Translations under genes and position numbers: made by a program
Notes under the pieces: generated by a model
Seen by the model: only the letters and a program-made list of their open reading frames with translations
Databases searched by the model: none
Told to the model about the DNA's origin: nothing
Shown here: positions 1-64,000 of the stretch, one piece after another
Layout: each line of letters begins with the position of its first letter
Numbering within the stretch: position 1 is the first letter of the stretch
Origin: Clostridium sp. HBUAS56010
GTDB taxonomy: Bacteria > Bacillota > Clostridia > Lachnospirales > Lachnospiraceae
Reading direction: 5' to 3'
NCBI RefSeq assembly: GCF_007115105.1
Contig: NZ_SULJ01000001.1
Coordinates: forward strand, 744,001 to 808,000
DNA: 64,000 nucleotides

Positions 1-64
1 CTACATAATGACCGATGTGCAGTTTTCCTGTCGGTCTGTCTCCCGTTAAAATAATCTTTCCCAT
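1..64 (-). CDS. trpS: Tryptophan--tRNA ligase, N-terminal fragment
   Basis: Only the first 21 codons are inside the window; the gene runs off the left edge. They read MGKIILTGDRPTGKLHIGHY, the class I synthetase start with the HIGH signature (here HIGH within LHIGHYV) that is typical of TrpS, which charges tRNA-Trp. A GGAGGT ribosome site lies 6 bases upstream of the ATG. A TTGACA/TACAAT promoter directly upstream gives a leader of only about 25 nt, so there is no room for a T-box. Identity rests on a short but very characteristic N-terminus. Confidence 0.85.
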   Translation of the reverse strand, partial: MGKIILTGDRPTGKLHIGHYV

Positions 65-94
65 GTTTGTACCTCCAGATGTATTATCAATTTT

Positions 95-122
95 ATTGTA
101 CCATTCATTCCGCATTTGTCAA
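95..122 (-). promoter_or_regulatory. Sigma-A promoter of trpS
   Basis: On the minus strand TTGACA (117-122) and TACAAT (95-100) are separated by 16 bp. The -35 box overlaps the metH stop codon at 119-121, so trpS has its own promoter buried in the end of the upstream gene. No terminator is visible between metH and trpS. Confidence 0.7.
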
Positions 123-2563
123 TCAGCACCTTTGGTTTGAAATACACCTTCTGCATAATTCACAGAAGCCATGGCATCACGGCAGTAACGGTCTGCCCCT
201 ATGGTGCCTGCATAATCCTCGGTAAGCACAGCACCTCCCACCATAACTTTGGTATCCGGAGATTCTTTATGGAGCAGTTTGATTGTCTCTTCCATACTGG
301 GAACTGTTGTTGTCATAAGGGCACTTAATCCTACAAGCTTTACCTCTTTTTTAACAGCAGTCTCTACAATCAGCTCCGGCGGCACATCTTTTCCAAGATC
401 AATTACATCATAGCTGTAATTTTCCAAAAGCACCTTAACAATATTTTTCCCGATATCATGAATATCTCCCCGGACTGTAGCAAGTATAATTGCGCCTTTT
501 TTCTCTTCAGCCACACCGCTTTTTGCCATCTGTTCTTTGATGACTTCAAAGGCTGCTTTGGCTGCCTCTGCACTCATCAAAAGCTGAGGAAGGAATACAG
601 TTCCTTTTTCAAACCCTTTTCCTACCTGATCCAATGCCGGAATCATCTCTTCGTTGATAATGGTTAAAGGCTCTTTGTCCTTTAAAAGCTCTGTAACAGC
701 GAGAAAAGCACGGTCCTTTAACCCCTTTTTTATGCTTTCTGATAAAGGGATGTCACTGCCGGAAGAATTGCTGCTGCCTGTACTGCCTGGGCGCAACGTA
801 TCTCCAAGCGTTGCCACCTGACCGCTGTAAATCGAAATATAGCGGCTGCACTGAGGATCTAAATCAGCCAAGGTAAGGAAGCTTAAATAAGAACGCATCA
901 TAGCCTCAGAGTTAGGGTTGATGATAGCTGCACTTAATCCGCTCTGCAATGCCATGGTAAAAAATGCTGCATTTACGATCTCTCTCTGGGGAAGGCCAAA
1001 AGAAATGTTGGACACGCCGAGTATGGTCTTTCCCCCCAGCTCATCCCGCACCCTGCGCAGAGTCTCAAGAGTGGTCAAAGCACCTTTGCTGTCTGAGCTT
1101 ACAGTCATGCACAAAGCATCAATTACAATATCTTTCTGCTCAATTCCATATTCCGCTGCCTTTTGGTAGATTTTTTTTGCCACCTTCACTCTTCCTTCGG
1201 CAGTTTCCGGAATCCCGTCTTCATCAAGAGCCAGGGCAACCACCACGCCCCCATATCGCTTCACCAGGGGAAATACGGCTTCCATATTCTCTTTTTTTCC
1301 ATTGACAGAGTTAATCAGAGGTTTTCCGTTATAAACCCTCATTGCCTGTTCCATGGCTTCAAGATCAGAAGTATCAATCTGGAGGGGAAGGTCAATGATG
1401 CTCTGGAGTTCTTTCACAACCTCTACCATCATAGACGGCTCATCAATTCCGGGAAGGCCCACATTCACGTCAAGAACATGGGCGCCGTTGTCCTGCTGGG
1501 ACACTCCTTCTCTTAAAATGTATTCCAGATTATGATCTCTGAGTGCCTGCTTGAATTTGGACTTTCCTGTGGGATTGATCCGTTCCCCGATAATCACCGG
1601 TTCACGATCCATTACCACGGCCTGGGAATAGGAAGATACCACGGTTCTGTTCTTTTTCCGGGGAAGACGGACAGGAAGATCTTTACACTGTTCCACCGTC
1701 TTTTTTATATGCTCCGGAGTTGTTCCGCAGCAGCCTCCTGCAACAGATGCTCCCATTGCAACAATCTCTCCCATAACACGGGCAAATTCATCTGCATCAA
1801 TATCATAAACCGTCTTTCCGCCTTCACTTCTTGGAAGCCCTGCATTGGGGTTTACAATTACCGGCACAGACACCACTTCCATAATATCGGAAAGAATCCC
1901 TTTCATCTGAATCGGTCCAAGACCACAGTTAATTCCAAGCGCATCCACTCTCAGTCCTTCCAGCAAAGCAACTGTGGAAGCAACATTTCCTCCTGTTAAG
2001 AGTTTTCCCTTCTCATCAAAGATCATGGTCACAAACACAGGCAGGCTGGAATTCTCTTTCGCCGCAAGAATGGCTGCTTTTGCTTCATACCCGTCGCTCA
2101 TGGTTTCAATCAGAACCAGATCTGCCCCGTTTTTTTCTCCGATCTTCACCACCTGGGCATACATGTCATAAGCTTCTTCAAAATCCAGATCACCAAGAGG
2201 TTTTAAAAGCTTTCCTGTAGGACCTAAATCAAGGGCAATATAGCCCTTTTCCTTCCCTTTTGGGTAATTGGCGGTTTCCACGGCTTTCTTTGCATTTAAA
2301 ACAGCAGCCGAAACCACTTCCTCTAAATCAAATTCAGCCCGTTTATGAAACTTTAATCCATTGGCTCCAAAAGTATTGGTTTTAATGATATCCGCCCCAG
2401 CTTCCAGATAGTCCCGGTGAAGCTTTGTAATGATCTCCGGATGTAATAAATTCCAGGTCTCCGGCAGCTCTCCAGGCTTTAACCCATTTGCCTGTAACAA
2501 ACTTCCTGTTCCTCCGTCAAAAAATACAATCCTCTTTTTGATTTCTTCCAATATCCCTGTCAT
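119..2563 (-). CDS. metH: Cobalamin-dependent methionine synthase without reactivation domain
   Basis: Transfers the methyl group of methyltetrahydrofolate to homocysteine via cobalamin, giving methionine. Domains in order: homocysteine-binding barrel with zinc ligands Cys at about 213 and the Cys-Cys pair at about 278-279 (GGCCGTTPEH); pterin-binding barrel from about 330; four-helix cap; B12-binding Rossmann domain with GDIHDIG, whose His near 702 is the lower cobalt ligand. The protein stops there, at about 814 residues against about 1,230 for E. coli MetH. The missing AdoMet-binding reactivation domain is the separate upstream gene at 2585-3235. I place the start at the ATG at 2563 because GGAGG lies 5 bases upstream; another ATG at 2575 is in frame. 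Confidence 0.93.
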   Translation of the reverse strand: MTGILEEIKKRIVFFDGGTGSLLQANGLKPGELPETWNLLHPEIITKLHRDYLEAGADIIKTNTFGANGLKFHKRAEFDLEEVVSAAVLNAKKAVETANYPKGKEKGYIALDLGPTGKLLKPLGDLDFEEAYDMYAQVVKIGEKNGADLVLIETMSDGYEAKAAILAAKENSSLPVFVTMIFDEKGKLLTGGNVASTVALLEGLRVDALGINCGLGPIQMKGILSDIMEVVSVPVIVNPNAGLPRSEGGKTVYDIDADEFARVMGEIVAMGASVAGGCCGTTPEHIKKTVEQCKDLPVRLPRKKNRTVVSSYSQAVVMDREPVIIGERINPTGKSKFKQALRDHNLEYILREGVSQQDNGAHVLDVNVGLPGIDEPSMMVEVVKELQSIIDLPLQIDTSDLEAMEQAMRVYNGKPLINSVNGKKENMEAVFPLVKRYGGVVVALALDEDGIPETAEGRVKVAKKIYQKAAEYGIEQKDIVIDALCMTVSSDSKGALTTLETLRRVRDELGGKTILGVSNISFGLPQREIVNAAFFTMALQSGLSAAIINPNSEAMMRSYLSFLTLADLDPQCSRYISIYSGQVATLGDTLRPGSTGSSNSSGSDIPLSESIKKGLKDRAFLAVTELLKDKEPLTIINEEMIPALDQVGKGFEKGTVFLPQLLMSAEAAKAAFEVIKEQMAKSGVAEEKKGAIILATVRGDIHDIGKNIVKVLLENYSYDVIDLGKDVPPELIVETAVKKEVKLVGLSALMTTTVPSMEETIKLLHKESPDTKVMVGGAVLTEDYAGTIGADRYCRDAMASVNYAEGVFQTKGAD

Positions 2564-2584
2564 ACATTCCTCCATCTGTATCCC

Positions 2585-3235
2585 TTACTTTTCATTTCTT
2601 CGATAAGCGCAGTCCGTCTTGGCGCAGGACTCACATCCTTTGACTTCACAGCGGTACTTTTTGGAGCTGACTCCCATCACAGCCGTCACAGATTTTGACG
2701 GAGCCATCAAAAGGCTGTCGGTAAGGGTAATTCCTATGCGTTTTGCTGTCTCCAGCACCGCAGTAATCTCTCTCTGGCATTCCAGAGCGAAATCTCCGTA
2801 TCCCGGACTGAATCTGGGTCTTAAATAAAGACCTTTTGCTTCGTATTCCTCTTTTAATCTCTTATTTTCCTCATCACAAACTTCCTCAATCATGGCGGCT
2901 GCCGCTGCCTGCATGGTAACCGCCTTGCTCATCTGAAGCTTTGTATATTTATGCAAAAGTACATCCACACCAGTCCCAAGCGTGGCTGCAAATAAGATGA
3001 CCTGATTGCAGTCCGCCATATTCTTACTTAAATTGCGGCTTCTGGTCCGGAAAACCGTAAAATCAATTTCATAATCCGGAAGCAGTTCCAGGGGATAGAC
3101 CCTGCTGATGCACTTTGGTGAGGCAGCACCTTCCAGTTCCCGGATGCATTCCTCAACCAGATCATTGACCGCATCATCGCCTTTATGCACTCCATATCCC
3201 AAATAACGCAAAACCTCTTTCCGGCTGATCTCCAT
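2585..3235 (-). CDS. Methionine synthase reactivation-domain protein
   Basis: A 216-residue stand-alone version of the MetH AdoMet-binding activation domain, which with AdoMet and an electron donor re-methylates oxidised cob(II)alamin. Visible hallmarks are the RPRFSPGYGDFAL segment in the middle, matching the R-x-x-x-G-Y AdoMet-binding motif, and a C-terminal LTDSLLMAPSKSVTAVMG stretch; the tail has a run of Cys (CEVKGCESCAKTDC) that may bind metal. It ends about 20 nt before metH, which lacks this domain, so the two probably form a split MetH. An AGGGAG ribosome site precedes the ATG. Split forms of this kind occur in Clostridia and Thermotoga; the metal-binding guess is mine. Confidence 0.85.
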   Translation of the reverse strand: MEISRKEVLRYLGYGVHKGDDAVNDLVEECIRELEGAASPKCISRVYPLELLPDYEIDFTVFRTRSRNLSKNMADCNQVILFAATLGTGVDVLLHKYTKLQMSKAVTMQAAAAAMIEEVCDEENKRLKEEYEAKGLYLRPRFSPGYGDFALECQREITAVLETAKRIGITLTDSLLMAPSKSVTAVMGVSSKKYRCEVKGCESCAKTDCAYRRNEK

Positions 3236-3261
3236 GACCTTTTCTCCCTCTTAATCCTTCT

Positions 3262-3295
3262 AAAAAGGGTTCGGCCCTGCAAAGGCGCCGAACCC
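3262..3295 (-). terminator. Hairpin and T-run between metF and the MetH reactivation gene
   Basis: Perfect 9-bp stem GGGTTCGGC/GCCGAACCC (3267-3275 with 3287-3295), 11-nt loop, followed on the minus strand by five T. It has the form of an intrinsic terminator but sits inside the metF-to-metH unit, about 15 nt after the metF stop. Either the unit is split here or readthrough is regulated. Confidence 0.7.
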
Positions 3296-3309
3296 GGAAT
3301 AAAACCATA

Positions 3310-4167
3310 TTACAAAATCTCTGACAGATTTTCCTTAATCTTTAATGCCACTTCCGGATTATTCATGGAATACACATGGATTGCATCAACTCCATTGGCA
3401 ATCAAATCAATGATCTGCTCTGTGGCATAGGCAATTCCTGCCTGCTTCATGGCAGCCGGATTGTCTCCGAACCGATCTACAATCGCCTTAAATCTGGAGG
3501 GCAGATAAGTTCCTGAAAGCTGGCAGCTCCGCACAATCTGCCTTACGTTGGTCACCGGCATGATTCCAGCAACCACAGGTACTGTAATTCCCTTTTCTCT
3601 GATGCGGTATAAATAATTATACAATATATTATTATCGAAAAACATCTGTGTGGTGACAAAATCACAGCCTGCTTCCACTTTTTGCTTCAAATAATCCATA
3701 TCAATGGTTTTACTGGCTGATTCCACATGACCTTCCGGATAACAGGCAGCTCCCACACAAAAATCCCCGGCTTCCTTTATCTCACGGATCAGTTCAGACG
3801 CATATGTGTATTCCTTTGAAACAGTTCCATCCTTTGGAATGTCCCCTCTGAGTGCAAGAACATTCTCAATTCCCGCTACTTTCAAGTCATGAAGAACCTC
3901 CTGCACCTTCTCCTTGGTAGAAGATACACAGGTTAAATGAGCCAGAGGAGTCACATGATACTTATTCTGCAGAGTGGAAGCAATATCAACCGTATAATTG
4001 CTGGTTCCGCCGCCTGCTCCGTATGTGACACTCATGAAAGCCGGATTCAGCTTCGCAATCTCCGCCGCCGCCCGTTCTACTGATTCATATTTATCCTCTG
4101 TTTTTGGAGGAAATACTTCAAAAGACAATGTGGGCTTTCCCTGGCTTAATATGTCTTTAATCTTCAT
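3310..4167 (-). CDS. metF: 5,10-methylenetetrahydrofolate reductase
   Basis: Flavoprotein of 285 residues that reduces methylene-THF to methyl-THF, the methyl donor for the MetH encoded downstream. The N-terminal LSFEVFPPKTE motif carries the expected acidic catalytic residue (Glu near 18), followed by MSVTYGAGG near 45-53 and ALRGD near 107-111, all typical of the MetF TIM barrel. Length matches bacterial MetF (about 280-300). A ribosome site AGGAGA lies upstream of the ATG, and a good promoter sits at 4208-4236, giving a leader of only about 35 nt, too short for an S-box riboswitch. Clostridial MetF can also serve the Wood-Ljungdahl pathway, but the context here is methionine synthesis. Confidence 0.95.
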   Translation of the reverse strand: MKIKDILSQGKPTLSFEVFPPKTEDKYESVERAAAEIAKLNPAFMSVTYGAGGGTSNYTVDIASTLQNKYHVTPLAHLTCVSSTKEKVQEVLHDLKVAGIENVLALRGDIPKDGTVSKEYTYASELIREIKEAGDFCVGAACYPEGHVESASKTIDMDYLKQKVEAGCDFVTTQMFFDNNILYNYLYRIREKGITVPVVAGIMPVTNVRQIVRSCQLSGTYLPSRFKAIVDRFGDNPAAMKQAGIAYATEQIIDLIANGVDAIHVYSMNNPEVALKIKENLSEIL

Positions 4168-4207
4168 GCTGTCAGTCTCCTATCTTACGTTTCTTTTATC
4201 TTTTAAC

Positions 4208-4236
4208 ACTTTACCATAAAAAATTATTTCCTGCAA
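4208..4236 (-). promoter_or_regulatory. Sigma-A promoter of metF
   Basis: TTGCAG (4231-4236) and TAAAGT (4208-4213) on the minus strand, 17 bp apart. Located in the 72-bp gap between hflC and metF. Confidence 0.6.
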
Positions 4237-4239
4237 CTA

Positions 4240-5112
4240 TTACTGCCCTGTAAATATCTGTGCCAGAGGAGAATTCTTAGGTAGAATTAAAGTGTTGTTT
4301 TTGCTGGTCAGAGAGTTCTTTGCCGCCTCAAGAGAACGGACAAAAGAGTAGAACTCTGCTCTCTGGGGATCATTGTAAGCCTCCGCCAGAATTCTCATAT
4401 ACTCTGCTTCCCCCTCTGCCGTAATGGAAGCCGCCTGTGCCTGGGCATCAGAAATGCTGATGGCGATCTCCCTGTCTGTTGTATTTTGTATAATCTTTGC
4501 TTCCGCCTGACCTTCTGCGGTATAGGTGGCAGCGATCTTAGCTCTCTCTGATATCATCCGTTCGTAAACAGCCGCTTTATTATCCACAGGAAGATCCAGT
4601 CGTTTGGTCTCTACTGCCAGAAGAGTAATTCCATACTGGCTCATATTATCTCCCACATTTTTCATAATTGCCTGGGAAAGTTCTTCATCCCTGCTGCTTA
4701 TCACATCATTCTGGCTCATACTGCTTATGACATTCTTTACCGAGTTATAAACAACGGTATCAATTCTTGCTTCTGCATTGACGATGGAAGAATTTAAAGA
4801 CTGGGCAAATTTGAGGGGATCATTGATCCGCCATAATACATAGCTGTCACTTAACATGGTCTTTTTATCCATGGTAATAACGTCAGACGCTGCCAGATCA
4901 TAGATAAGAATCTGTTTTGGCAGGGTATCTGCTGTCTGGATAAACGGAATCTTAACGGATAACCCTGCTGTTCCAATGACCCGCTCCACACGCCCGAACT
5001 GACGGATCAGCTTATATTCGTTTTCGTTGGTAATGACCAGGGAACCAAATAAAAGAATGATGACTGCAAGTACAGCAATGGCTAAACCAGCTCTTTTTAA
5101 TATTTTTCTCAT
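4240..5112 (-). CDS. hflC: SPFH membrane protein, HflC family
   Basis: A 290-residue protein with one N-terminal membrane helix (about 8-28), an SPFH/band-7 domain (about 25-210) and an alanine/glutamate-rich coiled-coil segment (AEGQAEAKIIQ, AEGEAEYMRILAEA). HflC pairs with HflK to form a cage that modulates the membrane protease FtsH; this is known from E. coli and inferred here. Its ATG overlaps the hflK stop by 4 bp (ATGA), so the pair is translationally coupled and cotranscribed. The end LPKNSPLAQIF resembles HflC C-termini. Confidence 0.88.
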   Translation of the reverse strand: MRKILKRAGLAIAVLAVIILLFGSLVITNENEYKLIRQFGRVERVIGTAGLSVKIPFIQTADTLPKQILIYDLAASDVITMDKKTMLSDSYVLWRINDPLKFAQSLNSSIVNAEARIDTVVYNSVKNVISSMSQNDVISSRDEELSQAIMKNVGDNMSQYGITLLAVETKRLDLPVDNKAAVYERMISERAKIAATYTAEGQAEAKIIQNTTDREIAISISDAQAQAASITAEGEAEYMRILAEAYNDPQRAEFYSFVRSLEAAKNSLTSKNNTLILPKNSPLAQIFTGQ

Positions 5113-6101
5113 TCCGCTTTCTCCTTTTCTCCTCCGGCATCTTTTGCTGCACCATCTCCAGTAAAGCTGTCAAGGGGAAGAATTGTGCTGGTCTTATCTG
5201 TACCGTCAATAATAACTTTCATATCAGGCAGAACCTTTTCCATGGTCTCATAAAACATTCGTTTCCTTGTCACTTCCGGATTTTTCTGAAATTCAATATA
5301 CATGGCATTAAACTTGGCAACTTCTGAATTCGCTTTATTGACTCTCTTTGCTTTTTCAGATTCTGCTTCCTGTAAAATTTTATCCGTCTGAGCCGTAGCT
5401 TCCGGAAGTTTTTCATTCCTGTACTTATTGGCATTGTTTATAGCAGTCTCTTTTCCCTGCTTCGCTGTCTCTACCGCTTTAAAAGCTTCCATAACCTCCT
5501 GTGTGGGAGGTTCGGAATCCTGAATGGTCACATTCACCACAGTCAGGCCGATATCATGACCTTCCAGCTTTTCCATGATCATCTGTTTTATCTTTGTCTG
5601 AATCTCATTTTTTCCCATAGTCAGGACAGAATCCACATCATAGCTTCCAATTACAGTTCTGATACAGCTTTTTGTGATGCTTTGCAAAACCTTTAAAGGG
5701 TCTTCCGAAGCATAGACGGACTTAACCGGATCTGCCACTTTATATTCTACAAAAAAATCCACATTTACAAAATTATAATCCTTGGTGATCATCAGAGAAT
5801 CTTCTTCCTTACTTTCATTATCACCAGGATCATATCCAATGGCAAATCCCTGAATGGTGGTATTCACTTTTTTCACATTCTGGATAAACGGCACTTTAAA
5901 ATGCAGTCCCGACTGGGTCACAGACCTTGCCTTTCCCATGGTGGTTACCACTGCCTGCTCCTGTTCCTGAACGTTGTATAATGAGCTGAAACCAATAACA
6001 GGTACTGCAATCACCAGCACCAGGCCAATTCCTGATCTTTTCATAATACGTTTTACTTTTTGCCACACTTCATTTTTGCGGGGATCAATTGTTTCCATCA
6101 T
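5109..6101 (-). CDS. hflK: SPFH membrane protein, HflK family
   Basis: A 330-residue partner of HflC: a short cytoplasmic tail, a membrane helix at about 24-42, an SPFH domain with the LHFKVPFIQNVKKVN region near 75-95, and a long helical stretch (about 215-275). The glycine-rich N-terminal extension seen in proteobacterial HflK is missing, as usual in Firmicutes. AAAGGAGAGAT precedes two adjacent ATG codons (6101 and 6098). It is the first gene of the unit and lies about 90 nt behind a riboswitch-like aptamer and terminator, with a consensus promoter at 6326-6354. Confidence 0.88.
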   Translation of the reverse strand: MMETIDPRKNEVWQKVKRIMKRSGIGLVLVIAVPVIGFSSLYNVQEQEQAVVTTMGKARSVTQSGLHFKVPFIQNVKKVNTTIQGFAIGYDPGDNESKEEDSLMITKDYNFVNVDFFVEYKVADPVKSVYASEDPLKVLQSITKSCIRTVIGSYDVDSVLTMGKNEIQTKIKQMIMEKLEGHDIGLTVVNVTIQDSEPPTQEVMEAFKAVETAKQGKETAINNANKYRNEKLPEATAQTDKILQEAESEKAKRVNKANSEVAKFNAMYIEFQKNPEVTRKRMFYETMEKVLPDMKVIIDGTDKTSTILPLDSFTGDGAAKDAGGEKEKAE

Positions 6102-6189
6102 ATCTCTCCTTTCAATTCCTGCCTCTCGTAATGAAAATCAGAACATGCTTCCTTCACAGAGTACTGCAAACGACCCTGTATAATAAAAT

Positions 6190-6229
6190 AGACTTCTATT
6201 GACACCGCTTACGGCATCAATAAAAGTCT
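6190..6229 (-). terminator. Expression-platform terminator of the hflK leader
   Basis: A 13-bp stem with one mismatch pairs 6190-6202 with 6217-6229 and is followed on the minus strand by a T-rich tail (TATTTTATTA). Its 5' arm contains the 3' strand of the aptamer P1 helix, so P1 and this terminator cannot form together. This is the layout expected of an on-switch in which ligand binding prevents termination. Confidence 0.65.
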
Positions 6230-6314
6230 TGCAATTTCATAAGGATGCGGGTCAATTACTTTACCGTTCTGACGCAATCTCTTCCAGCAATCTGCTGGCT
6301 GCTACTCCCTTTTA
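6221..6314 (-). ncRNA. Candidate yybP-ykoY (Mn2+) riboswitch aptamer
   Basis: Read on the minus strand, the leader begins TAAAA-GGGAGTAGC and ends GCAAGAC-TTTTA. GGGAGUAGC and GCAAGAC are the conserved junction strands that I remember for the yybP-ykoY family, and the flanking TAAAA/TTTTA close helix P1. Inside, CCAGC/GCTGG forms the expected short P2 hairpin and a TGCG...CGCA stem can form the second arm. The aptamer starts within about 10 nt of the predicted start site of a perfect sigma-A promoter and is followed by an overlapping terminator. The second arm is less well conserved, which is the main uncertainty. Confidence 0.72.
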
Positions 6315-6325
6315 CGATTGGAATG

Positions 6326-6354
6326 ATTATATCAGATGCCCCGTTTGGTGTCAA
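6326..6354 (-). promoter_or_regulatory. Consensus sigma-A promoter of hflKC leader
   Basis: TTGACA (6349-6354) and TATAAT (6326-6331) on the minus strand, exactly 17 bp apart: a full consensus match, the strongest promoter in the window. It drives a leader of about 220 nt ahead of hflK. Confidence 0.85.
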
Positions 6355-6407
6355 TCAAAACCCTGTATTTTTATGCCAAAAACCTTATTTTTCCTGTATT
6401 CTTTTAA

Positions 6408-7313
6408 TCAGGGAGCATAGTAACCAGCAATTAACCGAACCTCATCCTCATCCTGAAATGCGGAAATATGAAACATTCCTTCTGATAAATCTACATACTG
6501 ATCCGTGGCAAGCCCAGCTTTCACCTGTTCCATTAAAGACAGAACACTGGTATTAGAAAGCGGTACCCCTGCTTCGGTTTCCGTCACCTTCATAAAATGC
6601 TCCAAATAAGCAAAGGATGCTTCCCTGTCTCTTAAAGCTGACAGATAACTGTGCATCTCTGCTGTGGCTGTATCATAATTAATCTCCACATACTGATACT
6701 GCTCGTTCTCATCATCTGAGCTTAGCTGGCCATTTTTGTCCTCTTTCAGATAATAGCTGGTAACGGTCTCAAAGTAGGAAGCAGGACCATATTCTCCATT
6801 CAGTTCATAATTATCAGAATACATGGTATCCGAGCTTCGCTGATAACTATAAAGATTCTCAGTCACAAATAAATCCATTGCCTCAGCAACAATCTTTCCG
6901 TCAACAGGAAAATGGATATAGCCATTACAGGGAATTCCCGCTTCTATGACATCACTTTCTTCATACTCTTTAAAATCAGAATCATCAAAAGGTACTGCTT
7001 CCTGAACAGAATCATAGTGATTCAAAAGACGGTCTGCCTTTTTTATCACCCCTGGTGCTGCACCAAGAACAATAAAAAACAGGGTTGCAATGCTTGCCAG
7101 TGGAATTCGGAACTTTCCACCATCTTTCCTCACTTCTTTTGCAGGTTGGGAGGAAGGGGACAGTTCCACACGTTTTAAATCTGCAGGAGGTTTCTCATTC
7201 AGATAATAATTCGTATCCCACATCAGGGGATGTCTCACGATCTTTTTGCAGTGGGAACAGTAATTGCCAGCACCAACCGGCAGGTCACAGATGGGGCATA
7301 TCTTTTTCTCCAT
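6408..7313 (-). CDS. Zinc-ribbon single-pass membrane protein, unknown function
   Basis: I do not recognise a family for the bulk of this 301-residue protein. The N-terminus has a zinc-ribbon Cys set (C6, C9, C19, C22), then a polar stretch and one membrane helix at about 70-90, then about 200 residues rich in acidic and aromatic residues, presumably outside the cell. Such zinc-ribbon plus membrane-helix proteins are common in Firmicutes. It follows the small gene at 7325-7651 by 11 nt with an AGGAGG ribosome site, so the two are probably cotranscribed, downstream of ftsZ. Confidence 0.7.
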   Translation of the reverse strand: MEKKICPICDLPVGAGNYCSHCKKIVRHPLMWDTNYYLNEKPPADLKRVELSPSSQPAKEVRKDGGKFRIPLASIATLFFIVLGAAPGVIKKADRLLNHYDSVQEAVPFDDSDFKEYEESDVIEAGIPCNGYIHFPVDGKIVAEAMDLFVTENLYSYQRSSDTMYSDNYELNGEYGPASYFETVTSYYLKEDKNGQLSSDDENEQYQYVEINYDTATAEMHSYLSALRDREASFAYLEHFMKVTETEAGVPLSNTSVLSLMEQVKAGLATDQYVDLSEGMFHISAFQDEDEVRLIAGYYAP

Positions 7314-7324
7314 AATGTTCCCTC

Positions 7325-7651
7325 CTATCCCAGCACCAGATGTGCTACAGCAATTTCATCATCTTCCCGAAATCCCTGTGCGCAAACCTGTATGTTGTAT
7401 ACATAATCCTGTTGAAGACCAGTAAGCCCTGCAATCTCCTCAATGCTTTTCCCCTCCTGAGCGAGCAAAAGGACCTGGTGAACATCCTTTATGGTTTGCT
7501 TTAATCTCTCATCAGAAGGTTCAAAAGAGTGATCCTGTGATTCTTTTTCCTCTGATTCTGATATAAAATCTTCAAGGGACAGCTCTCTTTCATTCCCCTT
7601 GTTATTATAATAATCTTCGGAAATCTCCCAGTCGTTTAACTTTTCAGACAC
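7325..7651 (-). CDS. Small acidic protein with HTH-like C-terminus
   Basis: Unrecognised 108-residue protein with a GTG start, supported by AAGGAG 6 bases upstream. The first 45 residues are very acidic and look disordered; the rest (about 46-95) is predicted helical, with IEEIAGLTGLQQDYVYNI resembling a helix-turn-helix. It sits just behind the ftsZ terminator and just ahead of the zinc-ribbon gene, which it probably accompanies. No function is assigned. Confidence 0.65.
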   Translation of the reverse strand: MSEKLNDWEISEDYYNNKGNERELSLEDFISESEEKESQDHSFEPSDERLKQTIKDVHQVLLLAQEGKSIEEIAGLTGLQQDYVYNIQVCAQGFREDDEIAVAHLVLG

Positions 7652-7665
7652 ACTGTTCTCCTTTC

Positions 7666-7695
7666 TAAAAGAGGCAGGTTCGTAGGAACCTGCCT
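7666..7695 (-). terminator. Terminator after ftsZ
   Basis: Perfect 10-bp stem AGGCAGGTTC/GAACCTGCCT (7672-7681 with 7686-7695) and a 4-nt loop, followed on the minus strand by CTTTTAG. It lies 19 nt after the ftsZ stop and closes the dcw cluster, although the short T-run may allow some readthrough into 7651. Confidence 0.75.
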
Positions 7696-7713
7696 GGTAT
7701 GTAATCCGTATAT

Positions 7714-9051
7714 TTATCTTTTATTTCTTAAAAAATCCGGTATGTTAATCTGAACTTCTTTATTCACAGTCGGACGGTAAGGCTGTCCATTCCCCTGGGG
7801 AGCACCCTGAGGACTATTCTGTCCATTATAACCTGGCTTCTGGTAATTGGAACCTGCATAGTTCTGATTGTTGTAATTCGGATTATTATTCTGATAATTC
7901 TGACCACCGGCATTATTATAAGCAGGTGCAGAGTAATTACCATTGCTGTAATTCTGATTAAAGTTCTGATTATATCCTGGAGTTGGTGCAGTTGCTGCTG
8001 TTTCCTGATTCACTGGCTGACCAGAAGGTGCTGCTGTCTTTGGCTGTTTAAAGTTTGGATTGGAAAAATTAGTCATAACCTTGGATACAGGTGTTTCTGC
8101 GTGCATGTCCAGACCAGTGGCAATCACTGTAATGCTTGCTTCATCCTGGGCATTCTCATCATACATGGCACCAAAGATAATATTCGCTTCATCTCCTGCC
8201 ATCTCCTGTACATAGCTTGCTGCTTCATTGGCTTCAATAAGACTGATGTCACCAGAAATATTAATAATTACATGGGAAGCTCCTTCAATGGTTGTCTCAA
8301 GCAGAGGACTTGACACCGCCTGCTTTACAGCTTCCAGTGCCTTTTCATCGCCTTTTGCGCGACCGATTCCAATATGAGCGATCCCCTTATCAGTCATGAC
8401 AGTCTGCACATCTGCAAAATCCAGGTTAATAAGACCTGGGACATTGATCAGATCGGTAATACCCTGAACAGCCTGCTGAAGAACCTCATCTGCCTTCTTC
8501 AGTGCATCTGGCATCGTAGTACGTCTGTCAACAATCTCCAAAAGGCGGTCGTTGGGGATCACAATCAGTGTATCAACACTTTCTTTTAAACGTTCAATCC
8601 CGTTAATCGCATTGGTCATACGGGTTCTTGCTTCAAAACGGAAAGGTTTTGTTACTACTCCTACAGTCAGAATACCCATATCCTTTGCTATCTTTGCAAC
8701 AACAGGAGCTGCTCCGGTTCCGGTTCCGCCGCCCATACCGCAGGTAACAAATACCATGTCAACACCCTTCATTGCCTGAGCCAGCTCGTCCGCATTCTCC
8801 TCTGCTGCCTTTTCACCCATCTCAGGTTTTGCACCGGCACCAAGACCTTTGGTTAATTTCTCACCAATCTGCATTGCAGTTGGAGCCTTGCAAAACTGAA
8901 GTGCCTGCTTGTCCGTGTTAATACCAATAAATTCCACACCTGCGATATTCTCATCAATCATCCGGTTCACCGCATTGTTTCCGGCACCGCCTACTCCGAT
9001 AACCAGAATCCTTGCGGCATTGTCCGCCTCATTTATCTTAATCTCTAACAA
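7714..9051 (-). CDS. ftsZ: Cell division GTPase FtsZ
   Basis: Tubulin-like GTPase that polymerises into the division ring at mid-cell. The GTP-binding signature [10 protein letters not shown] is near 107-116, the N-terminal [12 protein letters not shown] near 20-31, and the T7 region [10 protein letters not shown] near 208. After the globular part (to about 325) comes a Gln/Asn/Tyr-rich linker (about 335-425) and then the conserved C-terminal peptide IPDFLRNKR, which binds FtsA/SepF-type anchors. ftsA is not adjacent. The gene has its own promoter at 9103-9131 and a terminator right after it. Confidence 0.98.
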
Positions 9052-9102
9052 GATTATATCCTCCTTTAACCATAAACAGCTTACTGTATAAACCTAATTA
9101 AT

Positions 9103-9131
9103 ATAATATTTGATTTTCACAAAAATATCAA
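9103..9131 (-). promoter_or_regulatory. Sigma-A promoter of ftsZ
   Basis: TTGATA (9126-9131) and TATTAT (9103-9108) on the minus strand with 17 bp between, in the 118-bp gap between divIB and ftsZ. It gives ftsZ expression independent of the long upstream dcw unit. Confidence 0.65.
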
Positions 9132-9169
9132 CTATTTTTTGAACAAAGTTGCTTGAAAATTATGTAAAT

Positions 9170-9895
9170 TCATTTATCTCTCACAAACCGATAAGAAGTG
9201 ACTGTATTCGCTTCATCATAAGTATCCAGATATAACGTTCCTTTAAGCCCGTCTAAAACCGGAAGCTGATCCTTTAGTTCAGAGATCTTTCCACTCATCT
9301 GATCATTGCTGCCAAGATAAATTTTAATATCTTCCATCGTCAGACAGGCATTCCCCCGGGAATCGTAATGAATCTGGTCCACTGAGATACCATAAGTAGA
9401 TAAAAGCTGGGTCAGCGTCAGGATCTCATCAAAGATTCGATGATTCTCCACCGGCAGGGGCTGGTGCAGGGCAATATGACCGTAGTCAAGCCCCACAATC
9501 CAGGGAACCCCATCAAGTTTTTCACTGGAGCTTTCCACAATGATACCATCTTTATCAAAATACAAATAGCTTCCCATATAGGAAACATAACCAACTACCG
9601 TCTTTTCATATACAATCACTTCCACCTTCACCGGGTTTAGGAATACGATTTTATAATCTTCTACAAAAGGAATCTGCGTATGTGGTCTAAACCGGTCCTT
9701 GTAGAAACAAAAAATCGCATTCCGGTCCCAGCCGCCTTTAAATATAAGGCTCTCAATCTGTTCCGAAGTATATTGTTTATTGCCGGTGACCGTGATCTCT
9801 TTGATCTGAAGTGATAGAAAAATCACTGCTGCCAGCACAGCTACCGCTGCCGCGATTGCCAGTTTCATCTTTCTTCTGCTTTTAAGATATCTCAT
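9170..9895 (-). CDS. divIB: Cell division protein DivIB/FtsQ
   Basis: Bitopic divisome protein of 241 residues: basic cytoplasmic tail (YLKSRRKMK), a membrane helix at about 11-29, then a POTRA domain (about 32-102, starting IKEITVTGNKQYTSEQI) and the beta domain. In B. subtilis DivIB forms a complex with FtsL and DivIC that activates septal synthesis. Its ATG overlaps the murA stop by 4 bp (ATGA), so it is coupled to murA. Sequence is divergent as usual for this family, but position and architecture are clear. Confidence 0.9.
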   Translation of the reverse strand: MRYLKSRRKMKLAIAAAVAVLAAVIFLSLQIKEITVTGNKQYTSEQIESLIFKGGWDRNAIFCFYKDRFRPHTQIPFVEDYKIVFLNPVKVEVIVYEKTVVGYVSYMGSYLYFDKDGIIVESSSEKLDGVPWIVGLDYGHIALHQPLPVENHRIFDEILTLTQLLSTYGISVDQIHYDSRGNACLTMEDIKIYLGSNDQMSGKISELKDQLPVLDGLKGTLYLDTYDEANTVTSYRFVRDK

Positions 9896-11142
9896 TCCAT
9901 CCCTCTGATTGCCGCTCCCAGACTGCTCAGATCACGGCAAATATCCTCGTATCCGCGTTCAATATGATAACATTCATGAATCTCTGTGATTCCCTCACAA
10001 GCCAATCCAGCTACAATAAGAGCTGCTCCTCCTCTCAAATCAGGAGATGTTACCCGGTTACCCTTTAAAGGATACCGTCCATGAACAATAGCCTGTTTTT
10101 CTGTTATGAATATATCTGCATCCAGCTTTTTCAGTTCTTCTGCGGTCCCAAAGCGCCCCTCAAAAATAGTCTCAATAAGTTTTCCTCTTCCCTTTCCAGA
10201 TGCCATCACTGCCATGAACTGTGACTGAAGATCCGTAGGAAAACCAGGATAAGGTTCCGTCATTACATCAATTCCCTCCGGCCGCCCTTTCATAGATACT
10301 TCCAGACTGTCCGGACCAGTTTTAAGTACTGCTCCCATCTTCTCTGCCGCTACAAGAGCCGCAGTTAAATCTGCCGGACGGATTCCATCAAGTAAGACTT
10401 TCCCTTCGGCTGCCATGACAGCCGTTAAATAAGTACCTGCAACAATACGGTCACCTGCAACTCTAAACTCTGAATCATGGAATTCTTTCACACCTGTAAC
10501 CGTCAATTCTGATGTCCCGATTCCCTTAATATCTGCTCCCATATTGTTTAAGAATTCACACAGTGCAATGATCTCCGGTTCTTTTGCAGCCCCCCGGATG
10601 GTTGTAACTCCCTGTGCATAAACAGAAGCCAAAAGCCCGTTCTCCGTTGCTCCCACACTTGGAAACAAAAATTCTATGTCTGCCCCTTTCAGTGCCTTGG
10701 CAGAGACAATCAGTTTTTCCTCTTTATCTTCCACTACAGCCCCAAGCTTTGAAAATGCCTTCAGGTGAAGATCAATGGGCCTTTTCCCTATCGAACACCC
10801 TCCGGGAAAACTGGTAACCGCAAGGCCGGTTCTTCCAAGAAGCGAGCCTGAAAGTATAATGGAGGAACGCATGCTTTTCATATACTCTTCGGGAATCTCT
10901 GCCTGTGTAAGTGTTGCAGCATTAACGATCAGCGTATTGCCTTCCAGACGGCAGATACAGCCAATACGCTCAAGTATCCCCAGCATACAGAACACATCCT
11001 GTATCCTGGGGACATTATGAATCACTGTTGTACCTTTATGGAGAACCGCCGCTGCCATCATAGGCAGAACAGCATTCTTGGAACCCTGAATTTTTATCTC
11101 ACCTTTTAAGGATCGTAACCCCTGGACCTGTATGACTGACAA
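9892..11142 (-). CDS. murA: UDP-N-acetylglucosamine 1-carboxyvinyltransferase
   Basis: First committed step of peptidoglycan precursor synthesis: adds enolpyruvate from PEP to UDP-GlcNAc. The catalytic loop SFPGGCSIGKRPIDLH has the essential Cys (near 116), the residue alkylated by fosfomycin. The N-terminal LKGEIKIQGSKNAVLP is the standard MurA start. I choose a TTG start at 11142 (MSVIQVQGL) because GGGAGG lies 7 bases upstream; an in-frame ATG at 11157 has no good ribosome site and the GGGAGG would lie inside it. The gene occupies the slot between ftsW and divIB where murG is often found. Confidence 0.95.
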   Translation of the reverse strand: MSVIQVQGLRSLKGEIKIQGSKNAVLPMMAAAVLHKGTTVIHNVPRIQDVFCMLGILERIGCICRLEGNTLIVNAATLTQAEIPEEYMKSMRSSIILSGSLLGRTGLAVTSFPGGCSIGKRPIDLHLKAFSKLGAVVEDKEEKLIVSAKALKGADIEFLFPSVGATENGLLASVYAQGVTTIRGAAKEPEIIALCEFLNNMGADIKGIGTSELTVTGVKEFHDSEFRVAGDRIVAGTYLTAVMAAEGKVLLDGIRPADLTAALVAAEKMGAVLKTGPDSLEVSMKGRPEGIDVMTEPYPGFPTDLQSQFMAVMASGKGRGKLIETIFEGRFGTAEELKKLDADIFITEKQAIVHGRYPLKGNRVTSPDLRGGAALIVAGLACEGITEIHECYHIERGYEDICRDLSSLGAAIRGME

Positions 11143-11211
11143 TCCGGTACCTCCCATGGCTTCTTATATACTATCCTATGTTAAAAGTGAGAGTTTGGGT
11201 ATCAAATCTTA

Positions 11212-12363
11212 CTATTTTTCCAGTTTTATCTGATTTGAAACACTTAAAACCATGCCCATTTCTATCATGAGGAACAATACCGAAGTACCACCGTAACTGA
11301 TAAACGGAAGGGTAATGCCAGTATTTGGAATGGTATTGGTAACAACCGCAATATTAAGGATTACCTGAATTGCAATGTGCCCCATAACCCCAACAACCAA
11401 TAGCGCACCAAATAAATCGGGTGCATTGTCCGCAATGAGCATAAAGCGGTAAATCATAAAAAGAAATATAAGGATTACGGAAACCGCTCCAAAAAGGCCA
11501 AGTTCCTCACAAATAATAGAGAATATCATATCATTCTGCGCCTCAGGCACAAATCCCATCTTCTGTATGCTCTCTCCCAGTCCCCGTCCCACCAGTCCGC
11601 CGGAGCCAATGGCATATAAGCCCTGGAGCACCTGATAGCCGCCTGTCGAGGGATAAGCTTCCGGTTCCATCCAGACCAGTATACGGCCAAGCTGGTAATC
11701 ATGAAGAATATTCATCTTCTCAAGCACCGTTGCCAGGGGACCGGCAACAGCCAGAAGACCGACTCCTGCAAATCCGCAGGCAAAAAACGGCCACTTTTTC
11801 TTACATGCCACAAACAGCATAACAAAAGCAATTCCAACGATAATAATACCAGAGCTTAAATTGTTTGCAGCAACGATTCCCGCAATGGGGATTGTCATTA
11901 CAATAATCAGAAGAACTCCATTTCTGGTGTTGATCTTTTTGCCCATCTGGACAATCAGCATCGCAAGCATCACGATTAACGCAATTTTAACAAACTCTGT
12001 TGGCTGAAAGGATAAAGAACCAACTCCCAGCCATCTCCTCTTTCCATTTACCCGACGGCCAAATAAGGAAACTGCAATCATAAGAACATAGGAAAGGACA
12101 TATGCAAACGCTGCAACCTTTCCATACCAGTGATAATCCAATCTGGATATGACCACCATAAGGGCAAACCCTGCAAGCGCAATCTTTGCCTGCCTTGTCA
12201 TGAAGTAAGCGGCACTGCCGAATTTAATCTGTGCAGCATAAGAACTGGAACTGTATATCATAACCAAACCAAAGACGCTAAGGAAGATTACGGTAAACAA
12301 AAGGCTGTAATCATAAAAACGGCGCGGTTTGTTCTTTTTCTTCACTGGCCTTTTTTCTGACAT
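11212..12363 (-). CDS. ftsW: SEDS peptidoglycan polymerase FtsW/SpoVE
   Basis: Polytopic SEDS-family glycosyltransferase of 383 residues that polymerises lipid II with a partner class B PBP. Conserved stretches include MIYSSSSYAA near the first helix, GVGSLSFQPTEFVK, and the C-terminal NTIPNTGITLPFISYGGTS with the family signature. The basic N-terminus (KKKNKPRR) is cytoplasmic. Start at 12363 is supported by GAGGAGGAG upstream. Both FtsW and the sporulation paralogue SpoVE share this position in dcw clusters, so the exact role is open; two class B PBPs are encoded upstream as possible partners. Confidence 0.92.
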   Translation of the reverse strand: MSEKRPVKKKNKPRRFYDYSLLFTVIFLSVFGLVMIYSSSSYAAQIKFGSAAYFMTRQAKIALAGFALMVVISRLDYHWYGKVAAFAYVLSYVLMIAVSLFGRRVNGKRRWLGVGSLSFQPTEFVKIALIVMLAMLIVQMGKKINTRNGVLLIIVMTIPIAGIVAANNLSSGIIIVGIAFVMLFVACKKKWPFFACGFAGVGLLAVAGPLATVLEKMNILHDYQLGRILVWMEPEAYPSTGGYQVLQGLYAIGSGGLVGRGLGESIQKMGFVPEAQNDMIFSIICEELGLFGAVSVILIFLFMIYRFMLIADNAPDLFGALLVVGVMGHIAIQVILNIAVVTNTIPNTGITLPFISYGGTSVLFLMIEMGMVLSVSNQIKLEK

Positions 12364-12405
12364 ATCACTCCTCCTCACCAACCATACGAAAGCGTACAAA
12401 CAGCT

Positions 12406-13752
12406 TTAAAGATTGCGGACACACTCTTTAAATACCTCTCCGCGTTCTTCATAGCACTGAAACATACCCCAACTGGCACACGCCGGTGACAGGAGCACAT
12501 AATCCCCACTATTGGCATAAGAGGCACAGACACTGACAGCCTCCTGCATATCTTCCGCATACATTACATTGGTAAAGCCGTATCTCGAGGCGCATTCTGC
12601 AATCTTTTCCCGTGTCTGCCCCAGCAAAACCATATATCTTACTTTTCCATCAAACGATCTGATCCACTCATCATATTCTGAGTTTTTATCATAACCTCCT
12701 GCAATGAGAATGGTCGGTCCCGGCATAGCCTTGATCGCCTGTATGGCTGCATCAGGATTGGTGCCTTTTGAATCATTGTAATACTTGACCCCGGCTTTTT
12801 CCGCCACAAACTCAATCCGGTGTTCCACTGCTTTAAACTGACAGATCACCTGCTGTATCACCTCCATGGGAACTCCCATCTCCACGGATATTGCAATTGC
12901 AGCCATAACATTCTCATAATTATGGCGTCCAAGAAGCTTTAAATCATGGATAGACACAATCTCCTGCCTCTCGCCTTTATGATTGCAGATAATCATATCC
13001 CCATCCATACAGTAGCCTTCTTCAATCAGCTCTCTGCTGCTGAAATAAACAACACGAGGCAGCAGGCTTCTCCCAAACTCGCGGAGCACTGTATCATCAT
13101 AATTCAGAATACAGCAATCTGACTCTCTCTGGTTCTGGGTAATGCTTTCTTTAACTTTTATGTAACAATCCAAAGTTTTATGACGATTTAAGTGATCCGG
13201 CGTGATGTTAAGAATGGCGCTGATATCCGGCTTAAAGTCGGTAATCGTCTCTAACTGGAAGCTGCTGATCTCTGCAACCGTCACAGAATCCTCTTTTGTC
13301 TTTAACACTTCTTCCGTATAAGGAATTCCAATGTTTCCCACCACAAAAGCATGAGCATAGTAAGCCCTCATAATCTCTCCAGTAAGAGCTGTGGTGGTGG
13401 TCTTCCCATTGGTTCCCGTGATCGCCGCAAGTCTTCCCTTTGCATGATGATATGCCAGCTGGATCTCGCTCCACACAGGAATACCGGCATCGTTTATCAT
13501 AGAAACAAAAGGTGCATCCAAAGAGATACCGGGACTGATTACACAAAGTTTTATATCTGCCAGATCATCTTTTTTCAGTTCACCCAGCAAAACTGAAACC
13601 CTTTCCCTCTCTTCAAATCTGCTTAACAGCTCATCCTCTTTCAAGGCGGAATTGCTGTCATAAAGCACAACTTCATCCCCCGTCTTTAGAATTAACCTGG
13701 AGGCGGCGATACCACTTTTTCCACTGCCGGCAACTAAAATTTTCTGACTCAT
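12406..13752 (-). CDS. murD: UDP-N-acetylmuramoylalanine--D-glutamate ligase
   Basis: Cytoplasmic Mur ligase adding D-Glu to UDP-MurNAc-L-Ala. The P-loop AITGTNGKTTTTALTGE is near 109-125; DHLNRH near 190 and NDSKGTNPDA near 305 are the ligase-family catalytic and C-terminal-domain motifs. At 448 residues it has normal length. It lies 12 nt after mraY and about 40 nt before ftsW, inside the dcw operon. Confidence 0.97.
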   Translation of the reverse strand: MSQKILVAGSGKSGIAASRLILKTGDEVVLYDSNSALKEDELLSRFEERERVSVLLGELKKDDLADIKLCVISPGISLDAPFVSMINDAGIPVWSEIQLAYHHAKGRLAAITGTNGKTTTTALTGEIMRAYYAHAFVVGNIGIPYTEEVLKTKEDSVTVAEISSFQLETITDFKPDISAILNITPDHLNRHKTLDCYIKVKESITQNQRESDCCILNYDDTVLREFGRSLLPRVVYFSSRELIEEGYCMDGDMIICNHKGERQEIVSIHDLKLLGRHNYENVMAAIAISVEMGVPMEVIQQVICQFKAVEHRIEFVAEKAGVKYYNDSKGTNPDAAIQAIKAMPGPTILIAGGYDKNSEYDEWIRSFDGKVRYMVLLGQTREKIAECASRYGFTNVMYAEDMQEAVSVCASYANSGDYVLLSPACASWGMFQCYEERGEVFKECVRNL

Positions 13753-13764
13753 ATGGTTTCTCTC

Positions 13765-14733
13765 CTATAATCCAAGGTATGCAAGCAGGCAAAGAACCGC
13801 TGTTACAATAGCAAACACAGCAACCACCCGGGTCTCCGACCAGCCGCTAAGTTCAAAATGATGATGGATGGGTGCCATCTTAAAAATTCTTTTCCCGCCT
13901 GTTTTTTTAAAATAAGTCACCTGCATGATGACTGATAACACTTCCACTAAATAAATAAAACCGATAATAGCAATAAAAACAGGAATCTGCATCATGAATG
14001 CACTGGAAGCCACAAAGCCCCCCAGTCCAAGTGATCCGGTGTCTCCCATGAAAACTCTCGCCGGATAAACATTAAACAGCAAAAATCCCAGGAGACTTCC
14101 TACAACCGCTCCCGTAATAGGGCTGATTCCAGTCTTCTCTCCTATGGCAACCACCGTTAAGAAAGTCGCAACCAGAATTGTAACACTGGTGCACAGCCCA
14201 TCAAGACCATCGGTAAAGTTCACCCCGTTATCGGTTCCTATTACAATGAAAAACACTGCTGGTACAAAAAAGATACCCAGGCTTAAATAAAGCCCCTTAT
14301 CAAAACCTCCGGTAAACGGAATAAGCATACTGGTGCCTACATCTTTGGAGTGAAGGAGATAATAGGCAAAAATTCCTGTGATGATTAACTGCCCTGCCAT
14401 CTTCTGAACCGGTGTAAGTCCCTCTGACCGTTTCATCACAATCTTAATGTAATCATCAAGAAATCCGACGATTCCAAATCCAACGGTCATAAAAAGTATG
14501 GGAATGATCTTCGGATAATCCCTGATATAAAACAGGGATGTGATGATAACACTGGTCAAAATAATGAGTCCCCCCATAGTCGGAGTACCCTGTTTTTTCA
14601 AATGACTCTCCGGCCCTTCCTTTCGGATTTCCTGACCAAATTTCAGTCTGTGGAGAAATGGTATTACAATGGGACACAGCATGGCGCTGATAGCAAAAGC
14701 TATGATAATTGCCAGAATCGTTTCGTTAATCAT
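13765..14733 (-). CDS. mraY: Phospho-N-acetylmuramoyl-pentapeptide transferase
   Basis: Integral membrane enzyme making lipid I from UDP-MurNAc-pentapeptide and undecaprenyl phosphate. It has about 10 hydrophobic helices, the KKQGTPTMGG signature near 46-55, the Asp-rich NFTDGLDGL motif near 170 and the PIHHHFELSGW loop near 285. The ATG at 14733 has GAGGTG just upstream; a TTG 12 bp earlier is in frame but would swallow that site. Normal length at 322 residues. Confidence 0.97.
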   Translation of the reverse strand: MINETILAIIIAFAISAMLCPIVIPFLHRLKFGQEIRKEGPESHLKKQGTPTMGGLIILTSVIITSLFYIRDYPKIIPILFMTVGFGIVGFLDDYIKIVMKRSEGLTPVQKMAGQLIITGIFAYYLLHSKDVGTSMLIPFTGGFDKGLYLSLGIFFVPAVFFIVIGTDNGVNFTDGLDGLCTSVTILVATFLTVVAIGEKTGISPITGAVVGSLLGFLLFNVYPARVFMGDTGSLGLGGFVASSAFMMQIPVFIAIIGFIYLVEVLSVIMQVTYFKKTGGKRIFKMAPIHHHFELSGWSETRVVAVFAIVTAVLCLLAYLGL

Positions 14734-14808
14734 GTCACACCTCAATATTTTATGTATTGGTATATCAAAAGTACACAGTAAGTAGTATACGTCTTTTTTT
14801 CCGAATAA

Positions 14809-16569
14809 TCAACCACTGATTCGAATCGTCGAAACAGTTTTTTCCTCTGTTGGGTCAATCCCCAGATATGGAAGAATATTCTTAAAAATATCTGCAATCA
14901 CCGGAGCAGCAATGGTTCCGCCGTAATAAATGCCTTGAGGTTCATCAATGGTAATAAGTGCAATTACCTGGGGATTGTCAGCAGGAGCAAATCCCACAAA
15001 AGAAGAAATATACTTTTTTAAACTTCTGGGAAGCTTCTCAGAAGTGGCTGTTTTTCCTCCAATGCGGTATCCTTCCAGCTTTGCTTTTTTACCGCCGCCT
15101 TCTGATACCACCTGTTCCAGAATGTAGCGCATGGTCTCACTGGTCTGCGAGGAAACAATTCCTTCTCTGACCGGATAATCAAATGTATGAACCGATTCTC
15201 CGTCAGCAGCGGATACCTTTATGCCAAAGTGAGGGGTAATTCTGTTTCCACCATTAACAATTGAAGCGGAAGTGGTGATTAACTGCGTAGGTGTGATCTG
15301 AAATGACTGACCAAAGGAAACGGTTGCCAGTTCCACAAGACCCATATTTTCTTTTTTATGCATAATGGTAGATGCTTCGCCAGGAACGTCGATTCCTGTC
15401 TTTCCATTTAAGCCAAACTGTTCAAAATATTTATAGTAATTATTTACGCCAAGCCGCTGTCCCACATCAATGAGAACCGGATTGCAGGAATTCATCATTC
15501 CCTGTAAAAAAGATTCTGACCCATGGCCTCCCACTTTATGACAGCGGATCTTACGGTCCTCCACCACCCGGAATCCGGGACAGGAAAAGTGATCATCAAG
15601 TTTTACCACGCCTGCCTCTAATCCGGCGGCAGCCGTTATGATCTTAAAAGTAGATCCTGGCTCATAGGTATCGTTAATGCTTGGATTTCTCCACATCTGA
15701 TTAAGCATATCCTGTTTTTCTTTGCTGGAAGCAGGAACTTGTGTACCTGTGCTTAGTGTAAACGGATCATTCAAATTAAATTCAGGTGCATTGACCATAG
15801 CCATTATTTCCCCATTTTGAGGATTCATGACAATAATTGACACTTTTTTTGCACCTTTTTTCTCCATTACCTGATAAGCGGCCTGCTCACAGTATTTTTG
15901 AATGTTTACATCCAGACTAATCTGCAGATCCTGCCCTGGAACAGGTTCAATTCTATCTTCTGCCGCATTCTCGATTTCTATTCCAGCCGCATCAGACATG
16001 GTGAGAATCTTCCCGTTATTTCCTTTTAAATACTCTTCGTATTTGACTTCCAGACCAATAATTCCCTGATTGTCTCCTCCCGTAAACCCAAGAACCTTAG
16101 AAGCAAGGGTGTCATAAGGATAGTAACGTTTGTAATCCTCATCCACCTTCACACCTTCCAGATGATAAGTCCTTATCTGATCTCCTAATGCCTTGTCTAC
16201 ATTGGTTTTAATAATTTCTCTGGAACTGTATTTTTCCACTTTTTTTCGTACCTCAGCTTCATCAACTCCCAGTTCTTTTGATAAAACCGCAACCACCTCA
16301 TCCGGTTTTTTTATCTGGTTGTGAATAACTGAAATCGTACATACCGTCCGGTTGGTTGCAATGACGGTACCATTGGCATCAATGATGTTTCCTCTTGCTG
16401 CCTTTATGGTTCTTTCCCTTTCATGGAGATCTTCAGCCATCGCACTATAATGCTCCGAACGGAATACCATTAGAAAAATAAGCCGCCCCATTAATCCTGT
16501 CATGGCAAGAAATAACAGGAAAAACAGGAGGGCTATTTTCTCTCTGTGATGTGTTTTGTTTGTATTCAT
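14809..16569 (-). CDS. Class B penicillin-binding protein, SpoVD/FtsI type, with KTA instead of KTG
   Basis: Septal or cortex D,D-transpeptidase anchored by one N-terminal helix (about 11-32), followed by a dimerisation region and the transpeptidase domain. Active-site motifs: STFK with Ser near 306, SCN near 361, and KTATSEK near 506. The last replaces the usual KTG(T/S) by KTA, which is odd. No PASTA domain follows; the protein ends about 60 residues later. The start at 16569 has GGTGGAG upstream; the open frame extends 60 nt further. It is the second of two tandem class B PBPs. Given the spore-forming lineage one is probably SpoVD-like, and I favour this one. Confidence 0.88.
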   Translation of the reverse strand: MNTNKTHHREKIALLFFLLFLAMTGLMGRLIFLMVFRSEHYSAMAEDLHERERTIKAARGNIIDANGTVIATNRTVCTISVIHNQIKKPDEVVAVLSKELGVDEAEVRKKVEKYSSREIIKTNVDKALGDQIRTYHLEGVKVDEDYKRYYPYDTLASKVLGFTGGDNQGIIGLEVKYEEYLKGNNGKILTMSDAAGIEIENAAEDRIEPVPGQDLQISLDVNIQKYCEQAAYQVMEKKGAKKVSIIVMNPQNGEIMAMVNAPEFNLNDPFTLSTGTQVPASSKEKQDMLNQMWRNPSINDTYEPGSTFKIITAAAGLEAGVVKLDDHFSCPGFRVVEDRKIRCHKVGGHGSESFLQGMMNSCNPVLIDVGQRLGVNNYYKYFEQFGLNGKTGIDVPGEASTIMHKKENMGLVELATVSFGQSFQITPTQLITTSASIVNGGNRITPHFGIKVSAADGESVHTFDYPVREGIVSSQTSETMRYILEQVVSEGGGKKAKLEGYRIGGKTATSEKLPRSLKKYISSFVGFAPADNPQVIALITIDEPQGIYYGGTIAAPVIADIFKNILPYLGIDPTEEKTVSTIRISG

Positions 16570-16644
16570 ACACTGCTCCACCGTCATGATTGTTACAATA
16601 TATGAATCTTTGCTCTTTTTATGAGCCAAAGAAGGGATATTTCC

Positions 16645-18894
16645 CTACTGGGCTGCGGTTTCTTCTTCCTGGGAAGGCTGGGTCTCCCCTGTCTGTTCAT
16701 CCTCTCCGGGAATACCCGCAGGCACAGCCGCGTCATCTCCCTCCTGCCTGTTCACATATTCTTCGGAAGGATTTAAATACTCTTCCGGAACTGCCTGCCC
16801 ATTCTCCATGGTCGGTGCAGGTGCCTGGGATTGTGCTTCACTCTCCTGTTTCACTTCCTCCTCAGAAGAGGCACCGGACTCTTTTGTGATGCCTTCCTGC
16901 TGCGGAAGCCCTGATACATCATCAGTGGGAAGTGTCCCTTCTGTATCGGTCTCAGGGAATATATTTAAATAAGGAAGAATCTCTGACATAATCTTTTGAA
17001 AGATATTGCTTGCGTAAGTGCTGCGAGGCTGATCCTCTACATGGGGTTCATCTACCACCACATAAACTAATACCTGCGGATTATCTGACGGAGCATATCC
17101 GCAGAAAGATACTACATAGTTTGTCTTGTCCCTTGGTATCTTCTCTGCTGTACCGGTTTTTCCCGCCACTTTATATCCTGCCACCTTTGCCGCACCACCT
17201 GTTCCGCCTTCTGCGTTAACGGTTTTAAAAAGTGCTTCATTAATAAATCTGGTTGTGGATTCAGACACCGTTTCACGCACCAGCACAGGATCTGTCTTTT
17301 TCACAACAGCTCCCTGTTCATTTAAGATCTGTTTTACCACATGAGGCTCATAATAAGAACCACCGTTGATAACCGAACTATATGCAGCCGCCATCTGAAT
17401 CATGGTGGTGTTGAAGTTCTGTCCAAAGGAGTTGGTGGCAAGATCTGTGGGGCCTGCATTATCTACAGTATAAATCGTGGTTTTGTTATCCGCTTCTCCC
17501 GGAAGATCAATTCCTGTCTTTGCTCCGAATCCAAAGATCTGCTGGTACTTATAAAACTTTTCTTTTCCAATCTGCTGGGCAATCCGCATCATAACTACAT
17601 TGCAGGATTTCATAAGTCCCTCTTCTACTGTGATCCGACCATGTCCATATCTGCTGGCACAGTTTATCTTATGTCCGCCTACTTCCAGAAATTTGTTGCA
17701 TTCATATACGTCATTGCCTGTAATGGCACCTTCTTCTAAGGCCGCAGAAACGGTAAATATCTTCTCTGTTGATCCCGGCTCATATCCATCACTAATGGTA
17801 AAATTACGCCAGGTCTGATTCCATGCCACCTGGGTCCCCAAAGACATAATCGTCTTATCATCATAGTGTTTTAATACCGTTTCCTCTGTCAGAGGTTCTG
17901 CATCTTTGTTCTTACGTTTATAGTCATCCATGGCTTCCTGGATTCCAAGCTGACGCAAAACATCATCTGTGTATTCCGGTCTGAGCTTACGGGGATTGTT
18001 TAAATCAAATGATTTATGATCCGCCATAGCCAGAACCTCCCCATTATTGGGGTCCATAACAATGACACCGATTTTCTTGCTTCCTGTCTGCGCTTCCCAT
18101 TCATTTATGTACTTTTCAACAATTTTCTGTATATTTACATCAATGGTAGAGACTACGGTATTGCCATTGGAAGCCGGTTTTATTACCCGCTCTAAATTGG
18201 AATCGTCATTTAAATAACCATATTCCCTGCCGTTTATTCCCATAAGAGTTGAATTATAAAACTGTTCAATTCCACCGGTTCCAGCCATTCCGTCTCCGTT
18301 GGCAAATCCAATTACCTTGCTGCCCATACCATTGTAAGGATACACTCTTTTGTACTCATCTTCAAACCAGATTCCTTTAATATCTTTCCCTGTTTTTTTT
18401 AATTCTTTCATTTTATCCGTTTTGTATTTTTCGTACTTATTTTTATCCTCATAAGACAATTGTTTGGCATACCGCACATACTGTTTGTCTTTCTTTTCCT
18501 GAATAAGATTCATAATCTCTGTCCGGTCATAGCCCAGACATTCGGTCAGTGCTGTAACAGAAGGTTCCAAGTACGCATCCGGATTTGTCATGATCTGTTT
18601 GGGGTCAAGAATTAAGTTATAAACTTTCTCACTTGCAGCCAGATATGTTCCGTTCCGGTCCATAATATCCCCTCTTTTAAAGGGAATGATACGACTGTCA
18701 TACTCTTGCTGGGATAATACAATCTGGTTATAATCCTCCTTTTTGTTTGTCATCAGATTATAGAGAATTAAAACCAATGCAAACAAAGCCAGCGTAATTA
18801 CAAGAACTGTAATCGCCAGCTTTTCCTGCATATAACGCGGAAATACTTTATTTTTTCTATTTTTATTTTTATCAGTGTTTCGGGATATCCTCAT
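16645..18894 (-). CDS. ftsI: Class B penicillin-binding protein, FtsI/PBP2 type
   Basis: A 749-residue transpeptidase of the divisome. One N-terminal membrane helix (about 25-47), an allosteric/dimerisation region, then the penicillin-binding domain with STEK (Ser near 375), SCN (near 430) and KTGT (near 579). The tail from about 655 is about 95 residues of Glu, Gln, Ser and Pro, low complexity and probably extracellular; PASTA domains are absent. It overlaps the upstream ftsL by 23 bp, and the next PBP begins 75 bp downstream. Which paralogue serves division is inferred from order and its intact motifs. Confidence 0.9.
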   Translation of the reverse strand: MRISRNTDKNKNRKNKVFPRYMQEKLAITVLVITLALFALVLILYNLMTNKKEDYNQIVLSQQEYDSRIIPFKRGDIMDRNGTYLAASEKVYNLILDPKQIMTNPDAYLEPSVTALTECLGYDRTEIMNLIQEKKDKQYVRYAKQLSYEDKNKYEKYKTDKMKELKKTGKDIKGIWFEDEYKRVYPYNGMGSKVIGFANGDGMAGTGGIEQFYNSTLMGINGREYGYLNDDSNLERVIKPASNGNTVVSTIDVNIQKIVEKYINEWEAQTGSKKIGVIVMDPNNGEVLAMADHKSFDLNNPRKLRPEYTDDVLRQLGIQEAMDDYKRKNKDAEPLTEETVLKHYDDKTIMSLGTQVAWNQTWRNFTISDGYEPGSTEKIFTVSAALEEGAITGNDVYECNKFLEVGGHKINCASRYGHGRITVEEGLMKSCNVVMMRIAQQIGKEKFYKYQQIFGFGAKTGIDLPGEADNKTTIYTVDNAGPTDLATNSFGQNFNTTMIQMAAAYSSVINGGSYYEPHVVKQILNEQGAVVKKTDPVLVRETVSESTTRFINEALFKTVNAEGGTGGAAKVAGYKVAGKTGTAEKIPRDKTNYVVSFCGYAPSDNPQVLVYVVVDEPHVEDQPRSTYASNIFQKIMSEILPYLNIFPETDTEGTLPTDDVSGLPQQEGITKESGASSEEEVKQESEAQSQAPAPTMENGQAVPEEYLNPSEEYVNRQEGDDAAVPAGIPGEDEQTGETQPSQEEETAAQ

Positions 18895-19357
18895 TCTGTC
18901 TTACATACTCACTTTCTGTTTTATCGTAATGAAGGATCTGGCCTTTTTGGGCATAGACCATACCAAGCTCCTCAGTGGCTACTTTGTACACATGATCCAA
19001 ATCAACAGAAGTGTTAATGCTCATTTCCAGTGCGTTGTTCTCCGTTCTTAGTTTTTCCAGTTGTGCCTCATGGATCTCAATTTGGTGAATATTAGTTGTA
19101 ATCGAGGACTGTAAATGGAGGTATTTTACGCACAGAAATAAGGTGCACACCACTGCAGCCGTCAGCATCAAAACATAGGGCAGATCCATCTGCAGAGCTT
19201 TCTCCCTGTTTCTTCTTACCCGGTGATTTACATTCGGTCTTCGAACTTCTTCTGGTGTATGAACCGGCCTGTTTGCCGGCATGGTTTTACGAACCGCACT
19301 TCCGTGCACATAAGCAGCATGATTCCCGTAGGAACGGACATTTTTTTTGGCAGCCAC
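18872..19357 (-). CDS. ftsL: FtsL-like divisome protein
   Basis: Bitopic protein of about 161 residues in the canonical ftsL position. A long basic, disordered cytoplasmic tail (about 1-55), a membrane helix at about 62-80, then a heptad-type coiled coil (IHQIEIHEAQLEKLRTENNAL) and a short extracellular tail. FtsL forms a complex with DivIB and DivIC; sequence similarity within the family is low, so the name rests on position and architecture. A GTG at 19357 with GGAGG 8 bases upstream is the likely start; a TTG 18 bp earlier would include the ribosome site. Confidence 0.82.
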   Translation of the reverse strand: MAAKKNVRSYGNHAAYVHGSAVRKTMPANRPVHTPEEVRRPNVNHRVRRNREKALQMDLPYVLMLTAAVVCTLFLCVKYLHLQSSITTNIHQIEIHEAQLEKLRTENNALEMSINTSVDLDHVYKVATEELGMVYAQKGQILHYDKTESEYVRQNEDIPKH

Positions 19358-19375
19358 TGAAACTTCCTCCCTCAA

Positions 19376-20314
19376 CTAATTTCGTTCAAACACCCTGAGT
19401 TTCGAACTTTTTGAACGTTTATTCTCTTCAATCTCTTCCTCTGTCGGCACAATGGGTTTCCTCGTAATGACTTTCCCTTTACTCTTTCTTCCACACACGC
19501 AAACTGGGAAGTCCGGAGGGCATATACAAGGATTTTCATTGGTTCTAAATCTGGTTTTCACCATTCTGTCCTCTAAGGAGTGAAACGTGATGATGGACAA
19601 ACGTCCTCCAGGATTCAACAGATCAATCATCGTATCAAGAGACTGGTTTAGCACTTCCAGTTCCTTGTTCAGTTCAATCCGAATAGCCTGAAACGTCTTT
19701 TTCGAAGGGTGACCTCCAACTGCCCGTACTCTTGCCGGAATTGCGTCTTTAATAACCTCAGATAATTGTCCGGCAGTCTCAATAGGACTTGTCTCTCTTA
19801 CTCTTACAATGTGTTTTGCAATATTCTTAGCAAATTTGTCTTCTCCGTAATCACGAATCATACGGTATAATTCAAATTCTGTATAACCATTAATAATGTC
19901 GGCAGCCGTCTGATCGTTTCTCTGATCCATACGCATATCCAGAGGTGCCTGGTCTTCCCGGTAAGTAAAGCCCCGCTCCGGCATATCAAGCTGGTAAGAT
20001 GATACTCCCAGGTCCAGATAAATTCCATCTACCTTTTCAATTCCCAAATCTGCTAAAACAGTCTGTATATTAACGTAATTGCTCCTTACTACGGTAACCT
20101 TATCCTCAAATACCTTAAGCCGTTCCGTAGCTGCCTTAATGGCATCTGCATCCTGATCAATTCCGATTAATCTTCCGTATTCACCGAGTCGTCTGCATAC
20201 TTCAAAAGCATGTCCGCCGCCTCCTAAAGTCCCGTCCACATATATTCCGTCGGGTTTTATATTCAGGCTGTCAATGGTTTCATAAAGCAGCACTGACTTG
20301 TGTTCAAACATCAT
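19376..20314 (-). CDS. rsmH: 16S rRNA (cytosine-1402-N4)-methyltransferase
   Basis: AdoMet-dependent methyltransferase (formerly MraW) acting on 16S rRNA C1402. The AdoMet motif [13 protein letters not shown] is near 27-39; further family motifs are [30 protein letters not shown] and the C-terminal [13 protein letters not shown]. Its ATG overlaps the mraZ stop by 4 bp. Length of 312 is typical. Confidence 0.97.
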
Positions 20315-20736
20315 ATCCCAAGTCCTTCCATCGCTTCCGCAATCTCTTCCATGTCGTCATAAGTGTTGGCCGCCATCCATGCGTCCTTGCTCCAGATCTC
20401 AATCCGGCTTCCCACACCTACCAGTACTGCATCCTTTTCAATGCCTGCATGTTCCCTGAGAACTGACGGCAGCAGAATTCTCCCCTGCTTGTCCACTTCA
20501 CAGGAAGTTGCACCTGCCAGAAAAAATCTGGAAAACTTTCTGGCATTGGTATTGGTCAGCGGCAGGCTTTTCAGTTTTTCTTCCAGGGCTGTCCACTCAC
20601 GATTATCATACACAAATAAACAGCCGTCCAAGCCCTTTGTCACAACGAACTCTTCACCAAGCTGTTCTCTGAATTTTGATGGGACAATCAAACGTCCCTT
20701 CGCATCCACTGTATGATTGTATTCGCCCATGAACAT
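20311..20736 (-). CDS. mraZ: Transcriptional regulator MraZ
   Basis: AbrB-like DNA-binding protein that represses the dcw operon it heads. The start [15 protein letters not shown] is the family start (ATG at 20736, AGGTG upstream), so the longer open frame to 20796 is ignored. Two swapped-hairpin repeats each carry the DAKGR/DKQGR signature, near 12 and 83. Four 10-bp direct repeats of a GTGG core lie upstream at 20783-20816 as its probable operator. Confidence 0.95.
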
Positions 20737-20782
20737 ACCAATCACCTGCTTGTACACAGAGGGGTCAGGATCCACATTCCTA

Positions 20783-20816
20783 CCATTTCCCTCCACTTTG
20801 TACCACTTTCCTCCAC
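20783..20816 (-). promoter_or_regulatory. MraZ operator repeats
   Basis: On the minus strand GTGG, GTGG, GTGG and ATGG occur exactly 10 bp apart, each in a purine-rich context. Known MraZ sites in E. coli and Mycoplasma are also G-rich repeats with a 10-bp period near the mraZ start. The array lies at about +5 to +38 of the predicted transcript, a position suited to repression. Confidence 0.75.
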
Positions 20817-20826
20817 TTGTAATCTA

Positions 20827-20855
20827 ATTTTAGTACATTTACCAGGAAATAGCAA
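20827..20855 (-). promoter_or_regulatory. Sigma-A promoter of the dcw operon
   Basis: TTGCTA (20850-20855) and TAAAAT (20827-20832) on the minus strand, 17 bp apart, directly upstream of the MraZ repeats. Confidence 0.65.
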
Positions 20856-21000
20856 GGAATTTTTCGAATTATTTTCACTGATTTTTGTGCTGTAGAGGCA
20901 TTATTTCCAACATATTCCAGAATGTTTCGCCCTTCGACAAATCGTTTTTCTTCTTATTATAATAAACATTATTCTCAAAAACCCAGAAGGCATTCATGCA

Positions 21001-21037
21001 GAAAAAAAACACGGAAAGGTTTCCCTTTCCGTGTTTT
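21001..21037 (-). terminator. Terminator after the Spo0E-like gene
   Basis: 11-bp stem ACACGGAAAGG/CCTTTCCGTGT (21009-21019 with 21024-21034), 4-nt loop, then eight T on the minus strand. It separates the lgt/Spo0E-like unit from the dcw promoter. The plus strand also has a short T-run. Confidence 0.88.
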
Positions 21038-21051
21038 AAAATTTCCGGCTG

Positions 21052-21204
21052 TTAATAGCCGGCTTCAATATATTTTTCAATTAATTTATCCAGTTCCACA
21101 CTCCTAAGATAAATAACATCTCCGTCGTCATGATCAATGCTTTTATTCAATTTTTCTCTTGCTTCCTCGATATTTCGTATTAACTCTTCTTTTGAAATCA
21201 TCAT
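21052..21204 (-). CDS. Spo0E-like aspartyl-phosphate phosphatase, small protein
   Basis: A 50-residue gene between lgt and the dcw promoter. The protein begins MMISKEELIRNIEEAREKLN and ends SVELDKLIEKYIEAGY. Two short helices with the S-x-E-L-D signature in the second are the hallmark of the Spo0E family, which dephosphorylates Spo0A~P and so restrains sporulation. A GGAG ribosome site lies inside the end of lgt, and the start is 1 nt past the lgt stop, so the two are coupled. A strong terminator follows. ATG at 21201 is an alternative start. Confidence 0.8.
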   Translation of the reverse strand: MMISKEELIRNIEEAREKLNKSIDHDDGDVIYLRSVELDKLIEKYIEAGY

Positions 21205-21205
21205 A

Positions 21206-22084
21206 TCATGTTTCTCCTTTGCTCTTTATTCTAATCTGTCTGTGTCGGAAGAAGAGCACAAGAGCTGATATCACTACCAATATTAATGACAGTGCCTGAG
21301 ACACTGGAATGCCGGTACTAAAGAATATTAGCTGATCCGTACGGATTCCCTCTATCCATACCCGTCCCAAGCCATAACCTAGCAGGTAGATAAGAAAAAT
21401 TTCACCATCAAATTGTTTGCGTTTTCTGTACCAGAGCAAGAATACAAGTAAACAAAGATTCCACACAGACTCATATAAGAAAGTTGGATGAACCTGTATA
21501 TACTCCACTCCGTCTTTTACAATTAAATGGTTTAAAAGTTCTTTCGATATCATATTCTCGTTAACCAGCGCCCTTCTGATTCTCATAGCAAACAGGCTGT
21601 CTGTATATCCGCCAAATGCTTCGCAATTAAAGAAGTTTCCCCATCTTCCTATAATTTGCCCGGTTATCAGTCCCAGACATCCTGTGTCTGCCAGTGAAAG
21701 AAAAGAAAGCCTCTTTCTTCTGGTGTAGACGACCAGAGTGATTGCAGCGCCTATAACGCCTCCATAAATTGCCAATCCTCCTGCCCTTAAATTGAAAATC
21801 TGTAACAGGTTATCTTTATAGTTAGCCCAGTCAAATATTACATAATAAATCCTGGCACATATAATCGATACTACGATTGCATACAGGGCAAAATCCAGAT
21901 AAACTTCCGGGTCTTGTCCTCTTCGTTTTGCATCATTCGTTGCAACCCAGAGGCCTGTTAAAATTCCAATCCCAATGATAATCCCGTAGAATGCAATGCG
22001 GAACCCAAATATCGAGATACTGTTTCGCAGATGGTCAATGGTAATACCCAAATGCACAAAACTAATATCTGCCGTATTTGCCAT
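21206..22084 (-). CDS. lgt: Prolipoprotein diacylglyceryl transferase
   Basis: Membrane enzyme that attaches diacylglycerol to the lipobox Cys of lipoproteins such as the one at 51474-52241. About seven hydrophobic helices; the family signature GRWGNFFNCEAFGG is near 148-161, with HPTFLYES near 200 and the C-terminal GYGLGRVWIEGIRTDQL carrying the conserved Arg and Glu. Normal length (292). It is the first gene of a short unit with the Spo0E-like gene. Confidence 0.96.
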   Translation of the reverse strand: MANTADISFVHLGITIDHLRNSISIFGFRIAFYGIIIGIGILTGLWVATNDAKRRGQDPEVYLDFALYAIVVSIICARIYYVIFDWANYKDNLLQIFNLRAGGLAIYGGVIGAAITLVVYTRRKRLSFLSLADTGCLGLITGQIIGRWGNFFNCEAFGGYTDSLFAMRIRRALVNENMISKELLNHLIVKDGVEYIQVHPTFLYESVWNLCLLVFLLWYRKRKQFDGEIFLIYLLGYGLGRVWIEGIRTDQLIFFSTGIPVSQALSLILVVISALVLFFRHRQIRIKSKGET

Positions 22085-22290
22085 TCGTCTTCTCCTTTCG
22101 ATGTTTTCTTTATTTTACCCCGTGAAAACACAAAAATCAAACAGATTCGCCCGACATATTCAACTATTTTTCGACAAAGGCTATGATTCTTGCGATTTTC
22201 TCTTTTTTTTTTAAGGATAATATGCTATTCTATATTAGTTGCAGAAAAAAATCAACCATGAATATAAACAATATTAGGAAGGTAATTGCT

Positions 22291-23388
22291 ATGAAATTAG
22301 GTATTGTCGGATTACCGAATGTAGGTAAAAGCACTTTGTTCAATTCTCTTACAAAGGCAGGTGCAGAATCTGCCAATTATCCATTCTGTACCATAGACCC
22401 AAACGTGGGCGTGGTTCCTGTTCCGGATGTGCGTCTGGGACAATTAGCAGAACTATATAATTCTGAAAAGATCATGCCGGCTGTCATTGAATTTGTAGAC
22501 ATTGCCGGGCTTGTAAAAGGAGCTTCCAAAGGGGAAGGTCTGGGAAACCAGTTTCTTTCCAACATCCGGGAAGTGGATGCCATTGTTCATGTGGTACGCT
22601 GTTTTGAAGATCCCAATGTCATCCATGTAGACGGAAGCGTAGACCCACTGCGTGACATTGAAACAATTGACCTGGAACTGATCTTTTCTGATCTTGAAAT
22701 CCTGGATCGGCGCATTTCAAAATCTACCAAGGGTGCGATGAATGACAAATCTCTTGCAAAGGAACTGGATCTCTTAAAGAGGATTAAATCCCACTTAGAG
22801 GATGGCAATCTGGCAAGAAGCATGGATATAGAAGATACAGACGAAATCGCTTTCCTCTCAACCTTAAATCTTCTTACTTATAAACCAGTCATTTTTGCTG
22901 CCAACGTTTGCGAAGACGATCTGGCTGACGACGGTGCCGCCAATTCTTATGTAGCAAAAGTACGGGAATTTGCAAAAGAAAACAACAGTGAAGTATTTGT
23001 AATCTGTGCACAGATCGAACAGGAACTTTCAGAATTGGAAGAAGACGAAAAAAAGATGTTCCTGGAAGACCTTGGTCTTACCGAATCCGGTCTGGAAAAA
23101 CTGATTCGTGCCAGCTACCATCTTCTTGGTCTTATCAGCTATTTAACAGCAGGTCCTATGGAAACCAGAGCATGGACCATCGAAGAAGGCACAAAAGCAC
23201 CTCAGGCTGCCGGTAAAATCCATTCCGATTTTGAGCGCGGCTTTATCCGTGCAGAGGTTGTCAACTTCCAGGATCTTTTAAACTGCAAGACATATAATGC
23301 CGCAAAGGAAAAAGGTCTTGTCCGTTCTGAAGGAAAAGAATATGTTGTAAAGGATGGAGATGTTGTTCTCTTCCGTTTTAATGTATAA
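22291..23388 (+). CDS. ychF: Redox-regulated ATPase YchF/Ola1
   Basis: Obg-family P-loop protein of 365 residues that prefers ATP over GTP. G1 is GLPNVGKST at the N-terminus, the switch region has [20 protein letters not shown] near 70-90, and the C-terminal TGS domain ends in [24 protein letters not shown] upstream supports the ATG at 22291; the open frame extends to 22183 without meaning. It is transcribed divergently from lgt; I see no convincing promoter in the 206-bp gap, which is AT-rich. Confidence 0.97.
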
Positions 23389-23394
23389 GATAGA

Positions 23395-23422
23395 AAAACC
23401 GGCGCTTAGACGCCGTTTTTTT
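23395..23422 (+). terminator. Terminator after ychF
   Basis: CGGCG/CGCCG stem (23400-23404 with 23411-23415), 6-nt loop, flanked by A-run and followed by seven T. Confidence 0.8.
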
Positions 23423-23469
23423 ATCTTTTTTTCAGTGGTTGATAAATTATTTCAATAGTCCGATTGTCC

Positions 23470-23497
23470 TTGTAAACTCTTTTTCATATGCTATAAT
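23470..23497 (+). promoter_or_regulatory. Promoter of the FNT gene with adjacent inverted repeat
   Basis: TTGTAA (23470-23475) and TATAAT (23492-23497), 16 bp apart. Directly downstream TGACAT (23499-23504) and ATGTCA (23519-23524) form an inverted repeat across the start site that could be an operator; this is inference. Confidence 0.65.
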
Positions 23498-23567
23498 ATG
23501 ACATGTCCAAGGGGAAATATGTCACATTTTCTCCAGACAGAAGGTACGAAAGAGAAGGAGTATTGAA

Positions 23568-24194
23568 ATGAAAACATTTATCAAAGCAATCGCTGCAGGA
23601 GTTGCCATTGCGCTGGGGGGAACCATTTATCTGACTCTTGATAACCGCATTGCCGGTTCTTTTTTATTTTCCATCGGTCTGTTCACCATCTATACCTTCG
23701 GCTTTTTTCTATTTACAGGAAAGGTCTGCTATATTATCTCGGAAAAACCTTCCTATCTGGTGGATATTCTGATTGTATACATAGGAAATCTGGTGGGAAC
23801 GGTTGGATGCGGTTTATTATTTCATGAGACCAAACTTTTAAATTTAACAAAACATGCTTCAGAAATTGTAGAATTAAAATTATCCGATACGTTATTGAGT
23901 ACTTTTATTATGGCATTTTTCTGCGGTGTAATGATGTGCATTGCTGTAGTAGGATTCCAGACCATTAAAGACAGTGTGGGCAGACACCTTGCACTCATTC
24001 TGCCGATTATGGTGTTTATCCTCTCGGGATTTGAACACAGCATTGCAGATATGTTTTATTTTACCATGGCAGATGCCTGGAGTGAAAAAGCAGCCCTCTA
24101 TATTCTGGTGATTTCCATCGGTAACCTGGCAGGCGGAATTACAATTCCATGCCTGAAAAAGTATTTCAGGGAAGAGCTTTCTGTTTCGCATTAA
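23568..24194 (+). CDS. Formate/nitrite transporter family protein
   Basis: Pentameric-channel family member (FNT) with about six hydrophobic helices in 208 residues, shorter than FocA or NirC (about 260-285). GFEHSIADMFYF near 152-163 corresponds to the conserved FNT helix with the pore His. The half-helix break regions GKVCYI and MAFFCGVMMCIAV are also recognisable. The substrate (formate, nitrite, hydrosulfide or acetate) cannot be read from sequence. It has its own promoter, and GAAGGAG precedes the ATG. Monocistronic; the MBL hydrolase starts 115 bp downstream with its own TATAAT. Confidence 0.82.
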   Translation: MKTFIKAIAAGVAIALGGTIYLTLDNRIAGSFLFSIGLFTIYTFGFFLFTGKVCYIISEKPSYLVDILIVYIGNLVGTVGCGLLFHETKLLNLTKHASEIVELKLSDTLLSTFIMAFFCGVMMCIAVVGFQTIKDSVGRHLALILPIMVFILSGFEHSIADMFYFTMADAWSEKAALYILVISIGNLAGGITIPCLKKYFREELSVSH

Positions 24195-24309
24195 CTCTTC
24201 GTTAATTTCACCTGCTTTTCAAAGTATTTGCAGAATCATCTGCTTTTTCTGTTTTTTTATGCTATAATAGGAATATTCATAATTAAACAATGTTCATTCA
24301 GGAGTTCTT

Positions 24310-25113
24310 ATGCAGATAAAAATAGTTGTAGACAACCATGTTATTGATTCCCTTTACAGAGGAGAGCCAGCCGTAAGTTTTTACATAGAAGTCGATGGAT
24401 TAAAGCTCTTATTTGATACCGGCTTTTCTGACCTGGTGATCTCCAATGCCCGTAAAATGGGAATTGAATTATCCGAGTTAACCCATATCGTCCTGTCACA
24501 TGGTCACAACGACCATACCAACGGGTTAAAGTATCTGGATCAGACCGTTTCTCTGTCCGGGTTAAAGGTTATCTCCCACCCTCATTGTTTCTATCCTAAA
24601 AAAGCAGCAAACCAATTCATTGGAGCTCCTTTTACAGTGGAAGAGATGGAAGCAAAGTGCAACTACATACCTACTAAAACCCCTTTATTCATTTCAGATC
24701 ATTGTGTGTTTTTAGGACAGATTCCAAACCGGTTTGATTTTGAGCCAGCCACATCTTTTGGAAAAAAAGAAATAGACGGCATCTGGGAAGATGATTATTT
24801 ACCTGATGATTCCGCCGTGGTTTTAAAAACTTCCAAAGGGCTGTTTATTGTTACCGGCTGTTCTCACAGCGGAATATGCAATATTGTAGAGTACGCAAAG
24901 GAAATCTGCAAAGAGGATAAAATTGCCGGAATTTTAGGAGGACTTCATCTGCTGGATGTGGATGAACGTCTTGCTCGGACCATAAAATATATGGAGAGCT
25001 GTCATATTGGCAGACTTTACCCCTGCCACTGCGTGTCTCTTCTTGCAAAAGCAAGACTGATCGGCGCACTTCCTGTTGGAGAAGCAGGAGTTGGATTAAC
25101 GATTAATTTATAA
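24310..25113 (+). CDS. Metallo-beta-lactamase fold hydrolase
   Basis: A 267-residue MBL-fold enzyme. The zinc-binding HGHNDH motif is near 65-70, GCSHSG near 180-185, and GGLHLL near 215, the arrangement of the group annotated as dihydropterin-type/RNase Z-unlike MBL hydrolases found in methanogens and Clostridia. The substrate is unknown. The 5' region has a TATAAT about 45 bp upstream but a weak -35. A bidirectional terminator follows at 25118-25155. Confidence 0.82.
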   Translation: MQIKIVVDNHVIDSLYRGEPAVSFYIEVDGLKLLFDTGFSDLVISNARKMGIELSELTHIVLSHGHNDHTNGLKYLDQTVSLSGLKVISHPHCFYPKKAANQFIGAPFTVEEMEAKCNYIPTKTPLFISDHCVFLGQIPNRFDFEPATSFGKKEIDGIWEDDYLPDDSAVVLKTSKGLFIVTGCSHSGICNIVEYAKEICKEDKIAGILGGLHLLDVDERLARTIKYMESCHIGRLYPCHCVSLLAKARLIGALPVGEAGVGLTINL

Positions 25114-25117
25114 GATA

Positions 25118-25155
25118 AAAAGAAGGAGACCAGCCACGATCTCCTTCTTTTTTTA
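25118..25155. terminator. Bidirectional terminator between MBL and AraC genes
   Basis: AGAAGGAGA/TCTCCTTCT stem (25121-25129 with 25140-25148) with A-run on one side and T-run on the other; serves the two convergent genes. Confidence 0.85.
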
Positions 25156-25164
25156 CCTTAACAC

Positions 25165-26121
25165 TTATATCATAGTGAGATGAAAAGCCAAGGAATCCTT
25201 GAGTCTCTTTCTGTCACTGATTGGAGGAAGCCCAAACATTCGTGCATATTCCCGGCTGAACTGAGAAGGACTTTCATATCCCACTTCAAATCCCACATCT
25301 GCCGCATCCCGGAAAGAATCGGCCAGCAGCAAACGGCGTGCTTCCTGAAGCCGCATCCTCTTTTGATACTGCAAAGGACTCATAGCTGTCACACGTTTGA
25401 ACTGGCTATGCAAAGAAGAAGTACTCATATTTGCTTTTTCAGCCAGTTCATCAATACGCAGCGGCTTTGCAAAATCTTCATTAATGAGTTTGATTATTTT
25501 GCCCACGGAATAGGATTGGCTTCCGCTCATGGCAAATTGCTTAATAACATTTCTATGGTCATCCTGTAAAATCCGGTAAAGGATCTCACGGATAATGAAA
25601 GGAGCAAGCACTTTTATATCCTCAGGAGAATCCAGAAGACGTACAAATCTGACAACCGCATCCATTAATAGATCATTGGTTTTATTGATGACAAGCCCTC
25701 TCCCAAAATCTGATTTGCCATCCCATGCCTGATCAGTCTCTTTTATAACATCCATGACCTGATCAATAGTGAAATTAATCTGTACACATAGATAAGGCTT
25801 CTGGGGACTCGCTTCTACAATTCTTCCAACAATAGGGAGATGAACCGAGGACACAAGATAGGAATTGGAATCATATTGATAAGATTCATCACCAAGAGTC
25901 ACAACCTTGGAACCTTGTGCAATCACAATTAAAGATGGCTCATATATGGAATGCAGGTATTCCGACACACTGGTGGTTCGAAGCAACTGCAGATTGGGTA
26001 AAACAGTATGCTGTTTTCCTTCAACAATGGTATGACTGGTAATTAGCGAAGCAAGCTCTGCCCGGGACTGTTCGAATTTATGATTTCCGTTTTTTAATTC
26101 CATTCCACATTCCTTCTTCAT
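25165..26121 (-). CDS. AraC-family transcriptional regulator
   Basis: A 318-residue regulator with an N-terminal AraC_N/cupin-like effector domain (about 20-180, with EPSLIVIAQGSKVV) and two C-terminal helix-turn-helix motifs (about 210-305, including LAEKANMSTSSLHSQFK and VGYESPSQFSREYARMFG). It is divergent from the SDR gene at 26253, a common regulator/target arrangement, so it probably controls that gene. Promoter at 26136-26164. Confidence 0.92.
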   Translation of the reverse strand: MKKECGMELKNGNHKFEQSRAELASLITSHTIVEGKQHTVLPNLQLLRTTSVSEYLHSIYEPSLIVIAQGSKVVTLGDESYQYDSNSYLVSSVHLPIVGRIVEASPQKPYLCVQINFTIDQVMDVIKETDQAWDGKSDFGRGLVINKTNDLLMDAVVRFVRLLDSPEDIKVLAPFIIREILYRILQDDHRNVIKQFAMSGSQSYSVGKIIKLINEDFAKPLRIDELAEKANMSTSSLHSQFKRVTAMSPLQYQKRMRLQEARRLLLADSFRDAADVGFEVGYESPSQFSREYARMFGLPPISDRKRLKDSLAFHLTMI

Positions 26122-26135
26122 TAAATAATTTAATA

Positions 26136-26164
26136 ATTATACCATTAGCTGGAGGATTAGGCAA
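26136..26164 (-). promoter_or_regulatory. Sigma-A promoter of the AraC gene
   Basis: TTGCCT (26159-26164) and TATAAT (26136-26141) on the minus strand, 17 bp apart. Confidence 0.6.
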
Positions 26165-26205
26165 TGATACAGGAAAAACAGACTACCGTAGAAGATAATC
26201 GGGAT

Positions 26206-26218
26206 ACTATAATATAGT
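26206..26218 (+). promoter_or_regulatory. -10 region of the SDR gene within a palindrome
   Basis: TATAAT (26208-26213) lies within ACTATAATATAGT, an inverted repeat of ACTAT/ATAGT. No good -35 box is present at the right distance, as expected for an activator-dependent promoter. The AraC protein is the obvious candidate activator. Confidence 0.45.
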
Positions 26219-26252
26219 TGTAAACATTGTATTCTAAGGAGGGATTTTTATC

Positions 26253-26990
26253 ATGAATAATAAAAGAGAACGTGTAGCATTAATTACCGGAGGATCAGGA
26301 GGCATCGGTCATGCAGTTGCCCTTCGTCTAGCAAGAGATGGCATGGCTATCGGCGTGCATTATGCCGGCAGTAAAACCAAAGCCGATGAAACTGTTTCTG
26401 CAATTGTCTCTAATGGCGGAAAAGCAATCGCCATTTGCGGAGACGTGGCAGATGAGAAAGAGATGACCACTGTATTTGACACGATGGATGAAACATTCAG
26501 CGGAATTGATGTGGTAGTCAACACTGCCGGGATCATGCTGCTGTCACCAATTACAGAACTGAATCTTGAGGACCTGGACCGAATATACCGCACCAATATC
26601 CGGGGCACATTTGTAGTCTCCCAACAGGCGGCGCGGCGGCTTAAGAGCGGCGGTGCAATCATCAACTTTTCCACAACAATTACACGCCTTCAATTCCCCA
26701 ATTACGGAGCCTATGCCGCAAGCAAAGGTGCTGTAGAAGCCATGACTCTGATACTTGCCCGGGAACTGCGGGGAAAAGATATTACTGTCAATGCCGTAGC
26801 TCCCGGACCAACCGCAACTCCCCTGTTCCTTAACGGAAAAGAGGAAGCTGCAATTGAACAACTCTCTCACGCTGCACCCCTTGAACGTCTTGGTATGCCG
26901 GAAGACATTGCAGAAACGGTTGCTTTCCTTGCAGGTCCCGCCCGCTGGATTAACGGGCAGGTACTTTTTGCAAATGGCGGAATGGGTTGA
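26253..26990 (+). CDS. Short-chain dehydrogenase/reductase
   Basis: Classical SDR of 245 residues: cofactor motif TGGSGGIG near 12-19, NTAG near 90, catalytic Ser in INFSTT near 140, and Y-A-A-S-K (Tyr near 155). Ends in NGGMG like 3-oxoacyl reductase relatives. The stop to start pattern and the divergent AraC regulator suggest an inducible oxidoreductase; the substrate is unknown. AAGGAGG lies upstream of the ATG. It converges with gltD 41 bp downstream without a clear terminator. Confidence 0.92.
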   Translation: MNNKRERVALITGGSGGIGHAVALRLARDGMAIGVHYAGSKTKADETVSAIVSNGGKAIAICGDVADEKEMTTVFDTMDETFSGIDVVVNTAGIMLLSPITELNLEDLDRIYRTNIRGTFVVSQQAARRLKSGGAIINFSTTITRLQFPNYGAYAASKGAVEAMTLILARELRGKDITVNAVAPGPTATPLFLNGKEEAAIEQLSHAAPLERLGMPEDIAETVAFLAGPARWINGQVLFANGGMG

Positions 26991-27031
26991 TGGAAGTGAG
27001 GCCAGGGAAGTTGTTGTGTATCACGGATGTG

Positions 27032-28519
27032 TTACGCCAGATTGGAATACCCCATCAGGTTCTGATCCACTTCCCTTGCAACCTCACGCCCTTCCCGTAT
27101 CGCCCAGACTACCAGGGACTGACCTCTGTGCATATCTCCTGCTACAAACACTTTGTCAACATTTGTTTTATATTTTCCTGCAGGTGTTTCCACATTGCTC
27201 CGCTCATTTAATTTCACGCCAAACGCTTCTGCCACATAACTCTGCGCTCCCAGAAACCCTGCTGCAATCAATACAAGATCTGCCGGGATTTCCTTTTCAC
27301 TTCCATTTACAGGAACCATTGCCATGCGCCCTGTCTTTTCATCCTTTTTCGGTTCCAGATTAATCAGAACAGCCTTAACCACTTTTCCTGACTTATCCTT
27401 TATAAATTCTTTTACCGTTGTCTGGTAAAGTCTTGGATCTTTGCCAAACACTGCGATGGCTTCTTCCTGACCATAATCAGTTTTAAGCACCTTAGGCCAT
27501 TGAGGCCATTGATTATCCGGAGTTCTCTTTTCCGGAAGTTTCGGCATCATCTCCAACTGAGTGACAGAAGCACAGCCATGGCGGATTGAAGTTCCGACAC
27601 AGTCATTACCCGTGTCTCCTCCTCCTATCACCAGAACATGTTTTCCTTTTGCAGAAATATAAAGTTTATCCTGCAGATCGGAGTTTAAAAGGCTCTTTGT
27701 GGTGGACTTAAGGAAATCCACCGCAAAATAAATCCCTTCCCCATCTCTGCCTGGAACTTTCAAATCTCTGGGATTCGAAGCACCACACGCTAAAATTACA
27801 CGGTCATAATCCTTTAACAGTTCTTTGGCCTTCTGATTTTTTCCTGCATCAGCACCAGTCACAAATGTAACACCTTCCTGTGACATAATCTCCACTTTTC
27901 GATCGATAATATGCTTCTCCAGCTTCATATTGGGGATTCCATACATTAAAAGTCCCCCAATACGGTCTTCCCGTTCAAAAACAGTGACGCTGTGTCCCCT
28001 CTTGTTCAGTTGATCTGCCGCCGCAAGCCCAGCAGGACCGGAACCAATCACCGCGATCTTCTTTCCTGTTCTGATCTGAGGAGGAACAGGGCCGGCAAGC
28101 CCTTCCTGATATGCCTGTTCAATGATGGCATATTCATTTTCCTTAATGGCAACCGGATCCCCATTGAGACCGCAGGTACATGCTGCCTCACAGGGTGCCG
28201 GACAGACTCTTGCCGTAAATTCCGGAAAACTGTTGGTCTTTTTCAGCCGGTTAAATGCCTGCTGCCAGGTACCGTTATAAACCAGTTCATTCCACTCCGG
28301 AATAAGGTTATTAAGAGGACACCCCGACACCATTCCTTTGATGATTACTCCAGACTGGCAGAAAGGCACACCACAGTCCATGCAGCGGGCTCCCTGGCAT
28401 CTTTGTTCTTTTTCGGAAAGAGGCAGATGAAACTCGTTATAATTCTTCATACGAGCCTTGGGGTCTACCGTTTTTCCTGTTTCTCTGCTATATTCTAAAA
28501 ATCCTGTTGGCTTTCCCAT
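27032..28519 (-). CDS. gltD: Glutamate synthase small subunit
   Basis: NADPH-oxidising beta subunit (495 residues) of the GOGAT complex. N-terminal Cys-rich region with CQGARCMDCGVPFC near 41-54 and CPAPCEAACTC near 106-116 binds 4Fe-4S clusters; the FAD-binding GSGPAGLAAADQL is near 158-170 and the NADPH-binding GGGDTGNDCVG near 297. It follows gltB by 13 nt and forms one operon with it. Confidence 0.97.
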   Translation of the reverse strand: MGKPTGFLEYSRETGKTVDPKARMKNYNEFHLPLSEKEQRCQGARCMDCGVPFCQSGVIIKGMVSGCPLNNLIPEWNELVYNGTWQQAFNRLKKTNSFPEFTARVCPAPCEAACTCGLNGDPVAIKENEYAIIEQAYQEGLAGPVPPQIRTGKKIAVIGSGPAGLAAADQLNKRGHSVTVFEREDRIGGLLMYGIPNMKLEKHIIDRKVEIMSQEGVTFVTGADAGKNQKAKELLKDYDRVILACGASNPRDLKVPGRDGEGIYFAVDFLKSTTKSLLNSDLQDKLYISAKGKHVLVIGGGDTGNDCVGTSIRHGCASVTQLEMMPKLPEKRTPDNQWPQWPKVLKTDYGQEEAIAVFGKDPRLYQTTVKEFIKDKSGKVVKAVLINLEPKKDEKTGRMAMVPVNGSEKEIPADLVLIAAGFLGAQSYVAEAFGVKLNERSNVETPAGKYKTNVDKVFVAGDMHRGQSLVVWAIREGREVAREVDQNLMGYSNLA

Positions 28520-28532
28520 TGTCTACTCCTCC

Positions 28533-31500
28533 TTACCCTTTTGTATTGGCATAAAATGCTTCGATCTGTGCCTGTTCACTGCTTAATCCCTTTTCTTCCA
28601 TCTGGACAATCGTATTCATCATCCTTCTGTAATCATGAGGCATAATTTTTTTAAATCTGGGCAGATATTCTCCAAAATTATCAAGGATATCTTTTCCCTT
28701 AGCAGAATTGGTATAAGCCACATGTTCTTTGATCATGTCTTTCAGTTCCAGAACGTCGTATTTGTTCGTTACTTCTTCAAAAGAAACCATCTCTTTATTA
28801 AGCCTTTTATAAAGATCGGTATTCTCATCCAGAACATAAGCGATTCCACCGCTCATTCCTGCTGCAAAATTCTTGCCTGTAGGGCCAAGGACCACAACCC
28901 TTCCGCCGGTCATATACTCGCAGCCATGGTCTCCCACTCCTTCCACAACCGCTGTTGCACCGGAGTTGCGGACACAAAATCTTTCACCGGCAATTCCGCA
29001 GATAAAAGCTTTTCCGCTGGTAGCCCCGTAAAGAGCCACATTGCCGATTACAATATTATCTTCTGCTTTAAACTTTACGCCCTGAGGAGGATATACCACC
29101 AGCTTTCCGCCGGAAAGTCCTTTTCCAAAGTAATCGTTGCTGTCGCCTACCAGTTCCAGTGTCAGGCCTTTTGGAATAAATGCTCCAAAGCTTTGACCGC
29201 CGCTTCCGGTACAATTAATGGTGAAAGTATCTTCTGCCAGCCCATCGGGATAAAGTCTGGTGATTTCAGAGCCAAATATGGTGCCAAGTGCACGGTCCGT
29301 ATTGGAAACATCAATTTGAAGTCCCTTTTTCTGCCCTGCCAAAAGCGCCTGTTTTAATTTCTTTAAGAGAACCTTTTCATCCATGGTTTTATCCAGTTCA
29401 AAATCATAAACCTGCTTTTTGTCATAACCAGCAAGCTTTTGCCCTGCATATGGATTTCCCAATATCGCTGAAAAATCAACCTTGCGGGCACGTTCTGACG
29501 GAAGATTGTCTTTCTTTTTTAACAGATCCGTTCTTCCAACCAGCTCATCCAATGTGCGAATTCCCAGTTTTGCCATATGCTCTCTCAATTCTCTGGCTAT
29601 AAAGAACATGAAGTTAACCACATACTCCGGTTTTCCTTTGAAACGCTTACGGAGTTCGGGATTCTGAGTTGCAACACCAACCGGGCAGGTATCTAAATTG
29701 CAGACACGCATCATCACACAGCCTAAGGTTACTAAAGGAGCAGTCGCAAATCCGAATTCCTCCGCGCCCAGCATACAGGCAATTGCCACATCTCTGCCTG
29801 TCATAAGTTTTCCGTCTGACTCAAGAATAACCTTGTCACGAAGACCATTCATAATAAGGGTCTGATGCGCCTCTGCCACACCAAGTTCCCATGGAAGTCC
29901 TGCATTATAAATGGAGTTTCTTGGAGCCGCTCCGGTTCCTCCGTCAAAGCCAGAGATTAAAATCACCTGAGCACCTGCCTTTGCAACACCAGCAGCTACG
30001 GTACCAACCCCTGTTTCAGAAACAAGCTTCACAGAAATCCTTGCGTATTTATTGGAATTTTTCAAATCGTAGATTAACTGTGCCAGATCTTCGATGGAAT
30101 AAATATCATGGTGTGGAGGCGGGGAAATCAGTCCCACCCCTGTTGTGGAGTGTCTTGTTTTTGCTACCCATGGATAAACCTTTTGTCCGGGAAGCTGTCC
30201 GCCTTCGCCTGGTTTCGCTCCCTGCGCCATCTTGATCTGAATCTCTTTTGCACTTACCAGATATCTGGAAGTTACACCAAACCGTCCGCTTGCCACCTGT
30301 TTGATGGCGGAACAGCGGTTAAGCCCGTCAGTTCCTACGGTAAGGCGTTCCAGGCTTTCACCGCCTTCACCGCTGTTTGACTTGCCATGAATCCGGTTCA
30401 TTGCAATTGCCAATGTTTCATGAGCTTCCTGAGATATGGAACCATAAGACATCGCACCTGTTTTAAACCGTTTTACAATGGACTCTTCGCTTTCCACTTC
30501 TTCTATTGGAATTTCTTTCGTTCCTGAATAATCAAATTCCAGAAGACTTCTTAAATTTACAGTCTGCCCCTCTTCAGTCAGTGCATGGCTATACTCTTTA
30601 AAAGTCTCATAGCTTCCTGTTCTGGTGGCTTCCTGAAGCAGATGAATGGTAAGAGGATTATATAAATGTTCTTCCTGCCCTGCCCGCTCCTTATGACTTC
30701 CCACACTGTCCAGAGTCAGATCCACATCAAGTCCCAGAGGATCAAATGCGGAGGAGTGAAGGGCATCTACCTCACTGGCAATGTCTCCCAAAGTGATTCC
30801 CTCTACTCTGCTGACTGTGTCGGTAAAATATTTATTGATTACATCTTTGGAAATTCCCACAGCTTCAAAAATCTGCGCTCCCTGATAGGACTGAATGGTT
30901 GAAATTCCCATCTTTGATGCTATTTTTACGATTCCGTGAAGAACAGCCGAGTTATAATCTTCCACAGCCGCATAATAATCCTTATCCAACATTCCGCTTT
31001 CAATCAGATAGTGAATGGATTCCTGAGCCAGATATGGATTAATGGCACATGCCCCATAACCTAGTAATGCTGCAAAATGGTGAACTTCCCTGGGTTCTCC
31101 GCTTTCTAAAATCAAAGCTACGGAAGTTCTCTTCTTCGTCTTAACCAGATGCTGCTGAAGCGCTGATACTGCAAGAAGAGAAGGAATGGGGACATGGTTT
31201 TCATCAATATCACGGTCAGATAAAATAATGATGTTCGCTCCATCCCGGTGTGCCCTGTCAGCCTCCAGAAACAGTCTGTCAATGGCTTTTTCTAATGAAG
31301 TATTCTTATAATAGGTAATGGGAATCACTTCTACTTTAAAGCCTGGTTTTTTCATGTGCTTAATCTTTAACAGATCTGTACAGGTAAGAATCGGATTATT
31401 CACCTTTAAAATCTTGCAATTTTCAGCACTTTCTTCCAGAATGTTTCCTTCTTCGCCTACATACACTGTGGTGGAAGTAACAATTTCTTCCCGAATGGAG

Positions 31501-33092
31501 TCGATAGGCGGGTTGGTAACCTGTGCAAAAAGCTGTTTAAAATAATTAAAAAGAGGCTGATGTTTTTTACTTAAAACAGCCAGGGGACTATCCGCACCCA
31601 TAGCAGAAACCGCTTCTGCCCCGCTAAGAGCCATAGGGAGAATCATGGTTTTATATTCTTCATAAGTATAGCCGTAAGTTTTCTGCATTCTGGCTCGCTC
31701 ATCCCGGTTCATAACCGGAACCCCTTTGTTGGGTATCTGAAGATCTTTCAGTTCAATCAGATTGGAATCAAGCCATTCCCCATAAGGTTTTCTGCTGGCG
31801 TAATGCTCTTTTAATTCTTCATCCGTAATCAGACAGCCTTTTACCGTATCAATCAGAAGCATTTTACCTGGGCGGAGACGTTCTTTTCTCACCACATGGT
31901 TCTGCTCAATATCAATCGCACCAACTTCTGATGCCAAAATCATCTGATCGTCATCGGTAATGTAATATCTGGAAGGGCGAAGGCCATTTCTGTCCAGCAC
32001 TGCACCAACCAGATCCCCATCGCTGAATACAATGGAGGCAGGTCCATCCCACGGCTCCATCATGGTGGCATAATAACGGTAAAAATCTTTGATTTCCTGA
32101 GGCATAGACTTATCATGCTCCCATGGTGCCGGAATGGTTACCATAACCGCCAGGGGAAGGTCCATACCGCTCATCATCATAAACTCCATGGCATTGTCAA
32201 GCATGGCGGAGTCAGAACCTTCCTGGTTGATAATAGGAAGAACTTTGTGCATATCATTCTGGAAATATTCGGATTCCATATTCTCTTCCCTTGCCATCAT
32301 CTTATCCACATTGCCCCGGATCGTATTAATCTCGCCATTGTGAACAATCAGTCGGTTCGGATGTGCTCGCATCCAGCTTGGATTGGTGTTGGTACTGAAA
32401 CGGGAGTGAACCACTGCTATGGCAGATTCATAATCCTTATCCTGCAGGTCAGCAAAGAATTTTCTCAGTTCTTTTACCAGAAACATTCCTTTATATACAA
32501 TGGTTCTGCTGCTTAAAGAAACCACATAGGTATTATCATTGCTCTGCTCAAAAATTCGTCTGGATACATACAGTTTCCGGTCAAAATCAAGTCCTTTTTT
32601 CAAATCAACCGGTTTTTTTACAAATCCCTGTGCAATATAAGGCATGCAGTCCACTGCTTTTTTTCCGATCAGTTCCGGATGAATGGGTACATTTCTCCAG
32701 CCAAGAAATTCTAGCCCCTCTTTCTGCACAATAATCTCAAACATTTTTTTTGCCTGATTTCTCGCAAGTTCGTCCTGAGGAAAGAAAAACATGCCTACTC
32801 CATATTCTCTTTCTTCTCCAATCTCAATGCCCAGGGGCTTTACTGCTTTTTTGAAGAATTTATGGGAAATCTGAAGCATAATGCCTACGCCGTCTCCAGT
32901 CTTCCCTTCCGCATCTTTTCCTGCCCTGTGTTCCAGATTCTCAACAATGTGAAGAGCCTGCTCAACCGTCTTATGGGTCTTCTCGCCTTTCATATTGGCA
33001 ACCGCACCGATTCCACAGTTATCGTGCTCAAAGCGGGGATCATAAAGTCCTGGGGTTACTGTTTTTTTAGGGGAGTATAAACTCGTATCCAT
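28533..33092 (-). CDS. gltB: Glutamate synthase large subunit
   Basis: Alpha subunit of about 1,519 residues, makes glutamate from glutamine and 2-oxoglutarate. A propeptide of about 25 residues ends before Cys26 (HDNCGIG), the N-terminal nucleophile of the glutaminase domain. The central and FMN-binding synthase domains follow (GGESLERL, KPGEGGQLPG, ISGFDGGTGAAP near 1,060), with the 3Fe-4S Cys motif CNLDTCPVG, and the C-terminal GXGXG beta-helix domain. ATG at 33092 has AAGGA upstream; a TTG 18 bp earlier is in frame. Normal full length. Confidence 0.98.
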   Translation of the reverse strand: MDTSLYSPKKTVTPGLYDPRFEHDNCGIGAVANMKGEKTHKTVEQALHIVENLEHRAGKDAEGKTGDGVGIMLQISHKFFKKAVKPLGIEIGEEREYGVGMFFFPQDELARNQAKKMFEIIVQKEGLEFLGWRNVPIHPELIGKKAVDCMPYIAQGFVKKPVDLKKGLDFDRKLYVSRRIFEQSNDNTYVVSLSSRTIVYKGMFLVKELRKFFADLQDKDYESAIAVVHSRFSTNTNPSWMRAHPNRLIVHNGEINTIRGNVDKMMAREENMESEYFQNDMHKVLPIINQEGSDSAMLDNAMEFMMMSGMDLPLAVMVTIPAPWEHDKSMPQEIKDFYRYYATMMEPWDGPASIVFSDGDLVGAVLDRNGLRPSRYYITDDDQMILASEVGAIDIEQNHVVRKERLRPGKMLLIDTVKGCLITDEELKEHYASRKPYGEWLDSNLIELKDLQIPNKGVPVMNRDERARMQKTYGYTYEEYKTMILPMALSGAEAVSAMGADSPLAVLSKKHQPLFNYFKQLFAQVTNPPIDSIREEIVTSTTVYVGEEGNILEESAENCKILKVNNPILTCTDLLKIKHMKKPGFKVEVIPITYYKNTSLEKAIDRLFLEADRAHRDGANIIILSDRDIDENHVPIPSLLAVSALQQHLVKTKKRTSVALILESGEPREVHHFAALLGYGACAINPYLAQESIHYLIESGMLDKDYYAAVEDYNSAVLHGIVKIASKMGISTIQSYQGAQIFEAVGISKDVINKYFTDTVSRVEGITLGDIASEVDALHSSAFDPLGLDVDLTLDSVGSHKERAGQEEHLYNPLTIHLLQEATRTGSYETFKEYSHALTEEGQTVNLRSLLEFDYSGTKEIPIEEVESEESIVKRFKTGAMSYGSISQEAHETLAIAMNRIHGKSNSGEGGESLERLTVGTDGLNRCSAIKQVASGRFGVTSRYLVSAKEIQIKMAQGAKPGEGGQLPGQKVYPWVAKTRHSTTGVGLISPPPHHDIYSIEDLAQLIYDLKNSNKYARISVKLVSETGVGTVAAGVAKAGAQVILISGFDGGTGAAPRNSIYNAGLPWELGVAEAHQTLIMNGLRDKVILESDGKLMTGRDVAIACMLGAEEFGFATAPLVTLGCVMMRVCNLDTCPVGVATQNPELRKRFKGKPEYVVNFMFFIARELREHMAKLGIRTLDELVGRTDLLKKKDNLPSERARKVDFSAILGNPYAGQKLAGYDKKQVYDFELDKTMDEKVLLKKLKQALLAGQKKGLQIDVSNTDRALGTIFGSEITRLYPDGLAEDTFTINCTGSGGQSFGAFIPKGLTLELVGDSNDYFGKGLSGGKLVVYPPQGVKFKAEDNIVIGNVALYGATSGKAFICGIAGERFCVRNSGATAVVEGVGDHGCEYMTGGRVVVLGPTGKNFAAGMSGGIAYVLDENTDLYKRLNKEMVSFEEVTNKYDVLELKDMIKEHVAYTNSAKGKDILDNFGEYLPRFKKIMPHDYRRMMNTIVQMEEKGLSSEQAQIEAFYANTKG

Positions 33093-33159
33093 AATCTCAT
33101 CCTTTCCCAATTGCCTCGTATACTTTCTAGTGCTAAAGTGTAACAGTAAATTTTAATTG

Positions 33160-33188
33160 ATGATACTACATTTTTTTCCGTTTGTAAA
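33160..33188 (-). promoter_or_regulatory. Sigma-A promoter of gltBD
   Basis: TTTACA (33183-33188) and TATCAT (33160-33165) on the minus strand, 17 bp apart; leader about 60 nt. Confidence 0.55.
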
Positions 33189-33425
33189 ATGTGTTTTATT
33201 TCCATATTGTCAGATAATTAGACATCTATTGTAGCTCAATTGTTTTTTCAGAATAATATAACATCAAGACAATTATTTTTATCAAATCAAGAACAATTTT
33301 ACCGTGAATTTCATAGCCCCTGGAAAATTCCTAATTATCTTAAGTATTAGCTTTTCATCATTAAGTTCACTTTCTTTTATTTACTGAAATTATGATAATA
33401 TTAACGTTTTTTCATGTTTTGGGCA
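33189..33425. other. AT-rich non-coding stretch upstream of gltB
   Basis: About 240 bp between the gltB promoter and the HPr terminator with no reading frame of note, no clear hairpin and no recognised riboswitch. It may hold activator sites for gltB, but I cannot name one. Confidence 0.5.
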
Positions 33426-33463
33426 CAAAAAAGCCTTGGAATACAAACATATCCCAAGGCTTT
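33426..33463 (-). terminator. Terminator after the HPr gene
   Basis: Perfect 10-bp stem AAAGCCTTGG/CCAAGGCTTT (33430-33439 with 33454-33463), 14-nt loop, followed by six T on the minus strand. Confidence 0.88.
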
Positions 33464-33495
33464 AAAATATAAAGAATTTTCAATTATAATACAAA

Positions 33496-33762
33496 TTACA
33501 TCTCACCAAGACCGCTCTCAATCGCTTCAGATATGGTCTTCATAGCTGCTTCTTCGTCTTCTCCATCGCAGATTAACGTAATTTCTGCACCGCTTTTAAT
33601 CCCGGCTGCCATCACATTCAGAACACTCTTTGCTACGATTCTCTTCTCGCCATATTCAACAACAATGTCAGATTTAAACTTCATAGCTGTCTGAGACAGA
33701 ACTCCTGCTGGTCTCAAGTGAAGCCCGGATGGATTTATTACAGTCAGTTTTTTTGATAACAT
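33496..33762 (-). CDS. ptsH: Phosphocarrier protein HPr family
   Basis: An 88-residue HPr-like protein. GLHLRPAG places the phosphorylated His at position 15 and AKSVLNVMAAG has the regulatory Ser at 46, so both PTS transfer and HPr kinase control look possible. The C-terminus has extra acidic residues. It is monocistronic, with its own TTGACA/TAAAAT promoter and a strong terminator; no ptsI lies nearby. A Crh-like paralogue is less likely because His15 is present. Confidence 0.9.
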   Translation of the reverse strand: MLSKKLTVINPSGLHLRPAGVLSQTAMKFKSDIVVEYGEKRIVAKSVLNVMAAGIKSGAEITLICDGEDEEAAMKTISEAIESGLGEM

Positions 33763-33807
33763 ATATTTTTCTCCTTTATCCTCAATATTAATATACTCCT
33801 AGTGTTA

Positions 33808-33836
33808 ATTTTATTATAATATCCACTTTGTGTCAA
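33808..33836 (-). promoter_or_regulatory. Sigma-A promoter of the HPr gene
   Basis: TTGACA (33831-33836) and TAAAAT (33808-33813) on the minus strand, 17 bp apart. Confidence 0.7.
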
Positions 33837-33861
33837 GCCAAACCCATATCTCTTTTATATT

Positions 33862-34491
33862 TTAAACAGAGACAGACTCCTTCTCTCTCTGGGAAAAGAC
33901 ACAGCCGCAATAATCCTGCCGGTATAATCCATATTCTTTTGACAATTCCACAGAACGCTTGTAACCGTTCTTCTTTTTAAAATCAGAAGAGAGATAAGAA
34001 ACCCTGTACTCTTTCGCCAGTTTTTCACCTATTTCATTTAATTTCTGTGCATTTTTTAAAGGGCTGATGGATAGCGTGGTCGTAAAGTAATCAAACCGCT
34101 CTGCCTGGGCAACTTTAGCCGCCTCCTGCAAACGCAGCTCATAGCACTTAAAACACCGTTCTCCGCCTTCTGGTTCCTGTTCCAGTCCCTTTACAATCCC
34201 ATAGAACTCCTGGGGCTCATAAGCTCCCTGCTGTACGGTAACCGGGTGAACAAAGTTCATGTCGGCTGCCAGGCGCTCCTGTTCCACCACTCTTCTCCCA
34301 TACTCCTCAGGCGGGTAGATATTGGGGTTATAAAAGTATATAGTGATAGAAAAGTACTGGGACAGATATTCCAGTACATAACTGCTGCAAGGCGCACAGC
34401 AACTGTGGAGCAAAAGCCTGGGGACTTTCTGCTGTTCCTCTAATCCAACGATAATTTGATCCAGTTCCCTCTGATAATTCCTTTGGTTCAT
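33862..34491 (-). CDS. queH: Epoxyqueuosine reductase QueH
   Basis: Iron-sulfur enzyme (former DUF208) that reduces epoxyqueuosine to queuosine in tRNA, replacing the cobalamin-dependent QueG. In about 209 residues I see the cofactor Cys set: LLHSCCAPCSS (C31, C32, C35), GGERCFKCYELR near 106, and YCGCVFS close to the end. The ATG at 34491 has AAAGGAAG upstream. It follows rpoD after a terminator, so it may depend on readthrough or a promoter I cannot see. Confidence 0.9.
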   Translation of the reverse strand: MNQRNYQRELDQIIVGLEEQQKVPRLLLHSCCAPCSSYVLEYLSQYFSITIYFYNPNIYPPEEYGRRVVEQERLAADMNFVHPVTVQQGAYEPQEFYGIVKGLEQEPEGGERCFKCYELRLQEAAKVAQAERFDYFTTTLSISPLKNAQKLNEIGEKLAKEYRVSYLSSDFKKKNGYKRSVELSKEYGLYRQDYCGCVFSQREKESVSV

Positions 34492-34522
34492 GATGTCTTC
34501 CTTTCGCTGTATAAAAAAACGC

Positions 34523-34553
34523 AAAAAAGGCGTAGAAATATCCTGCTACGCCT
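34523..34553 (-). terminator. Terminator after rpoD
   Basis: 8-bp stem AGGCGTAG/CTACGCCT (34528-34535 with 34546-34553), 10-nt loop, then six T on the minus strand, 9 nt after the rpoD stop. Confidence 0.85.
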
Positions 34554-34561
34554 CTTATTGC

Positions 34562-35704
34562 TTATAAGAAGTCCCGAATCCGCTTGCTGCGAACTGGATT
34601 TCTTAACTTTCTGAGTGCCTTTGCCTCAATCTGTCTTATTCGCTCACGCGTAACATTAAATTCTTTTCCTACTTCTTCCAATGTACGCGGATGACCATCT
34701 TCCAATCCAAACCTTAGAACAATAACCTGACGCTCTCTCTCTTTTAAATCGCCAAGAAGCGCATCAATATGCTCTCTTAACATAACCGATTCCACATTGC
34801 CTTCCGGAGTCACCACATTGTTATCTGCTACAAAATCACCAAGGTTTGAATCATCTTCCTCACCGATAGGTGTCTCCAATGAAGCAGGTTCCCTGGCTAT
34901 CTGCATGATCTCCATGACCTTGTCCTCTGTCATGTCAAGGGCATCTGCAAGCTCTGTTACAGACGGTTCATACCCAAGCTCCAAAGTCAGCTTTCTTTGC
35001 ATCTTTGACATTTTATTAATTGTCTCAACCATATGCACGGGCACACGAATCGTTCTTGCCTGATCAGCAAGAGCGCGGGTCACAGACTGACGTATCCACC
35101 AAGTAGCATATGTACTTAATTTATAACCTTTGGTATAGTCAAATTTTTCGACACCTTTAATAAGCCCTAAATTGCCTTCCTGAACCAGGTCAAGAAAACT
35201 CATTCCGCGGCCGGTATAACGTTTGGCAATGCTGACTACAAGGCGTAAGTTCGCCTCAATGAGGCGTTCTTTTGCGATGGGGTCACCATCTGCTTTTCTC
35301 TTAGCAAGGCGAAGTTCTTCCTCTGCGTTTAAAAGTGGTACTGTACCAATTTCCTTTAAATACATGCGGACAGGGTCTTCTGTGCCGATGCCTTCGAGCA
35401 GATCAATAGCGTCAAGATCAATGTCTTCTTCCTCAGCTTCCTTTTCGAAACCGTCATCAAGATCATCATCCAATAGGATTTCCCCAGACATGAGCACATC
35501 CTCAGCTAAGACGGAATCGTCAATGACCGGAATCACGTCTACGCCGCGATTCTCCAGGTACGCATAAATCTGATCCATCTGCTCTGTCGTCAGTTCTTCT
35601 CCTATAAAGAAGTTATTAATCTCCGTTACGTCCAAAGCATTATGCTTTGTTTTTGCAAGATCGACAAGCTTCCCCAGCTTCTCTAAAAAATTATCCTTTT
35701 CCAC
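34562..35704 (-). CDS. rpoD: RNA polymerase primary sigma factor SigA
   Basis: Housekeeping sigma-70 factor of 380 residues. Region 1.1 is followed by an acidic segment (about 70-100); region 2 has [21 protein letters not shown], the RpoD box DLIQEGN in the form DLVQEGN, and region 2.4 [13 protein letters not shown]; region 4.2 ends with [17 protein letters not shown] near 355. dnaG, usually next to rpoD in Firmicutes, is missing here. Promoter at 35756-35784 and a terminator directly downstream make it monocistronic. Confidence 0.98.
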
Positions 35705-35755
35705 TTAATAACGTCCTTTCGCTAAGAAGTATACATAAAGCCCACACAACTTTTC

Positions 35756-35784
35756 ATTATATACTAACAGTCCCCATATTTCAA
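35756..35784 (-). promoter_or_regulatory. Sigma-A promoter of rpoD
   Basis: TTGAAA (35779-35784) and TATAAT (35756-35761) on the minus strand, 17 bp apart. Confidence 0.7.
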
Positions 35785-35809
35785 CATAATTCTCAAGAAA
35801 AATTTGGTT

Positions 35810-36712
35810 TTAATGCTTTTTTTGCGGATTTCTTAATATTTGAATTTTTTTCTTTCTATTCTTAATTTCTACTTCTCTCCTGGTTCCGCCAAATTCTCCA
35901 TCCAAAACCCAGTCAATGGGTTCTTCCGGGAAGAAATTTATGGAACTTGTCCGAAGTTTATGAACATATTCGTTGGGTTCTTCTTTGAGAAACATGTAGT
36001 TAATAATATTGGTAAAATCCAATGGGGTTTTCGGTGTGCGGATCAGCAAAACTTCAAATTCCCCGTCATTAAGCGCCACATCCTGGGTAACCAGCCCCTT
36101 AAATCCGCCAACACTTACCGTATTGGTTACCATTCCAAAAATGAACTCCCCTTCTAACTCCACCAAATCACATTTCACCCGCATGTAATAGGATTTTATG
36201 GAAGTAAGACTCTTCATTCCTTCCAGCATATAGGCCTGATGTCCCAAAACATTCTTAAAATCCTGGGGAGTTAAATAAGCAACCTCTGTGAAAGCACCAA
36301 AAGCTGCAATATATACAAAATGCCTTTCCTTGCAGAAACAGCCGATATCCACAGAATAAGGTTTCCCATACACAATGGCGCGTGCTGCCGCTAACATATC
36401 TCTTGATATCTTAAGACTAGAGGCAAAGTCATTGGTAGAGCCTGCCGGTATATATCCAAGCCTTGGAATCCGTTCCAGCTTCATAAGACCGTTTATGGTC
36501 TCATTCAATGTTCCATCGCCTCCGCTGCATACAACCAGTTCCATTCCATTGCCATAACGCTCCACTGCGTCCATGGCATCTCCTGGTCCCTGGGTGATGT
36601 GCACCAGAAGTTCATATCCGGCTTTTGCAAAGATATCAAGAATATCCATTAATTTATTTTTAATCTGTGCCTTTCCGGAACGCGGATTAAATACAAAAAG
36701 CATCTTTTTCAT
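35810..36712 (-). CDS. Diacylglycerol/lipid kinase, DagK-YegS family
   Basis: A 300-residue lipid kinase of the DAGK catalytic family. FNPRSGK near 8-14 and CSGGDGTLNE near 62-71 are the nucleotide-binding signatures, GYIPAGSTNDFA near 86-97 the third. In Gram-positives the family recycles diacylglycerol from lipoteichoic acid synthesis (DgkB). The ATG at 36712 is 6 nt before the mutY stop, so the two overlap and are coupled. Last gene of the argF-led unit. Confidence 0.9.
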   Translation of the reverse strand: MKKMLFVFNPRSGKAQIKNKLMDILDIFAKAGYELLVHITQGPGDAMDAVERYGNGMELVVCSGGDGTLNETINGLMKLERIPRLGYIPAGSTNDFASSLKISRDMLAAARAIVYGKPYSVDIGCFCKERHFVYIAAFGAFTEVAYLTPQDFKNVLGHQAYMLEGMKSLTSIKSYYMRVKCDLVELEGEFIFGMVTNTVSVGGFKGLVTQDVALNDGEFEVLLIRTPKTPLDFTNIINYMFLKEEPNEYVHKLRTSSINFFPEEPIDWVLDGEFGGTRREVEIKNRKKKIQILRNPQKKH

Positions 36713-36717
36713 TATAA

Positions 36718-37812
36718 TCACCTGATCAACTTTGTATACGCTTTAAACGCACCTGGCAAAGAATAAGTTTTTTTCAGTTCTTCTGGCGTAACCCAGAGAT
36801 AGTTCTTTTGGGGGCTTTCCCCCAGTTCAATCCAATATCCTGCCATATGCCATTCCACATGGCTAAAGATATGTTTCGATTCAGGAAGAGCCGTGATCTT
36901 TCCTTCCCTGACGCCAAGAGCAGAAAATATATCTTCTTCTGGAACTTTTCCTTCCAGATTGGGAAATTCATAAAGAGAAGCTAAAAGCCCTGTGTCTTCT
37001 CTTTTTCTTATGGCAACTTTCCCATTCCTCCACAGCAGTAAAATGGTCTTTTCTTCTGTCTTCCTCGGCTTCTTAGGCGTTTTAACCGGTATAATTCCCG
37101 TCAAATCCTCTGCCCTTGCAACGCATAAGGAGGAAAGAGGACATTGCTCACACAAAGGTGCACCGTTGGGAACGCAGACAATGGCGCCAATCTCAATCAA
37201 TGCCTGATTATAAGAACCTGTCTTGCAGGAAGGCATGACTGCCCTGAGCTTCTCTTCAATCGCCTTCTTTACAGACTGTTTTAGAATATCATCTCTGCTT
37301 CCTGTCACTCTTGAAATCACCCTGAGCACATTCCCATCCACAGCGGGTACAGGAATCTGGAACGCAATGGATGCAATGGCACCTGCGGTATAGGAACCAA
37401 TCCCCGGAAGCTTTTTTAGCTCCTCATAGGACGCCGGAAGTTTTCCTCCGTACTGTTCTACAAGAAGCTCTGCTGTTTTCTTTAAATTCTTTGCCCTGCT
37501 GTAATATCCAAGACCTTCCCAAAGTTTTAAAAGTTCATCTTCCGGCACAGAGGAAAGATCAGCCACAGAAGGAAGAGCTTCCATAAAACGTGCAAAATAG
37601 GGTTTCACCGCTTCTACCCTTGTCTGCTGGAGCATAATCTCAGAAATCCAGACCCGGTAAGGCTCCGGGTTCTCCCTCCACGGAAGAATCCTGGCATGTT
37701 CCTCATACCAGGAAAGCAACGGTCCCTCCATTGCACGTAACCGTTCCAATTCCTGTAGCTTCACACCTTCCGGTTCCAGAATCTGTAACTTATTGTATAA
37801 TAACTGATTCAT
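36718..37812 (-). CDS. mutY: A/G-specific adenine glycosylase
   Basis: DNA repair glycosylase that removes A opposite 8-oxoG. HhH motif LPGIGSYTAGAIASIAF near 132-148, catalytic Asp in VPAVDGNV near 155, catalytic Glu in ISEIMLQQTRV near 56, the 4Fe-4S loop CVPNGAPLCEQCPLSSLC near 212-229, and a C-terminal NUDIX-like domain (about 250-364) that reads the 8-oxoG. Full length. Two nt separate it from birA. Confidence 0.96.
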   Translation of the reverse strand: MNQLLYNKLQILEPEGVKLQELERLRAMEGPLLSWYEEHARILPWRENPEPYRVWISEIMLQQTRVEAVKPYFARFMEALPSVADLSSVPEDELLKLWEGLGYYSRAKNLKKTAELLVEQYGGKLPASYEELKKLPGIGSYTAGAIASIAFQIPVPAVDGNVLRVISRVTGSRDDILKQSVKKAIEEKLRAVMPSCKTGSYNQALIEIGAIVCVPNGAPLCEQCPLSSLCVARAEDLTGIIPVKTPKKPRKTEEKTILLLWRNGKVAIRKREDTGLLASLYEFPNLEGKVPEEDIFSALGVREGKITALPESKHIFSHVEWHMAGYWIELGESPQKNYLWVTPEELKKTYSLPGAFKAYTKLIR

Positions 37813-37814
37813 TC

Positions 37815-38798
37815 TTACACATATCCATAGAGTCCCCGGACCGATACTTCTCCGGAAATCACATGTTTCACCTCTCCTGATTGCATTTCAACAAGAAGTT
37901 CGCCCTTCTCATTGATTCCCAATGCTTTACCGGTGTAATCGCCGGAACTTTCAAGGATCTTAACTTCCCTGCCTGCATTGACCATATATTGATTATAGAC
38001 ACTTTTCAGCCCGGATAAATCACCCTGGACCATAAATTGTTCATAATATGCCTCAAAACTCTCCAAAATCGAAGCAATAAGGGGACTTCTTCTCACCTTA
38101 CTTCCTGTTTCCAAAAGTAAAGACGTTGCAACGGGGCGGACCTCCTTTGGAAATTCTTCCATATTAACATTAATTCCAATGCCTGTTACCACATAATGAA
38201 TCCCTTCCAGTTCTGCACTCATCTCTGTGAGAATTCCACAGACTTTTCTGCCATTGGATACAATATCATTCGGCCATTTAATGCTGGTTTCAAGACCGGT
38301 CTCACGCTTAATTCCGTCGTGAACTGCAAGTGCCGCCACCAAGGTAAGCATGGAGGCGGAACCCGGAAGAATATCCGGTCGTAAGATCAGGCTCATAAAC
38401 ACATTTTTGCCGGAAGGGGATACCCACTCCTTCCCCCTCCTGCCTCTGCCTGCCATCTGGCAGTCAGCCACAACAAGAGTTCCTGACTGGGCGCCTTCCT
38501 CAGCCAGACGCCTGGCTCTTATGTTGGTGGAATCAATGGTGTCATAATATTCTGTGCTTTTACCAAAGGTTCCCCGGATGCAACTTTCTATCTCTGTTTT
38601 CGTCATTATATCACAGGAATCGATGAAATGATACCCTTTATTACGAACCGCCTCGATTTTGTAGCCTTCTTCCTCTAGCTGCCGTATGACCTTCCATATT
38701 GCCGTTCTGGAAACACCGAACCGTTCACAAAGCTCCTGTCCCGACACATATCCATCGTCTTCTTTTAACAGTTTTAATATCTCAGACTTCAATGCCAT
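37815..38798 (-). CDS. birA: Biotin--protein ligase / biotin operon repressor
   Basis: Bifunctional BirA: N-terminal winged helix (about 1-65, with QELCERFGVSRTAIWKVIRQLEEEGY) followed by the ligase domain with the biotinyl-AMP loop GRGRRGKEWVSP near 113-124 and KWPNDI near 170, and an SH3-like C-terminal domain. Start and the upstream stop overlap as TGATG at 38796-38800, so it is coupled to the small membrane gene. Confidence 0.96.
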   Translation of the reverse strand: MALKSEILKLLKEDDGYVSGQELCERFGVSRTAIWKVIRQLEEEGYKIEAVRNKGYHFIDSCDIMTKTEIESCIRGTFGKSTEYYDTIDSTNIRARRLAEEGAQSGTLVVADCQMAGRGRRGKEWVSPSGKNVFMSLILRPDILPGSASMLTLVAALAVHDGIKRETGLETSIKWPNDIVSNGRKVCGILTEMSAELEGIHYVVTGIGINVNMEEFPKEVRPVATSLLLETGSKVRRSPLIASILESFEAYYEQFMVQGDLSGLKSVYNQYMVNAGREVKILESSGDYTGKALGINEKGELLVEMQSGEVKHVISGEVSVRGLYGYV

Positions 38799-39106
38799 CA
38801 CCCCCACCAGATGCTGACCGCACTGATGAAAGAAAGAATCATCAGCAGAATTCCAAAAAAAGTAACCGTCATTCCAGCCGCCTTCTTCTTTTTTTCCCTT
38901 CCACTCAGTCTGACCCGATAGATTCCATGAATCAGATTCAATATTCCTGCAAGGAAAAAGATAACCGGCAGAAGAATCATGAATTCTTCCGATTTCAAAA
39001 ATGCAATAACTGCAAGCACTACAATCAGAATTCCAACTATAATGTGAACCAAATCAACAATCATGGAAGCATTTCTTAAATTTCTTCCTCGTTCCTGTAT
39101 ATACAT
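38798..39106 (-). CDS. Small three-helix membrane protein, unknown
   Basis: Not recognised. A 102-residue protein with three hydrophobic helices (about 17-37, 43-64 and 79-100) and a short basic loop RVRLSGREKKKKAA between the second and third. It sits between argF and birA, one nt after argF and coupled to birA by overlap, so it is expressed with them. Confidence 0.75.
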   Translation of the reverse strand: MYIQERGRNLRNASMIVDLVHIIVGILIVVLAVIAFLKSEEFMILLPVIFFLAGILNLIHGIYRVRLSGREKKKKAAGMTVTFFGILLMILSFISAVSIWWG

Positions 39107-39107
39107 T

Positions 39108-40043
39108 TTACTCTCCTAAAGTTGCAACCATAACTGCCTTAATGGTGTGCATTCTGTTCTCTGCTTCATCAAAAACCACTGATGCACTGGAGTCAAAGAC
39201 TTCTTCTGTCACTTCATTGCCTTTGACTGCAGGAAGGCAGTGCATAAATATAGTCGTATCTTTGCCTGTTTTATTCATTAGCCCTTCATTGACCTGGAAT
39301 GGTTTTAAAAGGCTGATCCGTTCTGCCGCCTTTTCTTCTTCCCCCATGGAACACCACACATCCGTATAGATCACATCTGCATCCTTTGCAAGATCTATAT
39401 CCTCTGTGATTTTAATGGTGCTTTTGCTTTCTTTTGCATACTCTTTGCATAGCTTTACCAGTTCTTTGTCAGGCCAAAGACTTTCTGGTGCAAGAATCGT
39501 GAAATTTACTCCCATCTTGCTCATGCCAATCATCAGGCTGTTTGCCATATTGTTGCGGCCATCTCCTGCATATACGAAATTCAGCCCTTTTAAATAGCCA
39601 AAATGTTCTTTCATGGTAAGAAGATCTGCAAGAATCTGTGTGGGATGATCATCATCAGTCAGACCATTCCAAACAGGGACACCCGCATATTTTGCCAGAT
39701 CTTCCACCGTTTTATGCTGAAATCCACGGAATTCAATCCCATCAAAAATTCTTCCAAGAACCTTTGCCGTATCTTCCACACTCTCCTTATGACCAAGCTG
39801 AATATCATCCTTTCCCAAATACTCGGGATGAGCCCCTTCATCTACAGCCGCTACTACAAAAGAACACCTGGTACGGGTTGATGGTTTTTCAAAAATCAGG
39901 GCGATGTTCTTTCCTTTTAAAGAATTCCCGGTTATCCCTTGCTTCTTCTTCTCTTTTAATTCAGCTGATAAATCAAGGAGATAGCTGATCTCTTCGGCTG
40001 AATAATCTTTTAACGTTATAAAATTTCTCCCTTTTAAATTCAT
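39108..40043 (-). CDS. argF: Ornithine carbamoyltransferase
   Basis: Makes citrulline from ornithine and carbamoyl phosphate. The carbamoyl-phosphate site STRTRCSF is near 54-61, the second HPTQIL near 134, and the catalytic HCLPA near 266; these are OTC rather than aspartate carbamoyltransferase. The ATG at 40043 is preceded by GGGAG. Two ARG-box-like palindromes flank the -10 box, which supports an anabolic role; the carbamate kinase gene lies 21 kb away, so catabolic ADI function is less likely. Confidence 0.95.
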
Positions 40044-40061
40044 GGTATTTCTCCCTTTTCT

Positions 40062-40075
40062 CGTATTTTTATACA
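40062..40075 (-). promoter_or_regulatory. ARG-box-like site 2
   Basis: TGTATAAAAATACG on the minus strand, one base off a palindromic ARG box, downstream of the -10 box. Confidence 0.55.
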
Positions 40076-40077
40076 TT

Positions 40078-40106
40078 ATTATAGTTTATCGTGTATAAAT
40101 ATGCAA
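40078..40106 (-). promoter_or_regulatory. Sigma-A promoter of the argF operon
   Basis: TTGCAT (40101-40106) and TATAAT (40078-40083) on the minus strand, 17 bp apart. Confidence 0.75.
40092..40105 (-). promoter_or_regulatory. ARG-box-like site 1
   Basis: TGCATATTTATACA, matching the ArgR/AhrC pattern TGNAT-AT-rich-ATNCA, overlaps the -35 box. With site 2 it brackets the core promoter, as at known arginine-repressed promoters. Confidence 0.65.
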
Positions 40107-40128
40107 GTTCTTTTTCATCTGTGCTTTG

Positions 40129-41277
40129 CTACTGCATCCATTCCGACTGCTTGATCTTTTTTCGGATTTCAGCAAAAAAAGATTCAACCGTATAAATCTT
40201 AAATCGTCTGATCTTTAACCGCTTTGCCAGATCTTCCAAAAGTCCCAGATACAGTTCTTTATAATCCCAGCCTTCTTTCAGCTTTAATTCTTCTGCCAGC
40301 CTTGGAAATACCTTTTCCGTAAAAGTCCGGTAACCGGTTAAGGTTTCCATTCCCTCTTCAGTTACAACATCCTTTATATAATATTTTAACAGCTCCATCT
40401 CCGACATCATCTTATCAAAGTAATAAGGTTCTGTATTTGGTGCATCCAGATAATATACACGCCCGGAAAGACCGTACAGAAAACGCTTTGCATCATAATA
40501 ACCCATAGTCATGTTTCTTCTGGCCAACTTTTTGTCAAATTCCAGTATTCCACCCAGATCCTGCCTTGGTGCAATGTGAGAAACGGTAACATCGTCTGGA
40601 ATTTTGACCACCCTCTCTTTATCAAATCCCCAGCCATAGATCCGGATCACAATAATATCCTTATATCCATGATCCAGAAGAACATTAATGGGAACGTTGT
40701 TAAAACCTCCTCCATCCATATACCGCTTTCCACCCAGCTTTTCATTTTTAAATGCCATAAAATATGCACTGGCTAAAAGCATGTCTTTTATGGTCCCTGG
40801 CTCCTGGGCACGGATATCCACAGCCAGTTCTTTTCTGTCTGACACAGAATAAGTGACGGCATAGAGTTCTCTTTGTGAACTGCGGATTTTTTCTTCATCC
40901 TCTACAACTTCTGCAATTAAATTCTTTAGAGGGGCAATATCAAATCCTCCGTCTTTCACAACCTGCAGTCCGCCATTAATCAGCTCCGGAAGATTTAAGG
41001 ATTTAAAATCTTTATTTTTTAAGGCTTTCATGGTCTCATCGCTGACAGCCATGACTTTTGAGTAATCAATATTCTTCCAGATCTCTTCTGCCCGTTCTAA
41101 ATCATCCATGCAGATCAGCGCTCCATTTAAAGAGCCTACAGAAACTCCTGCAACCCCTTTAATCTTTACTCCTGCTTCCTTAAGAGCTTTCCAGGCTCCA
41201 ATCTGATAAGCTCCTTTGGCTCCCCCACCTTCTAAAACAAGACCATATTCCTTTTCCAAATCCAGTTTCAGCTCCAT
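40129..41277 (-). CDS. Patatin-like phospholipase
   Basis: Cytoplasmic patatin-family acyl hydrolase of 382 residues. GGGAKGAYQIG near 17-27 is the oxyanion hole, GVSVGSLNG near 43-51 has the nucleophile Ser (G-x-S-x-G), and DGGGFNNVP near 187 has the Asp of the catalytic dyad. The C-terminal 130 residues are helical and not assigned. An AGGAGG-type site precedes the ATG. It lies between the argF promoter and the qmcA terminator; no clear promoter seen. Confidence 0.9.
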   Translation of the reverse strand: MELKLDLEKEYGLVLEGGGAKGAYQIGAWKALKEAGVKIKGVAGVSVGSLNGALICMDDLERAEEIWKNIDYSKVMAVSDETMKALKNKDFKSLNLPELINGGLQVVKDGGFDIAPLKNLIAEVVEDEEKIRSSQRELYAVTYSVSDRKELAVDIRAQEPGTIKDMLLASAYFMAFKNEKLGGKRYMDGGGFNNVPINVLLDHGYKDIIVIRIYGWGFDKERVVKIPDDVTVSHIAPRQDLGGILEFDKKLARRNMTMGYYDAKRFLYGLSGRVYYLDAPNTEPYYFDKMMSEMELLKYYIKDVVTEEGMETLTGYRTFTEKVFPRLAEELKLKEGWDYKELYLGLLEDLAKRLKIRRFKIYTVESFFAEIRKKIKQSEWMQ

Positions 41278-41305
41278 AAAACCTCCTAAGCATTCCAGCT
41301 ACTGC

Positions 41306-41340
41306 AAAAACGCAGCAAGAGACATATACCTCTTGCTGCG
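41306..41340 (-). terminator. Terminator after qmcA
   Basis: Perfect 11-bp stem CGCAGCAAGAG/CTCTTGCTGCG (41311-41321 with 41330-41340), 8-nt loop, followed by five T on the minus strand. Confidence 0.85.
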
Positions 41341-41358
41341 GTGTACTAAAACTTCTGA

Positions 41359-42285
41359 TTATTCTGAATCTTTAGGAATCTCCGTAATGGAAGATACCAG
41401 TCCTGCCAATCCCTGAATCTCAGACGGGATAATAATCTTTGTAGCTTTTCCGTCAGCGGCTGCTTTAAACGCTTCCAGGCTCTTCATAACCAGAACTGCT
41501 CTATCTGCTCCAGCTTCCTTGATCATACGGATACCATCGGCATTGGCCTGCTGAATCTTTAAGATTGCTTCTGCCTGACCCTCTGCCTCGCGAATCCGTT
41601 TCTCTTTTTCAGCTTCTGCACGAAGAATTGCGGACTGCTTCTCAGCCTCTGCATCCAGAATGGAAGATTCTTTATTACCTTCTGCAACAAGAACGGTAGA
41701 CTTCTTCTCTCCTTCTGCACGAAGGATTGCCTCACGCCGTTCACGCTCTGCCTTCATCTGTTTTTCCATGGCATCCTGAATGGCTGCTGGAGGCATAATG
41801 TTCTTCAGCTCCACACGGTTAACTTTAATTCCCCATGGATCAGTTGCAATATCAAGGGTTTCTCTCATCTTGGCATTGATGGTCTCTCTGGAAGTAAGGG
41901 TCTGATCCAGTTCCAGGTCACCGATGATATTACGAAGGGTAGTTGCCGTTAAGTTCTCAATCGCCATAATGGGATTCTCCACACCATAGGCATAAAGCTT
42001 AGGGTCCGTAATCTGGAAAAATACTACGGTATCAATTCTCATGGTAACATTATCCTTGGTAATAACCGGCTGTGGCGGGAAATCAGCTACCTGCTCTTTT
42101 AAGTTTACTCTTTTTGCCACCCGGTCAAGGATTGGCAGTTTAATATGAACACCAACGGACCATGTCTCTAAAAATGCACCTAAACGTTCTACAACCAGCG
42201 CCTGTGCCTGAGGCACGATTCTTATACATGACGCCAGCAATGACAAAATAATAATAAGTATTATAATAACTAAAACAAATCCCAT
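41359..42285 (-). CDS. qmcA: SPFH/stomatin-like protein, QmcA type
   Basis: A 308-residue paraslipin: one N-terminal membrane helix (about 3-22), SPFH domain (about 25-190) and an alanine/glutamate-rich coiled coil (about 180-250) in which AE-G/A-EKxS-xIL units repeat about every 13 residues. It is a third SPFH protein in this window. It follows nfeD by 1 nt; QmcA-NfeD pairs are a classic operon and likely act in membrane organisation. Confidence 0.9.
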   Translation of the reverse strand: MGFVLVIIILIIILSLLASCIRIVPQAQALVVERLGAFLETWSVGVHIKLPILDRVAKRVNLKEQVADFPPQPVITKDNVTMRIDTVVFFQITDPKLYAYGVENPIMAIENLTATTLRNIIGDLELDQTLTSRETINAKMRETLDIATDPWGIKVNRVELKNIMPPAAIQDAMEKQMKAERERREAILRAEGEKKSTVLVAEGNKESSILDAEAEKQSAILRAEAEKEKRIREAEGQAEAILKIQQANADGIRMIKEAGADRAVLVMKSLEAFKAAADGKATKIIIPSEIQGLAGLVSSITEIPKDSE

Positions 42286-42286
42286 A

Positions 42287-42727
42287 CTATTGTTCCTCCT
42301 CGAACTTACTCACAATCAGCTTCACACCTTGTATATCTTTTACTTCCACCACGGTGCCTTCCGGATAAATATGTTCATCCTCATATGCTCTTGCTGTCCA
42401 CTCCTGACCATTTAATACAACAGCACCCTTTGCTTCCATGTTGTTAATCTCGGCTGTAACTTTTCCATGTCTTCCAATCAGACTGTCCAAATTGGTCTTC
42501 ACAGTATTTTTATTCACAAACCGAAGCGCAAAAGGTCTGGTGAAAAACAAAAGAACAAAGGACACAATTACAAACGCAGCCAACTGAACCTGCACATTGG
42601 CACCTAGTAAAGCCAGCAGAAATGCAACAAGTGCTCCCCCTGCAAACCAGACGGTGGTAAGAGCCATGGTAAGTGCTTCAATTCCCAAAAGCACTACGAA
42701 GGCAATCAACCAATAGATCGCTTCCAT
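42287..42727 (-). CDS. NfeD-family membrane protein
   Basis: Short NfeD homologue (146 residues): three to four hydrophobic helices over about 1-72, then an OB-fold domain (LIGRHGKVTAEI, GKVTAEINNMEAKGAVVLNGQEWTA in parts) from about 85. The ATG at 42727 has GGGGAA upstream. Partner of the stomatin encoded next. Confidence 0.88.
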   Translation of the reverse strand: MEAIYWLIAFVVLLGIEALTMALTTVWFAGGALVAFLLALLGANVQVQLAAFVIVSFVLLFFTRPFALRFVNKNTVKTNLDSLIGRHGKVTAEINNMEAKGAVVLNGQEWTARAYEDEHIYPEGTVVEVKDIQGVKLIVSKFEEEQ

Positions 42728-42776
42728 CTTATCATTCCCCTTCCCTGCCGTTATCGGCAAATATATCTGTACTACT

Positions 42777-42805
42777 ATCATACTATATGTTTGAAAATTT
42801 AACAA
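42777..42805 (-). promoter_or_regulatory. Sigma-A promoter of nfeD-qmcA
   Basis: TTGTTA (42800-42805) and TATGAT (42777-42782) on the minus strand, 17 bp apart. Confidence 0.6.
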
Positions 42806-42843
42806 TATTTCTGACTATGAAAACCCTTACTTTTTTCTGACGA

Positions 42844-43623
42844 TTATTGTCGGCGCTGTCTCGCTGCTTCAAACATCAAAACAGAAGCAGCAACTGCCGC
42901 ATTCAAAGACTCTACGTTTCCCTTCATGGGGATTTTTACAAAAGCATCCGCCAACGCTGCAATTTCAACCGTCAGCCCATTTCCTTCGTTTCCAATTAAA
43001 AAGCCTGTATCAACAGTATAATCCTCTTTTTCATAATTATTCCTGCCATCTAAGTGAGCCGCATAAAGCCGCACTCCAGCCGCCTTTAGAGATCGAAGCA
43101 TACCTGGCAGATCTTGTGTATAAAGAAAAGGAACGCGGCAGACAGAACCCATGGTGGAACGGATGACTTTCGGGTTATAGATGTCTGCTGTTTTGTCATC
43201 CATAACAATTCCGGTAATCCCAGCCCCTTCTCCCGCCCTGATGATGGTTCCAAGATTTCCAGGGTCCTGAATGTTTTCCAATATCATTAAAAATACAGGA
43301 CCCTCTCCTTTTTTCAAATCCTCAATCCCATAAGAATACTGTTTTGCAAGGGCAAGAATTCCCTGAGGTGTCTGTGTGTCTGACATGGTGGCAAACACCT
43401 CATCAGCAACCGTTTCATATACCAGTCCGTTTAAAAGTTTCTCATGCTCAGGTTTTTTCAGAAAACTTTCGGAAACAAAGACGCTTTCGATATGATCTTT
43501 GGGAATCTCCTGAAACATCCGAATTCCTTCTGCCACATAAAGGCTGGTCTGCTTCCTTGCCTTTGGCTTTTTAATCAGGTTCATAACCTGTTTTACTTTC
43601 GCATTGGCACTGCTGGTTATCAT
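42844..43623 (-). CDS. TrmH/SpoU-family RNA 2'-O-methyltransferase
   Basis: A 259-residue SPOUT methyltransferase. N-terminal substrate-binding region (about 1-90), then the SpoU motifs: LENIQDPGNLGTIIRAGEGAG near 115-135, IGNEGNGL near 206-213, and PMKGNVESLNAAVAASVLMFEA near the end, the knot that binds AdoMet. Target could be 23S rRNA or tRNA. It is the last gene of the MATE-nadE unit, 14 nt behind nadE. Confidence 0.9.
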   Translation of the reverse strand: MITSSANAKVKQVMNLIKKPKARKQTSLYVAEGIRMFQEIPKDHIESVFVSESFLKKPEHEKLLNGLVYETVADEVFATMSDTQTPQGILALAKQYSYGIEDLKKGEGPVFLMILENIQDPGNLGTIIRAGEGAGITGIVMDDKTADIYNPKVIRSTMGSVCRVPFLYTQDLPGMLRSLKAAGVRLYAAHLDGRNNYEKEDYTVDTGFLIGNEGNGLTVEIAALADAFVKIPMKGNVESLNAAVAASVLMFEAARQRRQ

Positions 43624-43637
43624 CTTGTACCTCTCTT

Positions 43638-45548
43638 CTATAAATTCTCCAGTTCATCCAGCCACAAACGGCTGACCGCATCACTTGGCATCCTTAAATC
43701 TCCTCTCGGAGATACGGCAACAGATCCTACCTTTGGTCCGTCCGGCATACAAGAGCGTTTAAACTGCTGGCTGAAAAATCTGCGGTAAAATACCTTTAAC
43801 CACTTTCGGATGATTTTTCCTTCATACTGACCGGAAAATGCGTATTCTGCCATACGGTAAACTTTTTCCGGACGATATCCAAACCTTAAAATCTGATAAA
43901 GGAAAAAATCATGAAGTTCATAGGGTCCCACCAGATCTTCTGTCTTCTGGGCAATCTCCCCATCCTTTGGAGGCAAAAGCTCGGGACTTACAGGCGTATC
44001 AAGAATATCCAGTAAAACTGCTCTTAATGCATCTTCCCTGCAGGTATCGGCACAATACTGCACCAGATGGCGCACCAGGGTCTTAGGGACAGAGGCATTC
44101 ACTCCGTACATGGACATGTGATCACCATTATAAGTCGCCCAGCCAAGGGCTAATTCTGACATGTCTCCGGTTCCGATGACAAGACCGTTATATCGGTTTG
44201 CCATATCCATAAGAACCTGGGTCCGTTCCCTTGCCTGGGAATTCTCATAGGTTACGTCATGAACCTCCATACTCTGTCCAATATCCTTAAAATGCAGACT
44301 GACCGCTTCTCTGATATTGATCTCTGTCAATTGGGCATTCAGTTTCTCTGTCAGAAGACAGGCATTTTGATAGGTTCTGTCTGTGGTTCCAAAACATGGC
44401 ATGGTCACAGCCTGAATCTGATTTCTTGGTATTTCCAGCATGTCAAATGCCCTGGCTGTTACAAGAAGTGCCAGCGTGGAGTCAAGCCCTCCTGAAATAC
44501 CGATAACTGCATGATGACAGCCTGTATGCGAAATTCTCTTTTTCAGTCCCATGGCCTGAATGGAAAGAATCTCCTCACATCGCCTGTTTCTTTCTTCTTC
44601 ATGATCCGGCACAAACGGTCTTTTATCAATATAACGTTTTAACTCCAAGGGCTCCTGTTTCAGGTGAAAAGAAACCACCTGGTAACCGTTTTGATCTGCT
44701 GCAGGAAAGGTAGTCAGTCTGCGGCGTTCGTGGTTCAGACGTTCAAGGTCCATATCTGCGTATACGGTTTCATTCCCAAAACGTTTTGATTCTGCCAGTA
44801 AAGTTCCGTTTTCCGAAATAAGGTTTTGTCCGCCGAACACAAGATCCTGAGTGGATTCCCCCTCTCCTGCATTGGCATAGATATACCCGCAGACCAGATT
44901 GGCAGAGTGGCCGGTGATTAAACTTCTGCGGTAAATATCCTTACCTGTAGTCTCATCACTGGCAGAACAGTTGGCAATAATGGTTGCACCTGCCATTGCA
45001 TGGCGGATGGATGGAGGATTGGGAACCCATGCGTCTTCACAGATTTCTGCAGCAACTATAAGATTCTTCATTTCTTCACAGGCAAATATGAGATTGGTTC
45101 CCATGGGAATGTCCTGACCTTCCCACCGCACAGTTTCTGTGGTCTCGTTGCCCGGCTCAAAATAACGCCGTTCATAAAATTCGGAATAATTAGGCAGATT
45201 CCTTTTCGGCACGATTCCAAGCAGCCTGCCGTCTTGTATTACTGCTGCTGTGTTGTAAAGCTTCCCTTTATTCTCCCACGGCATTCCCACAAAGACTAAA
45301 AGATCATGACCTTTTGTTTCTTTTAAAATTTCTTTTAATTCCTGCCGGGTCTTAATCAGCAGTGCATCCTGCGCAAACAGATCACCGCAGGTATAAGCGG
45401 TAAGACATAATTCCGGAAAAACCATAAGTTTTACATGTTCTTTTATTCCTTTGCGGATCAGCTCGCAAATCCGCTCCCTGTTAAACGCAACGTCTGCCAC
45501 TTTCACATCTGGGGTCGCTGCTGCAACCCGGATATATCCATGTTTCAT
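43638..45548 (-). CDS. nadE: Glutamine-dependent NAD+ synthetase
   Basis: Last step of NAD synthesis with glutamine as ammonia donor. The N-terminal nitrilase-type glutaminase domain has the triad Glu46 (FPELCLTAY), Lys115 (PKRNLPNY) and Cys170 (AEICEDAW); the C-terminal synthetase domain has the ATP-binding SGGLDSTLALL near 359 and GTGDMSELALGWATYNGD. At 636 residues it is a normal long-form NadE. Its ATG overlaps the MATE stop by 4 bp. Confidence 0.96.
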   Translation of the reverse strand: MKHGYIRVAAATPDVKVADVAFNRERICELIRKGIKEHVKLMVFPELCLTAYTCGDLFAQDALLIKTRQELKEILKETKGHDLLVFVGMPWENKGKLYNTAAVIQDGRLLGIVPKRNLPNYSEFYERRYFEPGNETTETVRWEGQDIPMGTNLIFACEEMKNLIVAAEICEDAWVPNPPSIRHAMAGATIIANCSASDETTGKDIYRRSLITGHSANLVCGYIYANAGEGESTQDLVFGGQNLISENGTLLAESKRFGNETVYADMDLERLNHERRRLTTFPAADQNGYQVVSFHLKQEPLELKRYIDKRPFVPDHEEERNRRCEEILSIQAMGLKKRISHTGCHHAVIGISGGLDSTLALLVTARAFDMLEIPRNQIQAVTMPCFGTTDRTYQNACLLTEKLNAQLTEINIREAVSLHFKDIGQSMEVHDVTYENSQARERTQVLMDMANRYNGLVIGTGDMSELALGWATYNGDHMSMYGVNASVPKTLVRHLVQYCADTCREDALRAVLLDILDTPVSPELLPPKDGEIAQKTEDLVGPYELHDFFLYQILRFGYRPEKVYRMAEYAFSGQYEGKIIRKWLKVFYRRFFSQQFKRSCMPDGPKVGSVAVSPRGDLRMPSDAVSRLWLDELENL

Positions 45549-46921
45549 CTGTTCTCTCCTATCTGTTTATCAATACCTTCCGGTATCCATTTTGTTTTTA
45601 ACGTATATACCAGGTCCATAAGCATGGTTGTGATCCATGTGATCGGATAACACCACATCACCGCTTCAAAACTGGGGAAGTATGGAACCAGCAGATTAAT
45701 GTATATCATGCGCAGAATACACATATTTCCTACACCAATCAACATGGAAACCAAAGTTCTTCCACTTCCCCGGATACTTCCCATTAAAATCTGATGAATT
45801 GCCATTGTCCAATAAAACGGAAGAAGAATTCTCATTGTTGTATCTCCGAAAGCAATTACATCCCGGTCTGGAGAGAAGATACCAAGAACCCGGTCGGAAT
45901 CAAGAAAAAGTATGACCGAAATCAGTGCTGTATAAGCAACACTGATTATAATACCCTGTGCCATTCCCTGTTTCACTCGTTTCCATTTTTTAGCGCCGAT
46001 ATTCTGCCCGGTAAAAGTGGTTGCTGCCAGACAAAAACTCTGCAGCGGCAGCATTGCAAATCCGTCTATCTTGCTATATGCCCCGTATCCCGCCATCGCC
46101 GCCGTTCCATAAACATTCACATTCGCCTGTACGATTACATTGGAAAGAGAGATAATGGACTGCTGTATCCCGCTTGGAATTCCCAGTTTTAAAATCCGCT
46201 TCATCATCCTTTTGTCAATACGGATTGCAGAAGGTATCAGCCGGTAACTCTCCCTGGTTTTTATCAGCGCTCTTAAAATCAAAACCGCAGACACTGCCTG
46301 GGCTGTTACTGTTGCAAAACCGGCTCCTGCAGTCCCCATACCAAATCCTACAACAAAAACCATATCAAGTACAATATTGACAATGGAAGAGACACAAAGG
46401 TAATAGAGAGGTCTTTTGGAATCTCCCACCGCCCTCAGCACCCCGGCACCCATATTATAAACCAGATTAAACACAGATCCTAAAAAATAGATTCTTAAAA
46501 AAGAGATGGAGTTTGGAAGAACCTCTTCCGGAGTTCCCATCCAGATCAGAAGAAGAGGGGACATCGCCACTCCAATGACTGTCAGCAAAATTCCTCCGAT
46601 AAAACTGAGAGCGATTGAAGTGTGAACTGCCCAGTGAAGCTTCTGGTCATCCTTTGCTCCATAATACTGGGATATGATAACCCCTGCACCAGTTCCAATC
46701 CCCATGGACATACCAATAATCAGATTAATAAGAGAATTACTGGAACCAACGGCAGCCAGTGCATCGCTTCCAACATAATTGCCGACCACAATGGAATCTG
46801 CCGTATTGTAAAGCTGTTGGAACAGATTACCAATTAAGAGGGGCATGGAAAAAGCAAGAAGCTGTTTCCAGATGACGCCTTCTGTCATGACTACCTGATT
46901 TGTCTTTTGTTTCTTTCTCAC
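45545..46921 (-). CDS. MATE-family efflux transporter
   Basis: About 458 residues with 12 predicted hydrophobic helices in two similar halves. MPLLIGNLFQQLYNTADSIVVG near the start is a typical MATE motif for cation-coupled export. I choose GTG at 46921 because GGAGGG lies 7 bases upstream; a TTG 33 bp earlier is in frame. It is divergent from the Rrf2 gene and begins an operon with nadE and the RNA methyltransferase. Substrate unknown. Confidence 0.9.
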   Translation of the reverse strand: MRKKQKTNQVVMTEGVIWKQLLAFSMPLLIGNLFQQLYNTADSIVVGNYVGSDALAAVGSSNSLINLIIGMSMGIGTGAGVIISQYYGAKDDQKLHWAVHTSIALSFIGGILLTVIGVAMSPLLLIWMGTPEEVLPNSISFLRIYFLGSVFNLVYNMGAGVLRAVGDSKRPLYYLCVSSIVNIVLDMVFVVGFGMGTAGAGFATVTAQAVSAVLILRALIKTRESYRLIPSAIRIDKRMMKRILKLGIPSGIQQSIISLSNVIVQANVNVYGTAAMAGYGAYSKIDGFAMLPLQSFCLAATTFTGQNIGAKKWKRVKQGMAQGIIISVAYTALISVILFLDSDRVLGIFSPDRDVIAFGDTTMRILLPFYWTMAIHQILMGSIRGSGRTLVSMLIGVGNMCILRMIYINLLVPYFPSFEAVMWCYPITWITTMLMDLVYTLKTKWIPEGIDKQIGENR

Positions 46922-47006
46922 AAATATCCCTCCTGCTTTGAGCAAATTCTCCAATGTGTATTAGTATACATCCATTTTTCCAAATTGGGAAGCCGGATAT
47001 TGGAGG

Positions 47007-47041
47007 TTTACTTTTCTTACTGTTTCGTGTAGAATATTCTA
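47007..47041 (+). promoter_or_regulatory. Promoter of the Rrf2 gene with palindrome
   Basis: TTTACT (47007-47012) and TAGAAT (47030-47035), 17 bp apart. The -10 box is part of the perfect palindrome TAGAATATTCTA (47030-47041), a plausible autoregulatory operator for the Rrf2 protein and perhaps for the divergent MATE gene. Confidence 0.6.
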
Positions 47042-47089
47042 ATATCCTACTAAACAGATAAGAATAATTGGGAAGGAGAATTTTTAGCA

Positions 47090-47530
47090 ATGACATTTTC
47101 TACCAAAGGGCGGTATGCTCTTCGTATGATGCTGGAATTTGCACTCCATCCGAACGAGTGCACAAAGATCAATCAGGTGGCGGAACGCCAGGAAATATCG
47201 GACAAATATCTGGAGCAGATTGTAACCATCCTCAGCAGGGCGGGTTATGTAAAAAGCCGGCGAGGGGCAAAAGGAGGATACTTTCTCACAAAATCCCCCG
47301 CTGAATATACTGTGGGTATGATTCTGCGCACAGCAGAAGGCAGTCTGGTTCCTGTGGCGTGCATGGAGGATGAGGTCAATCACTGCCATCGCGCCGATAT
47401 CTGTGCAAGTCTTATGGTGTGGAGAAAGCTTGATGAGGCAATCTCTGGGGTTATTGACAGCATCACCCTTGCTGATTTGGTGGAAGAACAGAAAAGGCTG
47501 GATGGGGAATACCACCATTACCAGATATAA
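47090..47530 (+). CDS. Rrf2-family transcriptional regulator
   Basis: A 146-residue Rrf2 protein. It begins with the canonical STKGRYALRMMLEFA, has a winged helix (about 1-75, RRGAKGGYFL in the wing) and three Cys at 91, 99 and 105, spacing C-x7-C-x5-C, close to the IscR cluster ligands (C-x5-C-x5-C), so it may bind a 2Fe-2S or 4Fe-4S cluster. No isc/suf genes lie nearby. Divergent from MATE-nadE. Confidence 0.9.
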   Translation: MTFSTKGRYALRMMLEFALHPNECTKINQVAERQEISDKYLEQIVTILSRAGYVKSRRGAKGGYFLTKSPAEYTVGMILRTAEGSLVPVACMEDEVNHCHRADICASLMVWRKLDEAISGVIDSITLADLVEEQKRLDGEYHHYQI

Positions 47531-47591
47531 ACAGGGCTGCTCTAACGTAACGCTGTGACAGCCGTTTATACCAAAATTAAATAACGTGACA

Positions 47592-47634
47592 ATACGCCTT
47601 GGTATGGATCATAACAGCCCATACCAAGGCGTAT
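47592..47634. terminator. Long perfect hairpin between convergent genes
   Basis: 16-bp perfect stem (ATACGCCTTGGTATGG and its complement, 47592-47607 with 47619-47634) with an 11-nt loop between the Rrf2 and nrdD ends. It lacks a strong T-run on either strand, only TTCTTTTT on the plus side further on, so it may be a terminator or an mRNA 3' protector. Confidence 0.6.
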
Positions 47635-47686
47635 CTGTGTGCTTCTTTTTCGTTAAAGCCAAGTTGCCGAAGCCTCTGTCAGCAGT

Positions 47687-50053
47687 TTATACACCTGCCC
47701 GCTCTGCATATTTTCTGATATCTGAGGCATTGGTAATCTTTTGAACCAGACCGTCCTTGACTAAAACAAGGGTAGGTGCCTGCATGATTCCAAGCTTTTC
47801 TGCCAGTTCTGCATTCTCCTGTGCATCCACAGTCTGATAATCCACATGCTGTAAAAACTCTTTTGCTGCCAGGCAGTTGGGACAGGTTCTTGTGGTGAAA
47901 AGATATGCTCCGGAAGGGATCTCTGTTTTCTTTTCAGACGCCTTTTCCTGTTTTTCTGCCTTTTCCAGGTTCCGGGGCGCAGAGTTTAAAATCTGATAAA
48001 GGGTTCTGTTTTTATATTCCTGGGTCTTTCCCTCATTCCAGTTCTGCACCGGACGGTAATAACCAGTTATCCTGCTGTAAACTTCCGCCCTCTTTTTGCA
48101 GATGGGACAGATGCTGTGCTCCCCTGCAAGGTAGCCATGCTCCGCGCAGATGGAATAGGTTGGAGACAGCGTATAATAAGGCAGTTTATAATTGGCTGCA
48201 ATGGCCTTTACCAGTTTTGCAGCAGCCTGCCAGTCCGGAAGCTTCTCCCCTAAAAAGGCATGAAATACGGTTCCGGAAGTATAGAGCGTCTGTAAATCAT
48301 CCTGGATATCAAGTGCATCAAAGATATCTGCAGTATAGTCCACAGGAAGATGAGAACTGTTGGTATAATAAGGAGTATCTCCCTTTTTGCCTGCTGTGCG
48401 AATCATGGGATACTGTTCCTTATCATGCTTTGCCAGACGGTAAGCCGTGGACTCTGCCGGTGTTGCCTCCAGATTATACAAATCCCCATACTGCTCCTGG
48501 TAATCAGAAAGTCTTTCTCTCATATGGTTTAACACCTCTTTTGTAAACTTCTGGGTTTCTGCCTTTGATAAGTCAGCTTTCAACCATCTTGCATTTAACC
48601 CTGCCTCGTTCATGCCGATAAGACCTATGGTTGAAAAATGATTTTCAAATGTTCCAAGATACCGTTTTGTATAAGGATAGAGTCCCTGGTTTAAAAGCTT
48701 TGTAATCACTTCCCGTTTTACTTTCAAAGACCTTGCAGACAGGTCCATCATATGATCCAGACGGCTGTAGAATTCTTTCTCATCTTTTGACAGATAAGCA
48801 ATCCGGGGCATATTAATGGTTACCACTCCAACGGAGCCGGTACTTTCTCCTGATCCAAAGAATCCGCCGGTCTTGCGTCTCAATTCCCGAAGGTCCAGCC
48901 GCAGACGGCAGCACATGCTTCTCACATCGCCTGGTTCCATATCGCTGTTTATATAATTGGAAAAATAAGGGGTTCCGTATTTGGAAGTCATCTCAAAGAG
49001 CAGCCGGTTATTTTCCGTGTCAGACCAGTCAAAATCTTTTGTTATGGAATAAGTAGGAATGGGATACTGGAAGCCGCGTCCATTGGCATCCCCTTCAATC
49101 ATGGTTTCAATGAAAGCCTTGTTCACCATATCCATCTCATTTTTGCAGTCCTTATATTTATAATCCATCTCTTTCCCGCCTACAATGGCATTTAATTCTG
49201 CCAGATCGGAAGGAACCGTCCAGTCCAGGGTAATATTGGAAAACGGAGCCTGAGTGCCCCATCGGCTTGGAGTATTCACGCCAAAAATAAAAGTCTCAAT
49301 GCACTTTTTCACTTCTTCATACGATAAGTTGTCGGCCTTTACAAAAGGGGCAAGATAGGTATCAAAGGAAGAAAACGCCTGGGCTCCTGCCCATTCATTC
49401 TGCATGATTCCAAGAAAATTAACCATCTGATTGCATAAAACAGATAAATGCTTTGCTGGAGAAGAGGTAATCTTGCCAGGGATTCCTCCCAACCCTTCTA
49501 AAAGAAGCTGTTTCAATGACCAGCCTGCACAATATCCGGTCAGCATGGATAAATCATGAATATGTAAATCTGCACTTCGATGGGCATCTGCAATCTCCTG
49601 ATCGTAAATCTCTGACAGCCAGTAATTGGCTGTAACGGCTCCGGAATTGCTTAAAATCAGTCCTCCCACAGAATAGGTGACAGTGGAATTTTCTTTCACC
49701 CGCCAATCTTCTACCTTCACATAATTATTCACCACATCCTTATAGTCTAAAATGGTGTTTTTCATATTGCGGATCTTCTCCCGCTGCTTCCGGTATAAGA
49801 TATAAGCCTTTGCCACATCAGTATATCCTGCCTGCTCCAATACATGTTCTACGCTGTCTTGAATATCCTCCACTGTTATCTGTCCCTCTGCCATCTTCTT
49901 CTGAAAATCAGCAGTCACCCGGAGGGACAGCAGTTCAAGAATTTCATCACTGTAATCCTTTTTCGTTGCCTTTAACGCTTTTCTGATTGCTTCTGAGATC
50001 TTAACCAGTTTGAATTCCGCTATTTCCCCGTCTCTTTTAACCACCTGGATCAT
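47687..50053 (-). CDS. nrdD: Anaerobic ribonucleotide reductase fused to a thioredoxin-like domain
   Basis: Class III reductase for dNTP synthesis without oxygen. An ATP-cone (about 1-95) precedes the catalytic barrel; the zinc site CAEHGYL and CPICKKR near 630-655 is followed by the glycyl-radical motif RITGYYRPVQNWNEGK with Gly near 664. After a Lys/Glu-rich linker (about 684-712) comes a thioredoxin/NrdH-like domain with CPNC (Cys 724 and 727), about 75 residues that most NrdD proteins lack. No nrdG activase gene is adjacent. ATG at 50053 with AAGGAG is chosen over an upstream frame. Confidence 0.93.
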   Translation of the reverse strand: MIQVVKRDGEIAEFKLVKISEAIRKALKATKKDYSDEILELLSLRVTADFQKKMAEGQITVEDIQDSVEHVLEQAGYTDVAKAYILYRKQREKIRNMKNTILDYKDVVNNYVKVEDWRVKENSTVTYSVGGLILSNSGAVTANYWLSEIYDQEIADAHRSADLHIHDLSMLTGYCAGWSLKQLLLEGLGGIPGKITSSPAKHLSVLCNQMVNFLGIMQNEWAGAQAFSSFDTYLAPFVKADNLSYEEVKKCIETFIFGVNTPSRWGTQAPFSNITLDWTVPSDLAELNAIVGGKEMDYKYKDCKNEMDMVNKAFIETMIEGDANGRGFQYPIPTYSITKDFDWSDTENNRLLFEMTSKYGTPYFSNYINSDMEPGDVRSMCCRLRLDLRELRRKTGGFFGSGESTGSVGVVTINMPRIAYLSKDEKEFYSRLDHMMDLSARSLKVKREVITKLLNQGLYPYTKRYLGTFENHFSTIGLIGMNEAGLNARWLKADLSKAETQKFTKEVLNHMRERLSDYQEQYGDLYNLEATPAESTAYRLAKHDKEQYPMIRTAGKKGDTPYYTNSSHLPVDYTADIFDALDIQDDLQTLYTSGTVFHAFLGEKLPDWQAAAKLVKAIAANYKLPYYTLSPTYSICAEHGYLAGEHSICPICKKRAEVYSRITGYYRPVQNWNEGKTQEYKNRTLYQILNSAPRNLEKAEKQEKASEKKTEIPSGAYLFTTRTCPNCLAAKEFLQHVDYQTVDAQENAELAEKLGIMQAPTLVLVKDGLVQKITNASDIRKYAERAGV

Positions 50054-50114
50054 CAAAACCAAACTCCTTTCCTCTGAGAACCCCTTAATAACTTTACTTT
50101 TAAACACAATTGAT

Positions 50115-50143
50115 ATTATAACAGAGCAAAACAAAAAACACAA
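50115..50143 (-). promoter_or_regulatory. Promoter of nrdD
   Basis: TATAAT (50115-50120) with TTGTGT (50138-50143) 17 bp upstream on the minus strand. The -35 box overlaps one arm of the hflX terminator and the first NrdR-like site. Confidence 0.55.
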
Positions 50144-50182
50144 TATGTAGAAATTTTCTTAACATCTTTTCTACATATTGTG
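50131..50182 (-). terminator. Terminator after hflX
   Basis: Perfect 15-bp stem CACAATATGTAGAAA/complement (50139-50153 with 50168-50182), 14-nt loop, followed by TTTTTTG on the minus strand, 6 nt after the hflX stop. It doubles as the nrdD upstream region. Confidence 0.85.
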
Positions 50183-50183
50183 C
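50138..50183 (-). promoter_or_regulatory. Two NrdR-box-like sites ahead of nrdD
   Basis: Each arm of the hairpin resembles the NrdR consensus as I recall it (ACACWATATATWGTGT): 50138-50153 reads ACACAATATGTAGAAA, about 12 of 16 matches, and 50168-50183 is its inverted copy. Their centres are 30 bp apart, about three helical turns, close to the usual NrdR spacing. Inferred, not tested. Confidence 0.5.
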
Positions 50184-50188
50184 TTTAT

Positions 50189-51460
50189 TCAGTCGACAAT
50201 TTCATCGGCACTGCCAGCAAGACCAGCAAACAATTCTGATGGAACATAGGCACTTACGAATATGCCGTCTTCTCTGTATTCTTCTGTTAATAACTGACCG
50301 TACTTTCGAATAAGCTGGATCTTTCCTGCTTCTTTATAGGAATACGTCTTTTCCAGATATATCTTCTGGTTTCTTAAAATGCTCTCCAAAAGGTTTAAAA
50401 GTTCATCGAGTCCTTCTCCGGTCCTGGCAGAGATCTTCACCTGATGATCAGATGTCACATCCCGGAGAGTAACTTCCTGGTCTGCTGCATCTATTTTATT
50501 AAATACAGTAACCACAATCTTATCCGCAACTTCAAGTTCCCGGAGAGTTTCATAGACCACATACATCTGCATCTCCCTCTGGGAATTGGAAGCGTCTACC
50601 ACATGAAGGATTACGTCACTATACTTTGCTTCCTCCAGTGTGCTCTTAAATGCCTCGATCAGGTGGTGGGGCAGTTTTCTGATAAAGCCAACCGTATCAG
50701 TTAAAAGCACCTTTTGGCCTCCCGGAAGGGTCAGATTCCTGGTAGTAGGATCTAAGGTGGCAAACAGCTTGTCTTCCGCAAGAATTCCTGCATCAGTAAG
50801 GCGGTTAAGGAGAGTGGATTTTCCGGCATTGGTATAGCCTACGATGGCGGCAACCGGAACATGATTCTTATCCCTTTGCTGTCTCGCCACATCCCTGTGC
50901 CGCTTTACGTCTTCCAGTTCGGATTTTAAAATGGAAATCCGGTCGTGAATCAGTCTGCGGTCCATCTCCAGTTTCTTCTCTCCAGGTCCTCGGGTACCAA
51001 TTCCCCCTCCCAGACGGGACAAGGAACTGCGAAGGCCAACCAGACGGGCGGCACGGTATCTAAGCTGAGCCAGCTCCACCTGAATCTTTCCTTCTCTTGT
51101 AGTGGCTCTGGAAGCGAATATGTCAAGGATTACCATGGTTCTGTCCATGACCTTAATATCCAGTGATCCCTCCAGGTTCCGCAGTTGGGCAGGAGATAAT
51201 TCATCGTCACATACCACACCTGTGGCACCCAGTTCCCATATCCGTTCTTTGATCTCCTGAATCTTGCCTTTTCCAAGATAAGTTCCCGGGTGAATCCGCT
51301 CTCTGTTCTGTATCACCTTATCAACGGCAACCGCTCCTGCCGTTTTTACAAGTTCCTCCAGTTCATCAAGAGATGCTTTTGTATCGTTCTCATCTTCTGT
51401 GCTGACGGCAATCAAAATAACCCGTTCTTCTACATCTTTTAATTCAATTAATTCTGCCAT
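50189..51460 (-). CDS. hflX: GTPase HflX
   Basis: Ribosome-associated GTPase of 423 residues that splits stalled or heat-damaged 70S ribosomes. N-terminal HflX domain (about 15-190, with GGGIGTRGPGE near 158), then the G domain with G1 GYTNAGKSTLLN near 209, G3 DTVGF and G4 NKID, and a C-terminal extension. ATG at 51460 is supported by GGAAG; TTG at 51472 is in frame. It follows the lipoprotein by 13 nt and has a strong terminator. Confidence 0.95.
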   Translation of the reverse strand: MAELIELKDVEERVILIAVSTEDENDTKASLDELEELVKTAGAVAVDKVIQNRERIHPGTYLGKGKIQEIKERIWELGATGVVCDDELSPAQLRNLEGSLDIKVMDRTMVILDIFASRATTREGKIQVELAQLRYRAARLVGLRSSLSRLGGGIGTRGPGEKKLEMDRRLIHDRISILKSELEDVKRHRDVARQQRDKNHVPVAAIVGYTNAGKSTLLNRLTDAGILAEDKLFATLDPTTRNLTLPGGQKVLLTDTVGFIRKLPHHLIEAFKSTLEEAKYSDVILHVVDASNSQREMQMYVVYETLRELEVADKIVVTVFNKIDAADQEVTLRDVTSDHQVKISARTGEGLDELLNLLESILRNQKIYLEKTYSYKEAGKIQLIRKYGQLLTEEYREDGIFVSAYVPSELFAGLAGSADEIVD

Positions 51461-51473
51461 AGATTCTTCCAAC

Positions 51474-52241
51474 CTATCTCGTCTTTAAAAATGTGATCTC
51501 CCGTTCCGCCTTCTCATCAGGACCATGAACGGAGATATACTCCTGCATCAATTTAAGGGCCTCTTTAAATTCTCCCTTGTACTCTTTTGCAACCGCCTTA
51601 TTAAACAGTAAATCCGGCACTTCCTGATTATCTTTTGCCAAAAGTCCCTGGTCAAAATAGCCCTCTGCCGAATCATAATCTTCTTTTGCCATACTGCACA
51701 GTCCCAGCCGGTTTAATAAACGGGCACTGGTATCATCTCCGTCAAGAGCCGCCTGATAAAGCTTCATGGCATCATCAGCAGAACCGTTTTCCTCCATAGA
51801 CGCTCCGATCAACAGCAGTGCTTCCAGCCTTCCGGGCGCATGATTGTCTTTATCCAGTTCCGTGCTTTTGTGATAATCCTTTTCCGCTCCTTCCAAATCT
51901 CCGGTTTTCGCTTTGGAAAGGGCACGCAGATTATAATATTCCGGCTTTTTCCCGTCCGCTTTGATCAGTTTATCATAAACCTGAATTGCTTCCTGGTAAT
52001 TGCCGGACAGATATTCTGCTTCTGCCCGGTATTTTAAAATATCAATATCCACCTTTTTAACCAGACCCTTTTTCGTATAAAGGGCTTTGTCAAAGGCTTC
52101 AATGGCTTCCTCATATTTTCCTTCTTTTAAGGCTGTAATTCCTGCTTCCCGGTAAGTATACCGGCTGTCATTCCCACAGGCAGTCAGCAAGGAAAGAATC
52201 ACAAATAAAATTGCTGCCAGTAACCGCTTGTTTCTTCGCAT
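51474..52241 (-). CDS. TPR-repeat lipoprotein
   Basis: A 255-residue protein with a lipoprotein signal peptide: RRNKR, a hydrophobic core and the lipobox LTAC (Cys near 21), so it should be anchored outside the membrane after Lgt processing. The rest is five or six tetratricopeptide repeats (for example AGITALKEGKYEEAIEAFDKAL in part, and YLSGNYQEAIQVYDKLI), probably a protein-binding scaffold. ATG at 52241 has GGAG upstream; the open frame extends to 52391 without meaning. Confidence 0.88.
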   Translation of the reverse strand: MRRNKRLLAAILFVILSLLTACGNDSRYTYREAGITALKEGKYEEAIEAFDKALYTKKGLVKKVDIDILKYRAEAEYLSGNYQEAIQVYDKLIKADGKKPEYYNLRALSKAKTGDLEGAEKDYHKSTELDKDNHAPGRLEALLLIGASMEENGSADDAMKLYQAALDGDDTSARLLNRLGLCSMAKEDYDSAEGYFDQGLLAKDNQEVPDLLFNKAVAKEYKGEFKEALKLMQEYISVHGPDEKAEREITFLKTR

Positions 52242-52275
52242 GCTATTATCTCCAACTTTATAAAAGCTATGAATA

Positions 52276-52713
52276 CTATTGTTTTCCTGTACTTCCATGA
52301 CCGCCTCTGTCTTCATCAGACAACTTGTCCACCTGTGTAAATTCAATAACAGGCTGATGCTCCATAATGCGGAACTGGCAGATTCTGTCATTAAGGCGGA
52401 TTACAGTATCCCGAAGAGCATAAGCCGGGAAAAACCACTGGTCATTATCCCCGCAATAAGACTCATCAATAATTCCCATACTGTTAGTCTGGATAATACC
52501 GTAATTTTTAAATGTACTGCTTCTTGGAACAACATGCGCCTCATAACCGTTCGGAAGTTCCATCCCGATTCCCAGCGGAATGAGTTTAAACTCTCCTGCC
52601 TTCATCTCCACTTCTTCGGCTGCCCGCAGGTCAACCCAGTCCGACTTTCCTCCGATATAGCAAAGACGCTCTATGCTGTCTGTAAAATATTTTATTTTAA
52701 TGGCTTTTGTCAC
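52276..52713 (-). CDS. dut: dUTP diphosphatase
   Basis: Trimeric dUTPase of 145 residues that keeps uracil out of DNA. Motifs: DLRAAE near the start, [10 protein letters not shown] near 63 (motif II), [12 protein letters not shown] near 79 (motif III), and the C-terminal GGHGSTGK (motif V, P-loop-like arm). Ser-rich motif II fits the family. It lies 35 nt upstream of the lipoprotein gene and 22 nt behind scpB. Confidence 0.9.
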
Positions 52714-52735
52714 CTTATATCCTCCTGAAACTCAT

Positions 52736-53323
52736 TTATTTTTCTTCGATAAAATCTCCGCTTTCGGATAGTTCCTCTTCCACTTCCATCCGGATCTCTG
52801 CTGCTACCACCGGATCTGCAACAGGCAGATTCTGAGTGGAACCAATTCCAAATCTTCTTAAAAATTCTTCTGTTGTGGCAAACAATGCAGGACGCCCTGG
52901 TGCATCCATGCGTCCAACTTCATATACCAGATTATATTCCACAAGTTTATTCACCGCATGATCAGACTTCACACCGCGGATCTTTTCGATCTCAAGCTTT
53001 GTAATCGGCTGTTTGTAGGCAATAATGGAAAGCGTCTCCAAAATAACATCGGACAGCACCTGCTTTTTGGGTGCAGCCGCCACCCGGATAAGATTCTCAT
53101 AGTATTCCGACCTTGTGCACATCTGGTAGCTGTTCTCCAGCTCAATGATCTGCATTCCCCTCTTACCGGTATCATAGCGCTTTTTCAGACGAAGAACTGC
53201 TTCTCTTGCCTTATTCTCATCCTCACCGATCGCTGCCGCCAGACGGCTCAGTTCCACAGAGTTCCCCATAGTAAAGAGGACTGCCTCTATAATCGCCTCC
53301 TGAACCTTTTCTTCTTTATCCAT
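52736..53323 (-). CDS. scpB: Segregation and condensation protein B
   Basis: Winged-helix kleisin-interacting protein of about 195 residues, part of SMC-ScpAB condensin. Two winged helices: EAVLFTMGNSVELSRLAAAIG near 11-31 and LSIIAYKQPITKLEIEKIRGV near 95-115, followed by VGRMDAPGRPALFATTEEFL. It overlaps scpA by 8 bp. GGGGAG precedes ATG 53323. Confidence 0.95.
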   Translation of the reverse strand: MDKEEKVQEAIIEAVLFTMGNSVELSRLAAAIGEDENKAREAVLRLKKRYDTGKRGMQIIELENSYQMCTRSEYYENLIRVAAAPKKQVLSDVILETLSIIAYKQPITKLEIEKIRGVKSDHAVNKLVEYNLVYEVGRMDAPGRPALFATTEEFLRRFGIGSTQNLPVADPVVAAEIRMEVEEELSESGDFIEEK

Positions 53324-54137
53324 CTGTTTCTCCCCTGAATTCTTCTCCGTCATCCATAATATCCACAAGATCCAGATCGTCTTCCTCCCCTTCCGGCTCA
53401 AGGGTTTCAATGAACATGTCATCAAACAAATGCTCCTGGGTCAAACAGATCTTTCCGATCTTCATAAGCTCCAGAAGCGCTAAAAATGTTACCACAACCT
53501 CAACCTTGTCAGTCTGCCGTTCAAGCATTTTACGAAAGGAAAACTTCCGGTGTACTCTTGCGTAGTCCATGACAGATTTTATTTTATCTTCTAAACTTAC
53601 GGATTCCTTCCGGATATTGCCAAAACGGCTTCTGATGGGATCCACCCGGTCTGATTTACGCTTTGTAACCGCGCGGAAGATCTCCTGTAATTTCGCAAGC
53701 GTAAGTCCGTCGAGGAGCTTGTCTAAATCCACCGGTGGCTCATACTTTGCCACTTCCGCCGGCACGGTAGCTTCTTTGTAAAGAAGACGGTCCGCAGTAA
53801 CTTCCCGGTCTTTTAGTTCCATGGACATGTATTTGTAATATTTATATTCCAAAAGCCGTGCCACAAGCTCTGCTCTTGGGTCCTCTTCTTCCCCTTCCTC
53901 GTTGACTTCTTTGGGAAGGAGCATGCGTGCCTTAATGTCAATCAGAGTTGCCGCCATCACAAGAAACTCGCTGACAATATTTAGATCCTCCGTCTCCATA
54001 TGGTTGACATAATCCAGATACTGTTCCGTAATAATCACAATGGGAATGTCATAAATGTTCACTTTATTCTTTTCAATTAAATGCAGGAGCAGATCCAACG
54101 GCCCCTCAAAATTATCCAATTTGTAAGAGATTCCCAT
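53316..54137 (-). CDS. scpA: Segregation and condensation protein A
   Basis: Kleisin subunit of the SMC condensin complex, about 273 residues. The N-terminal LDNFEGPLDLLLHLIEKNKVNIYDIPI is the standard ScpA start; the C-terminal winged helix (about 185-245) contacts the SMC head. Acidic tail EPEGEEDDLDLVDI. ATG 54137 is preceded by TTGGAGG. Promoter at 54174-54202. Confidence 0.96.
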   Translation of the reverse strand: MGISYKLDNFEGPLDLLLHLIEKNKVNIYDIPIVIITEQYLDYVNHMETEDLNIVSEFLVMAATLIDIKARMLLPKEVNEEGEEEDPRAELVARLLEYKYYKYMSMELKDREVTADRLLYKEATVPAEVAKYEPPVDLDKLLDGLTLAKLQEIFRAVTKRKSDRVDPIRSRFGNIRKESVSLEDKIKSVMDYARVHRKFSFRKMLERQTDKVEVVVTFLALLELMKIGKICLTQEHLFDDMFIETLEPEGEEDDLDLVDIMDDGEEFRGETDG

Positions 54138-54173
54138 AAATTCCTCCAAAACATATGTAACGCACCATGGACT

Positions 54174-54202
54174 AGTATAACAAATCCTTTCTCATCTGTA
54201 AA
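54174..54202 (-). promoter_or_regulatory. Sigma-A promoter of scpA
   Basis: TTTACA (54197-54202) and TATACT (54174-54179) on the minus strand, 17 bp apart, between the phosphoesterase gene and scpA. Confidence 0.6.
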
Positions 54203-54220
54203 TATATGCCAGACCCAAAA

Positions 54221-55075
54221 TCATGATTTCGGTTTTAAATCCACAACTACCAGTTGGGGTTTGTTGTTGAGACGCACATTAATGGAATGGGTTCCAAGAC
54301 CTCTGCTGACTATCATATATTTATCTTCTTTTTTAAAAAAGCCTCCACAGTAAGGGTTGAAAAACTGAAACTGGGGAGTCATAACTCCGCCTAAAAATGG
54401 AATTCTTATGGTTCCTCCATGAAAATGTCCAGACAAGGTTAAATCAGCTCCCCAATCCCTGCAGCCACCAAAATAAAGGGGGGAATGACAAAGAAGTACC
54501 TGAAACTGTTCCTTCGCTGCCTTTCCCACCTTTTTCTCTATTTCTGGTCCAGTCAATTCTGCATGAGAAAACTTTTTATAGAAAACAGGCTCTAAATCAA
54601 TGCCTGTTACAGCCAGATCCTCCCCTATCCTTACGGTATCATTCTCAAGAACAATTATGCCCAGATCTCTTAAGCTGTCTCTGTAATGCTCATACTGCTG
54701 TCCATAGACAGATCTCTCCCACTGCATCCGGTTTTCATGATTCCCATTGCCGCATATAACCGGGTATCTGTCTTTTAATTGTTTTAATAAGTCAAAAGGA
54801 ACGGCAGTATCTGCCATTCCTTTGCTGACCAGCATATCACCGCCTGCTATGATGAGATCCGGATTGATCTGGTTCACTGCATCAATCAGTTTCTGGTTGT
54901 TCTTACCAAACTCATGGTTATGAAGATCAGAAAGAAATAAAATCCTTCGTTCCCTGCTGATCTTATGGTTCTTTAACGCAATCGTTTCTATAGAAAGCTG
55001 TTCTTTTTCATATTCTGAACGCAGAAGCAAACCTGCGGCAATGAAAAGACAGAAAATTCCGGCAGTAACTATCAT
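54221..55075 (-). CDS. Membrane-anchored metallophosphoesterase
   Basis: Calcineurin-like phosphoesterase of about 284 residues with an N-terminal membrane helix (about 2-17). Metal-binding motifs in order: FLSDLHNHEFG near 47-57, GGDMLV near 77, GNGNHE near 110, CHSPLY and SGHFHGG near 215. Family YaeI/LpxH-like, substrate unknown. ATG at 55075 is preceded by GAGGGG; the longer frame would begin TTG at 55147. Ends 19 bp before the scpA promoter. Confidence 0.88.
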   Translation of the reverse strand: MIVTAGIFCLFIAAGLLLRSEYEKEQLSIETIALKNHKISRERRILFLSDLHNHEFGKNNQKLIDAVNQINPDLIIAGGDMLVSKGMADTAVPFDLLKQLKDRYPVICGNGNHENRMQWERSVYGQQYEHYRDSLRDLGIIVLENDTVRIGEDLAVTGIDLEPVFYKKFSHAELTGPEIEKKVGKAAKEQFQVLLCHSPLYFGGCRDWGADLTLSGHFHGGTIRIPFLGGVMTPQFQFFNPYCGGFFKKEDKYMIVSRGLGTHSINVRLNNKPQLVVVDLKPKS

Positions 55076-55149
55076 CTGATTCCCCTCAACTTCTATCCAT
55101 TTTCCTGTTGTCTTTTCATCATACAATGAAGAGCCGGTCTCCGTCAAGC

Positions 55150-55368
55150 CTAAGAAAACCAGTCTCCAGCCAGATATTCAATTACAAGACTTGGTAAAAC
55201 CACAAGCAGCCCTATGCCAACGCTCATAACAATGGTGCTGATCACATATTCCCGATATCCCGGTCCATTGGGCTCCGGGGGAATCGTCAGTGCAAGCCGG
55301 TAAACAGAACAGCAAATGATTAAAAAACATCCAAGATAAAAGATAGCATTAAATAGATTTCTTCTCAT
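55150..55368 (-). CDS. Small two-helix membrane protein, unknown
   Basis: A 72-residue hypothetical protein with two hydrophobic helices (about 8-28 and 42-63) and a Pro-rich loop. AAGGAGG lies upstream, a promoter at 55391-55419. Probably cotranscribed with the phosphoesterase. Confidence 0.7.
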   Translation of the reverse strand: MRRNLFNAIFYLGCFLIICCSVYRLALTIPPEPNGPGYREYVISTIVMSVGIGLLVVLPSLVIEYLAGDWFS

Positions 55369-55390
55369 ATGTAAATTCCTCCTTTTTCAT

Positions 55391-55419
55391 AATATATACC
55401 AATTATGGATAATATGCAA
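55391..55419 (-). promoter_or_regulatory. Sigma-A promoter of the 2-helix protein gene
   Basis: TTGCAT (55414-55419) and TATATT (55391-55396) on the minus strand, 17 bp apart. Confidence 0.55.
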
Positions 55420-55461
55420 TACCAGATACACAAGGTTTAATAATGATTAGAGGTGACACAC

Positions 55462-55725
55462 ATGATTATTTACGACAGATTATGGGAAACCATGAAAAAG
55501 AAAAATGTCAGTCAGTATCATTTAATCAAGTATTATAAAGTTAGTGCAGGGCAAATCGGCAGACTTAAAAAGAATAATTTTGTATCCACTCACACCATTG
55601 ATATGCTTTGCAGAATTCTTGATTGCAGTGTGGAGGAAATCATGGAATATAAGGCTGATATCTGCGAAAAAACAGATGAAGTCGCCCAGAACGAAAAACC
55701 GGACGAGCCAACGAAAGATGAATGA
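55462..55725 (+). CDS. Small XRE/Cro-type HTH regulator
   Basis: An 87-residue DNA-binding protein: MIIYDRLWETMKKKNVSQYHLIK starts a Cro/C1-type HTH (about 3-62), with DMLCRILDCSVEEIMEYKAD as last helices, and an acidic Lys-rich tail. ATG 55462 has GAGGTG upstream; a GTG at 55453 is in frame. Cro-like proteins of this size are common in Clostridia chromosomes and need not be phage. A bidirectional terminator follows. Confidence 0.85.
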   Translation: MIIYDRLWETMKKKNVSQYHLIKYYKVSAGQIGRLKKNNFVSTHTIDMLCRILDCSVEEIMEYKADICEKTDEVAQNEKPDEPTKDE

Positions 55726-55743
55726 GCTGATGCAGAATGACAT

Positions 55744-55772
55744 AAAAAAAGAGCCATAAAGGCTCTTTTTTT
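55744..55772. terminator. Bidirectional terminator
   Basis: GAGCC/GGCTC stem (55751-55755 with 55761-55765), 5-nt loop, with seven A on one side and seven T on the other. Ends both the XRE and the carboxypeptidase gene. Confidence 0.9.
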
Positions 55773-57096
55773 ATGGAGTCCAGACTCCATCAGAATTCAC
55801 CGGATATCCATCAGGTGTAACGGTATTCCTTACCATTGCTCCATTGGAACCTAAGTAATACCACTTGTTATTTGTCTCTACCCAGTAATTTTGTGCCTTG
55901 GCACCGCTGGAACGGAAATAGTACCAGACATTGCCGGGAAATTCTCTCCAGCCATTGACCATGGTTCCATCGGAATCAATATAATAATCAACTCCGTCAA
56001 CGGTCAGCCATTCCTGGCTCGCATTGGTTCCATTCTGCTTTTTATAGTTCCACCTGGTACCATTCTTAATCCAGCCGGAAGAAGCAGGGGATATGGAAGT
56101 TCCTTCTGCTTTAAGAGCAAAGCCATAGTCAAACAAAGCCCTGGTATCGGCATAATGAGTGGATTTACTCTTCATAATCACTGCAATCAGACGCACCCCA
56201 TTCTTTTCTGCACAGGTAACAAGGGTATTGCCCGCCAATGATGTGTAGCCTGTCTTACCGCCGATTACTCCCGGGTAATAGCGGGAATCAGAAACCTGAA
56301 TCATCTTATGTCCCATGGTTACGGTTCTCTTCCCGGCATTTTTCGTGGCTGGAATCTGGTAAGTTGACGTGGAGACAACCTTTCTTACCTTCTCATTATT
56401 AAATGCTGCTCTGGCGATGAGAGCCATATCATGAGGAGTCGTATAATGACCAGAATTATTAAGCCCATTGGGATTGACAAAATTAGTGTTGGTACAACCA
56501 AGTTCTCTGGCACGGGCATTCATCAGTGCTGCGAACCCTCCTACACTGCCGGAGACATGTTCTGCCAGCCCATTTGCCACCTCGTTGGCTGACTTAAGCA
56601 TGAGACCATAAAGACTCTGCTCCACAGTAAGCCTGTCTCCTTCCACAAGTCCCAGAGTGACCGCCCCTGACTCCAGATTGGTGGTTGCAGACTTTGAAAA
56701 AACAACCGTATCTGATGGATTGGTCTTTTCCGCTACCAGAAGTGCTGTCATCAGCTTTGTTATACTGGCGGGATAATATCTTGTCTCTGCATTCTTTCCA
56801 TAAAGAACGGCTCCGGTTGAAGCATCTAAAAGGATAGCTCCTTCTGAATGAATCACTGGCTGAGCCACATTTTCAGACTCAGCACCTGACTGAGTCTGGG
56901 AATTAACAGAAGCTTCCGGTTTCTGACCAGACATTGCTGCACCAGGTCCTGTTACCTCCCCGCTACTTGTATCTCCCGTCTGACTTGAAGCTGTCGGAAA
57001 GGGTTGTACAACGGCTGCTTCTCCATAGGCAGGAACGGCTGCGAGTAAGGTGAAACTGATTACCAGACTCCACAGTCTGCGTGATTGATTGATCAT
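55771..57096 (-). CDS. D-alanyl-D-alanine carboxypeptidase with cell-wall-binding repeats
   Basis: Exported low-molecular-mass PBP (441 residues). Signal peptide about 1-25, a Ser/Thr/Gln-rich linker to 80, then the S11 peptidase domain: S111-x-x-K114 (ASITKLM), S169-A-N171, and KTG at 281. In place of the usual PBP5 C-terminal domain it has four or so aromatic/Gly repeats (about 340-440, such as NGTRWNYKK, GNVWYYF, NNKWYYLGSNGAM) like choline- or wall-binding repeats. Trims D-Ala from stem peptides; the fusion probably holds it on teichoic acids. Promoter uncertain. Confidence 0.92.
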   Translation of the reverse strand: MINQSRRLWSLVISFTLLAAVPAYGEAAVVQPFPTASSQTGDTSSGEVTGPGAAMSGQKPEASVNSQTQSGAESENVAQPVIHSEGAILLDASTGAVLYGKNAETRYYPASITKLMTALLVAEKTNPSDTVVFSKSATTNLESGAVTLGLVEGDRLTVEQSLYGLMLKSANEVANGLAEHVSGSVGGFAALMNARARELGCTNTNFVNPNGLNNSGHYTTPHDMALIARAAFNNEKVRKVVSTSTYQIPATKNAGKRTVTMGHKMIQVSDSRYYPGVIGGKTGYTSLAGNTLVTCAEKNGVRLIAVIMKSKSTHYADTRALFDYGFALKAEGTSISPASSGWIKNGTRWNYKKQNGTNASQEWLTVDGVDYYIDSDGTMVNGWREFPGNVWYYFRSSGAKAQNYWVETNNKWYYLGSNGAMVRNTVTPDGYPVNSDGVWTP

Positions 57097-57235
57097 TTCT
57101 ATTCATCTCCTGTGTCTTTTAAATACAACGATATTTTCTTTCAACAGTATAACACAGATATCCATTATTTTCCGTTTAAGTTTTTCTTACAAAGTGCTGT
57201 AAAAAACTGGAAGTGATTAAAAATAGGATTCGTAT

Positions 57236-57271
57236 AATGAAAGAACGCATCATCCCGTCAGGATAATGCGC
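57236..57271 (-). terminator. Terminator after the NUDIX gene
   Basis: 10-bp stem with one mismatch (57247-57256 with 57262-57271), 5-nt loop, followed on the minus strand by TTCTTTCATTAT. Confidence 0.65.
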
Positions 57272-57276
57272 TTTCA

Positions 57277-57981
57277 TCAAAAGATCTGTTCTCTATATTC
57301 TTTTTCCAGTTCCTCCAGCCTGTCCATCGCCAGATTTAAAATATCTGCGTGGTCAAAGGCAAGCTTCTCCTGATCAATAATATCAATGGCTGGCAGCAGT
57401 TCAATCTCAACATCTTTCTTCCACATCAGCCCCTGCCGTTCATAAGTCTCTGTAACCCGGTAAGTCATATAAATATGATCTTCTTCATTCTCAATAGTAA
57501 GAGAGTAAGTAGATCCGTTCTCCAGATCAGAAAGTTTCTTTTTTACAACCTTAAACCATGCCGCTTCCTGTGCGTCATCGGCTGCTACAGGATTTAACTC
57601 ATCCTTTGGCACCGCTGCAATATAGGATACGGAGATCACTCTTGTTCTGGGGTCACGCTTAACATCTCCATAAGTATAGAGCTGTTCCAGCCAGATATCT
57701 TCTAATCCGGTCTCTTCATAAAGCTCTCTTGCTGCCGCCTGCTCCAGGGATTCATCCATATCCGCAAATCCGCCTGGAATTGCCCATTGCCCAATATAAG
57801 GGTGATTCTTTCTCCGGATGAGTAAAACTTCTGCCTCTGCTTCAGTCTCCTCTTCCTCTGCTTCTGGATTCACCGCAAAGATCAGCACATCAACCGTTAC
57901 AGAAGGACGTTCATAGTCTCCGGGCCGGTACTGGGAGAGAAACTCCTTCTCCGTCAATCCATCTTCATTCTTTCGTTCCAT
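57277..57981 (-). CDS. NUDIX hydrolase
   Basis: A 234-residue NUDIX protein. The NUDIX box GGFADMDESLEQAAARELYEETG is near 71-93 with the expected R-E-x-x-E-E core; ahead of it sits IRRKNHPYIGQWAIPGG, typical of ADP-ribose/NAD-type pyrophosphatases and of the NrtR regulators. A predicted C-terminal helical region (about 180-234) could be a winged helix, but I do not see a clear HTH. A 190-nt leader precedes it. Confidence 0.88.
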   Translation of the reverse strand: MERKNEDGLTEKEFLSQYRPGDYERPSVTVDVLIFAVNPEAEEEETEAEAEVLLIRRKNHPYIGQWAIPGGFADMDESLEQAAARELYEETGLEDIWLEQLYTYGDVKRDPRTRVISVSYIAAVPKDELNPVAADDAQEAAWFKVVKKKLSDLENGSTYSLTIENEEDHIYMTYRVTETYERQGLMWKKDVEIELLPAIDIIDQEKLAFDHADILNLAMDRLEELEKEYREQIF

Positions 57982-57984
57982 TGT

Positions 57985-58175
57985 ATCCTTCTTCCTACCA
58001 GAATCTTAGAATGCCATGGACAAACACCTGACGAAAGCACGCCTTTGACACAGCCAAAATACTGGATTTTCTATCGTTATCAAACACGCAGGCCACGAAA
58101 GCGTTATCTCGCTTCTGGCTGCAATTTTACCCCGTTATGTCTTCCTGAATTCATTCTCTGCTCACAAAAGTCTGC
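57985..58175 (-). other. Long structured leader of the NUDIX gene, unassigned
   Basis: About 190 nt between the predicted start site and the gene. A GCAGCCAGAAGCG hairpin arm can pair with CGCTTTCGTGG and CCTGC; the motif GCTTTCGT then GTGTTTG occurs twice, 60 bp apart (near 58021-58038 and 58081-58102 on the plus strand). A 16-codon open frame MNSGRHNGVKLQPEAR (58104-58154) lies in the first half. I match no riboswitch class; it could be attenuation, an RNA element, or decayed sequence. Confidence 0.35.
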
Positions 58176-58181
58176 TTATAT

Positions 58182-58210
58182 ACTATACACAAAGATTGCG
58201 TCAGTATCAA
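58182..58210 (-). promoter_or_regulatory. Promoter of the NUDIX leader
   Basis: TTGATA (58205-58210) and TATAGT (58182-58187) on the minus strand, 17 bp apart. Confidence 0.6.
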
Positions 58211-58313
58211 CCTTTTTATAAAAAGATTATAATTAGATGCCCCTTCCCCTGCTCAGATACTGACAGAAAGATTAAGCTTCTCCGAATAAAACATTAACAT
58301 TTCTGAAATACTA

Positions 58314-58342
58314 TTGTACAGTTAAAATGAGTATGATATAAT
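58314..58342 (+). promoter_or_regulatory. Promoter of the PAP2-like gene
   Basis: TTGTAC (58314-58319) and TATAAT (58337-58342), 17 bp apart. Confidence 0.7.
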
Positions 58343-58391
58343 CCTCGGAAGTTGATCAAATAAATCCTGACTATTAGAATGGAGAATGGTG

Positions 58392-59054
58392 ATGGATATG
58401 AAAACCTTAATTAAAAAATACGGGCATGTCTGGCTGCTCGGCTATGCCTTTATCTATCTTCCCTGGTTTATGTACCTGGAAAAAAACGTTACTGATAATT
58501 ACCATATTATGCACGTTGCCCTTGACGACCTGATTCCTTTTAATGAATACTTTATTATTCCTTATTTCTTCTGGTTTATCTATGTGGCTGGTGCCGTAGG
58601 ATACTTTTTCTTTGCCGATAAAAAGGACTATTACAGGATTTGTACCATGCTTTTTACGGGAATGACCATCAGCCTGTTAATCTGCAGCGTATTTCCCAAT
58701 GGGACTGATTTCCGTCCTGTTGTTGATCCTGAAAAGAACGTGTTTTCAAAGATGGTTTCCATGCTTTACTCTGCCGATACCTGTACCAACGTCTTTCCAA
58801 GCATTCATGTGTATAATGCGATCTGTGTACACCTGGCAGTAATAAAGAACAGGAAGCTGAGTAAATTACCAATTATTAAATATGGCTCTCTTATCATTAT
58901 GGTTTCCATCTGTCTTGCAACTGTTTTCTTAAAACAGCATTCTGCATTTGACGGATTAGGCTCCATATTAATGGCTTATATTATGTATCACTTTGTATAT
59001 GGAGAAAGCCTTGAACCAGGCAGAAACGAAGTCTCCCAAAAAGCAATTGGTTAA
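58392..59054 (+). CDS. PAP2-superfamily membrane protein
   Basis: A 220-residue polytopic protein (about 5-6 helices) with phosphatase-like motifs: FPSIHVYN near 135 and LKQHSAFDGLG near 180, corresponding to the SGH and H-x-x-x-D motifs of PAP2 phosphatases such as undecaprenyl-pyrophosphate phosphatase. The first motif (K-x6-RP) is not clear. Lipid-phosphate phosphatase or inositol-phosphorylceramide-type is possible. GGAG precedes 58392. Confidence 0.75.
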   Translation: MDMKTLIKKYGHVWLLGYAFIYLPWFMYLEKNVTDNYHIMHVALDDLIPFNEYFIIPYFFWFIYVAGAVGYFFFADKKDYYRICTMLFTGMTISLLICSVFPNGTDFRPVVDPEKNVFSKMVSMLYSADTCTNVFPSIHVYNAICVHLAVIKNRKLSKLPIIKYGSLIIMVSICLATVFLKQHSAFDGLGSILMAYIMYHFVYGESLEPGRNEVSQKAIG

Positions 59055-59057
59055 GCA

Positions 59058-59087
59058 AAACCCCCGGCAAACAGCCGGGGGTTTATT
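59058..59087. terminator. Bidirectional GC-rich terminator
   Basis: CCCCCGGC/GCCGGGGG stem (59061-59068 with 59074-59081), 5-nt loop, A-run and T-run at its sides, between the convergent PAP2 and glycosyltransferase genes. Confidence 0.88.
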
Positions 59088-60105
59088 AATTAAATCCAAA
59101 AAACTTCTGGGTCATTTTATAAATGGCAATGGGGAACTGCCTTCCGCTTTTGCCTGGAAGATTCACTCCCTGACCTAAGAATCCCCATCGGAGCCGCAGA
59201 TACAGTTTCAGATTCTGCTTACGCAGATGCTGCCATAATTCTTTTTTCTTCTCCATGTTCTCATCAGTTCCTGATTTAATTGCAAGAATTGAGGAGATGG
59301 TCATCATAATCTCTAAATATCTTACCATATAATGGCGCAGCTTTCTCTGCCTGATTCTGGTTACATCATAATAGCCAAGCATGAGTGTTGTTACACGGAT
59401 CTGCTGGTCAATTCTTCCTATCATTATATTCTCATTGACCGACTGGTCTTCTCTTCCGATAAAATACCGGTAGAAGTTTACATCCAGGTAATACATGGTC
59501 TTTACATGAGGCAGGGGCTGGTAGACAAAGATGTTGTCCACATAAAATGTATGCCTCGGCAATTCCAGTCCGCACTGCTTTAAAAGTTCGGTCCGGTAAA
59601 TTACAGAGTGCATCAGAATGTACTGTCCGAGCATGAAAACTTTCACATCATCCCAGTCAAACAGTTCGTTTTTAGGAAGTGCACTGCGGTAGTGCATAAT
59701 CTTCTTTCTCTTTGCCCCCTGTTTTTCATATACGAAGTTGCTGACAAGCATGTCCAGAGTTTTTTCTCCATATACAAACCCTCGTAAAGTATCTAATATC
59801 TTCCTATATGCAGACAGATCCACCCAGTCATCGCTGTCTACCACTTTAAAATAGATTCCTGTGGCATGTTTTAATCCTGCGTTAACGGCAGCTCCATGCC
59901 CTCCGTTCTCCTGATGAATGGCACGGCAGATGCCTGGATATCTGGTTTCATATTCATCTGCAATCTTTGCAGTCCCATCTTTTGTGGAGCCGTCATCTAC
60001 AATGAGAATCTCCACCTCATCTCCTCCTGGAAGAAGCGAGTCAATACAGTGCCTCATATAAGCTTCAGAATTATAGCAGGGAATCGCTACAGATAAGAGT
60101 TTCAC
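59086..60105 (-). CDS. Family 2 glycosyltransferase
   Basis: GT-A fold glycosyltransferase of 339 residues. SVAIPCYNSEAYMRHCIDSLL near 5-25, DDGS near 37-40, and DSDDWVD near 92-98 (the metal-binding DxD). The C-terminal 130 residues, basic and helical, have no recognised domain. Putative substrate a cell-surface polysaccharide or glycolipid. It overlaps the CPBP gene by 4 bp. Confidence 0.9.
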   Translation of the reverse strand: MKLLSVAIPCYNSEAYMRHCIDSLLPGGDEVEILIVDDGSTKDGTAKIADEYETRYPGICRAIHQENGGHGAAVNAGLKHATGIYFKVVDSDDWVDLSAYRKILDTLRGFVYGEKTLDMLVSNFVYEKQGAKRKKIMHYRSALPKNELFDWDDVKVFMLGQYILMHSVIYRTELLKQCGLELPRHTFYVDNIFVYQPLPHVKTMYYLDVNFYRYFIGREDQSVNENIMIGRIDQQIRVTTLMLGYYDVTRIRQRKLRHYMVRYLEIMMTISSILAIKSGTDENMEKKKELWQHLRKQNLKLYLRLRWGFLGQGVNLPGKSGRQFPIAIYKMTQKFFGFN

Positions 60106-60854
60106 ACCATATCCTCCTTTTTATTGTTTTTCTTATAAATCCGGATTACACATCCTGCAGACAGCATAAGGAGAAAAAGAGAATAGATCACTTTAATTCC
60201 TTTATTTTCTATCCCAGACAAAACAGCCCCATAAGTTGTATGGGTCACAAAAAGTGACAGTAAATTGGCTGATATATGGAGAAGGCAGGGAGCCAGAAGG
60301 GTCTTTCCGGTTTCATAAAGCCAGGCCGCCGCCACTCCAATTAAAAATGCGTATACTCCCTGAGGAAGGTTGCCATGATAAAGAGCAAACAGTCCTGCAG
60401 ACAAAACAGCAGCAAGCCACAAAGGCAGCCTGTCTCTGAGAGAAGCAAAGTACATTCCACGAAAAATCAGCTCTTCTATGACTGGAATTAAAAAGCCGGA
60501 AGCCATAACCTGCACAAAAACAGGAGGCTGATAAAGAGCCTGCTTTACCTTCTCATAAGCCTGGGATTTTGGAATCTGAAAAAGACTTCCCACAATCTCA
60601 TTTCCTAATATGCAAAGAGCTGCTCCCAGAATGAGAATCGTAAAAAAACAACCTTGAAGCTTAAAACTGATTGCTGGTTGAATTCCCCGTTTTCTCTGAT
60701 CTGCCCTGTAAATAATATAGAAAAAAGGGAGGCAGATTCCGCCGGATAAAGCGGTTGCACCCAAAATATCAAGCGGAAAAACCAGAAACAAAAAACTGGT
60801 CACTCCAGAATATAAAAACACGGGAACAATCAGATTCCGGATCAATCCTGTCAT
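60102..60854 (-). CDS. CPBP-family intramembrane protease
   Basis: A 250-residue membrane protein with about 7 helices. IEELIFRGMYFASLRD near 128-143 is the EExxxR motif, LFALYHGNLPQG near 156 gives the FxxxH motif and LLHISANLLS near 192 the HxxxN motif of the CPBP/Rce1 (Abi) peptidases. Possible roles include processing of a membrane protein or bacteriocin immunity; no bacteriocin gene is near. Precedes the glycosyltransferase. Confidence 0.85.
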   Translation of the reverse strand: MTGLIRNLIVPVFLYSGVTSFLFLVFPLDILGATALSGGICLPFFYIIYRADQRKRGIQPAISFKLQGCFFTILILGAALCILGNEIVGSLFQIPKSQAYEKVKQALYQPPVFVQVMASGFLIPVIEELIFRGMYFASLRDRLPLWLAAVLSAGLFALYHGNLPQGVYAFLIGVAAAWLYETGKTLLAPCLLHISANLLSLFVTHTTYGAVLSGIENKGIKVIYSLFLLMLSAGCVIRIYKKNNKKEDMV

Positions 60855-60989
60855 GGTATCATGTCCTTTCCTTTGGCTTCTTCCTAAACATTATACCACC
60901 TGCTGTTAAGATATCCACAACTATTTTTTTAATTCTTTCCAAATAATAGCGGGTATTTTTTCTTATATTTTTCTAAGAAGGAAAACCTG

Positions 60990-61018
60990 TTGCTTTTTTC
61001 TCTGCCTGATACTATAAT
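60990..61018 (+). promoter_or_regulatory. Promoter of arcC
   Basis: TTGCTT (60990-60995) and TATAAT (61013-61018), 17 bp apart. Confidence 0.7.
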
Positions 61019-61065
61019 ATCCTTATATTTTCTGATAAAACTACATCGAACTGAGAGGAACTGAG

Positions 61066-62001
61066 ATGGCAAAAAAACGTATTGTTATGGCTTTGGGACA
61101 TAACGCTTTAGGAACAAATCTTCCTGAACAGAAAGAAGCAGTCAGCGCAACTGCCAAAGTGATTGCAGACTTTATTGAAGCCGGATGGCAGGTTGCCGTC
61201 ACCCACAGCAACGCTCCCCAGGTTGGCATGATCCATACAGCTATGAATGAATTTGGAAAACAGCATGACGGGTTCACTTCTGCCCCCATGTCCGTATGTT
61301 CTGCCATGAGCCAGGGCTATATTGGTTATGACCTTCAAAACGGCATCCGGGCAGAGCTTATGAAACGGGGAATCTACAAATCGGTTGCTACAATCCTGAC
61401 CCAGATGATGGTCAACCCTTATGACGAGGCTTTTTATACTCCTATGAAGCCGATTGGACGGTTCATGTCTGCCCAGGAGGCAAAAGAGGAAGAAGAAAAA
61501 GGCAATTATGTAGAAGAAGTGCCAGGTAAGGGATTCCGAAGAATTGTAGCTTCTCCAAAACCAGTTTCCATTGTGGAGATTGATATTATCAAGGCAGTTA
61601 TGGAGGCGGACCAGATCGTTATTGCCTGCGGAGGCGGCGGAATTCCTGTCATGGAACAGGGCTACGTGCTCAAAGGCGCCAGCGCTGTCATTGAAAAAGA
61701 CCGGGCTGCAGGACTTCTGGCAAAAGAAATTGATGCAGATGTGCTCATGATCTTAACCAGTGTTGACAACGTAGAATTAAATTATGGAAAACCGGAGGAG
61801 AAGCCCATTGCCCACATGAATATAAAAGAGGCAGGCGCTTATATCCAGGACGGACAGTTTGAATCCTCTTCCATGCTTCCAAAGATCGAAGCTTCTGTGG
61901 ATTTTATTGAACACGGAAGAAACAGAAAAGCAATTATCACCTCCATGGAAAAAGCAAGGCAGAGCCTGGAGGGAAAAGCAGGAACCATTATCAGCGAGTA
62001 A
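61066..62001 (+). CDS. arcC: Carbamate kinase
   Basis: A 311-residue amino acid kinase-fold enzyme that makes ATP from carbamoyl phosphate. GHNALG near 11-16, VTHSNAPQVG near 45-54 (typically THGNGPQVG), FGKQHDGFTSAPMSVCSAMSQGYIG near 63-85 and ACGGGGIPV near 187-195 are the family signatures. The G of THGNGPQVG is replaced (THSNAPQVG). No arcA or arcB is adjacent. A terminator follows. Confidence 0.94.
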   Translation: MAKKRIVMALGHNALGTNLPEQKEAVSATAKVIADFIEAGWQVAVTHSNAPQVGMIHTAMNEFGKQHDGFTSAPMSVCSAMSQGYIGYDLQNGIRAELMKRGIYKSVATILTQMMVNPYDEAFYTPMKPIGRFMSAQEAKEEEEKGNYVEEVPGKGFRRIVASPKPVSIVEIDIIKAVMEADQIVIACGGGGIPVMEQGYVLKGASAVIEKDRAAGLLAKEIDADVLMILTSVDNVELNYGKPEEKPIAHMNIKEAGAYIQDGQFESSSMLPKIEASVDFIEHGRNRKAIITSMEKARQSLEGKAGTIISE

Positions 62002-62009
62002 TCATTACA

Positions 62010-62075
62010 GGTTTGCCATGGACGGATTAATTTCTCCTGGCAAGCCCTTTTTTTGCCCTTTTACAATCGGACCGA
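62010..62075 (+). terminator. Terminator after arcC
   Basis: 9-bp stem GGTTTGCCA/TGGCAAGCC (62010-62018 with 62058-62066) with a 39-nt loop and a T-run following. Confidence 0.6.
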
Positions 62076-62135
62076 ATAAGGACAGGCTAAACATTCATAT
62101 ATTAAAACAAACATACATAACGGAGCTTAATAACT

Positions 62136-62999
62136 ATGAAATTTTTCCCCAACGGAAAAATAGCAGAAAAGATCCGGGGAATTCACGTTCCTCCCGAATC
62201 AGGGAAACGGGCTGCAAAAATTTTTCTCCTCTTCCTCTGCGCATTTCTTGCTGGACGGTTAGGTGCCATGTTTACAGATAGTCATAACAAAGCAGTGACA
62301 ACAGCAGCCGATGGAAACTGGGGACTGAGTTTCCAGCAGGAAGGCCAGCCTCCCGTTGCCAATGCCACTATGGATTACCTGAAACAGTTCGACTCTTATT
62401 ATGCCCAGAAAACCCCTGATAAAGTTCTGTACCTGACCTTTGACGCCGGATTTGAAAACGGCAATACACCTGCAATCTTAGATGCACTGAAAAAACACAA
62501 TGCACCTGCAACTTTTTTTGTGGTAGGCAATTACATTGAGACTGCACCGGATCTGGTGAAACGTATGGCGGCGGAAGGACACACCGTTGGAAATCACACC
62601 TTCCATCATCCGGATATGTCTAAAATGGGCTCAAAGGAAGCATTTGAAAAGGAATTAAAGGATTTGGAAACTCTTTATGAACAGACTACCGGACAGCCCA
62701 TGAAGAAATATTACCGCCCACCTCAGGGAAAATACAGCGAAAGCAATTTGCAGATGGCAAAAGACATGGGATATAAGACGTTTTTCTGGAGTCTTGCCTA
62801 TGTGGACTGGTACCAGGATAAACAGCCTTCCAAAGAAGAAGCATTTAAAAAACTATTAGGCAGAATCCATCCGGGAGCCATCGTATTATTACATAGCACT
62901 TCCACCACCAATGCCCAGATTCTTGACGAACTGTTAACTAAATGGGAAGAAATGGGGTATCAGTTCCACTCCCTTGACGAACTTGTTGCAAAACAATAG
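62136..62999 (+). CDS. Polysaccharide deacetylase, PdaA type
   Basis: A 287-residue exported NodB-type deacetylase. Membrane anchor or signal about 28-45, the WGLSFQQEGQPP motif near 62-73 that typifies PdaA (spore cortex muramic delta-lactam), and the NodB motifs TFDAG near 102-106, HTFHHP near 152-157, RPPQGK near 195-200, and LLHSTS near 265. In B. subtilis PdaA acts on muramic acid in the spore cortex. ATG at 62136 has GGAG upstream. Confidence 0.92.
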   Translation: MKFFPNGKIAEKIRGIHVPPESGKRAAKIFLLFLCAFLAGRLGAMFTDSHNKAVTTAADGNWGLSFQQEGQPPVANATMDYLKQFDSYYAQKTPDKVLYLTFDAGFENGNTPAILDALKKHNAPATFFVVGNYIETAPDLVKRMAAEGHTVGNHTFHHPDMSKMGSKEAFEKELKDLETLYEQTTGQPMKKYYRPPQGKYSESNLQMAKDMGYKTFFWSLAYVDWYQDKQPSKEEAFKKLLGRIHPGAIVLLHSTSTTNAQILDELLTKWEEMGYQFHSLDELVAKQ

Positions 63000-63001
63000 A
63001 G

Positions 63002-63038
63002 AAACAGCCATTCCTTTATTTTGGAATGGCTGTTTTCT
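63002..63038. terminator. Bidirectional terminator
   Basis: 13-bp perfect stem (63002-63014 with 63023-63035), 8-nt loop, T-rich tails in both directions, between the convergent PdaA and transporter genes. Confidence 0.88.
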
Positions 63039-63039
63039 T

Positions 63040-64000
63040 TTATCGGAATACGCCAAGAATAAGACCTGCAGCAATCCATAGAATATTTAAAATCCATAAA
63101 GGCTTAAAAGAAAACTTCACATAATCTGCCAGTTTTTCATCTGCCAGATCACATGCCAGATAAAGCTGGGGCTGTGCCACTGGTGATACCATAGCACCCA
63201 TGTTCATTAATAAGGTGAGTACCACCACATCATTGGGAATTCCATAATTTGCACTGATACCTGCTACTATCGGAATAAAAGCATACTGCCAGATATCATT
63301 GGTAAAAATTAACATCATCGGCATACTGAGCACTGCAATAATCAGATACATCCAAGGTCCAAGAGCAGATGGAATAACACTAACCAGAAAGCTTACCATG
63401 GCATCCATCATTCCGCTTTCTGACAGAACGCCTACAACAACACCAGAAAGAAATACCGCACACGCTACAGGGTACATCTGCTTTCCGTAGGATTTAAGCA
63501 GTTCTCCCTGTTGTTTTAAATCCGGATAATTTACTGCAAGGGCAATTACAAGACCAATGGCAAATACAAAATAATTTTCACATGGTGCAAAAGCAAGTGC
63601 AAGAATAATTCCAAGTGTTAAAAGCAGATTAAAAAGAAACAGCTTTGGTCTTGCCAGTTCCGTATATTCCATTTCTGTATCTTTTTTTTCTCCGGCAATA
63701 CTTGCTAATGCACCTTTTTTCACCTGTATCTTCGCCATGATAACAGCAGCGCCAATACATAATATTATGTAAATAATCATCAGCGGAAGCATCTTTGCAA
63801 ATATATAATTATTGGGATTATCAATTCCAGCAAGTAAAGTAGATGCCCGCAGGTTTCTAGGATTCCATGGTGTTACAAACAAGGCACACATGGAGGCGGA
63901 ACACAGAAACATGAGTAATTTAGGATCCACTTTTAATTTTTTATAAAGCGGAAGCATCATTGGTATGGTAATCAGATAAGTTGCCGTAACACTCCCATCT
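63040..64000 (-). CDS. CitMHS-like carboxylate transporter, 3' part
   Basis: At least 320 residues of a polytopic carrier; the frame stays open to the right edge and continues upstream, so the start is missing. Reading in from the edge, DGSVTATYLITIPMMLPLYK matches the conserved segment of CitMHS citrate-metal symporters. Further recognisable is GMMDAMVSFL and DIWQYAFIP/VSPVAQPQLYLA. About eight helices. Substrate (citrate or another di/tricarboxylate) inferred from family. Confidence 0.85.
   Translation of the reverse strand, partial: DGSVTATYLITIPMMLPLYKKLKVDPKLLMFLCSASMCALFVTPWNPRNLRASTLLAGIDNPNNYIFAKMLPLMIIYIILCIGAAVIMAKIQVKKGALASIAGEKKDTEMEYTELARPKLFLFNLLLTLGIILALAFAPCENYFVFAIGLVIALAVNYPDLKQQGELLKSYGKQMYPVACAVFLSGVVVGVLSESGMMDAMVSFLVSVIPSALGPWMYLIIAVLSMPMMLIFTNDIWQYAFIPIVAGISANYGIPNDVVVLTLLMNMGAMVSPVAQPQLYLACDLADEKLADYVKFSFKPLWILNILWIAAGLILGVFR

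Follow-up and report, generated by a model that had tools for sequence, protein, structure and literature searches.

A divergent yybP-ykoY-type leader, probably a metal riboswitch, upstream of hflK-hflC in Lachnospiraceae

Known manganese riboswitches and the hflK leader

The yybP-ykoY RNAs (Rfam RF00080), described from L. lactis yoaB, E. coli alx and mntP, and B. subtilis meeY (ykoY), usually control genes for P-type ATPases, TerC, MntP or GDT1 proteins. Some of these targets are also given in PMC11477304 and PMC10550928. In L. lactis, the Mn2+ site is formed by G9, U39, C40, A41, U44 and C45, with N7 of A41 conferring selectivity (PMC9190785), and the counterpart of this Mn2+-contacting adenosine in X. 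oryzae is A48 (PMC6754395). As described for L. lactis, docked L1-L3 with metal stabilizes helix P1.1 and polymerase passes (PMC11087558), contrary to a review that labels the class 'OFF' switches (PMC11477304).

We analysed a leader upstream of hflK-hflC, on the minus strand of a 64-kb stretch of DNA (hereafter the window). It has in common with the described RNAs the L1 strands, an L3 of the form UCAnnnC, the order P1.1, P1.2, P2 and P3, and a P1.1 that is also part of a terminator; in the wider set of related RNAs, the neighbours include genes for P-type ATPases, TerC, MntP and GDT1. Unlike those RNAs, it falls outside RF00080, lacks P4 and has hflKC as its target. The features are as follows, all on the minus strand.

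6326..6354, minus: sigma-A type promoter, TTGACA-17-TATAAT with TG before the -10 (motif scan, recurrence in genus leaders)
6309..6318, minus: 5' strand of the predicted switch helix P1.1, AUCGUAAAAG, pairing with 6226-6216
6303..6308, minus: 5' strand of L1, GGAGUA, invariant in the genus alignment A1
6299..6302, minus: 5' strand of predicted P1.2, GCAG, pairing with UUGC at 6234-6231
6284..6298, minus: predicted P2 hairpin, CCAGC/GCUGG (genus and family covariation analyses)
6239..6283, minus: predicted P3 arm, with outer helix, UGCG/CGCA, L3 bulge and distal stem (same covariation analyses as P2)
6266..6272, minus: L3, UCAGAAC (compared with L. lactis, X. oryzae and E. coli alx)
6235..6238, minus: GAAA linker at the P4 place of solved aptamers (sequence comparison)
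6227..6234, minus: 3' strands of P1.2 (UUGC, 6234-6231) and L1 (AAGA, 6230-6227)
6216..6226, minus: 3' strand of P1.1, CUUUUAUUGAU, common to the terminator
6190..6229, minus: intrinsic terminator hairpin of 18 pairs, U-rich tail at 6189-6180, -24.7 kcal/mol
5109..6101, minus: hflK (NCBIfam HflK, 237.7 bits, cut-off 159.4)
4240..5112, minus: hflC (NCBIfam HflC, 177.5 bits, cut-off 134.4), overlapping hflK by 4 nt

The perfect TTGACA-17-TATAAT promoter reported in a first-pass annotation of this DNA was confirmed, with all 12 letters matching at 6354-6326 (-35 at 6354-6349, -10 at 6331-6326, spacer 17). A scan at a 9-of-12 rule found two promoter-like sites against 1.1 expected, and only the perfect 12/12 match is notable in it; the promoter is also kept across the hflK leaders of the genus (the -10 of L017 lies outside the sequence seen). 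From a predicted RNA start at about 6319, the leader extends some 218 nt before hflK begins at 6101, in agreement with the 'roughly 220 nt' first given. The core pair that had been described as closed by TAAAA/TTTTA was located as GGGAGTAGC (6309-6301) and GCAAGAC (6232-6226), closed by GTAAAAG/CTTTTAT. The L1 motif GGAGUA...(G)CAAGA, which spans P1.1 and P1.2, is invariant in A1 except for the G.

The terminator was also as annotated: its 18-pair hairpin at 6229-6190 takes up the AGACUUUUAUUGAU strand, which is the 3' strand of P1, and a terminator scan found this one site against 0.3 expected. Two miRNA-type Rfam matches at the leader sit on this hairpin and were discarded. The naming of the downstream genes as hflK and hflC held as well, both proteins scoring above their NCBIfam cut-offs.

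The aptamer-like part comprises the first 103 nt (6318-6216). The segment 6318-6170 folds at -50.7 kcal/mol (z = -5.13), the terminator dominating the drawn fold, and the window aptamer, which contains G-U and mismatched pairs, has a free fold of -22.0 kcal/mol that differs from, and is preferred to, the curated fold at -16.0 kcal/mol. P1.1 is weak, with one or two G-C pairs; at its top the leader has one such pair (GGGAGTAGC/GACTTTT), whereas the RF00080 loci compared mostly have two. The P4 and four-way junction of solved aptamers are absent from the window leader, which has only GAAA in their place. Among loci found with RF00080 and inspected by eye, P4 is absent from L270 (GDT1 next) and L275 (P-type ATPase next) and present in L263, L265, L266 and L267, and we read P4 as a probably optional element of the class.

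Conservation in relatives and the Rfam model

Among named records, the nearest relatives go by Lacrimispora and allied Clostridium names, and Hungatella is also near. In a genus set of 25 genomes, 20 had a true hflK (E < 1e-90), and the leader with its terminator was kept before hflK in 17 of these 20, including the window's own genome; the three genomes that lack it have HflK proteins 50-51% identical. The two strands of L1, the loop L3 and the terminator all reappear ahead of hflK in these 17 genomes, which confirms the observation of promoter, leader and terminator as more than chance. The expectation that the core would be kept wherever hflKC is kept thus held for near relatives (17/20) but not for distant ones, in which the leader precedes hflK in only 15 of 124 family upstream regions.

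We built a covariance model, R1, from the alignment A1 of 11 of the 17 genus leaders (taken from 16, L004 being dropped as a copy of L003), and a second-round model, R2, from family RNAs. Both models end at P1, so matches resting on the terminator alone were discarded as an explanation. At E up to 0.1, R1 has matches in 116 of the 397 genomes of the family. R2 recovered, in place and at E 4e-10 to 0.009, 29 of 30 RF00080 loci retrieved from the phylum (a subset of the RF00080 places in the phylum scan), missing L273; it also matches E. coli alx (21.6 bits, E 0.023) and the full set of six RF00080 loci supplied from the genus, and misses E. coli mntP. Across the phylum, 64 of 199 genomes have an R2 match at E up to 0.01. 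By these model scores, the leader is statistically homologous to known yybP-ykoY members. The sole other R2 match in the window's genome at E up to 1 is weak (L292, 24.8 bits, E 0.14; G000 C56:109170-109266, minus strand). L292 has a UCAACAU-type L3 and, by eye, a P1-overlapping terminator, and it precedes an open frame with P-type ATPase sequence.

The helices drew their support from the family rather than the genus. Genus-only covariation gave two-sided changes in 3 of 30 pairs, which 41 of 500 shuffles equalled. In the family alignment, made from 85 of the 90 R1 loci among the matches listed (L049, L050, L052, L059 and L066 were omitted), two-sided changes occur in 27 of 30 pairs. Of the family pairing cells, 91.5% pair, compared with 68.9% when shuffled and at most 49.0% in slid controls, and the covariation score is 0.548, compared with 0.165 when shuffled (reached by 0 of 500 shuffles) and at most 0.096 in slid controls; this alignment was fitted to the model structure and leans toward it. 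P1.2 provides an independent test because it is absent from the model. Its pair 1 is standard in all 85 distinct RNAs (72 G-C, 12 A-U, 1 G-U; shuffles mean 74.8, highest 79) and its pair 3 in 67 of 85 (shuffles mean 44.5, highest 55), with pairs 2 and 4 adding less (84/85, highest shuffle 83; 62/85, highest shuffle 64). The 5' strand of L1 reads GGAGTAGC, GGAGTAAC or GGAGTAGT in 85 of 85 RNAs. These comparisons support the predicted P1.1, P1.2, P2 and P3 helices of the yybP-ykoY class. A terminator overlapping P1 was found in 72 of 87 family RNAs, where shuffled downstream DNA would give 10.4, and in 9 of 13 of the hflK/SPFH set by the same strict rule.

The Rfam scan proposed in the first-pass annotation came out negative. 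No Rfam family reaches its cut-off anywhere within the window, and RF00080, with a curated cut-off of 45 bits, has no match at that gathering threshold or, in 6050-6400, even at E up to 10; nor does it match in the window's own genome or, at E up to 1, at the hflK leaders of any of the 25 genomes of the genus. The core of the yybP-ykoY-type reading nonetheless stands on homology, switch architecture and the place before hflKC in many relatives, so that the first interpretation is supported in part. The miss is largely a failing of the Rfam model: RF00080 clears its cut-off in none of the 397 family genomes and in 6 of the 199 from the phylum, and relaxed thresholds yield 15 of 397 (E up to 0.01) and 43 of 199 (E up to 0.001), respectively, while R2 recovers 29 of 30 RF00080 loci. 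Class membership is clear from these comparisons, and we file the leader as a yybP-ykoY variant formally outside RF00080, since it is not a formal RF00080 member and has no P4.

In the genus, six genomes hold between them seven places with sub-cut-off RF00080 matches of 35-40 bits (L031-L036 and L044). At three of them (L031, L032 and L036), inspection by eye found a 401-aa hydF-like GTPase gene before the RNA and a Na+-pump decarboxylase beta (OAD_beta)-like gene after it. One genome, G018, carries two equal-scoring sub-cut-off copies 2.2 kb apart. Short RF00080 matches of 19.7 bits occur in G014 and G012 (L037/L038), and R2 gives the L038 RNA 41.6 bits. SSRC10 (RF02617, Streptococcus sRNA 10) resembles the leader over a region spanning the GGGAGUAGC, CGUCA..ACG and GCAAGAC blocks, and scores 27-33 bits on L070, L078, L075 and L031; it differs in being listed as an sRNA, and its match to the window stays sub-threshold (14.2 bits and E 3.1 against a cut-off of 56). 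By inspection, we take its consensus to be that of a yybP-ykoY RNA with a terminator, presumably a Mn2+ leader.

Genes downstream of the RNA and the association with hflK

To describe the genes that follow the RNA in the family, we took a census of 87 R1 loci among the matches listed (L049 and L050 restored; L083 without an open reading frame), with classes assigned by Pfam or NCBIfam on one representative per main group. A P-type cation ATPase gene follows at 23 loci, a gene for a 150-aa protein at 20, HflK/SPFH at 13 (L106 being, by eye, another SPFH type), OAD_beta at 8, YccF at 6, a CaCA (Na+/Ca2+) exchanger at 5 and flotillin at 3, along with eight singles and the one locus without a frame. 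By eye, a Na/Pi-type transporter also follows the RNA in the family, and in a genus-mate the RNA (L080, G022 C2:3284070-3284189) precedes a gene for a Kup-type K+ transporter (Pfam K_trans). The flotillin-type genes (L074, L082 and L094) form a second SPFH group beside HflK; the L094 protein has Pfam and NCBIfam matches, the NCBIfam one below its cut-off.

The 150-aa protein had no Pfam or NCBIfam match in the one member scanned (L118), and a YccF gene follows its gene in 11 of 16 loci read by eye (L054, L058, L063, L072, L073, L089, L090, L110, L118, L120 and L134). The 150-aa/YccF group is possibly a subclass with changed specificity.

Of the 29 R2 loci read in the phylum scan, all but one lie outside the family; the gene that follows encodes a P-type ATPase (11), a CaCA exchanger (9), GDT1 (4), TerC (2), MntP, OAD_beta or a citrate-type transporter (1 each). 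Pfam was run on ten of these; the remaining ATPases and exchangers were named by BLAST to family members, some exchangers at 23-28% identity, and one GDT1 by inspection. The OAD_beta neighbours raised a tie to Na+ riboswitches, of which Rfam includes the Na+-I class. In the window and at 20 family loci, the Rfam matches include no Na+-class name. The Na+-I riboswitch (DUF1646 motif) also controls oxaloacetate decarboxylase genes (PMC9337991). The tie was set aside, the core letters being those of the Mn2+ class.

A family hflK was found in 128 of 397 genomes at E up to 1e-40, and we examined the upstream DNA of 124, some of it short (G138 and G139); G072, G239, G269 and G275, near contig ends, were omitted. 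The leader precedes hflK in 15 of the 124, from 12 genera (G000, G022, G070, G384, G168, G066, G416, G173, G274, G120, G203, G088, G315, G261 and G305), and is absent from the other 109. In G261, the leader and hflK are 543 nt apart with a 92-aa frame between them. Left out of the 15 were G288 (18.2 bits, E 0.033) and G138, in which the R1 match and hflK lie on different contigs. Among named hflK loci, 24 of 80 carry the leader, a count of 24 out of 76 once loci with too little upstream DNA are set aside. On a tree of HflK proteins, the leader label needs 6 changes, compared with 21.4 when shuffled, and at least 5 are forced by well-supported branches (quick method). This pattern suggests that the leader was inherited within clades, with several gains or losses. 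The 17/20 genus genomes, the 15/124 family upstream regions and the clustering on the HflK tree led us to discard the idea that hflKC stands next to the RNA by chance.

Predicted metal pocket, proposed switching and possible physiological meaning

The L3 of the window, UCAGAAC, has UCA and C at the spacing of U39-C40-A41...C45, and A6270 aligns as the counterpart of the Mn2+-contacting adenosine, A41 in L. lactis and A48 in X. oryzae. E. coli alx has UCAUUAC. Position 44 is A in the window and U in L. lactis, where it makes a phosphate contact to the metal. Seven-letter loops are found in 21 of 23 P-type ATPase RNAs (the other two have eight letters) and in all OAD_beta (8/8), CaCA (5/5) and flotillin (3/3) RNAs. 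In the hflK/SPFH set, L3 has seven letters in 8 of 11 and six in 3 of 11, with UCA kept in 11 of 11. Six-letter loops characterize all 6 YccF RNAs and 14 of 20 RNAs before the 150-aa gene, and the aligned L3 lacks the adenosine in 3 of 85 family RNAs, all before the 150-aa gene.

We propose that the leader is probably a metal riboswitch, a divergent one of the yybP-ykoY type, and that it switches on the hflK-hflC operon. Starting at about 6319, RNA polymerase would produce the 5' strand of P1.1, then L1, P1.2, P2 and the P3 arm with L3. At high Mn2+, the metal would bridge the L1 and L3 phosphates and N7 of A6270, holding L1, and thus P1.1, together; P1.1 would then keep the strand CUUUUAUUGAU from the terminator, and hflKC would be transcribed. 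At low Mn2+ or without ligand, the terminator would form and should win, because P1.1 is weak and the terminator strong (-24.7 kcal/mol, compared with -16.0 kcal/mol for the curated aptamer). Mn2+ is strongly implied as the ligand, and the anatomy suggests the ON direction in vivo.

The same fold and switch could instead answer another cation or pH as their natural signal, the hflK group having drifted in specificity, which we consider unlikely. The window and genus L3 is canonical, with seven letters and the adenosine, E. coli alx shows the same pattern and the P-type ATPase RNAs have the same loop. In favour of another signal, the family RNA also precedes OAD_beta (8/87), Na+/Ca2+ exchanger (5/87), K+ and Na/Pi-type transporter genes, and L3 is one letter shorter in the YccF (6/6), 150-aa (14/20) and some hflK/SPFH (3/11) RNAs. 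Mn2+ riboswitches also bind Co2+, Cd2+ and Ni2+ (PMC11477304), and one study treats alkalinity as an additional input at E. coli alx and mntP (PMC9603457).

Two readings dispense with metal sensing at hflKC altogether. A plain attenuator, in which the terminator sets basal hflKC expression or answers a protein or polymerase pausing and the aptamer-like part is metal-free, would accord with a terminator more stable than the curated aptamer (-24.7 versus -16.0 kcal/mol) and with the action of NusA on P1.1 in L. lactis (PMC11087558), but it needs none of the invariant or covarying L1, L3 and P1.2 letters common to known Mn2+ sensors, making it very improbable. We give still less credence to the short terminated transcript being a trans-acting RNA product with hflK a mere neighbour. 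Elsewhere, leaders cut short by a terminator can function in trans, but here strand and closeness to hflK are kept in 17 genus genomes and 11 further family genera, and the remaining copies of the RNA lie ahead of different genes, again on the same strand.

HflKC encircles FtsH and restricts the range of membrane proteins that this protease degrades. Under the proposed Mn2+-responsive ON switch, the purpose would be to raise HflKC, and so to hold back or redirect FtsH, at times when the membrane is loaded or mis-metalated by Mn2+. The first-pass annotation knew of no link in the literature between Mn2+ and FtsH modulation or membrane proteostasis in Clostridia; in B. subtilis, Mn2+ and FtsH are already linked (PMC10550928, PMC7231995), although not via hflKC in the main texts. 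There, FtsH is essential without the TerC proteins MeeF and MeeY, which co-purify with FtsH and flotillins, and MeeY is itself a riboswitch-controlled TerC protein (PMC10550928). In addition, YqgP presents MgtE to FtsH, and excess Mn2+ raises cleavage (PMC7231995). These are links at the protein level, and HflK is absent from the main texts of both papers.

In the full-text literature searched, outside which most subscription journals lie, we found no report of a link between a Mn2+ riboswitch and hflKC, and nothing on yybP-ykoY with Lachnospiraceae or on a manganese riboswitch with HflC; yybP-ykoY with flotillin returned only the TerC work (PMC10550928). As far as this search extends, hflKC is a new riboswitch target.

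More tentatively, and with slightly less than even confidence, we suggest that Lachnospiraceae may hold a large branch of Mn2+ riboswitches nearly missed by Rfam, with a regulon that extends past metal transport to proteins of membrane scaffolding and quality control: HflK/HflC, another SPFH protein, flotillins and a YccF operon. Mn2+ would then set the state of FtsH and of SPFH membrane domains, and the ligand may have changed in the YccF/150-aa group with its six-letter L3. In this large family RF00080 sees almost nothing, passing its cut-off in 0 of 397 genomes, compared with the 116 that R1 matches at E up to 0.1. A riboswitch on hflKC fits the finding that B. subtilis FtsH is essential without Mn2+-exporting TerC proteins (PMC10550928). 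If Mn2+ is sensed by the leader, metal levels would be tied to membrane protein quality control, and a metal riboswitch on hflKC makes testable the question of whether Mn2+ sets HflKC and thereby FtsH output.
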